In this document: positions 1 to 56,314 of the stretch, in pieces
How the letters are laid out: each line of letters starts with the position of its first letter
Position numbering within the stretch: position 1 is the stretch's first letter
Assembly: GCA_025360745.1 (NCBI GenBank)
Contig: JANYBP010000019.1
Span: forward strand, 1-56,314
DNA length: 56,314 bases
Source of the DNA: a bacterium
Lineage (GTDB): Bacteria > Verrucomicrobiota > Kiritimatiellia > CAIKKV01 > CAIYGI01
Direction of reading: 5' to 3'
Made by a program: the position numbers and the translations under genes
Notes under the pieces: generated by a model
What the model was told of the DNA's origin: nothing
Databases searched by the model: none
The model's input: the letters and a program-made list of their open reading frames with translations, nothing else

Positions 1-131
1 CGCCGCATTCGCTCGTCCATGAAAACATTCAACGTCGTGAATTTCCGCCTGACTTGCTCAACCAAGGCTGCATCTCTCATGCCCCCAGTTCAACACATCC
101 ACTCTACTTGCTCAAGTTATTATTGCGCGAC

Positions 132-190
132 GCCTTAGTCGTTGGCTTCGCTTCACATACAGCACCCAAGGCCAATGAATATTCCCACGG
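132..190 (-). repeat. Truncated copy of the GACTAAG intergenic element
   Basis: Read on the minus strand this segment carries the flank ATTCATTGGCCTTGGGT, then ATGTGAAGCGAAGCCAACGA and one CTAAG unit. The same order opens the copies near 48.1, 52.9 and 55.4 kb. The array of further GACTAAG units is missing, so this is a left-end fragment. Confidence 0.7.
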
Positions 191-246
191 AAATGCCGGA
201 AGAAGCAAACTTGGTATTGTGTCGGCGGCGTATTGAAACTTGGTAG

Positions 247-267
247 GGCGGCCTCGCCGAGGCCGCC
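247..267. repeat. GC-rich palindrome (REP-like)
   Basis: GGCGGCCTCG is followed by one base and then its exact reverse complement CGAGGCCGCC, a 10-bp perfect inverted repeat. It resembles other spacer hairpins in the window in layout but not in stem sequence. It lacks a T-run, so it is not a canonical terminator. Confidence 0.65.
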
Positions 268-421
268 GTGAGTGGGATGAGAATATGCGGGCGGTTGTAT
301 AGATCGAAGACGGCGCTCTCGGCGAAAGCGCCCTGCCTTGTCCTTCCACCCCGTCGCTGACACACCTGATCCTCAAGCCAAGCGTGGGATGCAATAAAGA
401 AAGCAGAGATGGGATTTCGGG

Positions 422-1141
422 TTAGGCTTGCGCGGCAACCAGAGTTGCGATTTCCTTAGGAATCTCATACCTTGCCGTTTCTCGCCGCCAGGGGAGGACG
501 GCGAGGACTTCGATGTGGCCCAGGCGTTCGATGGTGGCGCGGTTGGATGACACCAGGCTGCGGCCTTCGCCGCGGTGCGTCGCATTCAGTACCACGCCCG
601 CCAGCGGCAGTTTGGCCGCGCGCAGGGCGGCCAGGCTGAGCAGCGTGTGGTTGATGGTGCCCAAACCAGTGCGCGCGACCAGCAGCACCGGCAGAGCGAG
701 CGCCCGCATCAAATCCAGCATGGTCTCGCGCGCGTTGAGCGGCGCCAAAATTCCGCCCGCGCCTTCCACCACCACGCAGGCATGGCGCGCCGCCAGTTGA
801 CGATAGGCCGCGATCAGTTCACGCAGGCGGATTTTTTCGCCTGCGCGCGCCGCCGCCAGGTCCGGCGCACAAGGCGTGCGAAAGCGCGCGGGGCACATCA
901 AGCGTTTTTCGTCCGGGGTGGGGGATATCCCCGCTGCCGCGAGCGCGATCTCCAAATCCGGCGCCACTAAAAGCCCGCCGCGCCGCACGCAGCCGGTTTG
1001 CACCGGCTTCATCGGCACGGCATCCACTCCCGACTGTCGCAGGGCGGAGAGCAGCAGCGCGGTCAGATGCGTCTTGCCGACGCCGGTATCGGTGCCGGTC
1101 ACAAACCAGCCGCGGCTGTTCACGATTTTTGCTCCGCCCAT
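422..1141 (-). CDS. bioD: Dethiobiotin synthetase BioD
   Basis: ATP-dependent dethiobiotin synthetase closes the ureido ring of 7,8-diaminopelargonate with CO2, the next-to-last step of biotin synthesis, in the cytoplasm. The P-loop GTDTGVGKT near the N-terminus is the BioD hallmark, followed by MKPVQTG and VVEGAGGILAPL, both typical of the family. Length (239 aa) is normal. Two starts are plausible: ATG at 1141 with an AAGGTGG ribosome site, overlapping bioC by 22 bases, or GTG at 1123, which makes a four-base GTGA overlap with the bioC stop and has GGCGGAG upstream. It is the last gene of a bioF-bioC-bioD run; bioA and bioB are not in the window. Confidence 0.95.
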   Translation of the reverse strand: MGGAKIVNSRGWFVTGTDTGVGKTHLTALLLSALRQSGVDAVPMKPVQTGCVRRGGLLVAPDLEIALAAAGISPTPDEKRLMCPARFRTPCAPDLAAARAGEKIRLRELIAAYRQLAARHACVVVEGAGGILAPLNARETMLDLMRALALPVLLVARTGLGTINHTLLSLAALRAAKLPLAGVVLNATHRGEGRSLVSSNRATIERLGHIEVLAVLPWRRETARYEIPKEIATLVAAQA

Positions 1142-1911
1142 AGATACACCACCTTGTAAGTGGCCCGCACGCCGCCGTCGGGATGGGGCGCGTTGCCGTC
1201 CAGCCAGGCTGCTATGCGCCGTAATTCGCCGCGCGTCAAGAGCCGCGCCCCGGCCGAAAACGGTCCGCCCGTCACCCCCAGCGCGTGCAAGGCGCGCAGG
1301 TAGGCCATGCCGTCGGGGTAGCGCGCCTGCCGCGTTTCACTCTCCATGGTCACGAGATTCAAACCGGTGCTTTCGAGCGCGCTCCGCAGGGCGGCGGCGC
1401 TCGGCAACTCGGCCCCGGCCAGGCAATTTGGGGCCACGGCCCGCCGGGCCGCGCGCAATTCGTACAAGGTGCCCTCGACCATCACGGCGGCGGCCAGTGT
1501 TCCGCCCGGCGCCACCGCCGCCGCCACGCCGCGCAGGCCGGCCGCCAGCGGCGTGATCCAATGCAGCGCGGCGCTGCTGGCCACCAGCGCAAAGGGCTGG
1601 CGGAACGAGAGGCGCGCGCCGTCGGCGACGATCCACGCAAAGCGGTCGTCGTTCACGAAATGCGCGCAAGTTTGGCGCACCATGCCGTCCGCCAGGTCGC
1701 TGGCGACCAGCCAGGCCGCCGGGAAGCGTTCCCGCAGCGCGCGGGTCAGCAGGCCGGTGCCGCAACCGACGTCGAGAATCGACGCCGGCGGCCGTTCCGC
1801 CAGGCGCTCGCCGATCCAGTCGGCCAGCCGGGCCGCCACCCGCGCCTGCACATCGGCCGGCTCGTAGGTCGCGGCGGCGGCATTGAAACGGTGGGCCAGC
1901 AGGTTGTTCAT
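1120..1911 (-). CDS. bioC: Malonyl-ACP O-methyltransferase BioC
   Basis: BioC methylates the free carboxyl of malonyl-ACP with S-adenosylmethionine so that the fatty-acid machinery can build the pimeloyl chain for biotin. The protein (263 aa) begins MNNLLAHRFNAAAATYE, a typical BioC opening, and has the SAM motif ILDVGCGTGLLT near residue 45 and a later LHWITPLA stretch seen in the family. It overlaps bioF by four bases (ATGA) and bioD downstream, indicating translational coupling. Generic SAM methyltransferase is the only alternative, and the position between bioF and bioD argues against it. Confidence 0.93.
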   Translation of the reverse strand: MNNLLAHRFNAAAATYEPADVQARVAARLADWIGERLAERPPASILDVGCGTGLLTRALRERFPAAWLVASDLADGMVRQTCAHFVNDDRFAWIVADGARLSFRQPFALVASSAALHWITPLAAGLRGVAAAVAPGGTLAAAVMVEGTLYELRAARRAVAPNCLAGAELPSAAALRSALESTGLNLVTMESETRQARYPDGMAYLRALHALGVTGGPFSAGARLLTRGELRRIAAWLDGNAPHPDGGVRATYKVVYLWAEQKS

Positions 1912-3086
1912 TTCAGCAAACCTTCGGCGCGCGCGGCGGCGGCGAGCGCCTCCACGGTGCGCGTCAAGTCGGCCTCGCTGTGGGCCAGCGTGACCGCAAA
2001 ACGCAGGCGCGCCGTGCCCGCCGGCACGGTCGGCGGCCGGATGGCCACCACCAGCACTCCGGCCTCGCGCAGGCGCGCGGCCAGTCGCAGGGCGCAGGCG
2101 TTCTCGCCCACCAGCACGGGCACGATCTGACTGCGCGAGCCGCTGTCGGGGAACCCGGCCTCGGCCAGACGCGCGCGGAAGAAGGCCGCCCGTTGCAGCA
2201 AGGCGGCGCCGCGTTCAGGTTCGTCGCGCAGCAGATCCAGCGCGCCCAGCGCCGCCCCGGCGGCGGAGGGTGGCAGCGCCGTCGAATAAATGAAGGGCCG
2301 CGCGCGGTTGACCAGCCATTCGCGCAGGATGGCGGAGCCGGCGGCGAAACCGCCGAACGAGCCCAGCGCCTTGCTGAGCGTACCCATCGAAACGGTGATC
2401 CGCTCCGACAGGCCGCTTTCGACCACCCGCCCGGCGCCGCCTGGTCCAAATATGCCGGTGGCATGGGCTTCGTCTACCAGTGTCATTGCCCCGTAGCGGT
2501 CGGCCAGCGCGGCCAGTTCGGGGAGCGGGGCGAGATCGCCGTCCATGCTGAAGACCGATTCGGTCACGACCAGCTTCCGGCCCGCCGCCGGCAGCGCCGC
2601 CAGCAGGCTTTCCAGATGCCCCGGATCGTTGTGGCGAAAGCGGCGGAGCTTTGCGCGGCTCAAGACCGCGCCGTCCACCAGGCTGGCATGCGCCAGGCGG
2701 TCGAGCAGCACCGTATCGCCGCGTCCGGCGAGGGCGGGGATCAGGCCGAGGTTGACGGCATAACCGCTGCCGCCGACGAGCGCGGCGGGACAGCCCTTGA
2801 GCGCGGCCAGGCGCGCCTCCAGCATTTCGTGGATCGGCAGCGTTCCGGCCACCAGCCGCGAGGCGCCCGCGCCCGCGCCCCAGCGTGCCAACGGCGTGCC
2901 GGCGGCGGCGATCACCCGCGGATGGCGCGCCAGATCGAGGTAGTCGTTGCTGGCAAAGCTCAGCAACTCGCGGGCGCCGGCTTGCAGGCGCCCCCCGACG
3001 CCCGGCCGCGCCTCCAGGCAACGCAAGGCGTCCCCGGCCCGCAATTGCGCCAGTTCCGCGGCGATCCATTCGTCGTGCCGTGCCAT
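1908..3086 (-). CDS. bioF: 8-amino-7-oxononanoate synthase BioF
   Basis: PLP-dependent alpha-oxoamine synthase that condenses pimeloyl-ACP (or CoA) with L-alanine to give 8-amino-7-oxononanoate, the first dedicated step of the biotin ring pathway. Visible motifs include NDYLDLARHP, SRLVAGT, LVDEAHATGIFGPGGAG (the cofactor-binding Asp and His) and MGTLSKALGSFGG with the Schiff-base lysine. The 392-aa length is usual. It is the first gene of the minus-strand biotin run. The 256-bp spacer to the divergent RRM gene probably holds its promoter, but I could not fix a convincing -35/-10 pair. Confidence 0.96.
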   Translation of the reverse strand: MARHDEWIAAELAQLRAGDALRCLEARPGVGGRLQAGARELLSFASNDYLDLARHPRVIAAAGTPLARWGAGAGASRLVAGTLPIHEMLEARLAALKGCPAALVGGSGYAVNLGLIPALAGRGDTVLLDRLAHASLVDGAVLSRAKLRRFRHNDPGHLESLLAALPAAGRKLVVTESVFSMDGDLAPLPELAALADRYGAMTLVDEAHATGIFGPGGAGRVVESGLSERITVSMGTLSKALGSFGGFAAGSAILREWLVNRARPFIYSTALPPSAAGAALGALDLLRDEPERGAALLQRAAFFRARLAEAGFPDSGSRSQIVPVLVGENACALRLAARLREAGVLVVAIRPPTVPAGTARLRFAVTLAHSEADLTRTVEALAAAARAEGLLK

Positions 3087-3342
3087 AATCGCGAGAGCTT
3101 ACCAGCAAGTCCCGTATAAAGTCACTGGCATCCCGCAAATTTTCGTTATTTAATGCTTGCATTGCTCTGGGGGTATGCGTAGTATCTCCGCCGATGGTGG
3201 CCACGGACGGCTGTATTGTTGACTGATGGAGGTGCACGAGGAGAAGTTCGATTTGCGCATGAGATGGATGAAAGAGGCTCGCGCGGAAGTTCCGGAGCGG
3301 GCGGGTTTGAATTAGAATTGTATCTGTTGAGGTTTAGATATT

Positions 3343-3672
3343 GTGAATATTTACGTTGGCAATCTTGCATATGGCACTGGTGAAGTTGAACTCCGTCAGG
3401 CGTTCGAACAGTTCGGTCAGGTCAGCTCGGCGAATGTGATCATGGATCGCGAGACTGGCCGCTCCAAAGGTTTCGGCTTCGTCGAGATGCCGAATGCCGC
3501 GGAAGCAGCAGCGGCAATCGCGGGCATGAACGAAAAGGATATCGGCGGACGCAACGTTCGCGTGAACGAAGCCCGTCCCCGTGACGATTCCGCCCCCCGT
3601 GGCGGTGGCCGCGGCGCCGGCGGCGGCGGTGGCGGCGGCGGTGGCGGCGGCGGTGGCCGTCGCGCCTGGTAA
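3343..3672 (+). CDS. RRM RNA-binding protein with glycine-rich tail
   Basis: Small single-stranded RNA-binding protein (109 aa) of the bacterial RRM type. RNP2 is IYVGNL at residues 3-8 and RNP1 is KGFGFVEM near residues 43-50. The C-terminus is an arginine-glycine tract with about a dozen consecutive glycines ending RRAW. Such proteins are common in cyanobacteria and in PVC and Bacteroidota lineages, where they are tied to cold adaptation or RNA chaperoning; no specific target can be read here. The start is GTG at 3343, preceded by a weak TTGAGG. The frame is monocistronic and closed by a strong terminator. Confidence 0.92.
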   Translation: MNIYVGNLAYGTGEVELRQAFEQFGQVSSANVIMDRETGRSKGFGFVEMPNAAEAAAAIAGMNEKDIGGRNVRVNEARPRDDSAPRGGGRGAGGGGGGGGGGGGGRRAW

Positions 3673-3706
3673 TCGGCCACAAACCGTTTGCTAGACTGTA
3701 TGGTAA

Positions 3707-3740
3707 GGGTCGGGAGCAATCCCGGCCCTTTTTCTTTTTT
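3707..3740 (+). terminator. Rho-independent terminator after the RRM gene
   Basis: GGGTCGGGA, a GCAA tetraloop, and TCCCGGCCC form a 9-bp stem with one G-T pair, followed directly by TTTTTCTTTTTT. It ends the RRM transcript. It also lies upstream of the chosen ATG of the next gene, arguing against extending that frame back to 3688. Confidence 0.92.
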
Positions 3741-3789
3741 GAATTCTGCTTGTCTCTTCCCCCCTAAAGCTGGCACAATCGCCACGGTC

Positions 3790-5805
3790 ATGCATTTATC
3801 CATCGTCGTTCCAGCGCACAACGAAGAGCATCGTCTCGGACAGATGCTTGACGCCTATCTGCCCGCTTTTGTGGCGCACTATGGGCGGGAGGTCGAATTT
3901 CTGGTTGTCGTCAACGGTTCGACCGACGGCACCGCGGAGCTGGCGCGGGGCTATGCCGCACGTTATCCGCAGGTGCGCTGCCTGGTGGAACCAGCGAGGG
4001 TGGGCAAAGGCGGCGCGCTGATGCTGGGTTTCCGCGCCGCCCAGGGGGAATTGATCGGCTTTGTGGACGCGGATGGCGCCACGCCGCCGGAGGCCTTCCA
4101 GGAGCTGGCCGAACGCATCGGTGAGGCCGGCGCCATCATAGCCTCGCGCTGGCGCCCGGGGGCGGTGGTCAGTCCCCGCCAGTCGCTGCCGCGGCGGTTT
4201 GCCTCGCGGCTGTTCAACCGCCTGACCAATCTGATGTTCGGGCTGCGGCTGACCGACACGCAATGCGGGGCCAAGCTGATGAGGCGCGCGGCGCTCCTGA
4301 ACGTGTTGCCGCGGCTTGGCATTACGCGCTGGGCGTTCGACGTGGATCTGCTTTTTCAATTGCGGCGCGCCGGGGTCGTCATCATGGAAGTGCCCACCCG
4401 CTGGCACGATGTCGAGGGCTCCAAGGTGCAGGTGGGCCGGGCCTCGGCGGAAATGCTGGCGGCCCTGATCCGTCTGCGTTTGATTTACTCCCGCTGTAGC
4501 TGGGTGGTCTCGCTTTACGATCGCACCATTGCGCGCTTTTTGCATCCGCCGGGGTTCGAAGACGATCACCTGGTGAGGCACAGCATTCTGCTGATGGCGA
4601 CCTCGCAGGTGGGCGGGCTGGCTAATCTGCTCTATCAGGTGGCCATGATCCGCATGCTGAATCCCAGCGAGTACGGCGTACAGGCGGCGATGCTGGGCAT
4701 GTGGGCCGGGGCCAGCGGTCCAATCGGCGCGATGAGCACCTCGGTGACCTACTACACGGCCAGACTGACGGGCGAGGGCCGCCGTGCCGAAGTGGCGCCG
4801 ATGCTGGTGGCCGTGCTGCGCGACGCGGCCTGGGTTTTGGTTCCGCTGCTGGCGATGGCTTACCTCGAGCGCGACGCCATGGCGCACTTTTTTAATCTGG
4901 CCACCCCGGGGCCCTTTCTGCTGGCCGCCTCGGCGCTCGCCTTCTCGCTCTGGTCCAGCGTGGTGGGCGGCGCCCTGGGCGGTGTGCAGTCCTTCGTCTG
5001 GGCCTCCGCCGGTTCCGTGGTCTGGGGCGTGTTGCGGCTGCTGCTCGGAATCATCGTGGTGGCGGCGGGCGGCGGGGCCGTGGCGGTTCTCTGGGGACAC
5101 TGGTGGGCCCTGGCGGCGGGTCTGGCGGTGACGATGTGGGGCGTGCATGTCGTACTCGGACGCCTGTGGGCGCGGCCGGCCAGGCCATCCGGGATATACG
5201 CTTATTGCGGACGCTACCTGCTGGCGCTGACCGGCTACTCGATATTGATCAACGCGGACGTGATCCTGGCGAAAAAGTTTTTCGACCCGGTACAGGCGGG
5301 CCTGTTTGCCAAGGCGGCGATACTGGCGCGGGTCGCGTTCTTCCTGCCGCTGCCGGTGGCCGGGGCGATGTTCCCGAAGGTCGTTTCCGGCGGCGAGTCC
5401 AGCGCCGCGAGCTGGCACACGCTCCTGAAGGCGCTGGCGCTGGTGAGTTTGCTGGTGGTCGGTGTGGGCGGCGCATGCACGCTTTTCGCGCCCTGGATTA
5501 TGCAGTTGCTGGCGAACACCCGCGCACCCCAGTCGGTATTCGTATTCAGGGCGATGATCTGGGCGCTGGCGCCGCTGACTTTGTTGTTGCTGGTGATGAA
5601 TTATGAACTGGCCCAGCGCCGTTTTAGCGTGACGATTCCCCTGATGGCCGGCGCCCTGGGTTATCTGGGCGCCGTAAAAATGTGGCACACCGATGTCCGG
5701 CAGATCATCGCCGCATTGGCCGTGGCGGGCGTCGCCACTCTGCTCGTCGCCGTCGCCATGCTGCCCCGGCGGGCGGCAAGGGCAAGGCTGAAGGCTGAAG
5801 ATTGA
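3790..5805 (+). CDS. GT2 glycosyltransferase fused to polysaccharide flippase-like membrane domain
   Basis: About 671 aa. Residues 1-235 form a family-2 glycosyltransferase of the dolichyl-phosphate-sugar synthase type: SIVVPAHNEEHRLG, VVVNGSTDG, VGKGGALMLGFRAA, the metal-binding FVDADGATPP and TDTQCGAKL. Residues from about 250 onward form many hydrophobic helices resembling Wzx/MATE-type lipid-linked glycan exporters, with NPSEYGVQA and DVILAKKFF stretches typical of that fold. The frame is open back to 3688, but ATG 3790 follows a terminator and begins the GT fold directly, so it is preferred. The likely role is charging undecaprenyl phosphate with a sugar and assisting membrane transfer. 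The fusion itself is unusual. It heads the glycan operon. Confidence 0.85.
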   Translation: MHLSIVVPAHNEEHRLGQMLDAYLPAFVAHYGREVEFLVVVNGSTDGTAELARGYAARYPQVRCLVEPARVGKGGALMLGFRAAQGELIGFVDADGATPPEAFQELAERIGEAGAIIASRWRPGAVVSPRQSLPRRFASRLFNRLTNLMFGLRLTDTQCGAKLMRRAALLNVLPRLGITRWAFDVDLLFQLRRAGVVIMEVPTRWHDVEGSKVQVGRASAEMLAALIRLRLIYSRCSWVVSLYDRTIARFLHPPGFEDDHLVRHSILLMATSQVGGLANLLYQVAMIRMLNPSEYGVQAAMLGMWAGASGPIGAMSTSVTYYTARLTGEGRRAEVAPMLVAVLRDAAWVLVPLLAMAYLERDAMAHFFNLATPGPFLLAASALAFSLWSSVVGGALGGVQSFVWASAGSVVWGVLRLLLGIIVVAAGGGAVAVLWGHWWALAAGLAVTMWGVHVVLGRLWARPARPSGIYAYCGRYLLALTGYSILINADVILAKKFFDPVQAGLFAKAAILARVAFFLPLPVAGAMFPKVVSGGESSAASWHTLLKALALVSLLVVGVGGACTLFAPWIMQLLANTRAPQSVFVFRAMIWALAPLTLLLLVMNYELAQRRFSVTIPLMAGALGYLGAVKMWHTDVRQIIAALAVAGVATLLVAVAMLPRRAARARLKAED

Positions 5806-5859
5806 GGCTGTCAGGCTGAGGTAGTAAAATGCCACGCAGGGCTCAGCAAGGAGGGAAAG

Positions 5860-6699
5860 ATGCCATCCGATAAAGGCGCGATCTCGAACATGCCGCCGGC
5901 CATGATTTTGTGCGGCGGCAAGGGGACACGGCTGCGCGACGTGACCGAACTGCTTCCCAAACCGATGGCGCCGATCGGCGAGCAGCCGATCGTCTGGCAC
6001 ATCATGCGCACATATGCCGCCTTCGGGGTCAGGCGCTTCATCCTCTGCCTCGGCTACAAGCGCGACAGTTTTGTGGACTATTTCCTGAACTTTCACGCCT
6101 ATGCCTCCGACGTGACCGTGCAGCTGGGACGGCGTCATGGCGTCAAGTACCACGATCGCGCGGTCGAGTCCGACTGGGAGGTGACGCTGGCGAACACGGG
6201 GATCGACACCATGACGGGCGGGCGTGTGGCCATCGCCTCGAAGCACCTGAAAAAAAACGACCGGACTTTTTTCCTGACCTACGGCGACGCGCTTTCGGAC
6301 ATTGACATCGCGGCCTCGCTCGATTTCCACCGGCGCAGCGGCAAGCTGATCACCGTCGCGGCGGTCCACCCCGAAGGCCGTTTTGGCGAGATGCGGCTGA
6401 GCGGCGGGCGCGTGCATGGCTTCGAGGAAAAGCCGGCCCATGTTGAGGGGTACATCAATGGCGGTTTCATGGTGCTTGAGAAGTCCTTTATTCCCCGCTA
6501 CCTCGCCGACGACAAAAATCTGTTTCTGGAACAGGCGCCGATGCGCCGGGCCATGGCGGACAACCAGATGGCCGCTTTCCCTCACGAAGGTTTCTGGCAA
6601 TGCATGGACACCCCCCGGGAATATCAACTGCTGAACGAACTTTGGGAAGGCGGCGCCGCCCCCTGGACCGCCCGCTGGCGGACGGATGGTGCGGTGTGA
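5860..6699 (+). CDS. rfbF: Glucose-1-phosphate cytidylyltransferase
   Basis: Makes CDP-glucose from CTP and glucose-1-phosphate, the entry step to CDP-3,6-dideoxyhexoses. The nucleotide-binding motif MILCGGKGTRLR lies near residues 15-26, followed by PKPMAPIGEQPIVWHIM. YGDALSDIDI carries the metal-binding aspartate and YINGGFMVL and FWQCMDTPREY are RfbF signatures. Length (279 aa) is slightly above the usual 257 because of a short N-terminal extension. A strong AAGGAGGG lies just before the ATG. The stop overlaps the GTG of rfbG. Confidence 0.94.
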   Translation: MPSDKGAISNMPPAMILCGGKGTRLRDVTELLPKPMAPIGEQPIVWHIMRTYAAFGVRRFILCLGYKRDSFVDYFLNFHAYASDVTVQLGRRHGVKYHDRAVESDWEVTLANTGIDTMTGGRVAIASKHLKKNDRTFFLTYGDALSDIDIAASLDFHRRSGKLITVAAVHPEGRFGEMRLSGGRVHGFEEKPAHVEGYINGGFMVLEKSFIPRYLADDKNLFLEQAPMRRAMADNQMAAFPHEGFWQCMDTPREYQLLNELWEGGAAPWTARWRTDGAV

Positions 6700-7781
6700 A
6701 CTTTGCGGCGCTGCGCGGCAAGCGGGTTTTCCTCACCGGCCATACCGGGTTCAAGGGCTCATGGCTCTGTTTGTGGCTGTCACGGCTTGGCGCAAAGGTG
6801 CATGGATATGCCCTGCCGCCGCCGACCGAACCCTCGAACTATGCGCTTTCGAAAGTGCGCGACACCTTGTCCGGCGAAACGCTGGGCGACATCCGGGACC
6901 GCCAGCGCATGCGCGAGGTCCTGGCGGCGTTCAAGCCGGAGGTTGTATTTCACCTGGCGGCCCAGCCGCTGGTTCGCGACAGTTACGCCGTGCCGTTCGA
7001 GACCTTCGAGGTCAACGTGATGGGTACGGCCGGCTTGCTGGAGGCGCTGCGTGAACTGAAGCGGCCCTGCGCCGTCGTCTGCATCACCTCCGACAAGTGC
7101 TATGAAAACCGCGAGCAACTGCGGGGGTATCGCGAGGGCGATCCAGTGGGCGGACACGATCCCTACAGCGCCAGCAAGGGCGCGGCCGAAATCCTGATCG
7201 CCTCCTACCGCCGGTCGTTTTTCGACCCGGACCGGCTTGGCGAACACGGCCTGCAACTGGCTTCGGCCCGCGCCGGCAATGTGATCGGCGGCGGCGACTG
7301 GGCGCGCGACCGGATTGTAACGGACATGGTTGCCGCGCTCAGCGCAGGGCGTCCGGCGCCGGTGCGCAACCCGCGCGCGATCCGTCCGTGGCAGCATGTT
7401 CTGGAGCCGCTTTCGGGATATTTGACCCTGGCCTCGGCCATGCAGGCAAAACCCGCGCCCAAATGGTGCGAAGCTTGGAATTTCGGGCCGCCGGCGGGCG
7501 CCGGCTTGCCGGTTGGCAAACTGGCCGACGCTTTTGTGAAGGCATGGGGAACAGGCGGATGGGTGGACCGGAGTGCGCCGGGCCAACCGCATGAGGCGGC
7601 CATCCTGCGCCTGAACATCCAAAAAGCGCGGCGGGAACTCGGCTGGAGTCCGCGCTGGAATTGCCGGGAGATGGTAAAAAGAACCGCGCAATGGTACCGC
7701 GGTGTGCTGTGCGAAGGGGCCGACGCCCGTAAGGCCTGTGAAGCTGACATTGAATCGTACGAAAAAAAGCGGAAGATTTAA
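6696..7781 (+). CDS. rfbG: CDP-glucose 4,6-dehydratase
   Basis: NAD-dependent SDR enzyme converting CDP-glucose to CDP-4-keto-6-deoxyglucose. The Rossmann motif is TGHTGFKGSWL, and the active site includes CITSDKCYEN and the YxxxK pair in DPYSASKGAAE. IRPWQHVLEPLSGYL is a strong family signature. I chose GTG at 6696, overlapping the rfbF stop as GTGA and giving 361 aa, close to the family norm. The upstream in-frame ATG at 6600 lies inside rfbF and would add 32 residues of no recognisable fold. Confidence 0.94.
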   Translation: MNFAALRGKRVFLTGHTGFKGSWLCLWLSRLGAKVHGYALPPPTEPSNYALSKVRDTLSGETLGDIRDRQRMREVLAAFKPEVVFHLAAQPLVRDSYAVPFETFEVNVMGTAGLLEALRELKRPCAVVCITSDKCYENREQLRGYREGDPVGGHDPYSASKGAAEILIASYRRSFFDPDRLGEHGLQLASARAGNVIGGGDWARDRIVTDMVAALSAGRPAPVRNPRAIRPWQHVLEPLSGYLTLASAMQAKPAPKWCEAWNFGPPAGAGLPVGKLADAFVKAWGTGGWVDRSAPGQPHEAAILRLNIQKARRELGWSPRWNCREMVKRTAQWYRGVLCEGADARKACEADIESYEKKRKI

Positions 7782-7782
7782 C

Positions 7783-7802
7783 GCAGAGGCGCAGAGGCGC
7801 AG
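7783..7802 (+). repeat. GCAGAGGC octamer tandem repeat
   Basis: Two full and one half copy of GCAGAGGC follow TTTAAC directly after the rfbG stop. A related TTTTTAACGCAGAGGCGCGG occurs near 44078. The motif looks like a short dispersed tandem repeat of the kind seen in several other spacers here. Confidence 0.55.
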
Positions 7803-7850
7803 AAAAAACGGTTGTTGGGTTTAAGGCCCCAAGGCGGAGGATGTTTGGGA

Positions 7851-9185
7851 ATGACTGCGCAGGAACAAATGAAAGCGGAGATCCTGGCCAGGGTTGCGGA
7901 ATACTACCGCCAGGTCCATGCCCCGGCGCGGAACGAGCCTTTTATAGCCGGGCAATCGCGTGTCAACTACGCCGGGCGCGTTTTCGACGAGCGCGAACTG
8001 GTGAACCTGGTCGACTCCTCGCTCGATTTCTGGCTGACCTACGGCGATTATTCCCGCGCCTTCGAAAAGCGGCTGGCGGACTATCTCGGCGTGCGCTGGT
8101 CGTTGCTGGTGAACTCCGGCTCGTCCGCCAATCTGCTGGCCTTCATGGCGCTGACCTCGCCGCTGCTGAAAGAACGGCGGGTCGAACGCGGCGACGAGGT
8201 TATCACCGTTGCCTGCTGTTTCCCGACGACCGTCGCCCCGATCGTGCAGTACGGCGCCGTGCCGGTGTTTGTGGATGTCGAACTGGCCACCGCCAACATC
8301 GATGTTTCACAGCTCGAAGCCGCCCTGTCGCCGAAAACCAAGGCGGTCATGCTGGCGCACACGCTTGGCAACCCCTTCGACGTCAGGGCGGTCAAGGCCT
8401 TCTGCGCCAGGCACGGGCTTTGGCTGATCGAGGACAATTGCGATGCGCTCGGCAGCCGTGTGGACGGACAATGCACGGGCGCCTTCGGCGATATCGGCGC
8501 CTCCAGTTTTTATCCGCCCCACCACATGACCATGGGCGAAGGCGGAGCGGTCTACACGAACGATCCGCTGCTTCGCAGGATCATGCTCTCGCTGCGGGAC
8601 TGGGGCCGCGACTGCTGGTGCGACAGCGGCGTGGACAACACCTGCGGCAACCGCTTCACGAAGCGGTTTGGCAGCCTGCCCCGCGGCTACGACCATAAAT
8701 ATGTCTACAGCCACTTCGGCTACAACCTCAAGGCGACCGACCTGCAGGCCGCCATCGGCTGCGCCCAGCTCGAAAAGCTGCCGGCCTTCGTCGAGCAACG
8801 AAAAGCGAACTTCCGGCTGCTTTATGAAGGCTTAAAAGATCTCGGCTGGCTGTTGCTGCCGCAAACCATTCCCGGTGCGGACCCCTCCTGGTTCGGTTTT
8901 CTGATGACGCTTCAGGAAGGAGCGCCCGTGAACCGCAACCAGCTTGCCGGGCATCTGGAGCGCAACAACATCCAAACCCGCAACCTCTTCGCCGGCAACC
9001 TCATCCGCCACCCCTGTTTTGACGGTCTGAAAGAGGGCGCCGATTACCGCATCGCCGCGCCCTTGAAAAACACGGACACGATCATGAACCAGAGCCTGTG
9101 GATCGGCGTCTATCCGGGAATGACGGAACAGATGATGATTCATATGGTTCGAACTATTCGCAGCTCGGTCGGACAATGCCAATAA
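7851..9185 (+). CDS. rfbH: CDP-4-keto-6-deoxyglucose 3-dehydrase (E1)
   Basis: PMP and iron-sulfur enzyme removing the C3 hydroxyl of CDP-4-keto-6-deoxyglucose (AscC/RfbH/DdhC type). It has the aminotransferase fold, but the usual Schiff-base lysine is replaced by histidine in SFYPPHHMTMGEGG, the hallmark of this dehydrase. A cysteine cluster, DCWCDSGVDNTCGNRF, supplies ligands expected for the 2Fe-2S centre. ATG 7851 has GCGGAGG upstream and gives 444 aa, close to the usual 437. Its reductase partner (E3, RfbI/AscD) is not in the window, so electrons must come from a protein encoded elsewhere. Confidence 0.94.
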   Translation: MTAQEQMKAEILARVAEYYRQVHAPARNEPFIAGQSRVNYAGRVFDERELVNLVDSSLDFWLTYGDYSRAFEKRLADYLGVRWSLLVNSGSSANLLAFMALTSPLLKERRVERGDEVITVACCFPTTVAPIVQYGAVPVFVDVELATANIDVSQLEAALSPKTKAVMLAHTLGNPFDVRAVKAFCARHGLWLIEDNCDALGSRVDGQCTGAFGDIGASSFYPPHHMTMGEGGAVYTNDPLLRRIMLSLRDWGRDCWCDSGVDNTCGNRFTKRFGSLPRGYDHKYVYSHFGYNLKATDLQAAIGCAQLEKLPAFVEQRKANFRLLYEGLKDLGWLLLPQTIPGADPSWFGFLMTLQEGAPVNRNQLAGHLERNNIQTRNLFAGNLIRHPCFDGLKEGADYRIAAPLKNTDTIMNQSLWIGVYPGMTEQMMIHMVRTIRSSVGQCQ

Positions 9186-9204
9186 ATCTCCAGTAATTTA
9201 TGCC

Positions 9205-10257
9205 ATGGATAATCCGCTCAAGACCGATCTCGACCACATCCTGGAACATACCCAGGGGCTTTGGGATGAACTCCGGGGCCAGCGTTTGTTCATAACCGGC
9301 GGAACGGGTTTTTTCGGCAGCTGGCTGATGGAGAGTCTGGCCTGGGCCAACGACAAACTTGGATTGAATGCGCGGGCCGTGGTGCTGACCCGTGATCCCG
9401 GGGCGTTTGCGCGCAAAGCGCCGCATCTGGTTAATCACCCTGCGATCAGCATCCATATCGGCGATGTTCGTGACTTTGCATTTCCCGAAGGGCAGTTCAG
9501 TCATGCCATCCATGCCGCCACCGATGTCAACGCCAGATCGGATGCCGAGCATCGCCTGCTGACGTTCGATACCATCGTTGAGGGTGCCCGCAGGTTCATG
9601 GAATTTGCCGCCCATGCCGGTGCAAAGAAAGCATTGCTCGCCAGTTCGGGCGCCGTGTATGGACGACAACCGCCGGACATGCCGCGCATGCCTGAAGATT
9701 ATACGGGCGGGCCCGAACCGGCGGATCCGCGGTCGGCCTACGGGGAAGGGAAGCGCGCCGCCGAGACGTTGAGCGCTCTCTATGCCGGCCAACACGGCGT
9801 TGCGCTTAAGATTGCCCGTGGTTTCGCCTTTGTCGGGCCGTATTTGCCGCTGGACACGCATGTGGCTGTGGGGAATTTTATCCGGGACGGACTGCGTGGC
9901 GGTCCGATTCTGGTGAATGGGGACGGCGCGGCCTATCGCTCATATTTGTATGCGGCCGACTTGGCCGTCTGGCTCTGGACGATTTTACTGCGCGGCGAGT
10001 CGAGTCGTCCTTATAATGTCGGTTCCGAGCAAGAAATCTCCATCGGCGCGCTGGCGCGAGCGGTGGCCAAAGCATGCCAGCCAGGCGCCGAGGTGTGCAT
10101 CGCTCAACAAGTCATGCCTGGCGTCACGCCGGAAAGATACGTGCCTGACACCCGGCATGCGCTGAGTGGACTGGGTCTTCGGACGTGGATTCCGTTGGAC
10201 GAAGCCATCCAACGCACCATCCGATGGCATCGGCAATCTGGAAGCGCCGCACCCTGA
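9205..10257 (+). CDS. SDR-family sugar-nucleotide reductase/epimerase
   Basis: Extended SDR protein (350 aa) with GGTGFFGSWL for NAD(P) binding near residue 32, ASSGAVYGR holding the catalytic serine region, and YGEGKRAAE with the YxxxK pair. ARGFAFVGPYLPLD and AYRSYLYAADLAVWLW are typical of nucleotide-sugar epimerases and reductases. Sitting after rfbFGH, it may reduce a CDP-4-keto-3,6-dideoxyhexose (abequose or paratose synthase role) or act on the branched product of the TPP enzyme downstream. The exact substrate cannot be read from sequence. It follows rfbH by 19 bases. Confidence 0.8.
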   Translation: MDNPLKTDLDHILEHTQGLWDELRGQRLFITGGTGFFGSWLMESLAWANDKLGLNARAVVLTRDPGAFARKAPHLVNHPAISIHIGDVRDFAFPEGQFSHAIHAATDVNARSDAEHRLLTFDTIVEGARRFMEFAAHAGAKKALLASSGAVYGRQPPDMPRMPEDYTGGPEPADPRSAYGEGKRAAETLSALYAGQHGVALKIARGFAFVGPYLPLDTHVAVGNFIRDGLRGGPILVNGDGAAYRSYLYAADLAVWLWTILLRGESSRPYNVGSEQEISIGALARAVAKACQPGAEVCIAQQVMPGVTPERYVPDTRHALSGLGLRTWIPLDEAIQRTIRWHRQSGSAAP

Positions 10258-10291
10258 CAGGCGGAATGCCGTCTTCCCGTGTGACTATTTG

Positions 10292-10323
10292 TTGAACGAC
10301 GACGCGCTTAAATGCTAGCATTT
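10292..10323 (+). promoter_or_regulatory. Possible promoter with palindrome before the NeuB-like gene
   Basis: TTGAAC and TAGCAT are separated by 18 bases, and the -10 region overlaps a perfect 14-nt palindrome AAATGCTAGCATTT (10310-10323). The spacer of 86 bases is long compared with the overlaps elsewhere in the operon, so an internal promoter with an operator is possible. The -10 hexamer is poor, so this is tentative. Confidence 0.35.
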
Positions 10324-10343
10324 CAAAAGAAAGGCGGATCATC

Positions 10344-11219
10344 ATGAAGACAGTTAAAATTGGTTCTGCAGTGGTGGGCACAGGTTGTCCCTGCTTTATC
10401 GTGGGAGAAATCGGGATCAATCATAATGGGGAAATGGATATCGCCAAGAAACTGATCGATGTCGCCGAGGCTTCCGGATGCAATGCGATAAAATTCCAGA
10501 AAAGGACCGTTGATGTCGTGTATACGCCGGAAGAATTGGCCAAACTCAGGGAAAATCCCTTCGGGCCGACCAACGGGCATCTCAAGCGCGGCCTTGAGTT
10601 CGGACAGAAGGAATTCGAGGAAATTGACGGCTATTGCCGCGAACAGGAAATAATCTGGTTTGCATCGTGCTGGGACGAGGGCGCGGTGGACTTCATAGAT
10701 AGGTTCAATCCGCCCTGCTATAAGATTGCCTCCGCCAGCCTTACCGACGACAAGTTGCTGAAGCATACCCGCGCCAAAGGCAAACCCATCATTCTTTCCA
10801 CTGGCATGAGCACGCTGGAGGAAATCGATCATGCCGTCGAAGTCTTGGGGAAAAAGGATTTGATCATCCTGCAGGCAACCAGCACGTATCCGTCGAATTA
10901 CGACGAACTGGATCTGAACGTCATTCCCGAGTTTATCAAGCGCTATGATGTGCCCGTCGGCTATTCGGGACACGAAACCGGGATCGCCACTTCCGTGGCC
11001 GCGGTGGCGCTTGGCGCCTGCATGGTGGAGAGGCATATCACCTTGGAGCGCTCCATGTGGGGTTCCGATCAGGCCGCTTCCCTTGGACCCAGCGGCTTGA
11101 CCCGGCTGGTGCGCGATATCCGTTTGGTGGAAATGTCGATGGGCAGCAGCGTGAAGCGCGTCTTCGAAAAGGAAAAGCCCATCATCAAAAAGTTGCGCCG
11201 GGTGGGAGCCCGTCCGTGA
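10344..11219 (+). CDS. NeuB-type sialic acid/nonulosonate synthase, short form
   Basis: TIM-barrel synthase that condenses phosphoenolpyruvate with an aldose to form a nonulosonic-type 2-keto-3-deoxy acid. Motifs of the NeuB family are visible: VGEIGINHNG, AIKFQKRT, ILSTGMSTLEE, GYSGHETG and VERHITLERSMWGSDQAASL. At 291 aa it ends soon after the barrel and lacks the C-terminal SAF/antifreeze-like domain of standard NeuB proteins (about 340-350 aa). AAAGGCGGATCATC precedes the ATG. Its stop overlaps the GTG of a KdsC-like phosphatase, suggesting that the product is phosphorylated and then hydrolysed. Confidence 0.88.
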   Translation: MKTVKIGSAVVGTGCPCFIVGEIGINHNGEMDIAKKLIDVAEASGCNAIKFQKRTVDVVYTPEELAKLRENPFGPTNGHLKRGLEFGQKEFEEIDGYCREQEIIWFASCWDEGAVDFIDRFNPPCYKIASASLTDDKLLKHTRAKGKPIILSTGMSTLEEIDHAVEVLGKKDLIILQATSTYPSNYDELDLNVIPEFIKRYDVPVGYSGHETGIATSVAAVALGACMVERHITLERSMWGSDQAASLGPSGLTRLVRDIRLVEMSMGSSVKRVFEKEKPIIKKLRRVGARP

Positions 11220-11707
11220 CCCCAATCAAGGCCGTGGCCCTGGATGTGGACGGAGTATTGACGGACGGGTCATTTGCCTGGGGCCCGGGGGGAGAGGAAT
11301 TCAAACGGTTTTCGTTCCGCGATGTGATGGGCATATCGCTGGCGAAAAAAGCCGGCCTGGTGATCGCCTTGATCTCAGGCGAGGCCAGCCCGCTGGTGGA
11401 CCGCTTCGCCCAAAAGATGGGAATCGCCGACGTTTACAAGGGCTGCAAGGACAAGGCCGCGGCGTTGCGGGAGTTCGCCGGACACTGCGGTCTTTCCGTG
11501 GAAGAGATTTGTTTTGTCGGAGACGATGTCAACGACCTGCCCGCTTTTGCCGTTGCGGGATTCGCGGCCGCCCCCGCGGACGCTCATCTGAAAGTCAAGG
11601 GCGAGGCCGACTATGTGGCGCAGGCCGGCGGCGGACATGGCGCCGTGCGTGAGATATTGGAATATCTGATGGAGGGTGGTTTCGCAGGCAAGCCGATGGG
11701 AAGCTGA
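11216..11707 (+). CDS. KdsC-like HAD phosphatase
   Basis: Haloacid dehalogenase phosphatase of the KdsC/CMP-Neu N-terminal type, about 163 aa. The catalytic DVDGVLTDG lies at the N-terminus (nucleophile and acid Asp), then FSFRDVMGISLAKKAG, the serine motif LISGE and the metal motif FVGDDVNDLPAF. KdsC removes phosphate from KDO-8-phosphate; here the partner is the NeuB-like synthase, so a nonulosonate phosphate is the likely substrate (inference). The GTG at 11216 overlaps the preceding stop as GTGA; the longer open frame from 11057 lies inside the previous gene. Confidence 0.88.
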   Translation: MTPIKAVALDVDGVLTDGSFAWGPGGEEFKRFSFRDVMGISLAKKAGLVIALISGEASPLVDRFAQKMGIADVYKGCKDKAAALREFAGHCGLSVEEICFVGDDVNDLPAFAVAGFAAAPADAHLKVKGEADYVAQAGGGHGAVREILEYLMEGGFAGKPMGS

Positions 11708-11711
11708 CGCA

Positions 11712-13538
11712 ATGGCCGTGAAATTGTCCGATTATGTATTTAAGTTTCTTGCCGGCAAGGGCGTGAAGCATGTCTTCATGTTGCCTGGCGGCGGAGCGAT
11801 GCACCTTGATGATTCGTTGGGCCGATGCCAGGCGATAAAATACACCTGTTTCCTGCACGAACAAGCGCTCGCCATCGCGGCGGAAGCCTATGCTCAAAAC
11901 ACGAATTTTCCTGGAGTAGGACTGGTGACCTCCGGTCCCGGCAGCACCAACGCCATCACCGGCGTGGCCGCGGCTTACATCGACTCCACGCCTTGCGTGT
12001 TTATTTCCGGACAGGCCAAGCGCTCGGACCTGAAAGGCGCCAGCGGTGTCCGACAGATGGGTTCGCAGGAGGTGGACATCGTCTCCATGGTCGCGTGTAT
12101 CACCAAGTACGCGGTGACCGTGCTGGAACCGGACGAGATTAAGTTTCATCTGGAAAAAGCCTGGCATTCCGCAACCAGCGGGAGAATGGGGCCGGTCTGG
12201 CTGGATATTCCCCTGGATGTGCAGGCGGCGCTGATTGACGAAACGCGCTTGCGGGGTTTTTCGCCCGACCAGGATGGCGGCAAACCCGCGCTGGAGCGCA
12301 AAGCGGCAACCAACGTCGTCGCGATGTTAAATGCGACCGAACGCCCCTTGATCCTGGCCGGAAACGGCGTCAAACTAGCCGGCGCGCAGGAAACGCTTTG
12401 CCGTTTCGCCGAGACCAATCAAATTCCGGTTTTGCTGACTTGGAAAACGGCCGATTTCCTCGATTACGATCATCCCTTGAATTTCGGGAGTCCCGGAATC
12501 ATGGGATGCCGTTCGGCGAACTTCATCGTGCAGAATTGCGATCTACTGCTGGTTCTGGGGAGCCGGCTTGAACCCAGCATTACCGCCTTCAACAGCGCGG
12601 GGTTCGCCAAAAACGCCCGAAAAGTCATGGTCGATATTGATGAGGCGGAAATAAGGAAGCTCGGTCATATCGATTACCCCGTCGTCGCCGATGCGGGCGA
12701 ATTTCTCCAGGCGCTGAACGAAAAGCAACGCGACATTAAGACGCGGGACAGGAGCGAATGGCTTTCATATTGTCGCCGGCTCAAAGAACGGTATCCGGTT
12801 GTTCTGGACGAGTATCAACAGTGCGCTGACAACGTCAATTTGTATGTCTTTACCGACATGCTCTTCCGGCAACTGACCGCGGACGATGTCATCGCGCCGG
12901 AAAGTTCCGGGGCGGCCGGCGAAGTTACCTACCAGGCGATGAGGGTCAAAAAAGGGCAGAAAATCAAAAACGCCGCCGGTCTCGGCTCCATGGGATTCGG
13001 CTTGCCTTATGCCATTGGCGCCTGCATCGCGAATAACGGGCGACGCACCATTCTGATTAACGGCGACGGCGCTTTTCAGCTCAACATCCAGGAACTTGAA
13101 ACTGTGAAGCGGCTGAAACTGCCCATCAAGATATTTATTCTCGACAACAATGGCTATGGCAGCATCATGGCGACCCAGCGGAATATGTTCAACGGCTTTT
13201 ACGTTGGCTCGGAGCCAGGCAGCGGGTTGACCCTGCCGGATTTGTGCGCCGTGGCCGGCGCCTACGGCATCCGCCACGAGCAGGCCTCCAGCCATCAGGA
13301 GTTGGCGGCGGCCATCGCCCGCACCCTGGCCGGCGCCGATCCCGTGCTCTGCGACATCAAGATCACCCGGGCCCATGTTACCGCCCCGAAGGTGCAGGCC
13401 ATGAAAACGCCCGAAGGCAGCATGGTCTCCAAGCCTTTGGAAGATATGTGGCCCTATCTGCCGCCGGAAGAACTTGCCCAAAACATGATCGCGAATAGAA
13501 AGGCCGATGGCCATGACCGTACCCCCGATGAAAAATGA
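11712..13538 (+). CDS. Acetolactate-synthase-like TPP enzyme, possibly YerE-like carboligase
   Basis: Thiamine-diphosphate enzyme of the acetohydroxyacid synthase superfamily, 608 aa. The PYR domain holds the catalytic glutamate in FLHEQALAIAAEAYA and the GPGSTNAITGVA loop. A middle domain (LILAGNGVKLAGA) resembles the FAD/nucleotide fold. The PP domain has NGDGAFQLNIQELE followed by LDNNGYGSI, the metal-diphosphate motif. No small regulatory subunit or ilvC lies nearby, so a branched-chain amino acid role is unlikely. In the yersiniose pathway a homologue, YerE, adds a two-carbon unit from pyruvate to CDP-4-keto-3,6-dideoxyglucose. The company of rfbFGH makes that role attractive, but it is inference. 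Confidence 0.82.
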   Translation: MAVKLSDYVFKFLAGKGVKHVFMLPGGGAMHLDDSLGRCQAIKYTCFLHEQALAIAAEAYAQNTNFPGVGLVTSGPGSTNAITGVAAAYIDSTPCVFISGQAKRSDLKGASGVRQMGSQEVDIVSMVACITKYAVTVLEPDEIKFHLEKAWHSATSGRMGPVWLDIPLDVQAALIDETRLRGFSPDQDGGKPALERKAATNVVAMLNATERPLILAGNGVKLAGAQETLCRFAETNQIPVLLTWKTADFLDYDHPLNFGSPGIMGCRSANFIVQNCDLLLVLGSRLEPSITAFNSAGFAKNARKVMVDIDEAEIRKLGHIDYPVVADAGEFLQALNEKQRDIKTRDRSEWLSYCRRLKERYPVVLDEYQQCADNVNLYVFTDMLFRQLTADDVIAPESSGAAGEVTYQAMRVKKGQKIKNAAGLGSMGFGLPYAIGACIANNGRRTILINGDGAFQLNIQELETVKRLKLPIKIFILDNNGYGSIMATQRNMFNGFYVGSEPGSGLTLPDLCAVAGAYGIRHEQASSHQELAAAIARTLAGADPVLCDIKITRAHVTAPKVQAMKTPEGSMVSKPLEDMWPYLPPEELAQNMIANRKADGHDRTPDEK

Positions 13539-14637
13539 CCCGTTATCTCGCGAGCGGATATCCGAACTGCTGGCGCAGCGGAGAAATTACCGGCGGGAAA
13601 TACAGGATTTGATCAAACAATATCCGTGTGTGGTGTTTTACGGATGCGGCGCAATTCTCAACAGCATTGTCGACACATGGAATGAGTACATCGGGCGCAA
13701 AATAGATTTCTGCTGCGATAGCGATGAAAAAAAGTGGGGGAAGTACTATTGTGGCGCGAAATGTATTTCGCCTGAAGAACTCATCGCCATGAAGAATGAG
13801 TGCGCGGTGTTTGTCACGATCGGCGACTTCTATCCCGTATTTAAGTATTTATCGGAGCGCGGATGCCCTTGCGTAAATCTTATCTACAAATACGATATCG
13901 TGGCCTCTGAATATTTGGCGCATTGCGATCACGGAGAGATTGTAGACAACCTTTGTAAAGTCCGCGCCCTTTTAAGCGACGGGCAATCGAAGAAGGTGTT
14001 CGATGCCATTGTCGGCAGAATTCTGGGCGGCGGCAAAGACGCAAGCATTATGGCGGACGTTTGCGAGAAGAACCAGTATTTCTGGAATGATATCATCGGA
14101 TTGTCCGATCGCGAGTGTTTTGTCGATATAGGGGCATTCGACGGCGACACGATCAAAGATTTTGTCAGTCGTACACATGCCAGATTCGAACGCATCGATG
14201 CGTTTGAGGTGGACGCAATCAACTTCGGTTCACTGAAAGCCAACGTCGGACACATCCCGGAAAAAGACAGAATCAGGCTTTTCAACCTGGGTGTCTGGGA
14301 CAGCGAATGCGATATCACTTACAGCATCGGAAGTTCGCAAAGCACGGTTGGAAGCGGCGAGGGCAAGGGACACGTTGTTCCGCTCGATACCGCGCTGCCT
14401 GGTGAGAAGGTCACCTTTGTCAAGATGGATATCGAAGGCGCCGAACTTCGCGCCTTGCGTGGCGCGGGGCGTATTATACGGACGCAAAAACCCAGGTTGG
14501 CAATCTGCGTGTATCACGATTTTAAACACCTCTGGGAAATTCCGCTTTATATCAAAACGCTGGTCCCGGAATACAAGATTTATCTGCGCCATCATACGAA
14601 TCTGGAATATGAAACCGTGTGCTACGCGGTATTGTGA
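13507..14637 (+). CDS. FkbM-family methyltransferase with N-terminal Rossmann-like domain
   Basis: SAM-dependent methyltransferase, about 369-376 aa. Residues from about 35 onward (VVFYGCGAILNSIV, CDSDEKKWG) resemble a nucleotide-binding Rossmann domain often found with glycan methyltransferases. The FkbM domain follows: FVDIGAFDGDTIKDF, FEVDAINFGSL and VKMDIEGAELRALRGA. The start is uncertain among ATGs at 13507, 13513 and 13528, all overlapping the end of the TPP gene. It probably O-methylates a sugar or sugar precursor in the glycan. The local sequence is visibly richer in A and T than the flanking metabolic operons, as is common in transferred surface-glycan genes. Confidence 0.82.
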   Translation: MAMTVPPMKNDPLSRERISELLAQRRNYRREIQDLIKQYPCVVFYGCGAILNSIVDTWNEYIGRKIDFCCDSDEKKWGKYYCGAKCISPEELIAMKNECAVFVTIGDFYPVFKYLSERGCPCVNLIYKYDIVASEYLAHCDHGEIVDNLCKVRALLSDGQSKKVFDAIVGRILGGGKDASIMADVCEKNQYFWNDIIGLSDRECFVDIGAFDGDTIKDFVSRTHARFERIDAFEVDAINFGSLKANVGHIPEKDRIRLFNLGVWDSECDITYSIGSSQSTVGSGEGKGHVVPLDTALPGEKVTFVKMDIEGAELRALRGAGRIIRTQKPRLAICVYHDFKHLWEIPLYIKTLVPEYKIYLRHHTNLEYETVCYAVL

Positions 14638-14658
14638 TTTACAGGCAGGAGTGCAACC

Positions 14659-15714
14659 ATGACCATGACCGCGAAAGAATTGGAACAATCGAAAAGAGAG
14701 AAACTGATCCGGGAGAAGCCCCAGGTTTTCGAAAAGATCAGAAAAATCGAGGAACGCTTTAAACAAGGCGTGGCCACCCCGATCATCGATATCGCTTATA
14801 GTTACGCCTGCAATCTCAAATGTCAGCATTGCACAGCGTCGCGCTTCGAGAAGAAAGGCCGCAAATTGACCCCCGCGGACCTGCGCAGAATCAGCGACGA
14901 GGCGCACGCACTGGGGCTTTGCCAATTCTGCCTGTCGGGCGGGGAACCGCTGATCTTCAAGGATCTCGACGAAGTTATCGGCGCGCTTCAGCCCGACAAG
15001 TTCCATCTGACCATGAGCACCAACGGGTATTTTCTGACGGAGGAAAAGGCGCGTCATCTGAAAGCCATCGGCCTCGACAAGGTCAAGATCAGCCTGGACG
15101 ATTATGACGAGAAACTGCATAACGCAAACCGCAACAGCGACGGGGCATACCGCAAGGCCATTGACGCCATGCTTGCCGCCAAGGCGGCGGGCTTGAGTGT
15201 CGTCATTCAGACCGTAGTAACCCACCAGAACTGTCAGACCGAACGTTTGATGCGGATGGCCGAATTCGCCCAGGAGCACGGATTTACCGTCGATGTCCTG
15301 ATTGCGCGGGCGACCGGCGCCTGGGAGGGAAAGCACGAGGTGTTGATCGACGAAAGCGACGCGGAATTTCTCAGAAAGGCGCATGAAAGATATCCGGTCC
15401 TGCACCGCGACACGTTCCCGTCTTACGGCATGGATAAAGGCTGCGGCTGCGTGCATTCGACCCTGCATATAACGCAATACGGAGATGTCCTGCCGTGCGT
15501 ATACATTCATATCGCCATCGGCAACATCTTTAAGGAAAGTCTGGCGGATATCATTAAGAGAGGGCAAAGCATCAAGTGTTTCAGCCGGCATAACCCCTTG
15601 TGTCTGTCAGGAGAGGACCGCAATTTCATCAACAAGTATATGACCAAATTCTATGGCAAGCCGGTGCCGATAGATTGGTCTGAAGCTTTCGACAAGGATG
15701 ATTTTGTGAAATGA
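14659..15714 (+). CDS. Radical SAM protein, first of a pair
   Basis: 351-aa radical SAM enzyme. The cluster motif is CNLKCQHC at residues 51-58, followed by LSGGEPLIF, the SAM-contacting GGE motif, and STNGYFLT. The C-terminal part has GCGCVHSTLHITQYGDVLPC and a later conserved cysteine, compatible with a SPASM-like auxiliary cluster. The substrate is unknown. Its stop overlaps the ATG of a second radical SAM gene, so the two are co-translated and may work in succession on a sugar, lipid carrier or peptide tied to the glycan locus. Confidence 0.85.
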   Translation: MTMTAKELEQSKREKLIREKPQVFEKIRKIEERFKQGVATPIIDIAYSYACNLKCQHCTASRFEKKGRKLTPADLRRISDEAHALGLCQFCLSGGEPLIFKDLDEVIGALQPDKFHLTMSTNGYFLTEEKARHLKAIGLDKVKISLDDYDEKLHNANRNSDGAYRKAIDAMLAAKAAGLSVVIQTVVTHQNCQTERLMRMAEFAQEHGFTVDVLIARATGAWEGKHEVLIDESDAEFLRKAHERYPVLHRDTFPSYGMDKGCGCVHSTLHITQYGDVLPCVYIHIAIGNIFKESLADIIKRGQSIKCFSRHNPLCLSGEDRNFINKYMTKFYGKPVPIDWSEAFDKDDFVK

Positions 15715-16736
15715 TCAAGTACACGGAGTTGAAGACAACCAACCGGCAGAATCTCAAAGATATTCTGCCGCTGGAAAAGCCGTTTACGGTGCTGATCGAG
15801 CCCTCAAGTTTGTGTAATTTTAAATGCGTACAGTGTTTTCAAAGTCTCAAGGCGGATAGTTATTTCACGCAAAACCGGAAAAACATGCCGCTGGCCCGTT
15901 TTCAACGGGTTATCGAACAGCTAAAGGCGTGGCCGGGCGACAAGATCAAGGTGCTCAAGTTGAGTTTGTACGGCGAACCTTTGATCAATCCCGATTTCTG
16001 CGCAATGCTGAAACTGGCCAGGGAGGCGGCTGTCACGGAAAGAATCGAAACCACCACCAACGCCTCGCTGTTGTCCCGCGATATCGCCGAGCAACTCGTG
16101 CTCAGCCAGCTTGATTACGCGCGGATATCCATCTATGCCGCCGACCAGGAAAAACACAGACACATCACGGGGTCGGGGATAGATATCAACGTCATTCATG
16201 AGAACTTGCGGGTGTTGCAGGAAATAAAGAAGCGACGCAACTCCGAGAAGCCCTTCGTCAGTTGCAAAATGCTCGATTCCTTTGGAGCGGAAAATGAGCG
16301 TTTTATCGGGATGTATCAGGACGTAACCGACGAGGTTTACATCGACAAGCCGCATAGTTGGATCAAGGTCGCGGACGGAGATTTCCTGAAGAATTATTAC
16401 CAGGACAACGTGGGCGCCGCGATTGGCGATATGACGCAACACAGCAGCCCCAGGATTGCCTGTCCCATGGCTTTCACAACCATGACCGTACGATGTAACG
16501 GCGATGTTTCGCCATGTTGTGTGGATTTTATCGGCGGAACCAATCTTGGCAATGTAGACACCGGGAATTTGCGGGAGATTTGGAATTCGGAGCGTTGGAT
16601 TGAGTTCCAGAAAATGCAATTGCTGAATCGGAAGCACGAGAATAGTTCTTGTGCACGATGCGATATTTATCGCAGCGACCATTATACCCGGGATAATATT
16701 GACGGTTTTCCGGTCGATAAATTGCGTAGGCGGTGA
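15711..16736 (+). CDS. Radical SAM/SPASM protein, second of a pair
   Basis: 341-aa radical SAM enzyme with CNFKCVQC at residues 35-42 and LSLYGEPLINPDF in the position of the GGE motif. The C-terminal region holds CPMAFTTMTVRCNGDVSPCC, TNLGNVDTGNLREIWNS and SSCARC, a typical SPASM layout for auxiliary 4Fe-4S clusters. It overlaps the first radical SAM gene by four bases and is followed three bases later by a GT2 gene. Function beyond radical chemistry cannot be assigned. It may modify a sugar, as some SPASM proteins do in aminoglycoside and cell-surface pathways. Confidence 0.87.
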   Translation: MIKYTELKTTNRQNLKDILPLEKPFTVLIEPSSLCNFKCVQCFQSLKADSYFTQNRKNMPLARFQRVIEQLKAWPGDKIKVLKLSLYGEPLINPDFCAMLKLAREAAVTERIETTTNASLLSRDIAEQLVLSQLDYARISIYAADQEKHRHITGSGIDINVIHENLRVLQEIKKRRNSEKPFVSCKMLDSFGAENERFIGMYQDVTDEVYIDKPHSWIKVADGDFLKNYYQDNVGAAIGDMTQHSSPRIACPMAFTTMTVRCNGDVSPCCVDFIGGTNLGNVDTGNLREIWNSERWIEFQKMQLLNRKHENSSCARCDIYRSDHYTRDNIDGFPVDKLRRR

Positions 16737-16739
16737 AAG

Positions 16740-17684
16740 ATGGACGTAAAGAAAAAGATCAGCATCGTCAGCGGCTGCATGAACGAGGAAGGCAACCTGC
16801 AGGAATTCTACGACCGAATTGTGAAGGCCATGGCCGCGTTTCCGCAATACGCCTATGAGGTGATCATTGCCGATAATTGTTCGTCGGACGGCAGTCGTGA
16901 CATCTTGAGGCATATTGCCGCCCAGGATTATAATTTCAAGGTGATCCTTAACGCCAATAACTTTGGGCCGATCCGCTCAGGTTACAATGCCTTCCGCCAG
17001 GCCACTGGCGATGCGGTTGTGCTCATGAGTTCCGATCTGCAGGACCCGCCGGAATTGATTGCGGATATGATTCGGAAATGGGAGGAGGGCTATCGTGTTG
17101 TTACGGCTATCAAAAGAGGGTGCAAGGAAACTCTTCTGGTGTTCTGCCTGCGGCGGCTATATTACTGGCTTCTGGCTAAATTCTCGGATAACGATCATAT
17201 CATTAAGAACTTTACCGGATTTGGGTTATACGACCGAAAGGTAATGAACGCGCTTAAGCTATACAAAGACCCGCAGCCGTACTTTCGTGGCTTCATCAGC
17301 GAAATAGGATTTAGGCGGGCCGAGATCGAATTTCAGCAGGCTCCGCGTAAATATGGCCGTTCAAAACATTCATTATTCAGTTTGTATGATGTCGCAATGT
17401 CCGGATTCGTTAATCATTCCAAACTGCCGTTGAGGCTGGCAACGTTTTCCGGTTTTTGTCTGGCCGGCATAAGTTTGTTTATCGCGCTGGCGTATTTCGT
17501 CTACAAACTGCTTTACTGGAATACCTTCTCGCTGGGACTCGCGCCATTGGTAATCGGCGTGTTTTTCTTTTTTGCCGTGCAATTGATATTTATCGGCATC
17601 ATCGGCGAATACGTGGGGGCGATCTTGACTCAGGTCAAGAATCACCCATTGGCGATCGAGGATGAGAAACTGAATTTCGACTAG
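16740..17684 (+). CDS. GtrB-like polyprenyl-phosphate glycosyltransferase (GT2)
   Basis: 314-aa family-2 glycosyltransferase. N-terminal motifs are SIVSGCMNEEGNL, IADNCSSDGSRD and LMSSDLQDPPELI (the metal-binding DLQDPP of GtrB/DPM-type enzymes), and KYGRSKHSLFSLYD contacts the acceptor. Two hydrophobic segments near residues 230-290 anchor it in the inner membrane. Such enzymes load a sugar on undecaprenyl phosphate for periplasmic transfer. The GT39-like membrane transferase at 18970-21060 is a natural user of that donor. Confidence 0.9.
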   Translation: MDVKKKISIVSGCMNEEGNLQEFYDRIVKAMAAFPQYAYEVIIADNCSSDGSRDILRHIAAQDYNFKVILNANNFGPIRSGYNAFRQATGDAVVLMSSDLQDPPELIADMIRKWEEGYRVVTAIKRGCKETLLVFCLRRLYYWLLAKFSDNDHIIKNFTGFGLYDRKVMNALKLYKDPQPYFRGFISEIGFRRAEIEFQQAPRKYGRSKHSLFSLYDVAMSGFVNHSKLPLRLATFSGFCLAGISLFIALAYFVYKLLYWNTFSLGLAPLVIGVFFFFAVQLIFIGIIGEYVGAILTQVKNHPLAIEDEKLNFD

Positions 17685-17757
17685 GCGCTCGGCCGGCGCG
17701 ATCGCTCCCATAAGTCCTTTGTTCATGGTGCGGCGCAAGGCGCAAGAGGAATAAACA

Positions 17758-18897
17758 ATGGCGATTCAAACCTGCAGGGTTTGCGGGGGGGGGTTTTTCA
17801 GGGAACCGTTGTTGCATTACGAGAACATGCCGAAGGCAGCCCAGAACTTTCCAGACGCCAATTCGCTGGGAGAGGAAAAGGGCGTTGACCTGACTGTATG
17901 TCAGTGCTCGAGTTGCGGCCTGGTGCAACTTAGCAATGAGCCCGTTCCTTATTATCGGGAAGTGATCCGGGCCGCGGCATTTTCTGAGGTCATCAAGGAT
18001 TTCAAAACCAGGCAGTTTGCCGGGTTTGTCGAAAAATATTCGCTGAGGGGCAAGAAAATCATCGAAATTGGCTGCGGCCGCGGTGAATTTCTCTCCCTGC
18101 TCCAACCGTTTGAGGTCGAGGCCCACGGACTGGAGTATTCGGCGACCGCGGTGGCGGCCTGTGTCGCGGATGGACTCAAGGCAACGAAAGGTTACGTCGA
18201 ACGCAGCGACACCAAGCTTGCCAATGGGCCTTTCGACGCGTTTATGTTGCTGATGTTTTTGGAACACATGCCGCAGCCGAATTCAGCGCTGAGGGGGATT
18301 TATAATAATTTGACGGAAGGCGCCGTGGGTTTGGTCGAGGCGCCGAATTTCGACATGATGCTGAGCAACAAACTGTTCTCCGAGTTCATCGGCGATCATT
18401 TGCTGTATTTTTCAAAAGAAACGTTGCGAACAACACTCAACCTCAACGGGTTCGACGTCCTCGAATGCCGGGAGTTGCGGGACAATTATGTTATTTCAGC
18501 GGTTGTAAGAAAAAGGGCTAAGCTCGACATTTCGAACTTCGATGATTATCAGGCCAGGATTCAAACGCAAATCAACGACTATATCGGCAAGTTTGCGGCA
18601 AACAAAGTTGCCATCTGGGGCGCCGGGCATCAAGCGCTGGCCATCATTGCCCTGACTAAAATCGCCGACAAGATCAAATATGTCGTCGATTCCGCCACCT
18701 TCAAACAGGGAAAATTCACTCCGGCCAGTCATCTGCCGATTGTCGCTCCTGATGCATTGCGCTCAGACCCCGTGGATGCCGTCATCGTCATGGCGGCCAG
18801 TTATTCCGATGAGGTGGCCGGCATCATACGGAAAGACTACGCTGCAAAGGTCCAGACCGCAATTCTGAGAGATTTCGGGCTGGAATTAGTGCGGTAA
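17758..18897 (+). CDS. Sugar C-methyltransferase-like protein (TylC3/NovU architecture)
   Basis: 379 aa. The N-terminus has a putative zinc-binding module with CRVCGG and CSSCGL pairs. The SAM fold follows with IIEIGCGRGEFLSLL near residue 100. The C-terminal domain has VAIWGAGHQALAI and HLPIV, matching the C-terminal domain of TylC3-type C-methyltransferases. Those enzymes add a methyl branch to a carbon of keto-deoxysugar nucleotides, so it could act on the CDP-4-keto-3,6-dideoxyhexose made upstream (inference). A run of nine G followed by five T at 17785-17798 sits just after the first cysteine pair and could slip. Confidence 0.82.
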   Translation: MAIQTCRVCGGGFFREPLLHYENMPKAAQNFPDANSLGEEKGVDLTVCQCSSCGLVQLSNEPVPYYREVIRAAAFSEVIKDFKTRQFAGFVEKYSLRGKKIIEIGCGRGEFLSLLQPFEVEAHGLEYSATAVAACVADGLKATKGYVERSDTKLANGPFDAFMLLMFLEHMPQPNSALRGIYNNLTEGAVGLVEAPNFDMMLSNKLFSEFIGDHLLYFSKETLRTTLNLNGFDVLECRELRDNYVISAVVRKRAKLDISNFDDYQARIQTQINDYIGKFAANKVAIWGAGHQALAIIALTKIADKIKYVVDSATFKQGKFTPASHLPIVAPDALRSDPVDAVIVMAASYSDEVAGIIRKDYAAKVQTAILRDFGLELVR

Positions 18898-18947
18898 ACT
18901 GACTGACAACCTAACGCCGCGCACCCGGATCGTCGCTCGCACAATCC

Positions 18948-18968
18948 CGCCGTCAACCGCCGACGGCG
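18948..18968. terminator. Weak bidirectional hairpin between convergent genes
   Basis: CGCCGTC and GACGGCG form a 7-bp stem with a 7-nt loop between the convergent ends of the C-methyltransferase and GT39 genes. A perfect T-run is lacking, so terminator activity is uncertain. Confidence 0.3.
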
Positions 18969-18969
18969 C

Positions 18970-21060
18970 CTATTTATTTCCAGCGTCCGGCTCGCGGCTT
19001 CCGGATGCGTGATCGTCAAGCACCTCAACCCGATCCACCAGCAATGGGATTTTGGACGTTGACCAGATCGCGTCTGTCAAAACGGTCTGGTTCAAACCCG
19101 GCTTTAGCGGAACGTTATCGATGCGCCACTCCGATAGCTTCAGGTGCTGAAAAGTTTGACCGGAGAGGCCGCAGCGCACATGTTTGGAGCCGTTAGCCGC
19201 CATGCCGCTGATCAGCAAAGTGACCGTGTTGGTTCGCTGGGTCAGGTTATAAAGATCCAGCGTGGCTCTGTCCTCCATGATCCGCCAGTCGCGGAAATCC
19301 TTTAACTCCTGCCATAGTTTGATGTAGCCCCAGGAAGGCTCATACAACAAGAGAGTCGTCCGTCCCTGTTCACGCGCATACCTGATTACGTCCTCGCGCG
19401 TGTTGTAATAAATCGTTGTGATTATCCGATTCGTGGAGGGGTCGTAAAAATCGTCCCGAAACGCCAGTCCCGCCTTGGCTAGTTTGATCCCGGCCAGATT
19501 GGTGAAGACCATCGAACGGGCGAAGTGCCAATTAGTCAGTACGCCCATCCGCTCCCGGTCGCTGCTGCAATATTCCAGATAAGCCGCATCGGGGAACCTG
19601 TTAAAGAACGCTTTGGCCGTGGCGGGCCAGTTGAATTGCTTGAATACGTCATTGGGTTCCGAGGGCACCGTGAAGGTAAAAAAAACGTTGGTGGAATTAT
19701 GCACTTTCAACTCGTTCCAGGGATCATACCAGCGTTCGACAAGCACCAAACTGCGCGGAGGTAGCTGAGTATCGCACCACTGGGCAACTTCCTTGAAGGG
19801 CGTCGGTTGGCCGCTGATTCTGATGCTCCACCAAGCCGGCGGGAGCAGCGCCGCGATCGCAACCGCTGCCACGCCAAATGCCATCAGACGACGAATCGCC
19901 GGCTTGATCCTGAGCCAGCGGCCCAACAACGACAAATGCCATAATCCCGCCGTCACGAGCAGCAAAAACAACGGCAGAATCACGGATATATACCGGCGGG
20001 AAAAATTTATCTCCTGAAGTCTGGATGCCGCCACGAACAATGCCAGCGTGCCAAACAGCAGGAGCAGGACAATCCCATATCGTCCGGTCCATAGACGGCG
20101 CCGGATAAATAAGCAAATCAGCAGCAGACCGGCCAACGCTATCAAACCGATGCCAAGCGGCGTAGTGCCGAACGACAAGCCCTCCGCCGACCGACCGGGA
20201 GCGGTGAAGATGGTTATAGTTTGCGTCCCGAATACGCGAACCACACCCGCCTTGACGGAGGGATCGGTAAAACGCGCCATTATGTATGGCACGCCCCATT
20301 CATAGAACAGCAGCGGGAGACCGACGAAGCCGTAAATGACCAGCCAGATCGCCATGTCACGTCCGTGTCCGGGCAATTTCCGGATGCGCCAAATGAGGAT
20401 TCCCAACATGACGGGAGCAACCACCGCTGCCAGCCACCAGCCGGAAAAATGGCTGTATGTCAACAGGAAGAAGCCAGTTCCGGCCAGCAGGTGGAAATGC
20501 CATGGCAGACGACCGGGAATACGCCGCCGCCGGAACAACCATAGAACCGAATACAATTGCATGGCGGCGCCCAGCACCAGCGGCGGATAAAAATAGGCCT
20601 CGCGCGACAACTGAATATGAAACGCATTGCAGGCCATGACCAGCGCGAAGAAAAAGCCGAAGCGCCGTCCGCTCAATTCTCTGCCGGCCAGATAGGCGAA
20701 CAATACTGTCGCAATGCCAAAGAGCGCACAAGGCAGGCGAATCGTGAAATCGGTTGTCGGCAGATACAAACAGTCGAGAAAGCCCTTTGTGAAAGCCGGC
20801 GCGAACGGAAAATGCTCCCCAGGGCCGCCCACCTTATACCAGTCGAAAAAGATCTGCCACGCTGTTATCGAGCTGTGACAATAATTATAAAAAATAATCG
20901 TGTCGGCGCGGAAGGCCGACTCCCCCAGCCACATCAGCCGGAAAAATATTCCGGTGGCCATCACAAACAGAAGTCCACACCACAACTCGTACCGTCGGTT
21001 ATGCATTAGCAACGGCTTCTTTTGCTTAGAAACGGCGGGGAATTCGCAGGGTTTATTCAT
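18970..21060 (-). CDS. GT39/ArnT-like membrane glycosyltransferase
   Basis: About 696 aa integral membrane protein with roughly a dozen hydrophobic helices in its first 400 residues and a soluble periplasmic C-terminal domain. The first loop, GESAFRADTIIFYNYCH, holds an acidic residue expected for catalysis in GT-C enzymes, and the RLPCALFGIATVLFAYLAGREL stretch (shown in part: RLPCALFGIATVLF) is typical of PMT/ArnT proteins. It should move a sugar from a polyprenyl-phosphate carrier to an acceptor outside the inner membrane. ATG 21060 overlaps the upstream methyltransferase stop as ATGA; a second ATG at 21069 is possible. Confidence 0.82.
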   Translation of the reverse strand: MNKPCEFPAVSKQKKPLLMHNRRYELWCGLLFVMATGIFFRLMWLGESAFRADTIIFYNYCHSSITAWQIFFDWYKVGGPGEHFPFAPAFTKGFLDCLYLPTTDFTIRLPCALFGIATVLFAYLAGRELSGRRFGFFFALVMACNAFHIQLSREAYFYPPLVLGAAMQLYSVLWLFRRRRIPGRLPWHFHLLAGTGFFLLTYSHFSGWWLAAVVAPVMLGILIWRIRKLPGHGRDMAIWLVIYGFVGLPLLFYEWGVPYIMARFTDPSVKAGVVRVFGTQTITIFTAPGRSAEGLSFGTTPLGIGLIALAGLLLICLFIRRRLWTGRYGIVLLLLFGTLALFVAASRLQEINFSRRYISVILPLFLLLVTAGLWHLSLLGRWLRIKPAIRRLMAFGVAAVAIAALLPPAWWSIRISGQPTPFKEVAQWCDTQLPPRSLVLVERWYDPWNELKVHNSTNVFFTFTVPSEPNDVFKQFNWPATAKAFFNRFPDAAYLEYCSSDRERMGVLTNWHFARSMVFTNLAGIKLAKAGLAFRDDFYDPSTNRIITTIYYNTREDVIRYAREQGRTTLLLYEPSWGYIKLWQELKDFRDWRIMEDRATLDLYNLTQRTNTVTLLISGMAANGSKHVRCGLSGQTFQHLKLSEWRIDNVPLKPGLNQTVLTDAIWSTSKIPLLVDRVEVLDDHASGSREPDAGNK

Positions 21061-21674
21061 TTGGCGCATTCCATGGCCACGCCGGGGGTGGGAATCCGGA
21101 GCGAGTTTGGAAGCACAATCGTCTTCACATTTTTAAAAACCAGTTCCGCGAGCTTTCGATAGCCTTCTTCCGTGCGAACGTTCTTTCCGCGATCCATCGA
21201 AACGACCCATCGGGAAATGAAGCCCTGGTCAGGCAGCCAGCATGGGTCGCCCGTGATGAGTCGCCCGTTGGGTTTCAACGCGCGATGCGCGAAGCGCATT
21301 AGATCGAGCGCTTCATCGTCGTTCAGATGGTGCAGCAAAGCCGAGCAAAGCACGATGTCCGCATCCCCGAGACGTTCGTCATTTCCCAAAGTCCTGGTAT
21401 CCCCAACCAGAAAGAGTCCCTTATCGCCATACTTGATTCTGGCCGATTCGATGTACCTTTCGCTGGCATCGATACCCACATAGCGCACACTTGGCAGCCA
21501 TTCAACCATCTTGGCCGGTCCGCAGCCCACGTCGATCAATTTATCGCCGGGTTTTGCCCGCACGATATCCCGGATAAACACCCGGCGCGCCGCGTTGCCT
21601 CCGACAATTTCCTGGAACAGATCGTAGATCAACGGAACCCGAAGCAACTTTTGAAGGCCGGAGTCGTCTTGCAT
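21057..21674 (-). CDS. Class I SAM-dependent methyltransferase
   Basis: About 205 aa. SAM motif I is KLIDVGCGPAKMVEWLP, followed by YVGIDASERYI and VLCSALLHHLNDDEAL, the latter typical of small-molecule methyltransferases. The open frame reaches back to 21728, but the first 18 residues look unstructured and ATG 21674 starts MQDDSGLQKLLRVP, which fits the usual N-terminal helix. It overlaps the GT39 gene by four bases, so the pair is co-translated. The substrate is unknown; a glycan or lipid-linked sugar is plausible from context. Confidence 0.8.
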   Translation of the reverse strand: MQDDSGLQKLLRVPLIYDLFQEIVGGNAARRVFIRDIVRAKPGDKLIDVGCGPAKMVEWLPSVRYVGIDASERYIESARIKYGDKGLFLVGDTRTLGNDERLGDADIVLCSALLHHLNDDEALDLMRFAHRALKPNGRLITGDPCWLPDQGFISRWVVSMDRGKNVRTEEGYRKLAELVFKNVKTIVLPNSLRIPTPGVAMECAK

Positions 21675-21884
21675 GTTATTCCACCAACTAGCCGACAAGA
21701 AATCGCTTTTCGGGCGGCACGAACACACGTCCGCGGGGACCGGCCGGAAGATGCGCTTCCATGGGAAATACGGTATCCGAACCGGGATTGATGGTCAAGG
21801 CGGCATGGTGGCGGCTGGTGGCGAATGGCGCGGCGGTATGGTAGGCTGGCCAAAAGCTCGCCATACGGCGGACGGGAGATGGGC

Positions 21885-22292
21885 ATGCGAATCGAACATC
21901 TGGCGGTGAATGTAAACAACCCCGTAAAACTGGCGGAGTGGTACGTCCGGCACCTTGGTCTGCGCATTTTGAGGCAGGCGGGCAGCGGTTATTTCCTGGG
22001 TGACGACGGCGGGCGCACCGTCTTGGAGGTTTATCATAACCCCGCGGCGCCAGTGGCGGATTTTGCCGCCTGGCCGCCGCCGACCTTTCATATCGCACTC
22101 AATGCCGAGGATGTGGCCGCGGAGCGTCAGCGTCTGATCGCGGCCGGCGGCCGGGCGGATGGTGAAGTGAGCGTGTCCGGGGCCGGCGATACGCTGGCCA
22201 TCGTCCGCGATCCCGCGGGCATCGCCCTGCAACTGATTCATCGTCGGACCCCGTTGCAGCATCAGACGACCGGGGCGATAGACAAATCATAA
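21885..22292 (+). CDS. VOC-family (glyoxalase-like) protein
   Basis: About 135 aa vicinal-oxygen-chelate fold protein. MRIEHLAVNVNNPVKLAEWY opens the first beta-alpha unit, with the histidine that normally binds the metal. The C-terminus has IVRDPAGIALQLI, where the usual metal-binding glutamate position is glutamine. ATG 21885 follows GGGAG at good spacing; the frame extends upstream to 21825. It lies 18 bases before a GH20-like gene and may be co-transcribed with it. The reaction is not assignable. Confidence 0.8.
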   Translation: MRIEHLAVNVNNPVKLAEWYVRHLGLRILRQAGSGYFLGDDGGRTVLEVYHNPAAPVADFAAWPPPTFHIALNAEDVAAERQRLIAAGGRADGEVSVSGAGDTLAIVRDPAGIALQLIHRRTPLQHQTTGAIDKS

Positions 22293-22310
22293 TCGACAAG
22301 GGGAAGCATC

Positions 22311-24206
22311 ATGGGCGCATTCAATTTCGATGTCATATCGGCCCCGGACTCCCTGCGGGCGGGACTGGCCGCGATCAAGCCCGATCATGCGGGTAGATTC
22401 GGCGCCCGCAAAGGCGCCCTGGCGTTGACATTTGTCGAGGACGCGAGGCTGGGCCGTGACGGTTTGGCCGTATCGGCGGACAAGGCCGGCGTCACGGTCC
22501 GGTTCGGCAGCCGTTCCGCGGCGTTCCGCGCGCTGGGCCGGCTGCTGGGCGCGACAACGCGCGCCGACCTGACCTTCCGCGAAAATTCCGAATACACCAT
22601 GCGCGGCCTGATGGCGGAGTGCAGCCGCAACGGCGTGCTGCGGCCGGACGCGGCCGAGGCGTTCATGCGGCGGTCGGCGCTGATGGGCGTGAACATGCTG
22701 ATGTTCTATACCGAGGATACTTACGAGGTGCCCGGCGAACCGTTCTTCGGCTATCTGCGCGGCGGGTTCACGATGCGGGAGATGAAGGCGTTGGACGACT
22801 ACGCCGACGCGCTGGGCATCGAGCTGATTCCGTGCATCCAGGCGCTGGCCCACCTCGAGCAGACGTTGCAGTGGGATCCAAATTTCAAATACCGCGACAC
22901 GGATCGCATCCTGCTGGCGGGCGACGAGCCGACGTACGCGCTGATCCGAAAATACATCAAGGCCGCGAGCGGGTGCGTGAGGAGCAGGCGGATTCATCTG
23001 GGCATGGATGAGGCGCAAGGGCTGGGCTCCGGCCGTTTCAGGCAGAAGTTCGGCGAAAAGCCGCCCTTCGAGATCATCAACGGGCATCTGGCGCGCGTTC
23101 GCGACATTTGCCGGGAAGAGGGGCTCAAGCCCATGATCTGGAGCGACATGTATTTCCGGCTCGGCTCCGAGACGCACAACTATTACGACATGGAGTGGAA
23201 GATCCCGCGGGAGATCGTGGCCAACATTCCCAAGGACGTACAGCTTGTCTACTGGGACTACTATCACGCCGACGTGGAAACCTACCAGAAGATGATCGCC
23301 TTCCACCGGCAGCTCGGAAGCGAGCCGATCATGGGCGGCGGCATCTGGACCTGGTCCCACATGTGGTGCGCGCTGCCATGGAGTTTCACGGCCGTGAATG
23401 CGTGCATGAGCGCGTGCCGCAAGGAAGGGCTCAAGGAAGTGTTCATGACCATGTGGGGCGACGACGGCATGGAGGTGGACCTCTTCAGCGCGCTGCCAGG
23501 CATCCAGTATTTCTGCGAACAGGCCTTCGGCGCGGCGGATCCGATGAAGGCCGCGAAGAAGCATTTTGCCGGCGTATGCGGTTGCGCCTTCGAACCATGG
23601 GTGCGGGCCGCCGGCGTGGATTCGATTCCGCCGATCGAGAAACCGGAGTTGGCGATGTACGCGGTTGGACGCGCCCTGCTATGGCAGGATCCGGCGCTGG
23701 CGCTATTGGATCCGGTCCTGGGCAAGGCGAATCTGCGGCCGTGGTACGGCAGGCTTGCGAAGAAACTGGCGGACGAGGCCAAGAAGGGCGGACTTGCCGG
23801 GCGTTTGAACTATCCCGCGGCGCTGGCCGCGGTATTGGAATTGAAGACCCATCTGCGGCGCGATGTGGCCAAGGCTTATGCCAGGAAGGATCGGAAGGCG
23901 CTGAAGGCGATTGCCAAACGCGAGCTGCCCGAGTTGCGCAAACGCGCGGCGGCGCTGTGGAAGCGGCATCGCGCCATGTGGATGGCGACCTATAAGCCGT
24001 TCGGCTGGGAAGTCATCGAATCCAGATACGGCACGGTGATGCTCCGGCTGGAGACCGTACAGCAGCGGCTGAACGACTACCTGGCCGGCAGACTTGACGA
24101 ATTGCCGGAATTTGCGGCGACCCTGCACAACCCGTGGGAAGGCTGTAAGATCGGCGATCTGAACCTCAGTTCCGCGCGGATGCGCACACCGAGCTGCATC
24201 AAGTAG
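22311..24206 (+). CDS. GH20-like beta-N-acetylhexosaminidase
   Basis: 631-aa glycoside hydrolase of the GH20 type. An N-terminal small domain (about residues 1-90) precedes the TIM barrel, which has MRGLMAECSRNG, FYTEDTYEVPGEPFFGYLRG and the catalytic Asp-Glu pair in IHLGMDEAQG (D233, E234). The layout resembles cytoplasmic GH20 subgroup C enzymes such as Hex1 types. No signal peptide is visible, so it is probably intracellular. AGGGGAAGCATC precedes the ATG. It would release terminal N-acetylhexosamines; the NahK-like kinase at 48.4 kb could use the product. Confidence 0.87.
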   Translation: MGAFNFDVISAPDSLRAGLAAIKPDHAGRFGARKGALALTFVEDARLGRDGLAVSADKAGVTVRFGSRSAAFRALGRLLGATTRADLTFRENSEYTMRGLMAECSRNGVLRPDAAEAFMRRSALMGVNMLMFYTEDTYEVPGEPFFGYLRGGFTMREMKALDDYADALGIELIPCIQALAHLEQTLQWDPNFKYRDTDRILLAGDEPTYALIRKYIKAASGCVRSRRIHLGMDEAQGLGSGRFRQKFGEKPPFEIINGHLARVRDICREEGLKPMIWSDMYFRLGSETHNYYDMEWKIPREIVANIPKDVQLVYWDYYHADVETYQKMIAFHRQLGSEPIMGGGIWTWSHMWCALPWSFTAVNACMSACRKEGLKEVFMTMWGDDGMEVDLFSALPGIQYFCEQAFGAADPMKAAKKHFAGVCGCAFEPWVRAAGVDSIPPIEKPELAMYAVGRALLWQDPALALLDPVLGKANLRPWYGRLAKKLADEAKKGGLAGRLNYPAALAAVLELKTHLRRDVAKAYARKDRKALKAIAKRELPELRKRAAALWKRHRAMWMATYKPFGWEVIESRYGTVMLRLETVQQRLNDYLAGRLDELPEFAATLHNPWEGCKIGDLNLSSARMRTPSCIK

Positions 24207-24231
24207 TCCGCCGTACGGCAATTGGCGGAGG

Positions 24232-25500
24232 TCAATATATCCGCACCAGCGTGCTCATTTGAGGCAACCGGTATTCCCATATCGCGGGCCAGCCCTGGGT
24301 TGCGCTGGAATTCGTCCAATTCGTCGCCGTGTAGATCCAGGTTTGTATGGCGGCGGTGTTTGCGAAAATCCCCCCGGGGCAGAGGGCGTTGGTGGGATTG
24401 ACGGCAAAGGCCAGCGCGGCGATGCCGTTGGTGAGCTCCGCCGGACGATAGCTGTCGTGGTCGCCGGGCAACCCGTTGGTCAACCATTCCGTTGTGCTCA
24501 TGGCGGACAGGAACAAAGGATTGGTCACGGTGTGTTGAAAGGCCAGAATCTGGTCGCCGCCCTTGCACAAGGTCAACCTGCCCGAGATCGTGCCGGTTGA
24601 AGCCTGTCCGCCTTCCACGCGCACCACGCTGCCCCGTTCCACCCCCGCCGCCGGCGCCTGCCAGACCACCGTGCGTTTGGTCGTCGTCAGGTTCGTTCCG
24701 GTCCAGCCGTTGTCCGTGAAGGCCACCTCTGCGCCGGCCGGCAGGCGGCGCAGCGCGGCGAACGCGAAACGGTCCGTATTGACAACGCTGGTCTGAAATC
24801 CGACGACAGCCAGATCGCCCGCCGCCAGCGAGGGCGCAGAGGTCTGCACCGCAAAGGCCCATGCCGGCCAGTTTTGCAGCGTGTCCTTGACGCGCACCCA
24901 AGAGGCCTGATTATTGATCGCGGTCAACAATCCCTCGCGCGAAGCATTGGTCAATGCGCCAACGTAATAACCGTTGGCCATCTGGTTGGTGAACATGCAG
25001 GCATGCACTCCCGGGCTCAGCATGCCGGGCAGGTTGCACTCCCCGGTATCCGGCGGCGGTGAGGTCGTCCAGGCATGCGAATTGATCCCCGCCAGGAAAA
25101 CGCGCGCATTTGTCGGACCTTGGTAGGCGATGATGGAATCGCCGTCATCGTTCAACTGCGAGAGCGTACCGCTGATAATCCGGCCCGCCGAGGCATTCGC
25201 GCCTTCAATCGTCACCGTGGTGCAGGGGGCGATGGACACGCTGTTGTTGTTTGACCAAACGGCGGTGTTTTCGCCGGGGCGAAAGATGTTGCTGGCGCTG
25301 TTCCATCCGTTATCGGTCAGCGTGATTGCCGTGCCGGGTGGGATCTCGACCAGCGTAACAAAGGCGAAGCGTTCCGTTCCGGACATCTGGCAGCCCACGA
25401 AAGCCAAATCGCCCGGCTTTAAGTAAGCCGCGTCTAGCCCGGGCGTTATCGCCCTTAGACAGCCGGCCACGACCACCACCAGTCTCACGCTGTTTCGCAT
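24232..25500 (-). CDS. Secreted protein with two tandem LTD-like repeats
   Basis: 422 aa with an N-terminal signal-like segment (LVVVVAGCLRAI, then Ala-rich cleavage region). Two related halves follow. The first opens GDLAFVGCQMSGTERFAF and has ITLTDNGWNS; the second opens GDLAVVGFQTS and has VAFTDNGWTG. Both have an acidic-polar motif near GTLSQLNDDGDSIIAYQG and RLTLCKGGDQILAFQ. The repeat resembles lamin-tail-like extracellular beta domains annotated in PVC and other bacteria. No enzyme motif is seen. It is convergent with the GH20 gene and may be an extracellular structural or adhesion protein (inference). Confidence 0.72.
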   Translation of the reverse strand: MRNSVRLVVVVAGCLRAITPGLDAAYLKPGDLAFVGCQMSGTERFAFVTLVEIPPGTAITLTDNGWNSASNIFRPGENTAVWSNNNSVSIAPCTTVTIEGANASAGRIISGTLSQLNDDGDSIIAYQGPTNARVFLAGINSHAWTTSPPPDTGECNLPGMLSPGVHACMFTNQMANGYYVGALTNASREGLLTAINNQASWVRVKDTLQNWPAWAFAVQTSAPSLAAGDLAVVGFQTSVVNTDRFAFAALRRLPAGAEVAFTDNGWTGTNLTTTKRTVVWQAPAAGVERGSVVRVEGGQASTGTISGRLTLCKGGDQILAFQHTVTNPLFLSAMSTTEWLTNGLPGDHDSYRPAELTNGIAALAFAVNPTNALCPGGIFANTAAIQTWIYTATNWTNSSATQGWPAIWEYRLPQMSTLVRIY

Positions 25501-25605
25501 GACTTGTCCCTCCGCAACATCTTCTGACTATTACATCTACCGCATGCCGGCAAATTCGGCAAGCGGCAAAAACGGTGGATGGCATGGGTAATGAGGAAAG
25601 GTAAG

Positions 25606-25682
25606 TGGCGCGCCTGGCTGGGATCGAACCAGCAACCTTCAGCTTCGGAGGCTGACGCTCTATCCAATTGAGCTACAGGCGC
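25606..25682 (-). tRNA. tRNA-Arg (anticodon CCG), CCA encoded
   Basis: On the minus strand GCGCCTG pairs with CAGGCGC as a 7-bp acceptor stem, followed by discriminator G and an encoded CCA. The D arm is GCTC/GAGC and the anticodon arm is TCAGC/GCTGA around loop CTCCGAA, giving anticodon CCG for codon CGG. The T arm is GCTGG/CCAGC with loop TTCGATC. All arms close without mismatch. Confidence 0.96.
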
Positions 25683-25808
25683 TTGCCGGGGGAAATCGCA
25701 GGCGGAAACCCTGCGCCGCCGGAAAAGCTACAATACCCGCCCATGGCCCGCGCTTCAAGCCAAACCTCTGTGCATGAAAAAACGACCCAAAACGACGCCA
25801 TGCCCCCT

Positions 25809-25835
25809 GTGGCGTAAGCCTCCGGCTTGCGCCAC
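25809..25835. repeat. REP-like hairpin
   Basis: GTGGCGTAAGCC, a TCC loop and GGCTTGCGCCAC make a 12-bp stem with one wobble pair. It lies in the 234-bp spacer between tRNA-Arg and the IMP cyclohydrolase gene, whose upstream GCATAATAG could be a -10 region. There is no T-run after the hairpin. Confidence 0.6.
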
Positions 25836-25916
25836 TGGAATTTCAGGGGCGAGCAATCGCGCTTTGCCGCGCGGCCTAAAGAGGGCATAATAGCCGCCAT
25901 GTGAAGGAGGTGGGCT

Positions 25917-26597
25917 ATGGCGGTAAATTTTGTGGAGCGGATTGACGACGCGGTGCCTGTTCGGCATGTGCTGCTGAGCGTTTCCGACAAGCGGGGGCTC
26001 GACCGGTTTGTCCCGGCGCTGGCGCAGCTTTGTCCGGCGGCGCGATTTTACTCGACCGGCGGCACCTTCACGGAGCTGCAAACGATCCTCGGCGCGGCGG
26101 CCCGCGACCGGTTGACGGCGGTCTCGGACTACACCGGACAGCCGGAAATGCAGGGCGGACTGGTCAAGACGCTCGATTTCAAAATCTACCTCGGACTGCT
26201 GAGCGAGACTTACAATCCCGCGCACGCCGCCGACCTGGCCCGCGTTTACGCGCAGGCCTTCGATATGGTGGTGGTCAATCTCTACCCTTTCCAGCAGACG
26301 GTGGCCAAGCCCGACGCCACGCCGGAAATGGCCCGCGCCAACATCGATATCGGCGGCCCCTGCATGGTGCGCGCCGCGGCCAAGAACTATCTGCGCGTGG
26401 CCTCGGTGACGAATCCCGCCGACTATGACGGTCTGCTTGCCGAGTTGCGGCGCACGGGCGGCGCGTTATCGCTGCAAACGCGATTCGACTTGGCGCGCAA
26501 GGCTTTTGCGCACACGGCGGCCTACGACGCCGCGATCGCGGGTTATCTGGAAAAGCGCACTCTGGACGAGGTGCGGAGCGTCTACAGGTTCGGTTAG
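25917..26597 (+). CDS. Stand-alone IMP cyclohydrolase domain (PurH N-terminal half)
   Basis: 226 aa covering only the MGS-like IMP cyclohydrolase domain of PurH, which closes FAICAR to IMP in the last step of purine synthesis. Recognised motifs are LLSVSDKRGL, YSTGGTFTEL, YTGQPEMQGGLVKTLDFK, VVNLYPFQQTV, NIDIGGPCMVRAAAKNY and RKAFAHTAAYDAAI, in canonical order. The AICAR transformylase domain that normally makes PurH about 510-530 aa is absent: the frame stops cleanly and queD begins 12 bases later. A very strong AAGGAGGT precedes the ATG. The transformylase must be encoded elsewhere, as a separate enzyme. Confidence 0.9.
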   Translation: MAVNFVERIDDAVPVRHVLLSVSDKRGLDRFVPALAQLCPAARFYSTGGTFTELQTILGAAARDRLTAVSDYTGQPEMQGGLVKTLDFKIYLGLLSETYNPAHAADLARVYAQAFDMVVVNLYPFQQTVAKPDATPEMARANIDIGGPCMVRAAAKNYLRVASVTNPADYDGLLAELRRTGGALSLQTRFDLARKAFAHTAAYDAAIAGYLEKRTLDEVRSVYRFG

Positions 26598-26609
26598 GAA
26601 GGCGGAAAT

Positions 26610-27002
26610 ATGTTCGAAGTCAGCGCCCACACCCACTTTTCCGCCGCCCACCGGCTGGTCGGTTATCCCGGCGCCTGCGCCCGCATTCACGGCCATAATT
26701 GGGATGTCGAGGTTTTCCTGCGCGGCGCGACGCTGGACGACGTGGGGATTCTGTGCGACTTCCGCGCGGTCAAGGCGGCGCTGCACGATGCCTTGGAGGA
26801 TTTTGACCACGCCGATCTGAACGCCCTGCCGGTGTTCGCCACGCGCAATCCCACCTCCGAAGCGCTGGCGCGATACTTGTACGAAAAACTGGCCGCGCAA
26901 CTGAATACGCCCCGCTGCCGTGTCCAGCGTGTGGCCGTTTCGGAAACGCCCGGCACCGTGGCGAGTTATTGGGCCGATGACGACACCGCCGCCCAGCGTT
27001 GA
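26610..27002 (+). CDS. queD: 6-carboxy-5,6,7,8-tetrahydropterin synthase QueD
   Basis: Converts 7,8-dihydroneopterin triphosphate to 6-carboxytetrahydropterin, the second step towards queuosine and other 7-deazaguanines. Zinc ligands are H14, H27 and H29 (SAAHRL, IHGHNWDV), with catalytic C23 between them. FDHADLN and NPTSEALARYLYEKL are further family signatures. 130 aa is the normal length. AAGGCGGAAAT precedes the ATG. It overlaps queE by 26 bases. Confidence 0.94.
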   Translation: MFEVSAHTHFSAAHRLVGYPGACARIHGHNWDVEVFLRGATLDDVGILCDFRAVKAALHDALEDFDHADLNALPVFATRNPTSEALARYLYEKLAAQLNTPRCRVQRVAVSETPGTVASYWADDDTAAQR

Positions 27003-27624
27003 AATCAGCGAGACCTTCGTCTCGCTGCAGGGCGAATCCACCCATTCCGGCCAGCCCTGCTGGTTCGTGCGGCTCGCCGGGTGCAATCTGCGCTGCCGCT
27101 ACTGCGATACCGCGCGGGCCTGGGAGCGCGGGGAACGACGCACGGTGGCGGAGTTGGTGGACGAGTACCGTGCAAGCGGCGTCGCGCTGGCCGAGATCAC
27201 CGGCGGCGAACCTTTGCTGCAACCCGGTTTTCCCGCGCTGGCGGCGGCCTTGTGCGAGGCGGGGCCGGGGCCGGTGCTGGTGGAAACCAACGGAAGCTGC
27301 GATCTGCGGCTGATCCCCGCGGCCGCGATCGCCATCATGGACATCAAGACCCCCGGCAGCGGCGAGGCCGGACGCTTCGAGCGCGAGAATCTGCGGCGGC
27401 TGCGGGCGACGGACGAAATCAAATTTGTAATCGCAAGCCGTGAAGATTTCGACTGGGCCGCCGCGCTGGTGCGCGCCGAACGACTGGAAACGCGCTGCGC
27501 GGCGGTGCTGGTCTCGCCCGCCGCCGGACTGGTGGAGGCCGCCGAACTGGCCCGCTGGCTGTTAGAGTCGCGGCTCCCGGTGCGGCTGAATCTGCAACTC
27601 CACCGCCTGGTGGGCTTGGCCTGA
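26977..27624 (+). CDS. queE: 7-carboxy-7-deazaguanine synthase QueE
   Basis: Radical SAM ring-contraction enzyme making 7-carboxy-7-deazaguanine for queuosine. The cluster motif CNLRCRYC is at residues 36-43, after SLQGESTHSG, the QueE signature. EITGGEPLLQ and LVETNGSCDL follow, with MDIKTPGSGE. At about 215 aa it is of normal size. The start is ATG 26977 inside queD; the open frame from 26920 adds residues read out of frame from queD. With queD it forms a coupled pair; queC and queF are not in the window. Confidence 0.94.
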   Translation: MTTPPPSVEISETFVSLQGESTHSGQPCWFVRLAGCNLRCRYCDTARAWERGERRTVAELVDEYRASGVALAEITGGEPLLQPGFPALAAALCEAGPGPVLVETNGSCDLRLIPAAAIAIMDIKTPGSGEAGRFERENLRRLRATDEIKFVIASREDFDWAAALVRAERLETRCAAVLVSPAAGLVEAAELARWLLESRLPVRLNLQLHRLVGLA

Positions 27625-27641
27625 CGCGAGGAGGTGTCGTT

Positions 27642-29234
27642 TTACTTCACCTTCGCCTTCGCGGGCAGAGTGGGGCGCAGTTTTTCGACCTTTACGTCTT
27701 TGGCGCGCAGTTTGAGCGCGAGCGCGCCGGGATTCTCGGAGCCCAGTTGGTAGGCCTTTTTCCAGGCGGCCACGGCGCCGCCGTCGCCCAGTTTATCAAG
27801 CGTGTCGCCGAGGTGCTCCAGCACGGTCGCATCGTCACCCTCCAACGCCACCGCCCGTCGCAACGTGGCCGCCGCCGCCGTATAGTCGCCACGCCGGTAC
27901 TGGATCCAGCCCAGCGTGTCCAGATAGGCGGCGTTGTCCGGTTCCTCCGCCAGTGCGCGCTGCACGTATTCCGCGGCACGGTCCAGGTGAAGGCTTTTTT
28001 CGGCCCAGGTATAGGCCAGGTAGTTGAGCGCTTCGGCGAAATCGGGGTTCAGCCGGAGGGCCGCTTCGAAACGTTGTTCCGCCTCGGCGTTGCGTCCGAG
28101 TTGGTCCAGCGCCACGCCGTAGGCGAAGAAAAACTCCGGCGCCAGGGTGCCGTACTGGAGCGCCGCGATGACGCGCGGTTCCAGTTTGGCGAAAACTTTG
28201 ACCGCCGCCGCGGGCCGGCGCAGTGCGGCGAGCATTTGCCCCAGATAGAACGGCAGTTCCAGACTGTCCGGCATCCCGCGGATGCCGTCTTCCAGCAGGC
28301 GCAAGCCGTTGGTGGCATCGCCGTCCGTGAAATAGAGTTGGGCCCGGCGCGCGAAGAAATCCTCGCGCGGCGGATCGCTCTGCAACGCCGCGTTGAAGCA
28401 GGCATCCGCTTGATCCGGCAATGCGAGCACGGTATAGGCGACGCCCGCCTCGAAAAGCGCCACGGCATCCTTCGGCGCGCGCTTGCGCGCAACGGCGATC
28501 AGGTTTTCCGCGGCGCGTCGATGTCCGAGGGCCCCCTCGGCGCTTGCGGCCAACAGCATCCAGAGCGGCGCATCAGGTTGGACCGCGCGCAGCGCCGCTA
28601 GCACCCGCAGCGCCGGTTCGGGTTGTTCGCTCTCCAGCAGGAAGCGCGCGAGTTCATCCGCATATTGCCGCAACTCCGCGCTATGCCCGGGTCGGCGCAG
28701 TCCTCCGGCCACAACGTCGGCGGCATCGGTGAAGCGTTTTTGGGCGAGACGGAGCGCGGCCAGGCGCGCGTAGCCATCGGCATCGCCAGGCTGGTTCCCG
28801 ATCAGCCAGCGGAATTCGCGCGCCGCCGCGCGGTCCTGCCCGGCGATGTGCAGCGCCATCCCCCGCGTGGCATGTATCCGTGCATCACCGGGGTGCTCCG
28901 CAATACCGCGATCCAGGATGGACAGGGCTTCGCTGGCGCGGTTTTTCGAAAGGGCGGCGGCGGCCGCGGCCAGCACGACATCTACATTTCCGGCGTCGAG
29001 CAAAACCGCTGCCGTCAAGTGAGAGGCAATCCGGTCGTTACTGTCGCCGGCTTCTTCGGGCGCCGTCAAGGCGCTGCCAAAGTGGGCCAGGGCATCGGCC
29101 TGCCGCAATGCGGCGGGAGAGGGCAGCAGCGTGCGGTCGGCTTGCGACGATACAGGCGAAGGCGCCCGGGAGGTGGCGCAACCGGACAACAACCCGGCCG
29201 CCAGCGTCAACCATATGCCGCGGCGGATGCACAC
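27642..29234 (-). CDS. TPR-repeat lipoprotein
   Basis: About 530 aa. A lipoprotein signal, IWLTLAAGLLSGCATS, with the lipobox cysteine after LLSG, shows attachment to a membrane. The rest is a chain of tetratricopeptide repeats, clear in DAVALFEAGVAYTVLALPDQ, EAEQRFEAALRLNPDFAEAL and YLDTLGWIQYRRGDYTAAAA. The GTG at 29234 begins just before the signal and after the stop of the mini-ORF upstream. The frame continues to 29297, but that part overlaps the mini-ORF out of phase. It is probably an outer-membrane scaffold; partner unknown. Third gene after hisG and the mS38-like ORF. Confidence 0.85.
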   Translation of the reverse strand: MCIRRGIWLTLAAGLLSGCATSRAPSPVSSQADRTLLPSPAALRQADALAHFGSALTAPEEAGDSNDRIASHLTAAVLLDAGNVDVVLAAAAAALSKNRASEALSILDRGIAEHPGDARIHATRGMALHIAGQDRAAAREFRWLIGNQPGDADGYARLAALRLAQKRFTDAADVVAGGLRRPGHSAELRQYADELARFLLESEQPEPALRVLAALRAVQPDAPLWMLLAASAEGALGHRRAAENLIAVARKRAPKDAVALFEAGVAYTVLALPDQADACFNAALQSDPPREDFFARRAQLYFTDGDATNGLRLLEDGIRGMPDSLELPFYLGQMLAALRRPAAAVKVFAKLEPRVIAALQYGTLAPEFFFAYGVALDQLGRNAEAEQRFEAALRLNPDFAEALNYLAYTWAEKSLHLDRAAEYVQRALAEEPDNAAYLDTLGWIQYRRGDYTAAAATLRRAVALEGDDATVLEHLGDTLDKLGDGGAVAAWKKAYQLGSENPGALALKLRAKDVKVEKLRPTLPAKAKVK

Positions 29235-29256
29235 CCCCGGGGAATTCCGTTTTGCG

Positions 29257-29346
29257 CTACTTGTTCTTGTGGCGCATCGCCTTGCGGCGCTTTTCATATT
29301 TGTGCTTGGACATTTTGGTGCGCCGTTTCTTTTTAATTGAACCCAC
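29257..29346 (-). CDS. 29-aa mS38/COX24-like basic mini-protein
   Basis: A very short frame starting GTG at 29346 and ending TAG at 29257. The product opens MGSIKKKRRTKMSKHKYEK and ends AMRHKNK. The KKKRRxKMxKHKxxKRxKxxRHKNK pattern is that of the AURKAIP1/COX24 (mS38) family of small ribosomal-subunit proteins. AAAGGAG lies seven bases before the GTG, an excellent ribosome site. It sits between hisG and the TPR lipoprotein on the same strand. The family is known as a component of the small ribosomal subunit in mitochondria and in some bacteria; the role here is inferred from that pattern. Confidence 0.86.
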   Translation of the reverse strand: MGSIKKKRRTKMSKHKYEKRRKAMRHKNK

Positions 29347-29378
29347 GAGTTTGCTCCTTTCCTGAAAACCGCCGCCGG

Positions 29379-30251
29379 TCAGGGGACGACCTTGTTCAGC
29401 GGCAATTCGATGATACCTTCCGCGCCGGCGCGCTTCAATGCCGGGATGATCTCGCGGACCACCTTTTCCTCGATCACTGACTCGATCGCCACCCAGCCCG
29501 GCGTGCTCAGCATGTTCACCGTCGGCGCGTGCAGCGAAGGCAGAATGCCCGTCAGGGCCGCCACCATGTCCTTGGGCGCGTTCATTTTCAGCATGACCCG
29601 CGTTTCCGCGGCCAGCGCGCCCTGGAGCAGCAGTGCGATCTGCTCCACCTTGCGCCGCTTCCAGGGATCGCTCCAGGCCTGGCGATTGGCGATGAACTTG
29701 GTCGTGGACTCCAGCACCACGTCCACAATGCGCAGGTTGTTGGCGCGCAGCGACGAGCCGGTTTCCGTCAGTTCGACGATGGCATCCACCAATTCCGGAA
29801 CCTTGGCTTCGGTGGCGCCCCAGGAAAATTCGACTTCCGCCTGCACGCCATGCTTGTCGAGGTAACGCTTGGTCATGCCGACCGCCTCGGTCGCGATGCG
29901 TTTGCCCCGCAAATCCTGCACGGAGCGGATTGTCGAATCGTTATGCACCGCCAGCACCCAGCGCACGGGCCGCAGTCCCTGCTTGGCGTAGACCAGGTCC
30001 GCCACCTCATGCACATCCGAACCGTTCTCGCAAATCCAGTCGTAGCCCGTGATGCCGGCGTCCAGCATGCCGTGTTCGACGTAGCGGCTGATTTCCTGGG
30101 CCCGGATCAACCGGGCTTCGATTTCCTTGTCGTTCACGCTCGGCATGTAGGAGCGCGTGCCGGCCGAAACCTTGAAGCCCGCCTTCTGCAGCATCATGAA
30201 GGTGGCTTCCTGGAGGCTGCCCTTGGGCAGGCCCAATATCAGTTTGCTCAT
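29379..30251 (-). CDS. hisG: ATP phosphoribosyltransferase HisG, long form
   Basis: Catalyses the first step of histidine synthesis, joining ATP and [18 protein letters not shown] opens the protein, and [32 protein letters not shown] and [14 protein letters not shown] belong to the catalytic domains. After about residue 215 comes the regulatory domain of long-form, HisZ-independent enzymes, with [14 protein letters not shown] and [12 protein letters not shown], which in this family binds histidine for feedback inhibition. 290 aa is normal. GGGAAAGAACGC precedes the ATG. No other his genes are nearby. Confidence 0.96.
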
Positions 30252-30382
30252 GCGTTCTTTCCCTCGAATCTAGACCCGCCCCGTTCAGGCAGGCAAGCAA
30301 GCAATCTTACGCAACCCCGCCCCCCCGCGTCCAGCGCCTTCTTGGCGCCCTGATCCTCGCATCCTCGCCTAACGTCGTTCCG

Positions 30383-30557
30383 ACATTCCATCCATAAGCA
30401 TTTCGCCTTGCGCCCACGCGGCGGCAGAGGCCTGCCGCCCTCCAGAAGAATCCTCTAGCATGTCTCGATGACGTTCCATCCATAAGCATTTCGCCTTGCG
30501 CCACGCGGCGGCAGAGGCCTGCCGCCCTCCAGAAGAATCCTCCAGCATGTCTCGATG
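30383..30557. repeat. Tandem duplication of an 87-88-bp unit
   Basis: Two nearly identical direct copies lie at 30383-30470 and 30471-30557, differing at a handful of positions (ACATTCC versus ACGTTCC, TCTAGC versus CCAGC and one indel). Each unit holds GCATTTCGCC, CCACGCGGCGGC and a hairpin GGCGGCAG/CTGCCGCC followed by CTCCA. Parts match the terminal repeats of the element at 52830-52934. Confidence 0.85.
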
Positions 30558-30615
30558 ACTTTCCTTGGAGGGCGACGGGCCTCCGTCGCCGCGTGGGCGT
30601 AGGGCGAAAGACTTG
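30558..30615. repeat. REP-like hairpin and end of a MITE-like element
   Basis: TGGAGGGCGACGGGCCTCCGTCGCC forms (shown as stem GGCGACGG/CCGTCGCC) a hairpin flanked by TGGAG. GCGTGGGCGTAGGGCGAAAG after it is the inverted counterpart of the GCATTTCGCC end in the tandem units. The same hairpin, reversed, occurs at 52850-52877. Confidence 0.65.
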
Positions 30616-30664
30616 GCAGCAACATGGGCGCAACGTCCTTAGGCGAGGATTTGGGTGGCGACTA

Positions 30665-30682
30665 CAGCAATTCTCATTATGG
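30665..30682. repeat. Orphan terminal inverted repeat of the 145-bp MITE
   Basis: CAGCAATTCTCATTATGG is identical over 18 bases to one terminal repeat of the elements at 35937 and 56170. No second end is nearby, so it is a solo remnant. It lies 15 bases past the 3' end of the SNF2 gene. Confidence 0.7.
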
Positions 30683-30697
30683 GTTGTTCCGGGTCAG

Positions 30698-33600
30698 TTA
30701 CAGCGAAAGCAGTTCCAGAATCTCCTCCATCGAGAGGTGGCCGACGACGCCGGCTTCCTGGGAGAGCATGGTCTGGATCAGGGTCTTCTTGCGCTGCTGC
30801 AGGGCCAGCACCTTTTCTTCAACCGTGCCGCGGGTGATCAATTTCACGCTGTAGACCGTGCGCTTCTGGCCGATGCGGTGGGCGCGGTCGGTGGCCTGAT
30901 CCTCGACGGCGGGATTCCACCAGGGGTCGAAGTGGACGACCATATCGGCCCCGGTCAGGTTCAAGCCCGTGCCGCCGGCCTTGAGGCTGATCAGGAAGAC
31001 GGGAATGGTACGGTTGCCGTTGAATTCATGCACAACCTTCTGGCGTTCCTTGGTGGAGCCGTCGAGATAACAGTAGGTCAGACGGCGGCGGTCCAGCTCA
31101 TGCCGCAAAATCTGGAGCATGCTGACGAACTGGCTGAAGACCAGCACCCGGTGCCCGCCGTCCACGGCCTCGTCCAGCAGCTCGAAGAAGAGGTCCATTT
31201 TGGCCGAGGGATGGGCGGGCTTGAGGTTGGGCAGGCGCAGCAGGTCGAGATGGCAGCAGACCTGGCGCAGGCGCAGCAGGGTTTTGAGCACTTCCATGCG
31301 CGACTTTTCCAGCCCCTGCTTCGCCACCAGGTCGGTGATCTTCTTGCGCGCCGAGGCCAGCAATTCGGCGTAAACCGCCTTCTGGTCGGTGCTGAGCGTG
31401 CATTGCGCGATGCGTTCGATGCGCGGCGGCAGGTCGCGGGCCACGTCGGCCTTGAGCCGCCGCAGCAGGAAGGGCTGTAGTTTGCGGCGCAGTTTAAGTT
31501 GCGCCGCCTCGCCATCCATATCGCCGTTGGCGATCGGCAGTTCGTAATTGCGCCGGAAATTTTCGTGCGATCCGAGGTAGCCTGGCATCAGGAAGTCCAT
31601 GATCGACCAAAGATCCGAAACGCTGTTTTCGAGCGGCGTGCCGGTCAGCACCAGCCGGTGCTTGGCGTGGATCTGCTTGACCGTGACGGCGTTCTGGGTG
31701 GAGCGGTTCTTGATGTGCTGCGCTTCGTCCAGCACGACCACGGCGTATTCGTGCTGCAGGTGGCGCGCGATGTCGCGCCGCACGAGGGCGTAGGAGGTGA
31801 TCACCAGATCGGCGTTCGGCATGTCGTGCCAGAGCATGTGGCGCTCGCTGCCGCTGATGGCCAGGACTTTCATGCCCGGCAGAAAGCGCTGCGCCTCCTC
31901 GGCCCAGTTGTCCACCAGGCTGGTCGGGCAGACGATCAGCGTGGGCCGGCCGCGGGCCGTTGCGTTGACGCGCGCCAGGCGCAGCCAGGCCAGGGCCTGG
32001 ACGGTTTTGCCAAGGCCCATTTCGTCGGCCAGAATGCCGGCGAAGCCGTTGCCTTCAAGGAAACGCAGCCAGCGCACGCCATCCTTCTGGTAGGGACGCA
32101 GCACATTTTCCAGGCCGTCGGGCATCTCGATGCTTTCCGGCTCGCGCAGGCGGGTCATCTGTTCCGCCGTGACGCGCCAGGCGGGCGGCGACTCGATGTC
32201 CACGCCGTCCAGAGCGTTCAGCGAAGCCTGCACATAGGCGGCGTAAATCATCGGCATTCTGAAGGTGCCGGGCCGTTCGCCGGCTTCGCCGCCGCAATCG
32301 CGGAAGACATCCATCAGCGCGTTGATGGCCTGGGCGTCGAGCAGCGTCGGTTTTTTGCCGGGCGCGCCGAGGAACGATTCGTCCTTGCGCAGGGCGCGCT
32401 GAATATCCGCCGCGGAGAGCGAGGCGCCGGCGCGGTTTTCGAAATCGAAGCCCACCTCGAACCAGTCCTGCCCCGCCGGCGTGTTGATGCGCACGACCGG
32501 GGTGGCATAGTCCGCCTCCTCGGCGAAGCCCGCCACGCGGCCTTCCAGTTCCACGCGCCAGCCGAAGCGGCGCAGGGCGGGCATCTGGCTGCCGATGAAA
32601 TTGAGCACCTCGCGGGTGCCGATGATCGGTTCGACCTTGTCGCCGCGCTCGCCGCCCTTGAAACCGTGCCGGGCCAGGATGGCCAACGCGGCCTGCTCGG
32701 ACGGCAGGTTGCGCACGGTATAGCGCATCAGGTCGTGTTCGTCGGGAATCGCGAAATGGCTGATCGGGTCGGGTTTGTTGGCCACCAGCGTGTAGCCGTT
32801 GTACTGGGCGAAGAGCGTGGCCGCGAGCGAGGCCGGACTGCCGCGCACGCGCAGTTTGAAACGCGGCATGGCCGGCTCGATGGTGAAAAGGTCGGAGGAC
32901 AATTCGCTGGCCACGCGCAGGAAACGGCTGAGCAGCGGCAGTTCGGTCTGCATGAATCCCGGCACGGAGGATCGGGCGATGCGGATCAGGCCCTGATAGG
33001 CCTGGCGCGCCGGCGTGGGTAGCAGCGCTTCCAGCGGCCAGAGATAGTCCTTGCCGACGATCCAGCCCGACTTGGCCGCGATCAGGTAAAGCGGCGCCTC
33101 GGTCGCCTCGCTTTCCGGCTCCATCGGGCGTTCGGTGTGAATGCGCAGCAGCAACTCGCCCGACTCGGGGTCGAGATCGAGCTTGAGAATCGAGGCCAGC
33201 GGGGTCGTGGCGATCGTGAGCTTGGCGTGGCGCTCGGCGTCGCCGAGCGTCCGGCCGCGGAAAATCTCGATCAGGTTGACCAGATCGTCGAGCGTAACTT
33301 CGACCCGCCCCATCGCCGGTCCCGCGACAATGTCTTCCAGCACGAACAGCGCGGCCTCGTCGGCCTGTCCAAAGGCCAGCGGCACGTCGCGCGGCACGAG
33401 GTCCAGCGGCAATTCCGATTCTCCCCAGGCCGCCGTGGCGAGCAGCGGGATGCGTTGTCCCGTGCGCGCGGCTTCGCGCCAGCCCTCGCCCAGCGTGAGG
33501 TTCACGGCGGCGCGCACCGCGCCGGCCTCGCCCGGCTTCACACGGCGGATGTAGGCGGCGTCGCGCACGCGGGTGACGGTGGAAGTGGCGTGGATTTGCT

Positions 33601-33916
33601 CTTCGACACGCAGCCGCTCACGCTCGGGATCGGCCTGGGCCTTCAACAATTGCAGACAGACCGCCACGGCGTGGGAACAAATGATGCCGCGCTCGCGGCT
33701 GTCGCGGCAGGGGCAGAGATTTTCCGCCGTGCGGTCGTTCATGATGCGCAGCCCGGTCTTGAGCGGCCGGTTGCTCCAAAGAATCGTGCCGGTGATGCGC
33801 GGCGGGGACCAGGCCGCCTCCTTCACCAGGCCGCGTTCGAACAGCGTGGTGGCATCCCGGAAAACCGGCTGACCGGCCCAGTCGAGGAGAATCTTGCGTG
33901 TGATCGGCAGAGGCAT
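30698..33916 (-). CDS. SWIM/SNF2 family DEAD-like helicase
   Basis: 1072-aa ATP-dependent DNA-remodelling type protein. A SWIM zinc finger with the CxCx9CxH pattern is at C68, C70, C80 and H82. The C-terminal half is the Snf2 motor: ADEMGLGKTVQALAW (Walker A), VVLDEAQHIKN (DEAQ box), VLTGTPLENSVSDLWSI, FSQFVSMLQIL and DPWWNPAVEDQATDRAHRIG (motif VI). Between them lies a less conserved region seen in bacterial SNF2 proteins. Bacterial members are linked to transcription and DNA repair, but the exact role is unknown. It is the last gene of rnhC-prmA-SNF2, starting 15 bases after prmA. Confidence 0.93.
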   Translation of the reverse strand: MPLPITRKILLDWAGQPVFRDATTLFERGLVKEAAWSPPRITGTILWSNRPLKTGLRIMNDRTAENLCPCRDSRERGIICSHAVAVCLQLLKAQADPERERLRVEEQIHATSTVTRVRDAAYIRRVKPGEAGAVRAAVNLTLGEGWREAARTGQRIPLLATAAWGESELPLDLVPRDVPLAFGQADEAALFVLEDIVAGPAMGRVEVTLDDLVNLIEIFRGRTLGDAERHAKLTIATTPLASILKLDLDPESGELLLRIHTERPMEPESEATEAPLYLIAAKSGWIVGKDYLWPLEALLPTPARQAYQGLIRIARSSVPGFMQTELPLLSRFLRVASELSSDLFTIEPAMPRFKLRVRGSPASLAATLFAQYNGYTLVANKPDPISHFAIPDEHDLMRYTVRNLPSEQAALAILARHGFKGGERGDKVEPIIGTREVLNFIGSQMPALRRFGWRVELEGRVAGFAEEADYATPVVRINTPAGQDWFEVGFDFENRAGASLSAADIQRALRKDESFLGAPGKKPTLLDAQAINALMDVFRDCGGEAGERPGTFRMPMIYAAYVQASLNALDGVDIESPPAWRVTAEQMTRLREPESIEMPDGLENVLRPYQKDGVRWLRFLEGNGFAGILADEMGLGKTVQALAWLRLARVNATARGRPTLIVCPTSLVDNWAEEAQRFLPGMKVLAISGSERHMLWHDMPNADLVITSYALVRRDIARHLQHEYAVVVLDEAQHIKNRSTQNAVTVKQIHAKHRLVLTGTPLENSVSDLWSIMDFLMPGYLGSHENFRRNYELPIANGDMDGEAAQLKLRRKLQPFLLRRLKADVARDLPPRIERIAQCTLSTDQKAVYAELLASARKKITDLVAKQGLEKSRMEVLKTLLRLRQVCCHLDLLRLPNLKPAHPSAKMDLFFELLDEAVDGGHRVLVFSQFVSMLQILRHELDRRRLTYCYLDGSTKERQKVVHEFNGNRTIPVFLISLKAGGTGLNLTGADMVVHFDPWWNPAVEDQATDRAHRIGQKRTVYSVKLITRGTVEEKVLALQQRKKTLIQTMLSQEAGVVGHLSMEEILELLSL

Positions 33917-33931
33917 GTGTAACTCGCAAAC

Positions 33932-34870
33932 TTATGCAGCGGGCGCCCGGCGCGCGGGCTTGACGGCGCGGGCGGGGGCGCTCAGCCGGCCGGAGGTCCA
34001 GCCTTCCAGAGTCATGGTTTGCCGCTCGCGAAAGCCCAGCGTCCGGTAGGCGGCGAGCACGGCGGCATATTGATTTTCGAGAATGCCGGACAGGATCAAC
34101 TGTCCGGCGGGAGCCACGCAGGCGGCCACCGTCGCGGCATGTTCGATCAGCACGGAAGCCAGGATGTTCGCGACGACCGTTTGCGCGCGCCAGCCGGCGG
34201 CCGGGGCCGCCAGGTCGCCCTCGCGGACTGTCACCGCGGCGCCCACGCCGTTGGCCGCGGCATTGGCCGCGGCGATGCGCACGGCCACGGGATCGTTGTC
34301 GACCGCCAGCACGCGCTTCCAACCCAGACGCGCCGCGGCGATCGCCAGTATACCGGAGCCCGCTCCCAGATCGAGCAGCCCCCCGGCCACGCCGCGGCGC
34401 GCGCAGGCGTCGAGCAGACGCAGACAGGCGCGCGTGGTGCCGTGCTGACCGGTGCCGAAACTGAGCCCCGGATCGAGTTCGATCACGATTTCGCCGGGCG
34501 CCGCGGCGCAGTCGGCCCAGCTCGGCTTGACCCACAGACGTTCGGAAACATGCTCGGGTTTGAAATGCTTTTTCCAGCTTTCCGCCCAGTCCTCGGGCGG
34601 CAGCACGGCGATCGCCGCGGCGGCGCCGGCGCCCGGCGCGAGCGCGTCCAGCTCCGCCCGTAAAGAGGCCAGCGCGGCCTCGGCGGCGGACGGCGTGGCA
34701 TGGAAGCTCTCCAGCCGGCCCAGCGGACGATCCTCGTCGAACCAGACGGCCAGCGCCAGATTTTCCACCATCTCCGTGCGCAGTTGCACGGTTTCGGCGA
34801 CGTCGCGGGTGGTTTCGGCACGGACGACGAAAAGCGACACGGGCGCCAGGGAAGCGGCGGCGGTGTTCAT
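33932..34870 (-). CDS. prmA: Ribosomal protein L11 methyltransferase PrmA
   Basis: Trimethylates lysines of ribosomal protein uL11. The C-terminal SAM domain has FGTGQHGTTRACLRLLD, LLDLGAGSGILAIAAARLG and VVANILASVLIEHA, the PrmA signature with NILA in the substrate-binding loop. The N-terminal part has WAESWKKHFKPEHVSERLWV, typical of the linker preceding the catalytic domain. The ATG at 34870 gives 312 aa and overlaps the rnhC stop by four bases. The much longer open frame to 35710 is a shadow of rnhC. Confidence 0.93.
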   Translation of the reverse strand: MNTAAASLAPVSLFVVRAETTRDVAETVQLRTEMVENLALAVWFDEDRPLGRLESFHATPSAAEAALASLRAELDALAPGAGAAAAIAVLPPEDWAESWKKHFKPEHVSERLWVKPSWADCAAAPGEIVIELDPGLSFGTGQHGTTRACLRLLDACARRGVAGGLLDLGAGSGILAIAAARLGWKRVLAVDNDPVAVRIAAANAAANGVGAAVTVREGDLAAPAAGWRAQTVVANILASVLIEHAATVAACVAPAGQLILSGILENQYAAVLAAYRTLGFRERQTMTLEGWTSGRLSAPARAVKPARRAPAA

Positions 34871-35892
34871 GAGTTGCCGCCATTTCTCGCGGCGGGCGGG
34901 AGGTAAGTGCGCGAGCGCGCCGTTCCGATGACGCCCAAATCGGCGCGGCTGTGTCCGGCGGCGGCCAGCACCTCGTCCGTGGTCTTGAAATGGCATTTTA
35001 CCGTTTCGAGCAGCACCTGCGGCCCATGTTGTTTCACCAACTCCACCGCGGCGGAACGGGTCAACCCGGAAGCGCCCTTGGGCAGGATGGTCTTGTATGT
35101 TTCGCCGAACCGGCGCAGGGCCAGCAGAAAACCCTCGCGGGCCAGGATCGAGGCGGCGGCGACGGCGGGATCCGATTCCGCCTTGTGGTACTGCACGAAT
35201 TCGATCTGCCGGCCACGCTGGAGCAGGGCGCGGGTGACCAGGGAGGCGGAGCCGAACTGGTCGGAAATCGCGCGCTTGCAGCCCGGCAGTTTTTCCAGGG
35301 CGTTTTCCAGCGCGCGCGCATGTCCCCAGGCCAGAAGCGTGTTGACGCTGCGCATCTTGGCGTAGAGTTCGTTGTAGCGCCTGGGGCTGATCGCGACCAC
35401 GGCGTAACGCACGCCCAGGCGCTGGCGCAGCGCGGCGGCGGTTTCCAGCAGACGGCGGTCGCTGGTGATTTTCTTGCTGTCGCGCACGCCCAGATCGTCG
35501 AAGACCGGGATCAGTTCCCGGTCCACATAGGCCGCGGCGATCACCAGCGGGCCGAAAAAATCGCCTTTGCCGCTCTCGTCCACGCCCAGATGCGGTTCGA
35601 AGCGGGCGGGATCGAGCAGCTCTTCGTAGCCCAGACTTGCGCCGCGGAGGATCTCGGGCTCGAGTACAAACTCGACAAACGTCCGCGCCCCCTTGCCCTG
35701 TATGCAGCATTTTCCGCTGTTGTAGAGCGCAATCCGGCAGGCTTCGCCGTCGGCGGCCACCGTCGTGTACGGCACGTCCACCAACCGGTAATTCCCTTCG
35801 CGCAGCACTTTCGCCAGACGCGTTTGCTGCTCCGTATCGAGAACCGAGGTGAATGACGTATTACTAACCATGAGAGCGTTTAGTTTTACCAC
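34867..35892 (-). CDS. rnhC: Ribonuclease HIII
   Basis: Endonuclease that cuts RNA in RNA-DNA hybrids. The type 2 RNase H active site is in GVDESGKGDFFGPLVIAAAY, where the GKGDFFGP string marks RNase HIII rather than HII, and DSKKIT follows. YHKAESDPAVAAASILARE carries the later catalytic residues. An N-terminal TBP-like substrate-binding domain of about 100 residues, also RNase HIII-specific, is present. 341 aa from 35892; ATG 35871 is an alternative start. First gene of the rnhC-prmA-SNF2 run. Confidence 0.93.
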   Translation of the reverse strand: MVKLNALMVSNTSFTSVLDTEQQTRLAKVLREGNYRLVDVPYTTVAADGEACRIALYNSGKCCIQGKGARTFVEFVLEPEILRGASLGYEELLDPARFEPHLGVDESGKGDFFGPLVIAAAYVDRELIPVFDDLGVRDSKKITSDRRLLETAAALRQRLGVRYAVVAISPRRYNELYAKMRSVNTLLAWGHARALENALEKLPGCKRAISDQFGSASLVTRALLQRGRQIEFVQYHKAESDPAVAAASILAREGFLLALRRFGETYKTILPKGASGLTRSAAVELVKQHGPQVLLETVKCHFKTTDEVLAAAGHSRADLGVIGTARSRTYLPPAARNGGNS

Positions 35893-35936
35893 AACACCCG
35901 AGGCGTTTCAATCATTTTTTTGAATCATTTTTGCAT

Positions 35937-36081
35937 CAGCAATTCGCTTTATGGCCTCTTGCGCAGGTCCGGACGACACGGAGGTCGTCCCTCCATTCAC
36001 GAAAACACCCGTGATTCCCAAGTTTTTGGAGGGACGACCTCCGTGTCGTCCGTATTCTAGCGGCCATAATGAGAATAGCTG
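35937..36081. mobile_element. 145-bp MITE-like element, copy 1
   Basis: Ends are inverted repeats of about 20 bp, consensus CAGCAATTCNCATTATGGCC. Just inside lies a second inverted pair, GGACGACACGGAGGTCGTCC against its complement, so most of the element can fold into one long hairpin. It is 145 bp, the same as the copy at 56170-56314, and the two differ at only a few bases. There is no open frame, so any movement would need a transposase elsewhere. I see no clear target duplication. It lies between divergent rnhC and pcnB. Confidence 0.85.
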
Positions 36082-36099
36082 GGGTCGTTTCAGCGGAGA

Positions 36100-36128
36100 T
36101 TGAATCCAAGCGGCATCTGTAGTATACT
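36100..36128 (+). promoter_or_regulatory. Sigma-70-type promoter of pcnB
   Basis: TTGAAT and TATACT are separated by exactly 17 bases. Transcription would begin near 36135, only about nine bases before the ATG at 36144, so the message would be close to leaderless; no ribosome site is visible there. Confidence 0.7.
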
Positions 36129-36143
36129 TCGCCTTTGGCTAAT

Positions 36144-37544
36144 ATGACTACACCACGCATTTTAGAGCGAAAAGACCATAAAATCTCGCGCCACGACATT
36201 CAAAGCGAGGCGCTGACGGTGCTCTATGGCCTGCATGAGCATGGCTACCAGGCTTATCTGGCGGGCGGCGGCGTGCGCGATCTGATGCTCGGACGCAAGC
36301 CCAAGGATTTCGACGTGGTCACCAACGCCACGCCGAACGAGGTCAAGCGCGTCTTTCGGAACTCCCGCCTGATCGGCCGCCGCTTCCGGCTGGCGCACGT
36401 TTTCTTCGGCCTGACCAATATCGAGGTGGCCACTTTCAGGGCGCTGCAGAACGCCGAGGATTCCGACGCCGCGCAGCAGCCCCATTTCAAGATGCGCGAT
36501 GGGCTGGTGGTGCGCGACAATGTCTGGGGCACCCCGGAAGAGGACGCCCTGCGGCGCGATTTCACCATCAACGCGGTCTTTTACAACATCGCCGACTTCA
36601 CGCTGATAGATTACGTGGGCGGATTGAACGACCTCCATGCGCGCGTGATCCGCTTCATCGGCGACCCGGCCATGCGCTGCGTCGAAGACCCCGTGCGCAT
36701 GATCCGCGCGGTGCGTTTCGCGGCGATGCTGGACCTGAAGATCGAGCCCGCCAGCTCGGCGGGGATCATGGCATCGGCCGAACGGCTGGCGCTGGCCGAC
36801 CGCTCGCGCTTATACGAGGAGATCCAGAAACTGTTTTTCTGCGGCGCGGCGCAGGCGGCCTACGGATTGCTGCGCTACTACGGTCTGCTCGAAGTGCTGC
36901 TCCCCGATCTGGGCGTCTGGCTTGGCCGCAAGCCCTGCACCGTGCGCTGCCGCCGGGTAGCCGGCGCGCTCGAGTTTCTCGACGCCTGCAAGCGCGAGGG
37001 GCGGACCGTATCGCCCGCGCTGCTGTTCGCGCTGCTGCTGGGCGGCGCGGTGGAGGCGGAAGCCGCCGAGGCCATCGCCCGCGGCACGCACGTCGGCCTG
37101 GCAATTTATAATGCGGCCATGGCGCACTGCCGCCGGCTTTCGGAACGAATCCAGGTGCCGAACCTGGTGCGCCAGCGGACGGCGGAGATCCTGGGCTGCC
37201 AGCAGCGCCTGCTGGCCGAGGACGGCCGGCGCGCCGAGGCGCTGGCCGCGCAGCCATTTTTCCCCGAAGCCGTGGCCTATGCGGAATTCAACCTGCGCGG
37301 CAAGCCCGGCGCGGACGCGACGCTGGCGCGCTTGCGGGAACTGGAGGCCGCGCATCCCACGGCCACGGGCGACGAACGACCACGCCGCGCGCGCAGGCCG
37401 CGCCGCGCAACCGGCGCTGCGCGATCGCGCGGACCGCGCAGCGAGCGCGCCCGCTGCGAGTCGGATGGCGGCGGCGGCGAGGCCGGCATGAGGGAAATCC
37501 CGATGGCGGCCGCCAATGAATCCGAAGCGCCACTCCCGTTCTGA
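36144..37544 (+). CDS. pcnB: Poly(A) polymerase I PcnB
   Basis: 466-aa class II nucleotidyltransferase adding 3' poly(A) tails to RNA. LAGGGVRDLMLGRKPKDFDV contains the GG and DxD catalytic motifs, and RNSRLIGRRFRLAHVFF matches PcnB rather than CCA-adding enzyme. RRDFTINAVFYNI and RCVEDPVRMIRAVRFAAML follow, then the HD-free C-terminal helices. The tail (from about residue 410) is very rich in arginine, as in E. coli PcnB. Both tRNAs in the window encode CCA, which fits a poly(A) role. It overlaps the following methyltransferase gene by 29 bases. Confidence 0.92.
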   Translation: MTTPRILERKDHKISRHDIQSEALTVLYGLHEHGYQAYLAGGGVRDLMLGRKPKDFDVVTNATPNEVKRVFRNSRLIGRRFRLAHVFFGLTNIEVATFRALQNAEDSDAAQQPHFKMRDGLVVRDNVWGTPEEDALRRDFTINAVFYNIADFTLIDYVGGLNDLHARVIRFIGDPAMRCVEDPVRMIRAVRFAAMLDLKIEPASSAGIMASAERLALADRSRLYEEIQKLFFCGAAQAAYGLLRYYGLLEVLLPDLGVWLGRKPCTVRCRRVAGALEFLDACKREGRTVSPALLFALLLGGAVEAEAAEAIARGTHVGLAIYNAAMAHCRRLSERIQVPNLVRQRTAEILGCQQRLLAEDGRRAEALAAQPFFPEAVAYAEFNLRGKPGADATLARLRELEAAHPTATGDERPRRARRPRRATGAARSRGPRSERARCESDGGGGEAGMREIPMAAANESEAPLPF

Positions 37545-38208
37545 AACGGCGACGCCCCGCTCACACGAGCCCTGTCCGCTCTGCGGCGAAACAGCCGCTT
37601 TTCTGGCCGCGGCGGCGGAACGCTGGCTCTACGCCTGTCCGCAATGCGACCTTTGGTTTGTGCCCGCGTCACAGCACTGGAGCGTGCCCGCCGAGCAGGC
37701 CCGTTATCGCTTGCATCAAAACCGTTTGGACGACACCGGTTACCTGCGCTTTCTGCAACCCGTGCTGGACTGCGTCGCCGCGCTCGATTTGGCGGAAGGA
37801 GCGCGGCGTCCCGAGGCGCTCGACTACGGCTGCGGGCCGTCGCCCGTGCTGGTGGAATTGTTGCGGCGCGCGGGATTCCCGGCGCGGGGATACGATCCCG
37901 CCTTCGCCCCCGCGATCGAGCCCGGACGCCGCTTCAAGGTGGTCGTCAGCACCGAGACCGTCGAACACTTCCGCCGCCCGTGGGAGGAGTGGCAGGCGCT
38001 GGCGGCGCGCCTCGCCCCCGGCGGAACGGCGGCGATCATGACGGAACTGCACGACGAGGTGAAGGATCCGGCGCGCTGGGCCTACGCCAACGACGGCACG
38101 CACATCGCCTTCTACAGCGCCCGCACCATGTCCCGCCTGGCGGAGCGGCTGGGTTGGCAGTTGACATCCTGCGACCGCCGACGCCTGAGCGTTTTCCGCG
38201 CGAGATAA
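37516..38208 (+). CDS. Zinc-ribbon SAM-dependent methyltransferase
   Basis: 230 aa. The N-terminus holds two cysteine pairs, CPLCGE and CPQCDLWF, as a small zinc ribbon. The SAM fold follows with ALDYGCGPSPVLVELLRRAG and VVSTETVEHFRRPWEEW, a pattern common in small-molecule or protein methyltransferases of unknown substrate. The start ATG 37516 lies inside the end of pcnB, indicating translational coupling. No substrate can be assigned. Confidence 0.82.
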   Translation: MNPKRHSRSETATPRSHEPCPLCGETAAFLAAAAERWLYACPQCDLWFVPASQHWSVPAEQARYRLHQNRLDDTGYLRFLQPVLDCVAALDLAEGARRPEALDYGCGPSPVLVELLRRAGFPARGYDPAFAPAIEPGRRFKVVVSTETVEHFRRPWEEWQALAARLAPGGTAAIMTELHDEVKDPARWAYANDGTHIAFYSARTMSRLAERLGWQLTSCDRRRLSVFRAR

Positions 38209-38269
38209 TTAGACAACGTTCGAAAATGTTTTTCATAACAACAAAAAAGATGATTATGCCGATTCCGGC

Positions 38270-38278
38270 TGGTATAAT
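38270..38278 (+). promoter_or_regulatory. Extended -10 promoter of hicBA
   Basis: TGGTATAAT is a perfect extended -10 element (TGn followed by TATAAT), about 28 bases before hicB. The -35 region is poor, as is usual with extended -10 promoters. HicB proteins normally repress their own operon, so an operator probably overlaps this site (inference). Confidence 0.65.
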
Positions 38279-38305
38279 CGCTCTTCGCAATGTGGAGGCT
38301 GAGAA

Positions 38306-38515
38306 ATGACCAAAGAATTTAATGTGGTAATCGAGAAGGATGAGGACGGATATTTTGTGGCATCGGTGCCCGCATTACGGGGGTGTCATACACAAGCCAA
38401 GTCGCTCGATGTCCTGATGAAAAGGATAAAGGAGGCCATTGAACTGTGCATGGAAGTTGAAGATCCGGTTTCCAATCAGTTCGTTGGTGTCCAGCGTATC
38501 GCCGTCATGGCATGA
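38306..38515 (+). CDS. hicB: HicB-family antitoxin
   Basis: 69-aa HicB-like protein with the partial RNase H-like fold: FNVVIEKDEDGYFVASVPAL, then GCHTQAKSLDVLMKRIKEAI. It neutralises HicA and usually represses the operon. This version lacks an obvious C-terminal DNA-binding helix, so repression may need HicA or another partner. TGGAGGC precedes the ATG. Its stop overlaps the hicA ATG by four bases. Antitoxin first is the less common of the two known gene orders. Confidence 0.88.
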   Translation: MTKEFNVVIEKDEDGYFVASVPALRGCHTQAKSLDVLMKRIKEAIELCMEVEDPVSNQFVGVQRIAVMA

Positions 38516-38736
38516 GTACGTTTCCAACGCTCAACGGCTTGCAACTTGTCAAGGCGCTTCGTCGCCTTGACTTCGAGATCATCCGCATCAAGGGAAGTCA
38601 TCACTTCCTGCGTCACCCTGACGGCCGATGCACAGTGGTGCCAGTCCACCGTGGCGAGAGCATAGGTCGTGGACTCCTGGCCCAGATTCTCCGGGATTGC
38701 GAAATCACCAGAGAAGAAATCCAAAGCGAAATCTGA
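38512..38736 (+). CDS. hicA: HicA-family mRNA interferase toxin
   Basis: 74-aa double-stranded-RNA-binding-like toxin. GLQLVKALRRLDFEIIRIKG leads into GSHHFLRHPDG, with the catalytic histidine, and VPVHRGESIGRGLLAQILRD completes the family pattern. HicA cleaves mRNA and is blocked by HicB. It is downstream of and coupled to hicB. Intact length suggests an active toxin-antitoxin pair. Confidence 0.9.
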   Translation: MSTFPTLNGLQLVKALRRLDFEIIRIKGSHHFLRHPDGRCTVVPVHRGESIGRGLLAQILRDCEITREEIQSEI

Positions 38737-38856
38737 GTACAGCCCCTTCGTGCTTTTCGCGGTCTTCGTGGTGAAAAGCACCTGCCGGACACGTGTATGT
38801 GTCGCCAAGCAACTTAATCCCCCGATTTTCGTAATCTTAATCGTCGCTCAGCTTGC

Positions 38857-39687
38857 TCACGACCAGCCGGCATTGCGCAGCGTGGGGGAGCATTCCAGTT
38901 GGGGGATCTGGGTGTATCGTCCATGCAGTACGGCGCGAACCTTGCGCAGAATCTGGCCGCGGGTGAGGCCGCTGGCGGCGTCGGAAGACATGGCCTTGCA
39001 GAACTCGTAGGTGAAGGCGCCGTGCCAGCCGCCATCGATGCGCGCGTCGGCGCTGGTTTGATCGGCGCGGCAGGCCGCCCACAGAACCTGGCTGCGGCAG
39101 GCGCGCTCCAGGCACTTTTCGCGCCAGCCGCGCACGGGCACATTTTCCAGCCGCCGGAAAGCCGCCAGCGAGGGCGGCGGCAGAAAGCGCGGACGGCGGT
39201 CCATGATGAGATCCATCGCGCGCAGACCCGTGCCGCTGTGACAGGTGTCCAGGAAGACCTCGAACAGGCAATTCCTGGGCACCAGGGCGGTCAGATTGCA
39301 CAACTCGTCGTCCAGGATGATGTGATCGCGGTCCCAACCGTCGCCCTCGACGGCCGTATCGTAGGGACAGAAGGCCTCGTCGGCGGCGTCGTCCTCGTCC
39401 CCATCCAGGTCGGGCACCTGGGTGCCGTGACTCGAGAAGCTGAAAACCAGATAGCCGTAGCGGCCCACCACGGCGCCGGTGACCATCTCGCGCAAGGCCG
39501 ACAGCACGGCCTCGCGCGTGGCCGCGGCGTCGGTCAGCAGCACGATCTCGTCTTCAGCAAAGCCCATGCGCGTCTTAAGCAGAGCGGCCATCGCGCGGGC
39601 GTCGTTGACGCAACCTTTCAAAGAGGCCTCGGGCAGATGCTCGAAGATATCGATCCCGACACATAAAGCGCGCTTTTTCGCTTTCAT
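38857..39687 (-). CDS. Caspase-fold protease (metacaspase-like, family C14)
   Basis: 276 aa. The p20-like core has ALCVGIDIFEHLPEASLKGC near the N-terminus, the catalytic histidine in FSFSSHGTQ (H87) and the catalytic cysteine in FLDTCHSGTG (C149). A C-terminal stretch, WAACRADQTSADA and GAFTYEFCKAM, matches the small subunit. There is no pro-domain, signal peptide or fused sensor, so this is a bare protease. It faces hicBA and stands alone on the minus strand. Targets are unknown. Prokaryotic members are often tied to stress, defence or programmed death, but nothing here shows which. Confidence 0.86.
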   Translation of the reverse strand: MKAKKRALCVGIDIFEHLPEASLKGCVNDARAMAALLKTRMGFAEDEIVLLTDAAATREAVLSALREMVTGAVVGRYGYLVFSFSSHGTQVPDLDGDEDDAADEAFCPYDTAVEGDGWDRDHIILDDELCNLTALVPRNCLFEVFLDTCHSGTGLRAMDLIMDRRPRFLPPPSLAAFRRLENVPVRGWREKCLERACRSQVLWAACRADQTSADARIDGGWHGAFTYEFCKAMSSDAASGLTRGQILRKVRAVLHGRYTQIPQLECSPTLRNAGWS

Positions 39688-39807
39688 GCTGCCTCCCCTT
39701 TTGCCGACAAACCCAATTCCAGCGTTAGTGTTCAGTCTTCGGTAATCAGTGTCAAGTCCCGACTTCTATGCTAAAAAGAGGGCGCCCGCAAACAAGGAGA
39801 GGATCGC

Positions 39808-41049
39808 ATGACCGCCGAACCGAAACTGACCGCCCGTCAACTGCCCGCCGCGGTGCGCCGCGAACTGGACAAACTGCCCATCACCGATGTGCACACGCAC
39901 ATCTACGATCCCGCGCTGGGCCCGGTGCTGCTCTGGGGCCTGGATGAATTGCTGACCTATCATTACCTGGTCGCCGAGCTCTTCCGCTGCCGCCCGGAGA
40001 TGGCGACCGGCGATTTCTGGGCGCTCGCGAAAACCGCCCAGGCCGACCTGATCTGGGACGAGTTGTTCGTCAAACGTTCGCCGCTCTCGGAAGCCTGCCG
40101 CGGCGTGCTGACCGCGCTGAGTTCCATCGGCCTCGAGCCGCATGTGCGCACGCTGGCCCCGCTGCGCCGCTGGTTCGCCAAACAAAACGTGCGGGACTAC
40201 GTGGACCTGGTTTTCGACAAGGCCAACCTGCGCCGGGTCTACATGACCAACGATCCCTTCGATCCCGCCGAGGCGCCGGGCTGGGCGCGGCCTTTCGCGC
40301 GCGACCCCCGCTTCCTGGGCGTGCTGCGGCTGGACAGCGCGCTGATGAACTGGCCCGAACCGGCGGCGCGGCTGGCCGGCGCGGGCTTCGGCGTCGAGGA
40401 GGCGCTGAGCGGACGGACGATCGCCGAACTCCGGCGCTATCTGAACGTCTGGTGCGACCGTTTCGAGGCGCGCTACATGGCCATCAGCCTGCCGCCCTCG
40501 TTCCGTTATCCTGATGCGCAGTCGCCGCTCACGAACCTGCTGGTCAAGGCCGTGCTGCCCGTGGCCGAGGCGCGCGGCATCCCGCTGGCGCTGATGATCG
40601 GGGTGCGCAAGCTGGTCAATCCCGCGCTGCGGCTGGCGGGCGACTCGCTGGGCGTCAGCGACGTCGAAACGGTCGAGCAACTGGCGCGCGACTTCCCGAA
40701 AAACCGCTTCATGATCACGATGCTGGCCCGCGAGAACATGCACGCCCTCTGCATCGCCGCCCGCAAGTTCGCCAATATCCTGCCCTTCGGCTGCTGGTGG
40801 TTCTTGAATAATCCCAGTCTGATCGACGAGATCACCCGCATGCGCCTGGAACTTTTGGGTCTGAGCTTCGTGCCGCAACACAGCGATGCCCGCGTGCTGG
40901 ACCAGTTGCTTTACAAGTGGTCGCATTCGCGAACCGTCATCGCCGGTGTGCTGTCGGAAAAATACGCCGGGCTGCTCGACGCCGGCTGGGCGGTCACGCG
41001 CTCCGAGATCCGCCGCGACCTGGCGCTGCTGCTCGACGTCGCGCCCTAG
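39808..41049 (+). CDS. Divergent UxaC-like (uronate isomerase family) amidohydrolase-fold protein
   Basis: 413 aa, about 50 shorter than typical glucuronate isomerase. The metal site DVHTHIYDP is near residue 28, and the C-terminal part has CWWFLNNPS and LSFVPQHSDARVLDQLLYKW, both UxaC family signatures. RCRPEMATGDFWA and RRVYMTNDPFDP are also seen. Such shortened forms are known mainly from uncultured PVC bacteria; the true sugar substrate is not established. AAGGAGAGG precedes the ATG. It is followed closely by the cobalamin adenosyltransferase. Confidence 0.78.
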   Translation: MTAEPKLTARQLPAAVRRELDKLPITDVHTHIYDPALGPVLLWGLDELLTYHYLVAELFRCRPEMATGDFWALAKTAQADLIWDELFVKRSPLSEACRGVLTALSSIGLEPHVRTLAPLRRWFAKQNVRDYVDLVFDKANLRRVYMTNDPFDPAEAPGWARPFARDPRFLGVLRLDSALMNWPEPAARLAGAGFGVEEALSGRTIAELRRYLNVWCDRFEARYMAISLPPSFRYPDAQSPLTNLLVKAVLPVAEARGIPLALMIGVRKLVNPALRLAGDSLGVSDVETVEQLARDFPKNRFMITMLARENMHALCIAARKFANILPFGCWWFLNNPSLIDEITRMRLELLGLSFVPQHSDARVLDQLLYKWSHSRTVIAGVLSEKYAGLLDAGWAVTRSEIRRDLALLLDVAP

Positions 41050-41056
41050 GATCGGC

Positions 41057-41572
41057 ATGCAAGGGCGCGTACAAGTCTATACCGGCGACGGCAAATGCAA
41101 GACCACGGCCGCGCTGGGGCTGGCCGTGCGCGCCGTCGGGGCCGGCCTGCGGGTCTTCCTCGGCCAGTTCATCAAGCGTGGCGACTTCAGCGAAATCGCG
41201 ATCATGCGTGAGCGTTTCCCCGAAATCGCCATCGAACAGTTCGGCCAGGGCCGCTTCATCCGCGGCGCGCCGGCGGCCGACGAACTCGCCGCCGCCCGGC
41301 ACGGGTTGGAGCGCCTCGCCGAGGTGCTGCGCGCGGGCCGGCACGAACTGGTGATCGCCGACGAAGCCAACAACGCCTGCGCCGCCGGATTGTTCCCGGC
41401 CGCCAGCCTGCTGGAGTTGATCGCCGCGCGTCCGCCGCAGGTGGAACTGGTCTTCACCGGCCGCAACGCTCCGCCGGAATTGATCGCCCGCGCCGACCTC
41501 GTCTCCGAGATGCGCTGCATCAAACATTATTACGACGCCGGCGTCCGCGCCCGCCTCGGGATCGAGATGTGA
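41057..41572 (+). CDS. Cob(I)yrinic acid a,c-diamide adenosyltransferase (CobA/BtuR type)
   Basis: 171-aa ATP:cobalamin adenosyltransferase of the CobO/BtuR fold. VYTGDGKCKTTAALGLAVRA is the P-loop, here with Cys in place of the usual Gly in GKGKTT. RVFLGQFIKRGDFSE and LVIADEANNACAAG (the Walker B-like segment) follow, and VFTGRNAPPELIARADLVSE is a family signature. It makes adenosylcobalamin. ATG 41057 lies just after the UxaC-like stop, so the two are co-transcribed. The cysteine in the P-loop is a small oddity. Confidence 0.88.
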   Translation: MQGRVQVYTGDGKCKTTAALGLAVRAVGAGLRVFLGQFIKRGDFSEIAIMRERFPEIAIEQFGQGRFIRGAPAADELAAARHGLERLAEVLRAGRHELVIADEANNACAAGLFPAASLLELIAARPPQVELVFTGRNAPPELIARADLVSEMRCIKHYYDAGVRARLGIEM

Positions 41573-41654
41573 GATCGTGAGATCGCCGTCGGTTGACACC
41601 ATTCGCCGCGGTGCGTAGATTGACAATTCGTTGTTTCATTATAAAGGACTTGCC

Positions 41655-43781
41655 ATGGCATCGCAAAACGCAGCGCAGAAGACCTGGAGCAATTCGAAAC
41701 TTCCGCCCGAGGAGCGCGCGCGGCGCATAGTCGCCGGCATGACCCTCGAGGAGAAGGCGCTCCAGATGGTGCATACCGCCCCGGCGCTGCCGCGCCTGGG
41801 CATCCCGGCCTACAACTGGTGGAACGAAGGGCTGCACGGCGTGGCGCGCGCCGGACTCGCCACCGTCTTTCCGCAGGCCATTGGCATGGCCGCCGCCTTC
41901 AATCCCCGCCTGCTGTTGAGGGTGGCCGAGATCGTCTCCGACGAAGCGCGCGCCAAGTACAACGCGGCCCTGCGGATCAACAACCGCGGCCAGTATTTCG
42001 GACTGACCTGCTGGTCGCCCAACATCAACATTTTCCGCGATCCGCGCTGGGGCCGCGGACAGGAGACCTACGGCGAGGATCCCCACCTGACGGCGCAACT
42101 CGGCAAGGCCTTCGTGCATGGACTGCAGGGCGACGACCCGCGCTATCTGAAAGTCGCGGCCACGGCCAAGCATTTTGCCGTCCACAGCGGCCCGGAATCG
42201 TTGCGCCACCGTTTCGACGCCGTGGTCAGTCCGCGCGACCTGCGCGAAACCTACCTGCGCGCCTTCCGGGCGCTGGTGCAGGAAGCCGGCGTCGAGGCGG
42301 TCATGGGCGCCTACAACCGCACCAACGGCGAACCCTGCTGCGGCAGCCCCACGCTGCTGCAGAAAATCCTGCGCGACGAATGGGGCTTCAAGGGGCATGT
42401 CGTTTCCGATTGCTCGGCGATCCAGGATCTCCACCTGGGGCACAAAGTCACCGCCGGCCCGCTGGAATCGGTGGCGCTGGCCTTGAAGAACGGCTGCGAT
42501 CTCAACTGCGGCGTGCTTTTCAAGGAACTGACCAGGGCCGTTCAGGCGGGGCTGTTGACCGAAGCCGAACTGGACCGCGCGCTGGTGCGGCTTTTCACCG
42601 TGCGCTTCAAACTGGGCATGTTCGACGCGCCCACCAAGGGACCATGGGCGCACCTGAAGCCCGCGATCGTCAACTGCGCCGCCCACCGCGCGGTCGCCCT
42701 CCGCATGGCGCAGGAGTCGCTGGTGCTGCTCAAGAATAACGGCGTCCTGCCGCTGCGCAAGGATGTGCGCGGGCTCTTCGTGACCGGCCCGACGGCCATA
42801 AATCAGATGGCGCTGCTGGGAAACTACAACGGTTTCTCGAAGCAGATGACCACGATCATGGAAGGCATCGTCGGTCACGTCTCCGCCGGCACACAGGTGA
42901 ATTGGCACCTTGGCGTGGACTTGACCGGTGAGCAGCCGCCCAGGGCGAAATCTTTGCTATATCACGGCGGACCACCGGAGATCGGCGCGATCGTCGCCTG
43001 CGTGGGTTATACCGCCGATCTCGAGGGCGAAGAGGGCGGCGTGACCGGCGACGAAGACGGCGACCGCAACCAGTACGGCCTCCCCGGCCAGCAACTGGCG
43101 CTGCTCAAGGAGTTGAAAAAACTGGGCCGGCCGCTGATCGTCGTGGTCACGGGCGGCAGTCCGATCGATTTGAGCTGGGCGCAGGAAAATGCCGACGCCA
43201 TCCTCTTCGCCTGGTACCCCGGCGAAGAAGGCGGCAACGCCGTCGCGGATGCGCTCTTCGGCGACTACAATCCCGGCGGACGCCTGCCGGTCACCTTCCC
43301 GAAGTCCTACAGCCAGTTGCCGCCCTTCGAAAACTACGCCATGCGCGGCCGCACCTACCGTTTTATGGAAGAGGAACCGCTTTACCGCTTTGGCTACGGG
43401 TTGAGCTACACCAGTTTCCGCTACCGGAAAATCGCGCTGGGACAAACCTACATCCCGGCCGACACGCCGGTGACGGTCAAGGTGGAGGTCACCAACACCG
43501 GCAAGCGCGCCGGCGACGAGGTGGCGCAGCTCTACGTCCGCGACGCCAAGTCGTCGGTTACGGTCCCGCGCCACCACCTGGAGGGCCTGGCGCGCTTCCA
43601 CCTCAAGCCCGGCCAGACGCGCCTGCTCTCTTTCACCCTGACGCCCGAAGCCCTGGCCTCCTACGACGATGACGGAAAGCCCTTCGTCGAGCCGGGCGAT
43701 TTCGTGATCACCATCGGCGGCGGCCAGCCCGACGATCCCGCCGCCGGCGCCGTCACCACCACCCTGCGCGTGAAGGGCTGA
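41655..43781 (+). CDS. Glycoside hydrolase family 3 (beta-glucosidase/xylosidase type)
   Basis: About 708 aa. The TIM-barrel domain has NWWNEGLHGVAR, SPNINIFRDPRWGRGQETYG, KHFAVHSGPE and the nucleophile in VVSDCSAIQDL. The alpha/beta sandwich follows (ESLVLLKNNGVLPL, GVTGDEDGDRNQYGLPGQQ), then a fibronectin III-like domain (TNTGKRAGDEVAQLYV). The WWNE/GRGQE pattern is closest to the beta-xylosidase/arabinosidase subgroup. No signal peptide is seen, so it is likely intracellular or exported by another route. ATG 41655 has ATAAAGGAC upstream. Confidence 0.92.
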   Translation: MASQNAAQKTWSNSKLPPEERARRIVAGMTLEEKALQMVHTAPALPRLGIPAYNWWNEGLHGVARAGLATVFPQAIGMAAAFNPRLLLRVAEIVSDEARAKYNAALRINNRGQYFGLTCWSPNINIFRDPRWGRGQETYGEDPHLTAQLGKAFVHGLQGDDPRYLKVAATAKHFAVHSGPESLRHRFDAVVSPRDLRETYLRAFRALVQEAGVEAVMGAYNRTNGEPCCGSPTLLQKILRDEWGFKGHVVSDCSAIQDLHLGHKVTAGPLESVALALKNGCDLNCGVLFKELTRAVQAGLLTEAELDRALVRLFTVRFKLGMFDAPTKGPWAHLKPAIVNCAAHRAVALRMAQESLVLLKNNGVLPLRKDVRGLFVTGPTAINQMALLGNYNGFSKQMTTIMEGIVGHVSAGTQVNWHLGVDLTGEQPPRAKSLLYHGGPPEIGAIVACVGYTADLEGEEGGVTGDEDGDRNQYGLPGQQLALLKELKKLGRPLIVVVTGGSPIDLSWAQENADAILFAWYPGEEGGNAVADALFGDYNPGGRLPVTFPKSYSQLPPFENYAMRGRTYRFMEEEPLYRFGYGLSYTSFRYRKIALGQTYIPADTPVTVKVEVTNTGKRAGDEVAQLYVRDAKSSVTVPRHHLEGLARFHLKPGQTRLLSFTLTPEALASYDDDGKPFVEPGDFVITIGGGQPDDPAAGAVTTTLRVKG

Positions 43782-43818
43782 AAAAGGGGCACAAGGGACG
43801 GGTAAACAAGGAATGAGC

Positions 43819-43909
43819 CTTGTGTTAGTCCCACACTTTGTCGGTTACGCTTAGTCGCACCCCTTAGTCGCTTAAGTGTAAGCGACTAAGCGTACCCGCC
43901 TAAGGGCCT
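43819..43909. repeat. Rearranged GACTAAG/CTTAGTC repeat array
   Basis: Units TTAGTCCCACAC, TTTGTCGGTTACGC, CTTAGTCGCACCC and CTTAGTCG occur at about 14-nt period, then GACTAAG units in the opposite orientation. At the turn, CTTAGTCGCTTA, AGTG and TAAGCGACTAAG (43863-43890) form a perfect 12-bp stem with a 4-nt loop. The order is inside-out compared with the copies at 48 and 53 kb. It lies just after the GH3 gene. Confidence 0.75.
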
Positions 43910-43931
43910 AAAGCGCTTCAGCCTGCCTCGA

Positions 43932-44006
43932 TGGCACGCCCACCGGGAGTCGAACCCGGCTCGCCAGGATGAAAACCTGGTGTCCTAACCGATAGACGAT
44001 GGGCGC
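43932..44006 (-). tRNA. tRNA-Glu (anticodon TTC), CCA encoded
   Basis: On the minus strand GCGCCCA pairs with TGGGCGT (one G-T at the end), followed by discriminator G and CCA. The anticodon stem CCAGG/CCTGG encloses loop TTTTCAT, anticodon TTC. The T arm CCGGG/CCCGG holds TTCGACT. The D arm is GTCT/GGAC with one wobble. Confidence 0.95.
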
Positions 44007-44124
44007 AAGGAAAGAACGCGAACTTTATCGAATTCCCGGCGCCATGGGAAGGGAAAAGGTGCGCGAATGAAGATTTTTAACGCAGAGGCGCGGCAGCTAC
44101 CGATCCGAACACCGAACACTTTCT

Positions 44125-45951
44125 TCACAAGGCATGCGCCACCATGAACTGGCGGTAGAGCCGGGAGTAGAGGCCGCCGAGGCGCATGAGCTGGTGGTGG
44201 GCGCCGCGTTCGACGATGCGGCCCTGGTCGAGCACGAGCACCTGATGGGCGTTACGGATGGTGCTCAGACGGTGGGCGACAACGAAGCTGGTGCGGCCGG
44301 CCAGCAGTTTGTCGAGGGCGATCTGCAGGCGGGCCTCGGTCAGGGAGTCCACCGAGCTGGTGGCCTCGTCGAGAATCAGAATACGCGGATCGGCCAGCAT
44401 CGCGCGGGTGAAGCAGATCAGTTGGCGCTGCCCCAGCGAGAGTCCGACGCCCAATTCCCCGACGGGCGTATGCAGGCCGTTGGGCAGGGCCTCGAAAACA
44501 TCCAGGCAATCCAGCCGCCGCGCCGCCTCGCGCACTTCGTCCTCGCTGGCGGAGGGCCGGCCGATCAGCAGATTGTCCAGCACATTGCCAGAAAAGAGAA
44601 AATTCTGCTGCAGCACAATGCCCATGCGGCGGCGCAGCGATTCGCCCCGGATGGCGGAGATGGGCGTGTCGTCCATCAGTATTTCACCGGCCTGGGGCAG
44701 GTAGAACTTGGCGATCAGATTGACGATCGTCGTCTTGCCGCTGCCGGTCGGGCCGACCAGGGCCACCGTCTGTCCGGCCTCGGCCACGAAGTTTATGTCG
44801 CGCAGCACCGGCCGTTCGGGCTTGTAGGCAAAATGCACACCGCGGAACTCCACGCGTCCGCGCAGCGACGGCAGGTCGCGCGCCGTGGGCGCGTCCTGCC
44901 AGTCGGGACGGGTGTCCAAAAACCGGAAGACCCGTTCCGCGCCGACCATGGCCGTCAGCGCATGATTGTAAAGGTTGGCCAGGGACGAGACCGGCCCGAA
45001 GAAGTTGTTCGACAGGAAGAAGAAGAGGATCAGGCTGCCAATCGTCATCGGCGCCGCGGCGTGCAGCGCGAGCCAGCCGCCCAGCACGATCAGTACGGCC
45101 AGGAAGACCTGACTGTTGAAATCCATCAACGGCAGAAAAACTCCCTCCACGCGGGTCGTGCGGACGTTGTATTCGCTGTGGTCCAGGACCAGTTCGCGGA
45201 AGAGATCGGCGTTCATGTCCTGCCGCGAGAAGCCCTGCGTGACCCGCACGCCGCGCACCGACTCGGCCACCGTGGCGGTCACGCGGCTGAAACTTTCCTG
45301 CGACTCGCGGTAGGCCCGGCTCAGGCGTCCGCGGAAGCGCCGGTTGATTCCCCACAGGACCGGCACCATGCAGAGCATAACCAGGAACAGCCGCCAGTCG
45401 TACCAGGCCATCAAGCAGGCCGCGATCAGCATCTGGCCCAACTGCACCATCGCCACAAAGACCACGTTCTGCGCGCCCACGCGCACGGCCTCGGCATCGG
45501 AGGTGAAACGGCTGATGATGCTGCCCAGGCGCATGCGGCTGAAATAGCCCATCGGCATTTCCATCAGGTGGCGGAAGAGGTCGCGCCGCAGGTCATGCAC
45601 CACCGTCTCGCCCAGGTTCTGCGCGATCCGCTGGCGGTAGACCAGGGTCAGTTCGGTCAGGGCCGCGAAGGCCAGGTAGCCCAGGCTGGCGGCCAGGATC
45701 ACAATACCGCGCCCCGAGGCCACGGGACCGTTGGCGACCGCGCCCAGCCCCCAGGACAAGAGCGGCAATTGCGCGGCGCGCAGAACGACCAGCACGAAGA
45801 GGCGCGTGCGCTGCGCGCGGTAGGGGCGAGTGTAACCAAAGAGGCGCAGGAAAAGCCCCATTTGCAAGGGCCGGTTTTCGGTTGGATAGTCCCGTTCGCG
45901 CGAAATAAAGGTCAGCGCGGAGGGACGGCGGGGGGCGGATGACGGCGTCAT
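44125..45951 (-). CDS. ABC exporter subunit 2 (canonical ATP site donor)
   Basis: 608-aa half-transporter: six-helix exporter membrane domain (about residues 30-310), then ATPase. Walker A is GPTGSGKTT, Walker B LILDEATSSVD with the catalytic glutamate intact, and the H-loop is VVAHRLSTI. The signature motif is altered to LSLGQ instead of LSGGQ. ATG 45951 overlaps the stop of the partner gene by four bases. The long frame from 47508 is a shadow of that gene. It pairs with the 45948-47822 product; substrate unknown (lipid or drug type). Confidence 0.92.
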   Translation of the reverse strand: MTPSSAPRRPSALTFISRERDYPTENRPLQMGLFLRLFGYTRPYRAQRTRLFVLVVLRAAQLPLLSWGLGAVANGPVASGRGIVILAASLGYLAFAALTELTLVYRQRIAQNLGETVVHDLRRDLFRHLMEMPMGYFSRMRLGSIISRFTSDAEAVRVGAQNVVFVAMVQLGQMLIAACLMAWYDWRLFLVMLCMVPVLWGINRRFRGRLSRAYRESQESFSRVTATVAESVRGVRVTQGFSRQDMNADLFRELVLDHSEYNVRTTRVEGVFLPLMDFNSQVFLAVLIVLGGWLALHAAAPMTIGSLILFFFLSNNFFGPVSSLANLYNHALTAMVGAERVFRFLDTRPDWQDAPTARDLPSLRGRVEFRGVHFAYKPERPVLRDINFVAEAGQTVALVGPTGSGKTTIVNLIAKFYLPQAGEILMDDTPISAIRGESLRRRMGIVLQQNFLFSGNVLDNLLIGRPSASEDEVREAARRLDCLDVFEALPNGLHTPVGELGVGLSLGQRQLICFTRAMLADPRILILDEATSSVDSLTEARLQIALDKLLAGRTSFVVAHRLSTIRNAHQVLVLDQGRIVERGAHHQLMRLGGLYSRLYRQFMVAHAL

Positions 45952-47822
45952 GCGATCCCTCCCCCGCACGACGGCGGCGGCGCCTGTTCCTCGTCGCCGG
46001 TCTGCAATCGGGCGCTGCGCCGGTAGTGTCCCTTGACGAGCATCAACTCGTCGTGTGTGCCGATCTGTTCGATGCGTCCGCGATGCAGCACCACGATGCG
46101 ATCCGCCCGCCGCAGGGCGCTGATGCGGTTCGTGACCAGCAGCGTCGTGCGCCCCCGCATGGCGCCTTCGATGGCATCCAGGATTTCCCGTTCCGTCTCC
46201 GCATCCACGGCGGCCGTCGGATCGTCCAGCAGCAGGATCGGCGGATCGAGCAGGATGGCCCGCGCAATGGCCAGGCGCTGCCGCTGACCGCCCGAGAGGT
46301 CGCCACCGGCCTCGCTCAGCACGGTGTCGTAACCCTTGGGCAGGCGCTCGATGAACTCGTGCGCCGAGGCCAGACGGGCGGCCTGCTCGATGCGCTCGCG
46401 GCTGGCGTCGGGCGCGCCGAAGGAGATATTGGCCGCGACAGTGTTGCTGAAAAGGAAGCTTTCCTGGAAGACGATGCCCACCTGCCGCCGCAGATCCTCC
46501 AGCGAGATCCGCCGCACATCCACGTCGTCCACCAGCAGCCGCCCGCCGGTAACGTCGTAAAAACGCGGAATCAGGCTCAGCAGCGTGCTTTTGCCGGAGC
46601 CCATCGTGCCTAAAATGCCCATGCAACTGCCCGCCGGGATGTCGAGTGTAATGCCGGTCAGCACCGGCGCGCCGGGCTCGTACTCGAACGTGGCATTCTC
46701 GAACTGGACGCGGCCCAGCAGGCGGGGCTTGCGTATCGCCCGCGGATGGGACTGGACCTCCGCCGGCGCGTCGAGAATCTCGAAGACCCGCCGCGCCGCC
46801 GCCAGACTCTGCTGCACGCTGTCGGTGATCGTCGTGATATTGTTGACCTGTCCGGAAAAACGCTGCAGCAGGCCGAGGAAGACGATCAGCCCCGAGCCCA
46901 GCGCCAGCTCGTCGCGCATCACCAGCCAGCCGCCGTAGCCCAGCAGAATGGCGACGCTCAGGTGCGAAACCAGGTTGACCGAGGGCGAGTAGCGGCTGAC
47001 CAGGCGGAAAATGCCGCGTTTCTGATCGAGCACGGCCCGGTTGGCCGCGGCAAAACGCTGCTCTTCCTCCTTTTCGCGGGCAAACCCCTTGATCACCTGC
47101 ACACCCTGGATGGCTTCGCTCAAGCCGAGAATCATGCGATCCACGCGCTCCCGGTCGGCCATGTAGGCCGGCCGCACGGTGCGGGCAAAACGTCTGGAAA
47201 TGACGGCCATCAGCGGCAACGGCGCCAGGCAGGCCAGCATCAGGCGCGGACAAAGTTGCGCCATGTAGGCCGCATAGAAGGCCAGCGAGATCAGCAGGAT
47301 CAAGGTCTGAATCACGACCCCGTCCACAAACAGCCGCACCGACTGCACGTCGCCGATCACGCGGTTGATCAACGTGCCGCTGACGTTGTCGTCGAAAAAG
47401 CGGAAACTCAGCCGCTGCAGCTTGTCGTAAATCCTCGCCCGCAGGTCCACCACGATCCCGCGCTGCACCAGGTGGACATTCGCCAGACTGTACTGATAGG
47501 TCAGCCACCCGCGCAGCACGGCCATCGCCACCACGGCCGCCGCCAGCGCCGCCAGCGCCAGCATATCCGGCCAGCCGGCCGGGGGCGTCAAGCCGAACGG
47601 CCAGTGCGGCACGCGGGCCGTGGGAACCAACTGCCGGCGGATATAGTCAATGCCGATGCCGGTCAGGCCCAGAGCGCTGAGACTCAACGCCAACAGCGTC
47701 ACCTGCAGCGCGATCAAACGCAGACAGCCCAGACGGTAATGCCAGGCCAGTCCCAGCAGCCGACGCACAATAGCGCCGTTGGTAAGTTCGGACGTTTCGG
47801 ATGCGGTGTTGAGTTCGGTCAT
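45948..47822 (-). CDS. ABC exporter subunit 1 (degenerate ATP site donor)
   Basis: 624-aa half-transporter with an exporter-type membrane domain and ATPase. Walker A is GTMGSGKST and the signature LSGGQRQRL is canonical. Walker B reads LLLDDPTAAVD, with Asp replacing the catalytic Glu, and the H-loop reads LLVTNRISAL, with Asn replacing His. Combined with the altered signature of subunit 2, this gives one degenerate and one canonical ATP site, as in heterodimeric exporters such as TM287/288 and BmrCD. First gene of the two; an octamer array lies 60 bases upstream of its ATG. Confidence 0.92.
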   Translation of the reverse strand: MTELNTASETSELTNGAIVRRLLGLAWHYRLGCLRLIALQVTLLALSLSALGLTGIGIDYIRRQLVPTARVPHWPFGLTPPAGWPDMLALAALAAAVVAMAVLRGWLTYQYSLANVHLVQRGIVVDLRARIYDKLQRLSFRFFDDNVSGTLINRVIGDVQSVRLFVDGVVIQTLILLISLAFYAAYMAQLCPRLMLACLAPLPLMAVISRRFARTVRPAYMADRERVDRMILGLSEAIQGVQVIKGFAREKEEEQRFAAANRAVLDQKRGIFRLVSRYSPSVNLVSHLSVAILLGYGGWLVMRDELALGSGLIVFLGLLQRFSGQVNNITTITDSVQQSLAAARRVFEILDAPAEVQSHPRAIRKPRLLGRVQFENATFEYEPGAPVLTGITLDIPAGSCMGILGTMGSGKSTLLSLIPRFYDVTGGRLLVDDVDVRRISLEDLRRQVGIVFQESFLFSNTVAANISFGAPDASRERIEQAARLASAHEFIERLPKGYDTVLSEAGGDLSGGQRQRLAIARAILLDPPILLLDDPTAAVDAETEREILDAIEGAMRGRTTLLVTNRISALRRADRIVVLHRGRIEQIGTHDELMLVKGHYRRSARLQTGDEEQAPPPSCGGGIA

Positions 47823-47884
47823 GAAAGCGCGCCGTTCGCGGAATACTTTATCACACCAAACCGGCCATTGTCAGGAAGGGAGGG

Positions 47885-47964
47885 GTGAATCGGTGAGTCG
47901 GTGAGTCGGTGAGTCGGTGAGTCGGTGAATCGGTGAGTCGGTGAGCCGGTGAGTCGGTAAGGCG
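47885..47964. repeat. GTGAGTCG octamer array, ten units
   Basis: Ten tandem 8-mers of consensus GTGAGTCG with variants GTGAATCG, GTGAGCCG and GTAAGGCG. It lies in the spacer upstream of ABC exporter subunit 1, in a region that otherwise holds no gene. The same octamer builds the 24-unit array at 54487-54678. Confidence 0.92.
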
Positions 47965-48070
47965 GGGAGGCGGGGAGCCTTTTTCCACGTGCTGCTCTGC
48001 GAAGTAGCGCTTCGCAGAGTTGCAAGAACATTCTTCCCAAAAGGGGTTCTTCCGGGTTTTCAGCGGGAAA

Positions 48071-48292
48071 ATTCATTGGCCTTTCGCAATACGTGTGAAG
48101 CGAAGACAACGACTAAGCGAGTCGACTAAGTGTAACCGACTAAGGGTGGGACTAAGTGTCAACATTTGCTCTTGTTGCCCCACACTTAGTCACACACTTA
48201 GTCGGTTACGCTTAGTCCCACACACTTAGTCGCTCATTTCCGTTATCTGTCATGCCGCGTTCCTCAATAGAAAACCGCACGTAAATCCCGGA
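48071..48292. repeat. GACTAAG inverted-array element, copy at 48 kb
   Basis: After ATTCATTGGCC and GTGTGAAGCGAAGACAAC come GACTAAG units at about 14-nt period (48111 onward). An arm of 36 bases (48124-48159) is repeated inverted at 48182-48217 with about three mismatches. The loop holds CAACATTTGCTCTTGTTG, itself a small stem. A conserved tail, GCGTTCCTCAATAGAA and AATCCCGGA, closes the element. It covers most of the 556-bp spacer before the kinase gene. Confidence 0.85.
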
Positions 48293-48378
48293 TGCGCTCC
48301 AAAAGGCAAGGCGCATCGTAAGAACCAAGAATTTGGGCTTTTCACCATCCCATGGCTTGCGCTAGAATTGCCGCTCAG

Positions 48379-49542
48379 ATGTCCACGAAAACTTCCGCTT
48401 CCGCACCCGCCGCACCACGGGCACTGATCGGCGAGCTGGCGCGCGTCGTGCCGCATTTCAACATCTCAGGGGCGCTGGCATCCAGCCAGCTTTATGGCCA
48501 CGGCCATATTCACGACACCTTCCTGGCCACCTACGACCATGCCGGTTCCGTGACGCGCTATATTCACCAGCGCATCAACCGCAATGTCTTCAAAAATCCG
48601 CCGGTGCTGATGGAAAATATCGACCGCGTGACACGGCATCTGCGGGCCAAACTGGAGTCCGGCGTGGCGGAAGGCCCGCTCTCCGCGGCCGAGATTTCCC
48701 GGCGCACGCTGACCATCATCCCCACGCATGACGGAGCGCCGTTCCATCTGGATCCCAGCGGCGATTACTGGCGCACCTACATCTTCATCGAAAAGTCCTC
48801 CACCTTCGACACGCCCATCTCCCCCGCCATGGCCTTCGAGGCCGCCCGCGCCTTCGGACATTTCCAGACGCTGCTGAGCGACCTGCCCGCGCCGCCGCTG
48901 CACGAAACCATCCCCCGCTTCCACGACACGCCCAGCCGCTTTCGGGCGCTGACCGCGGCCATCGCGAACGATGCCGCCAAACGCGCCGGCGCGGTGCGCG
49001 ACGAGATCGCCTTTGCGCTGCGGCGCGAACCGCTGACCCATGAACTGATCGACGGACTGGCCTCCGGCGAACTGCCTTTACGGGTCACGCATAACGACAC
49101 CAAGCTCAACAACGTGCTCTTCGACGAGAACAGCGGGGTAGGCATCTGCGTGATCGATCTCGACACGGTCATGCCCGGCTCCGCGCTTTACGATTTCGGC
49201 GATCTCGTGCGCAGCGCAGGCAACCCGGCGGGCGAAGACGAAATGAACCTGGACAAGGTCAACGTCTCGCTGCCGATTTTCGAGGCGCTCGCCAACGGCT
49301 ACATCGAAGCCACCAGCGCCTCGATCGCGCCCGCCGAACGCCGCCTGCTGGCCCGCTCGGCCCAGATCATCTCCTTCGAAATCGGGCTGCGTTTCCTGAC
49401 CGACCATCTCGACGGCGACATCTACTTCAAAATCCACCACCCCGGCCACAACCTCGACCGCGCCCGCGTGATGTTCCGCCTGGTCCAGTCCATGGAACGA
49501 CACCAAGCCGAAATGCAGGCCATCGTGGACCGCGCGGGCTGA
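48379..49542 (+). CDS. Phosphotransferase of the APH/NahK type
   Basis: About 387 aa, kinase fold of the aminoglycoside phosphotransferase family. LPLRVTHNDTKLNNVLFDEN is the catalytic loop, and CVIDLDTVMPGSALYDFGDL the metal-binding DxD region. YGHGHIHDTFLATY lies in the N-lobe nucleotide site. The pattern THNDTKxNN followed by DLDTVMPG is characteristic of N-acetylhexosamine 1-kinase-like proteins, which phosphorylate GlcNAc or GalNAc at C1. The ATG 48379 is preferred over 48352. It may salvage sugars released by the GH20-like enzyme (inference). Confidence 0.83.
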   Translation: MSTKTSASAPAAPRALIGELARVVPHFNISGALASSQLYGHGHIHDTFLATYDHAGSVTRYIHQRINRNVFKNPPVLMENIDRVTRHLRAKLESGVAEGPLSAAEISRRTLTIIPTHDGAPFHLDPSGDYWRTYIFIEKSSTFDTPISPAMAFEAARAFGHFQTLLSDLPAPPLHETIPRFHDTPSRFRALTAAIANDAAKRAGAVRDEIAFALRREPLTHELIDGLASGELPLRVTHNDTKLNNVLFDENSGVGICVIDLDTVMPGSALYDFGDLVRSAGNPAGEDEMNLDKVNVSLPIFEALANGYIEATSASIAPAERRLLARSAQIISFEIGLRFLTDHLDGDIYFKIHHPGHNLDRARVMFRLVQSMERHQAEMQAIVDRAG

Positions 49543-49738
49543 GAAACCGATACAATATTTGCCGCGCTGGTTCGCTTACAAGGTCGGAAAACGATGTTTC
49601 GAAGGTTCGCGGACAAACGCCGACGGGAACGCGGCGGAATGGATGAAAGTTCGTTCTGAAAATCCGCGCGGCTGACGAGACGTTGTGGATAGCGGAAAAA
49701 AGCCCCAAAAAAGCACAAGTAAGTAAGGAGAAAGCACC

Positions 49739-50149
49739 ATGACTCGTTGGATGACACTCTCGGTAGCCGCCCTGTTTATGGCGGCGGTAAGTATTCAGGC
49801 TCAGGATGCGGCGCCGGTCGCGCCCCCCGCGGCTGCGCCCGCCGGCAAGCAAGTGAAACACGAAAAGAAGGGCGACCGTCACGCCGATGTGGCCGCTGTG
49901 GCCGTCAGCATCAGCGGTAAGCTGAGCAAGGAACAGAAGAAGGGCAAAGACGGCGTGGAAAAGACCGTCTACATCGTTACCAGCGCCGACGGCAAGGCCG
50001 TGCTGACGCCGGACGCGACCGTGACCGCGGCGGTCCTCGACGCCATGGTCGACAAGGACGTGACGGCCACGGGCACGGGCGGCACGATGGAACACGGCGG
50101 CAAGAAGATGACACACTTCAAGACGCTGACCAGCGTCGTTCTGAAGTAA
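49739..50149 (+). CDS. Small secreted protein of unknown function
   Basis: 136 aa with a clear signal peptide (TLSVAALFMAAVSIQAQ, cleavage after AQA). The mature part starts with a proline-alanine linker and a lysine-rich stretch, then a compact domain with AVSISGKLSKEQKKG, KTVYIVTSADGKAVLT and DKDVTATGTGGTMEHGGKK, which looks like a small beta-barrel. No family is recognised. AAGGAGAAAGCACC precedes the ATG and a strong hairpin follows the stop, so it is monocistronic. Confidence 0.75.
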   Translation: MTRWMTLSVAALFMAAVSIQAQDAAPVAPPAAAPAGKQVKHEKKGDRHADVAAVAVSISGKLSKEQKKGKDGVEKTVYIVTSADGKAVLTPDATVTAAVLDAMVDKDVTATGTGGTMEHGGKKMTHFKTLTSVVLK

Positions 50150-50174
50150 GGCGTAGGCAACTGCGTTCCCCGCG

Positions 50175-50203
50175 GGGCAGGTCTTCCGAAAGGAAGCCTG
50201 CCC
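50175..50203 (+). terminator. Hairpin terminator after the secreted protein gene
   Basis: GGCAGG-T-CTTCC, a GAAA tetraloop and GGAAG-C-CCTGCC form an interrupted stem of about 12 pairs with one internal mismatch. The following TGTTCGCATTTTGC is only mildly T-rich. Confidence 0.65.
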
Positions 50204-50263
50204 TGTTCGCATTTTGCGACGTTCTCTGGGGACGTCAGAGGCTGAAGGTCTTTTTCCATCCAA

Positions 50264-50432
50264 ATCGCTATCGCTATCGGGATCGGGATCGAAGTCGCCA
50301 TCGCTCTCGCCATAAACTGTCGGCCTTTCCGTTGACCCAGGCGATGCAGCTGATCGAAAGGCGGTACACGTCGAGTTTCTCGTGTCCTTTTCTCATATAC
50401 TTCCGATACCGATTTCGATTTCGATTTCGATG
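50264..50432. repeat. Inverted pair of degenerate hexamer arrays
   Basis: Eight hexamers of pattern ATCGNN (ATCGCT, ATCGCT, ATCGGG, ATCGGG, ATCGAA, GTCGCC, ATCGCT, CTCGCC) run from 50264 to 50311. About 90 bases later, five NNCGAT-type hexamers (CCGATA, CCGATT, TCGATT, TCGATT, TCGATG) run from 50403 to 50432 in the opposite sense. No gene is visible in this 400-bp spacer before the OmpA-type gene. Confidence 0.7.
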
Positions 50433-50549
50433 TTCATTTGCTCAAATGATGTAGTATCATCCTGTGTATGACCTTTATGTGTGATTTCGATCTACCCTTC
50501 AGCCTACAGCCTAAACAACCTGAATAGCCGGTGCGGGAGGATCAAGCGC

Positions 50550-52004
50550 ATGTCCGAGGTGATTGACAATCTCAGCCAGCAGTCGGAACTGAAGATCGGC
50601 CTGCCTGACCCGGCGCCCAAGCCGCGCCCAAGCCGCAACGGCGCCCATGTGTCCCAGCGCGCCGAACCGCCGGTCGATCCCGCCGAGCGCGATGCGCTCC
50701 GTCAGGAGGTCGAACGTCTCAAGACCGAACTCGCGCTGCGCGAGGAATCCATGAGCCAGGCCGAAACGCCGGCGCCGGCCAGCGAGTACTCCGCCCTGCA
50801 ACGCGAAATCGAAGAACTGCAACGCACCGTCGCCGACCGCGAGGCCGATATCGCCGAACTGCGCGTCGCCGCCCGCTTGTCGGCGGAAAGCCCGCCCGCG
50901 CCCGCCCCGCGCCCGGATCAACAGGCCGAGATCGCGCGCCTGACCGGGCTGCTGGAGGAATCCGGCGCCATGCGCCGCGATCTGGAAACCCAGGCCGCCC
51001 GCGTCCGCAAGGCGGAAAGCGGACAGAAGGAACGCATCGAGGCTTTACAGCGGCAAATCGTCGAACTCGAACGCGACCGCGACCGGCAGGCCGCCGCCGC
51101 CGCCCAGACCGCCGAGACCAATACCCGTCTGGAGCAGGATCTTAAAAGCGCGGCCGATCGCCTGCAGCAGCGCGAGCAGCAGTGGGACCAGGTGCTGCGC
51201 GAACAGGATGCGCGTGAACGCCGCTTGAAGAACCAGATGGAAACCGCCGCCCAGGAACTGGCCGCCGTCCGGCGGCAGCTTCCCGAGGTCAAAACCGAAA
51301 TTCAACGCGAAACCTCGATCCTGCGCGCGCGCCTGCTGGAAGAGGAGCAACGCGCCGCCGACATGGATGCCGTATCGCAACGCGTTCAGGGGCGTCAAAC
51401 CGTGCTCATCGCCGGCGCAATCGTCGCAGCGCTGCTGACCGCAAGCCTGGGCTTTGTCCTTGGACGAAACTCTGCGCCGGCCGACGCGCCCGTGGCGAAC
51501 GAGATCGCGCCGCCGCAGGCGGCGGAAGCGCCCCCCGTCATTCCGCCGCCGTCGCGTTCCGCCACGCCCGCCGCGGCGCCGGCAGTTGCGTCGGCAGCGG
51601 CGCCCCAACCGGCCTGGCCCGCCATCGCCGTGCAGGGCGTACAGGCGCGCGCCACGCCGGACAGCCTGACGCTGCTTTTCGCCAGCGGCGTTTTCAGCAG
51701 CGGCGTAAAAATCGATCCGCGCGCGCAGACCGCCCTGCAGGCGCTGGCGAAAACGCTCGCGGCGGCCAAACCGCCCTTGCGCATCGAGGTGCAGGGCTGT
51801 ACGGATGCGCAGGGCTCGCCCGCCCGCAACCGCGCGCTGGCCCAGCAGCGCGCCGATGCGGTCCGCGATTATCTCGTGCGCGCAGGCGGACTGCCCGCGG
51901 CCGCCGTATCCGCCGCGCCCGCCGCGACGCCGCCCTTCCCCGGCGCCAGTCCCGAAGCCGACCGCAAGAACCGCACCGTGGTGCTGGTCGTACGGCGCGG
52001 ATAA
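50550..52004 (+). CDS. Coiled-coil membrane protein with periplasmic OmpA-like domain
   Basis: About 484 aa. Residues 45-275 are long charged coiled coil (RQEVERLKTELALREESM, RLQQREQQWDQVLREQ). One membrane helix, VLIAGAIVAALLTASLGFVL, spans about residues 284-303. A proline-alanine linker leads to a C-terminal OmpA-like peptidoglycan-binding domain with GCTDAQGSPARNRALAQQRA and NRTVVLVV. With the coil in the cytoplasm and OmpA outside, it could connect an inner scaffold to the cell wall. GGGAGG nine bases upstream selects ATG 50550. It is followed seven bases later by a GT2 gene. Confidence 0.83.
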   Translation: MSEVIDNLSQQSELKIGLPDPAPKPRPSRNGAHVSQRAEPPVDPAERDALRQEVERLKTELALREESMSQAETPAPASEYSALQREIEELQRTVADREADIAELRVAARLSAESPPAPAPRPDQQAEIARLTGLLEESGAMRRDLETQAARVRKAESGQKERIEALQRQIVELERDRDRQAAAAAQTAETNTRLEQDLKSAADRLQQREQQWDQVLREQDARERRLKNQMETAAQELAAVRRQLPEVKTEIQRETSILRARLLEEEQRAADMDAVSQRVQGRQTVLIAGAIVAALLTASLGFVLGRNSAPADAPVANEIAPPQAAEAPPVIPPPSRSATPAAAPAVASAAAPQPAWPAIAVQGVQARATPDSLTLLFASGVFSSGVKIDPRAQTALQALAKTLAAAKPPLRIEVQGCTDAQGSPARNRALAQQRADAVRDYLVRAGGLPAAAVSAAPAATPPFPGASPEADRKNRTVVLVVRRG

Positions 52005-52011
52005 TCGCCCC

Positions 52012-52770
52012 ATGTTCGCCAATCGCCGCGTCGTGGTCGTGATGCCGGCTTACAATGCGGCGGAGACGTTGCGGCGCACCTATGCCGAGACCATGGCCAC
52101 CGGCGTGGTGGATCATGTGATCGTGGTGGACGATGCCAGCCGCGATGCCACCGTCGCCGTCGCCCGCACCCTCCCGCACACCACCGTCCACGTCCACCCG
52201 CAAAACCGCGGCTACGGGGCCAACCAGAAAAGCTGCTACCGCCTGGCGCTGGAGCACGAGGCGGATATCGTTGTCATGGTTCACCCCGACTACCAGTACA
52301 CCCCGGCGCTGATCCCGGCCATGGCGGCGCTGCTGGCGAGCGGACTCTACGACTGCGTGCTGGCCTCGCGCATACTGGGCGGCCAGGCGCTGCGCCAGGG
52401 CATGCCCTGGTGGCGCTACGCCGCCAATCGCGCGCTGACACTGGCCGAGAATATTTTGACCGGCGCCAAACTTTCCGAGTATCACACCGGCTACCGCGCC
52501 TTTACGTCCGGCTTGCTCCGCGCCCTGCCGCTGGAGCAGAATTCCGACGACTTCGTCTTCGACAACCAGATGCTGCTGCAGATTCTCTGGCGCGGTTTCC
52601 GCGTGGCCGAGGTGACCTGCCCCACCCGTTACCAGCCCGACGCCTCCTCCATCAACTTCGCGCGCTCCGTGCGCTACGGTTGCGGCTGCCTGGCCGGCGC
52701 GCTGCGCTTCGCCGTGGCGAGAATGGGAAAAGCGAAGAGCGAACAGTTGGCAGCGGGCAGGGAACGGTGA
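52012..52770 (+). CDS. Glycosyltransferase family 2, DPM1-like
   Basis: 252 aa. VVVVMPAYNAAETLRRTYAE opens the fold, with HVIVVDDASRDAT, GYGANQKSCYRLAL and MVHPDYQYTPALI, where the acidic DxQ/D motif binds the metal. LGGQALRQGMPWWRYAANR and YHTGYRAFTS are usual in this subgroup. No membrane helices are seen. It begins seven bases after the OmpA-type gene; the frame open to 51805 is a shadow of that gene. Substrate unknown. Confidence 0.9.
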   Translation: MFANRRVVVVMPAYNAAETLRRTYAETMATGVVDHVIVVDDASRDATVAVARTLPHTTVHVHPQNRGYGANQKSCYRLALEHEADIVVMVHPDYQYTPALIPAMAALLASGLYDCVLASRILGGQALRQGMPWWRYAANRALTLAENILTGAKLSEYHTGYRAFTSGLLRALPLEQNSDDFVFDNQMLLQILWRGFRVAEVTCPTRYQPDASSINFARSVRYGCGCLAGALRFAVARMGKAKSEQLAAGRER

Positions 52771-52829
52771 AGGCCGAAAAGGAAAAGGTTCAGGGCATGC
52801 CTCAAGCCAGTCTTTCCTATTGGTGACGA

Positions 52830-52934
52830 GTATTTCACATCACGTCAGCGCGGCGACGGAGGCCCGTCGCCCTCCAATGAACACAAGAGAAATTGGGTGG
52901 AACTCGACCGCCGCGTGGGCGTGAGGTGAAATGC
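52830..52934. mobile_element. 105-bp MITE-like element with REP hairpin
   Basis: GTATTTCACATCACGTC at the left end is mirrored by the inverse complement GCATTTCACCTCACGCC at the right end, about 21 of 28 bases matching inward to GCGGCG. The left half holds the hairpin GGCGACGG-AGG-CCCGTCGCC followed by CTCCA. The same end sequence recurs in the 30.4-30.6 kb repeats. No open frame is present. Confidence 0.65.
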
Positions 52935-52940
52935 CGGTGA

Positions 52941-53165
52941 TTGGTACTACATGTGAAGCGAAGCCAACGACTAAGCGAGTCGACTAAGTATAACAGACTA
53001 AGTGTAACCGACTAAGAGTGGGACTAAGTGTCAACATTTACTCTTGTTGCCCCACACTTAGTCCCACTCTTAGTCGGTTACGCTTAGTCACTCCCACTTA
53101 GTCGCTCCCTCTCCGCTGTCGATTACACCGCGTTCCTCAATAGAATACCGCATGTTAATCCCGGA
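52941..53165. repeat. GACTAAG inverted-array element, copy at 53 kb
   Basis: TTGGTACTACATGTGAAGCG and AAGCCAACGACTAAG open the element. The arm at 52996-53031 (units GACTAAGTGTAACC, GACTAAGAGTGG, GACTAAGTGT) is repeated inverted at 53054-53089 with 35 of 36 bases matching. The loop has CAACATTTACTCTTGTTG. The tail GCGTTCCTCAATAGAATACC matches the 48-kb copy to 53165. The whole spacer of 454 bp before the TMTC-like gene holds no gene. Confidence 0.87.
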
Positions 53166-53224
53166 AGAGCCGAAAAAACAGTGTCCGCCCACTGTTTACT
53201 GCCTACTTGCCCACTGTTCACCGT

Positions 53225-55183
53225 TCACTGCTTCCCCCCCGCCCCCGCCCGCCGTAAATTATTCAGCGAGGGCGTGTGCCGCGGATCGATGCGCAGCGCC
53301 TCCCGCCAGAGCGCCACCGCGCGCGGCAGATCGCCCTGACGCGCGAAACAAACGCCCAGTAGCGAACGAGCGTCGGCATTGAAGGGATCCAGGCCGGCGG
53401 TACGATCCAGATAGAGCGCCGCCTCGGAAAGTTTTCCGGCCTGGAAACAGGCGTTGCCCAGGTTCTGGCAGACCTCCGCCTCGTCGCTCTGCCCGGGCAC
53501 CAGCGCCCGCCGCAGGTGCGCGATCGCTTCGTCGTAACGTCCCGTCCGCGCCAGCAGCACGCCGAGGCCCTTGTGAATGGCGGGATGCCGGGGATCGATC
53601 GCCAGCGCGGCCTGATACTGCGCCATGGCCTCCGGATAGCGCCGCTCGTCGGTCAAGGCCTGCCCGAGTCCCATGTGCGCCCTGTAGTTGCGCTGCGTCA
53701 CCGTCAGCGCGTGCCGCCAGAGCGTAATCGGTCCATGCCAGACCGCCGCCTGACGCCAGGTCAGCGCCATCAGGCTGCCCAGGGCCAAAAAAACGGCCGG
53801 CCATACGTAACGCGCCGCCGTCCGCGCCGCCGCCGTCCCGGCGGCGGACTTCGCGGCCAGGCGGGCAACCAATTCCTGTCCGCCCCAGGCCAGCATCATG
53901 AACACGCCCAGCAGCGGCAGGTAGGTGTAGCGGTCGGCGCGCGCCTGCTCGCCAACCTGCACAAGGCCGATCACCGGCGCCAGCATACCCAGGAAGAAAA
54001 ACCAGCCCACCGCGAACCAGGGCCGCGCGCGCAATTGCCAGAGCGAGAGCGCCGTGACCGCCGACAGCAACAATGCCGCGCCCGTCAATGCGCCCCAGGG
54101 GATGCCGGCATCGGCCACGTAAGGGTAGAAAGCGCAGAGGCCCGCCGGCCAGAGCGCGTCCCGCAGATAGTCCGCGCAGGCCAGCAGCGCATTCGCCAGC
54201 CGCACGCCCATCGGCAAGGCCGCGTACGACACCACCGCTTCGCCGGCTTGCACGCGATATGTCACCCAGGCCAGGGCCGCCGACAGCGCAAAGAAGGGCA
54301 GCTTCTCCAGCGCCAGCCGCCCGGCGCGCCGCCAGGAATCGCCCCAGCGCCAGCGCGCCAGCGGCCAGATGTCCAGCAACAACATCACCGCCGGCAACGT
54401 GACGAGCATGGGCTTGGAGGCCAGGCCGAGGGAGAAGAGGAGGAGACTGAGGAAGTAGTAAAGTAGTGAGTGGTGAGTGGTGAGTGGTGAGTCGGTGAGT
54501 CGGTGAGTCGGTGGGTCGGTAAATCGGTGAGTCGGTGAGTCGGTGAGTCGGTGAGTCGGTGGGTCGGTGAGTCGGTGAGTCGGTGGGTCGGTGAGTCGGT
54601 GAGTCGGTGGGTCGGTGAGTCGGTGAGTCGGTGAGTCGGTGAGTCGGTGAGTCGGTGGGTCGGTGAGTCGGTGAATCGGTTGAGCGTTGAACGTTTTGAT
54701 CGGTGAGAGGAGAAGACGGCTGCGCGCGTAGGCCAGCAGCGACGCCAGACCCAGGCAGGCGCTGAGCACGTCCTTGCGTTCGGAGATCCAGGCCACCGAC
54801 TCGACGTGCAGCGGATGCAGGCCGAAAAGCGCGGCCACCAGCGCCGACGGCCAGAGCCGGCCGGTCAGCACGCGCAGCAGCAGAAAGACCAGCAGCGTGT
54901 TGATCAGATGCAAGGCCAGGTTGACCAGATGATGCCCGCCCGCCCAGCGGCCGAAAGACCGCCAGTCGAGCATGTGCGAAATCCAGGTCAGCGGATGCCA
55001 GTTGCTGTTGATCGTGGCCGTCAGCGCCCACTTCACGGTGTCCGCATTCACCCCTTGCTGGATGAAGCGGTTATGCACGACGTAAACATCGTCGTCCAGA
55101 TCCACGAATCCGAAACCGGCGACCTGCAGGTAGGGCAGCGCGGTCAGCAACAAAAGGCCGATGGCGACGAGCAACGTGATCAT
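53225..55183 (-). CDS. TMTC-like membrane protein with TPR domain, interrupted by an octamer-encoded insert
   Basis: About 652 aa from ATG 55183; the frame is open to 55318. N-terminal helices carry VDLDDDVYVVHNRF, NWHPLTWISHMLDWRSF, GGHHLVNLALHLIN and LFGLHPLHVESVAWISERKD, the signature of TMTC/GT-C-like TPR proteins. About 80 residues rich in HRLTDSPT repeats then separate AYARSR from YYFLSLLLFSLGLASKPMLV, where relatives have a short loop. The C-terminal third is TPR (LGQALTDERRYPEAMAQY, LGVLLARTGRYDEAIAHL). A membrane glycosyltransferase or complex scaffold is likely. The insert is coded by the 8-bp repeat and is discussed as a finding. Confidence 0.85.
   Translation of the reverse strand: MITLLVAIGLLLLTALPYLQVAGFGFVDLDDDVYVVHNRFIQQGVNADTVKWALTATINSNWHPLTWISHMLDWRSFGRWAGGHHLVNLALHLINTLLVFLLLRVLTGRLWPSALVAALFGLHPLHVESVAWISERKDVLSACLGLASLLAYARSRLLLSPIKTFNAQPIHRLTDPPTHRLTDSPTHRLTDPPTHRLTDPPTHRLTDPPTHRLTDSPTHRFTDPPTHRLTDSPLTTHHSLLYYFLSLLLFSLGLASKPMLVTLPAVMLLLDIWPLARWRWGDSWRRAGRLALEKLPFFALSAALAWVTYRVQAGEAVVSYAALPMGVRLANALLACADYLRDALWPAGLCAFYPYVADAGIPWGALTGAALLLSAVTALSLWQLRARPWFAVGWFFFLGMLAPVIGLVQVGEQARADRYTYLPLLGVFMMLAWGGQELVARLAAKSAAGTAAARTAARYVWPAVFLALGSLMALTWRQAAVWHGPITLWRHALTVTQRNYRAHMGLGQALTDERRYPEAMAQYQAALAIDPRHPAIHKGLGVLLARTGRYDEAIAHLRRALVPGQSDEAEVCQNLGNACFQAGKLSEAALYLDRTAGLDPFNADARSLLGVCFARQGDLPRAVALWREALRIDPRHTPSLNNLRRAGAGGKQ
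54487..54678. repeat. GTGAGTCG octamer array inside the TMTC-like gene, 24 units
   Basis: Exactly 24 tandem 8-mers, 192 bases, of consensus GTGAGTCG with variants GTGGGTCG, GTAAATCG and GTGAATCG, preceded by three GTGAGTG heptamers. On the coding (minus) strand three octamers encode eight residues, HRLTDSPT. Because 24 is a multiple of three the reading frame is kept. Confidence 0.95.
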
Positions 55184-55353
55184 TCTGCCTCGCCGCGCCG
55201 GCGACGGGGTGGCGGGGGCCGCCGCGTCACGGGCGCTTTTTGCCGACGACCCCGCCCGCGCCACCGCGTCACCGCGGCGGCTACGCAGAGGGGGCGGACG
55301 TCCTTCTATACGTTCCATGCGTTGGGGCTTCCGGGTTTTGCGCGTGAATAGTC

Positions 55354-55496
55354 ATTGGCCTTGGGTACTACATGTGAAGCGAAACCAACCTGTCTGTGCG
55401 TATCTGTCTGCGTGCGTACACGCACAGACCGGCACGCAGACAGGCGACTAAGCGAGTCGACTAAGTGTAACCGACTAAGGGTGGGACTAAGTGTCA
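55354..55496. repeat. GACTAAG element, half copy with a 56-bp palindromic insert
   Basis: ATTGGCCTTGGGTACTACAT and GTGAAGCGAAACCAAC open it as in other copies. Then a 56-bp block (55389-55444) built of CTGTCTG units and their inverse interrupts, followed by CGACTAAGCGAGTCGACTAAG and units up to ACTAAGTGTCAC. The inverted right arm is missing: the sequence runs directly into the S23 gene, whose TAG stop (55489-55487) is read from the last ACTAAG. Confidence 0.8.
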
Positions 55497-56182
55497 CGGT
55501 GTGCGACCTTTGAGAGTGACGTGAGCATGGCCGCGATGCATCTCAACATTTCGCGTCCTTCTTCTACCCGGGACGGTTCCGCTGAACCATTGGCCGTTGC
55601 CAGATCTACAAGTGATGCAGACTGGACTGTCGCTTTGTATGCGATGCAAAGAAACTTCGCCTGATCGGTACCGCTGAAACGACCATTACCCTCTGCCAAA
55701 TTGAGAACAATAGCAGTCGTTGATGTGTCGAGTTTGGAAAGCAGGTCTGCACTGCACGCGAAAGCTGAGAACATGCTTTCTACCCAACCAGTGAGTCGGA
55801 GCGCTGTCTGATAAACGTTCAGATCCTCATGACTAAACAATCTGCCCTTCTCCGTGCGATACATATCATGATCTTCGCTCACCCGGTTGGCTGTTGTCTT
55901 CCGCATGGCAATGAGGATGCTGACGATCTCGGCCAATAACCTTTTGCCAGGAAAGACAACATGGGTTGCCGAGATTTGCTTTGCGACAAATACATCCAGG
56001 CAAGCGGCGCACTCAAGCGCAGACCCGTTGGCGTGTCCCAAGTAGACAATTCTTTCCTTCGGAGACCACGAACTGCTAGCGTGAGCAATATTGACGAGAA
56101 TGCTCTCTGCTCCACGATCAAGGTGGTCGCATGCCGCAACTCGCCGCGGCAACTCATTCAGCAATTCGCCAGCAATTCGCAT
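55487..56182 (-). CDS. Two-domain four-helix-bundle (S23) protein, edges made by repeats
   Basis: About 231 aa containing two tandem 23S-rRNA-IVS-like four-helix bundles. Domain 1 has LDRGAESILVNIAHASSSWS and GHANGSALECAACLDVF; domain 2 has FSHEDLNVYQTALRLTGWVE, TSTTAIVLNLAEGNGRFSG and QSASLVDLA. S23 proteins are common, small, usually single-domain proteins of unclear function. The likely ATG (56182) lies within the terminal repeat of the MITE, so the original first helix appears lost. The stop lies in the GACTAAG element. The frame stays open to 56254 through the MITE. It may be an altered remnant rather than a working gene. Confidence 0.72.
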   Translation of the reverse strand: MRIAGELLNELPRRVAACDHLDRGAESILVNIAHASSSWSPKERIVYLGHANGSALECAACLDVFVAKQISATHVVFPGKRLLAEIVSILIAMRKTTANRVSEDHDMYRTEKGRLFSHEDLNVYQTALRLTGWVESMFSAFACSADLLSKLDTSTTAIVLNLAEGNGRFSGTDQAKFLCIAYKATVQSASLVDLATANGSAEPSRVEEGREMLRCIAAMLTSLSKVAHRDT

Positions 56183-56314
56183 TATGGCCTCTTGCGCAGG
56201 TCCGGACGACACGGAGGTCGTCCCTCCATTCACGAAAACACCCGTGATTCCCAAGTTTTTGGAGGGACGACCTCCGTGTCGTCCGTATTCTAGAGGCCAT
56301 AATGAGAATTGCTG
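56170..56314. mobile_element. 145-bp MITE-like element, copy 2 (ends at the window edge)
   Basis: Same length and nearly the same sequence as 35937-36081: CAGCAATTCGCATTATGGCC at the left, inner inverted pair around GGACGACACGG, and GGCCATAATGAGAATTGCTG at the right, which is the last base of the window. Immediately left of it CAGCAATTCGC occurs again (56159-56169), a duplicated terminal fragment. It sits over the 5' end of the S23 gene. Confidence 0.85.

Follow-up and report, generated by a model that had tools for sequence, protein, structure and literature searches.

An in-frame octamer array in a membrane-protein gene and a dispersed, strand-polarised family of short tandem repeats

In the 56,314-nucleotide stretch analysed here (the window, which is contig C75 in a draft assembly of 2.99 Mb and 131 contigs), 24 octamers of the GTGAGTCG type lie in frame within a gene for a predicted membrane protein. 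This array appears to belong to a strand-polarised family, dispersed over the genome, of GTGAGTCG octamers together with GTGAGTG and other heptamers, and such arrays are probably slippage-prone 7-8-bp repeats which are tolerated in frame in protein loops and whose frame is held by selection. The strongest support for this reading comes from orthologous gene pairs with frame-keeping length differences and from the sole TsaC gene; it is weakest in that the host gene lacks an orthologue, the assemblies are drafts and in-gene arrays were recognised through open ORFs. When the unit length of a short tandem repeat is not divisible by three, the repeat is commonly interpreted as a frame switch, and the present case is a warning against phase-variation calls made from sequence only. 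Moreover, in-gene arrays, including those of the sole TsaC, offer a natural test of repeat DNA adding probably disordered segments to core enzymes.

The array and its host gene

The features concerned are as follows.

53225-55318, minus strand: host gene of 697 codons, with predicted transmembrane helices and C-terminal TPRs, TMTC/GT-C-like (from the ORF, Pfam and homologues)
54461-54721, minus strand: insert-bearing codons between residues 199 and 287, 87 residues (from alignment with 13 homologues)
54466-54486, plus strand: three GTGAGTG heptamers of a related array family, adjoining the octamer array (from the sequence)
54487-54678, plus strand: octamer array of 24 GTGAGTCG units, coding strand CGACTCAC, giving the HRLTDSPT cycle
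54679-54712, plus strand: low-complexity edge GTTGAGCGTTGAACGTTTTGATCGGTGAGAGG (from the sequence; likeness to a GTTGAAC type judged by eye)
47885-47972, plus strand: second, intergenic array made up of 11 GTGAGTCG-type units, 62 bp upstream of the ABC-transporter gene listed next
45948-47822, minus strand: that ABC-transporter gene, downstream of the second array

Read octet by octet, the main array consists of 24 head-to-tail octamers, of which 17 are exact GTGAGTCG, five GTGGGTCG, one GTAAATCG and one GTGAATCG; the total of 24 depends on the draft assembly. TRF likewise assigns period 8 to an array at 54466-54680 (score 353, 92% matches). Exact period-8 self-matches in the window extend to a run of 39 at most; in 20 sequences simulated with a first-order Markov model the corresponding maximum was 7-10. 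Three-unit periodicity in the order of units, considered as a sign of slippage in 24-bp steps, was not significant in this array (lag-3 permutation P = 0.18). By eye, GTTGAAC-type motifs beside other arrays of the genome resemble the edge at 54679-54712.

The minus-strand ORF of 697 residues stays open straight across the array. Homologues of the host gene are present in 7 of 38 relatives (E<=1e-20, 35-42% identity), the seven being class-level ones, with matches that split at the array, and the interval between residues 199 and 287 measures 8-19 residues in all 13 aligned homologues compared with 87 in the array-bearing protein, which would thus have roughly 70-80 extra residues. An earlier note made from this DNA had described a 24-copy array inserted in frame between segments that adjoin in related proteins, had placed it in an extramembrane loop and had reported the octamer again in a non-coding spacer near 47.9 kb. 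All of this is borne out: none of the 13 aligned homologues has a comparably long loop, the predicted topology puts the insert between two membrane helices, and the spacer holds the 11 intergenic units listed above.

The same note had called the protein TMTC-like, which stands in part. Pfam recognises TPRs in the C-terminal part, and one homologue matches PMT_2 (2.5e-9); no glycosyltransferase model matches the host protein itself, as its N-terminal membrane part gave no credible Pfam match (best E 0.23, below the cut-off) and no curated TMTC/PMT (GT-C) family model matches the membrane domain. The protein is therefore GT-C/TMTC-like by homology only. In most homologues the short loop contains arginines (YVRRP, YARRP, FTRRP), and arginine-bearing loops tend to lie on the cytoplasmic side according to the positive-inside rule, which, along with hydropathy, suggests that the insertion-bearing loop is cytoplasmic.

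On the coding strand the octamer is stop-free in all three frames, and each frame translates into the identical HRLTDSPT cycle, in agreement with the earlier note. The absence of stops follows from the G-rich strand serving as template, and the identity of the cycles from a unit length that shares no factor with three. In the host gene, the coding strand would thereby supply a polar segment, (HRLTD[S/P]PT)n, which is probably disordered, sits within the short loop between two membrane helices and is probably tolerated by the protein. ORFs computed for each unit number reach the normal C-terminus with 21, 24 or 27 units, stop at 305-313 aa with 22 or 25, and with 20, 23 or 26 end in an extended tail read in the wrong frame. 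The statement that 24 copies keep the frame is thus right in that a change of one unit shifts it, but 21 or 27 would serve as well, and what sets the frame is how long the heptamers, the octamers and the low-complexity edge are together, not the 24 alone.

A dispersed family with a strand preference

Comparison within the genus involved two draft genomes, the present one and that of a sister species with about 91% DNA identity (88-94% at most aligned loci) and 98.3% RpoB identity; RpoB identity to other groups is 62.8% for Verrucomicrobium, 55.7% for a Kiritimatiellota MAG and 46-49% for Planctomycetota, which makes Verrucomicrobiota the probable phylum of the genus. In pattern searches and sampled contigs, from which array counts were drawn, GTGAGTCG arrays were numerous in both genomes, as were GTGAGTG heptamer arrays, and a search at two mismatches detected no GTGAGTCG array in any of 37 further genomes from the same order and class. 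The presence of the unit in tandem at many genomic sites is established, as is found for the dispersed Xanthomonas/Nostoc-type family. Among arrays of at least four copies on sampled contigs, period 7 dominates (11/11 in the present genome, 5/6 in the congener and 4/5 in order-level relatives). Comparison of orthologous loci indicates that arrays at several sites other than the host gene predate the split of the two species, and the family would have grown and shrunk across the genus, most likely via replication slippage and unequal recombination. Occurrence of an exact 24-mer in 73 stretches among 85,000 genomes was considered as evidence of a mobile unit and set aside, many of these being runs of only some three units within coding DNA of high GC content. 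Moreover, the DNA of the GTGAGTCG array folded no better than shuffled sequences on either strand, with no secondary structure or quadruplex, and G-tracts of at least three are missing from a unit without GGG.

Arrays of the family are oriented relative to genes. Gene ends were placed with a simple caller based on codon usage. Of the octamer arrays lying no more than 120 bp from such an end, 10 of 10 at 3' ends are sense and 13 of 14 at 5' ends antisense, and heptamer arrays show the same trend (6/8 sense at 3' ends, 6/7 antisense at 5' ends). The G-rich strand is accordingly antisense upstream and sense downstream, again as in the Xanthomonas/Nostoc type. The 3' half of this rule is partly built in, since the G-strand has TGA in every frame and ends those ORFs that enter it; the 5' half is not built in by stop codons. 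True in-gene octamer arrays, namely those in the host gene and in TsaC of both species, are antisense, a fourth case assigned by the caller being an array upstream of a rhomboid-like gene. This array (C53/C28) and one upstream of a cobT-like gene (C37) were at times assigned to the gene by the caller; they sit before the likely ATG and were not counted.

Several further observations concern the sites themselves. At the 5' site of the rhomboid-like gene, an octamer array in one species corresponds to a heptamer array in the other (L033:4680-4807, L151:3227-3286), and an octamer/heptamer swap is also seen upstream of the cobT-like gene (L032, L150). Inverted array pairs flank a shared core at C53:7-354 and C120:7092-7331, and none is present at 54487-54678. 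A gene segment adjoining a tRNA-like sequence, apparently for Arg, has opposite orientations in the two species (L039:7092-8574, L160:4428-6139; L033:1-355), with breakpoints close to inverted octamer arrays, and arrays may mediate rearrangements such as this one. The ABC-transporter genes and the second array (44060-48327) seem to be missing at the matching place of congener contig C81, and so does the array-bearing host gene. The window also contains about three copies of a palindromic intergenic element, ACTAAGTG/CACTTAGT (48118-48235, 52950-53110 and 55440-55500), with more in the congener; an inverted repeat at the contig end, ggacgacctccgtgtcgtcc (56203-56290), a dispersed palindrome with about a dozen congener matches; and an 87-bp unit repeated 2.1 times at 30382-30564.

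Frame-keeping in other genes and alternative explanations

The TsaC/Sua5-LMW-phosphatase fusion gene (PF01300 and PF01451) has a GTGAGTCG array at the same place in both species, with 6 units in one and 10 in the other and an intact frame in each; the TIGR00057 match to TsaC splits at the array, at profile position 72/73-75, and TIGR00057 detected no second TsaC in either genome. Since TsaC, the enzyme that produces the precursor of t6A, is essential in many organisms, its gene is an unlikely place for random frame switching. Direct alignments, which were used since automated spacing modulo three was too noisy at alignment edges, gave differences between species of +21 and +63 nt for heptamer arrays in a UDP-GlcNAc 2-epimerase gene, +108 nt for a heptamer array in an FnlA/Cap8F-type epimerase gene, and +72, +18, +9 and -9 nt in an NTP_transf_5 (nucleotidyltransferase) gene, all in frame in both. 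A VWA-protein gene differs by +63 nt, that is nine heptamers; the shorter allele retains about three, and both alleles are in frame. The congener's FnlA-type gene has an additional, unrelated octamer array, TCGGACCG, also in frame (L210:2896-2935). Further afield, a GT4-type glycosyltransferase gene has 11 exact GTGAGTCG units in Catenulispora pinistramenti and 8 in C. pinisilvae, a difference of 24 bp, and the arrays encode the HRLTDSPT peptide in both. Intergenic arrays differ by, for example, 112, 119 and 91 nt (with an error of one to a few bases), which are whole heptamers and not multiples of three.

Selection would purge frame-breaking length changes in genes and leave intergenic arrays free of this limit; in-gene arrays would then differ by multiples of three bases, the clean cases being three and nine units. 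The earlier note had raised the question of whether array lengths in genes keep to multiples of three: the differences do so in five orthologous gene pairs and the Catenulispora pair, all of them genes other than the host gene. In the sister-species genome no orthologue of the host gene was found, so frame-keeping, observed elsewhere, is something we infer for this gene. As in-gene arrays were recognised through open ORFs, the frame count is biased towards intact genes.

A more active process in this lineage can be proposed tentatively, although it is rather unlikely: acting in an orientation-dependent manner, it might place and lengthen arrays of 7-8-bp units both at the edges of genes and within them. 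If so, it would provide TsaC and other core proteins with new disordered segments, and since 7 and 8 share no factor with three, so that every frame yields one peptide cycle, selection would have to fix no more than the exit frame.

The length-based switch offered by the earlier note, in which adding or losing a single octamer would switch the glycosyltransferase-like membrane protein off or on, is unlikely. The octamer length and the truncation expected with 22 or 25 units suit such a switch, and other array-bearing genes, including the two epimerases, look like surface-polysaccharide genes, a usual target of phase variation. Yet the same array type is in frame in the single TsaC gene detected in either species, the five orthologous pairs and the Catenulispora pair are likewise all in frame, and the switch is left unsupported by them. 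Moreover, one alternative frame gives a long read-through and no clean off state, and interrupted repeat units, which should reduce slippage, occur in the array itself.

Recent insertion of an array-carrying mobile element (MITE- or RPE-like) is quite improbable. The array unit is found at many sites, some with inverted array pairs around a shared core, and heptamer, octamer and GTTGAAC-type edge co-occur at 54466-54712; nevertheless, neither constant ends nor a duplicated target nor an enzyme gene was seen, and local expansion is indicated both by the rhomboid-like site, with its heptamers in one species and octamers in the other, and by VWA alleles that differ by nine heptamers only, the shorter still keeping a few. 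Very improbable indeed is an assembly artefact with a misplaced or miscounted repeat, for although the genome is a 131-contig draft in which contig C53 starts within such an array, and exact repeats within the array region reach 71 bp, the ORF is intact on both flanks with homologous segments, variant units act as anchors, and the same arrays recur at orthologous positions in the sister species, so that doubt from the draft concerns the exact copy number only.

Comparison with known repeat systems

The reading of tolerated, frame-held repeats can be set beside several described systems; a literature search of titles and abstracts found no report of such arrays in Verrucomicrobiota. The hmw1A gene of Haemophilus influenzae also has a short tandem (heptanucleotide) array of variable copy number, which lies in the promoter and tunes expression (PMC8262952), whereas no sign of switching was found for the array at 54487-54678. 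Rickettsia palindromic elements, the known case of selfish DNA of this sort, are repetitive DNA tolerated in frame in unrelated housekeeping genes (PMC10969869, citing Ogata 2000); as described there, they are palindromic mobile elements of about 150 bp, unlike the short tandem arrays without fixed ends seen here. In archaeal Borg elements, in-ORF repeats produce amino-acid repeats that are mostly disordered, some of them rich in P, T and S, and leave the frame unbroken (PMC9879509). Their units are all divisible by three, while those of the present family are 7 or 8 bp, and hence it is the overall length of the array, and not that of its unit, which preserves the frame here.

Lineage-specific heptamer arrays near start codons include the tandem heptanucleotides of Calothrix (cited in PMC4692102) and the TAACTGA arrays of Beggiatoaceae (PMC4679880). 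In the parts of these accounts that were consulted, the units are different, the arrays are mainly intergenic and in-frame arrays in core genes are not described. Heptamers are over-represented in bacteria and have been little studied (PMC4692102). The closest comparison is with the GGGAATC and GGGGA(C/T)T heptamers of Xanthomonas and Nostoc, which are dispersed in arrays of 2-26 units, mostly intergenic and near ORFs, antisense upstream and sense downstream, with some overlapping a stop codon and most positions common to sister species (PMC4692102). The two systems share dispersed short arrays near ORFs and the same two strand preferences (PMC4692102), but the GTGAGTCG arrays are 8-bp and also occur deep inside conserved genes, in frame and with frame-keeping length differences. 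In addition, the GTGAGTCG unit has no G-tract of three and therefore no obvious G-quadruplex. The GTGAGTCG family is thus not a member of the quadruplex-forming one, and works like the Xanthomonas/Nostoc type.
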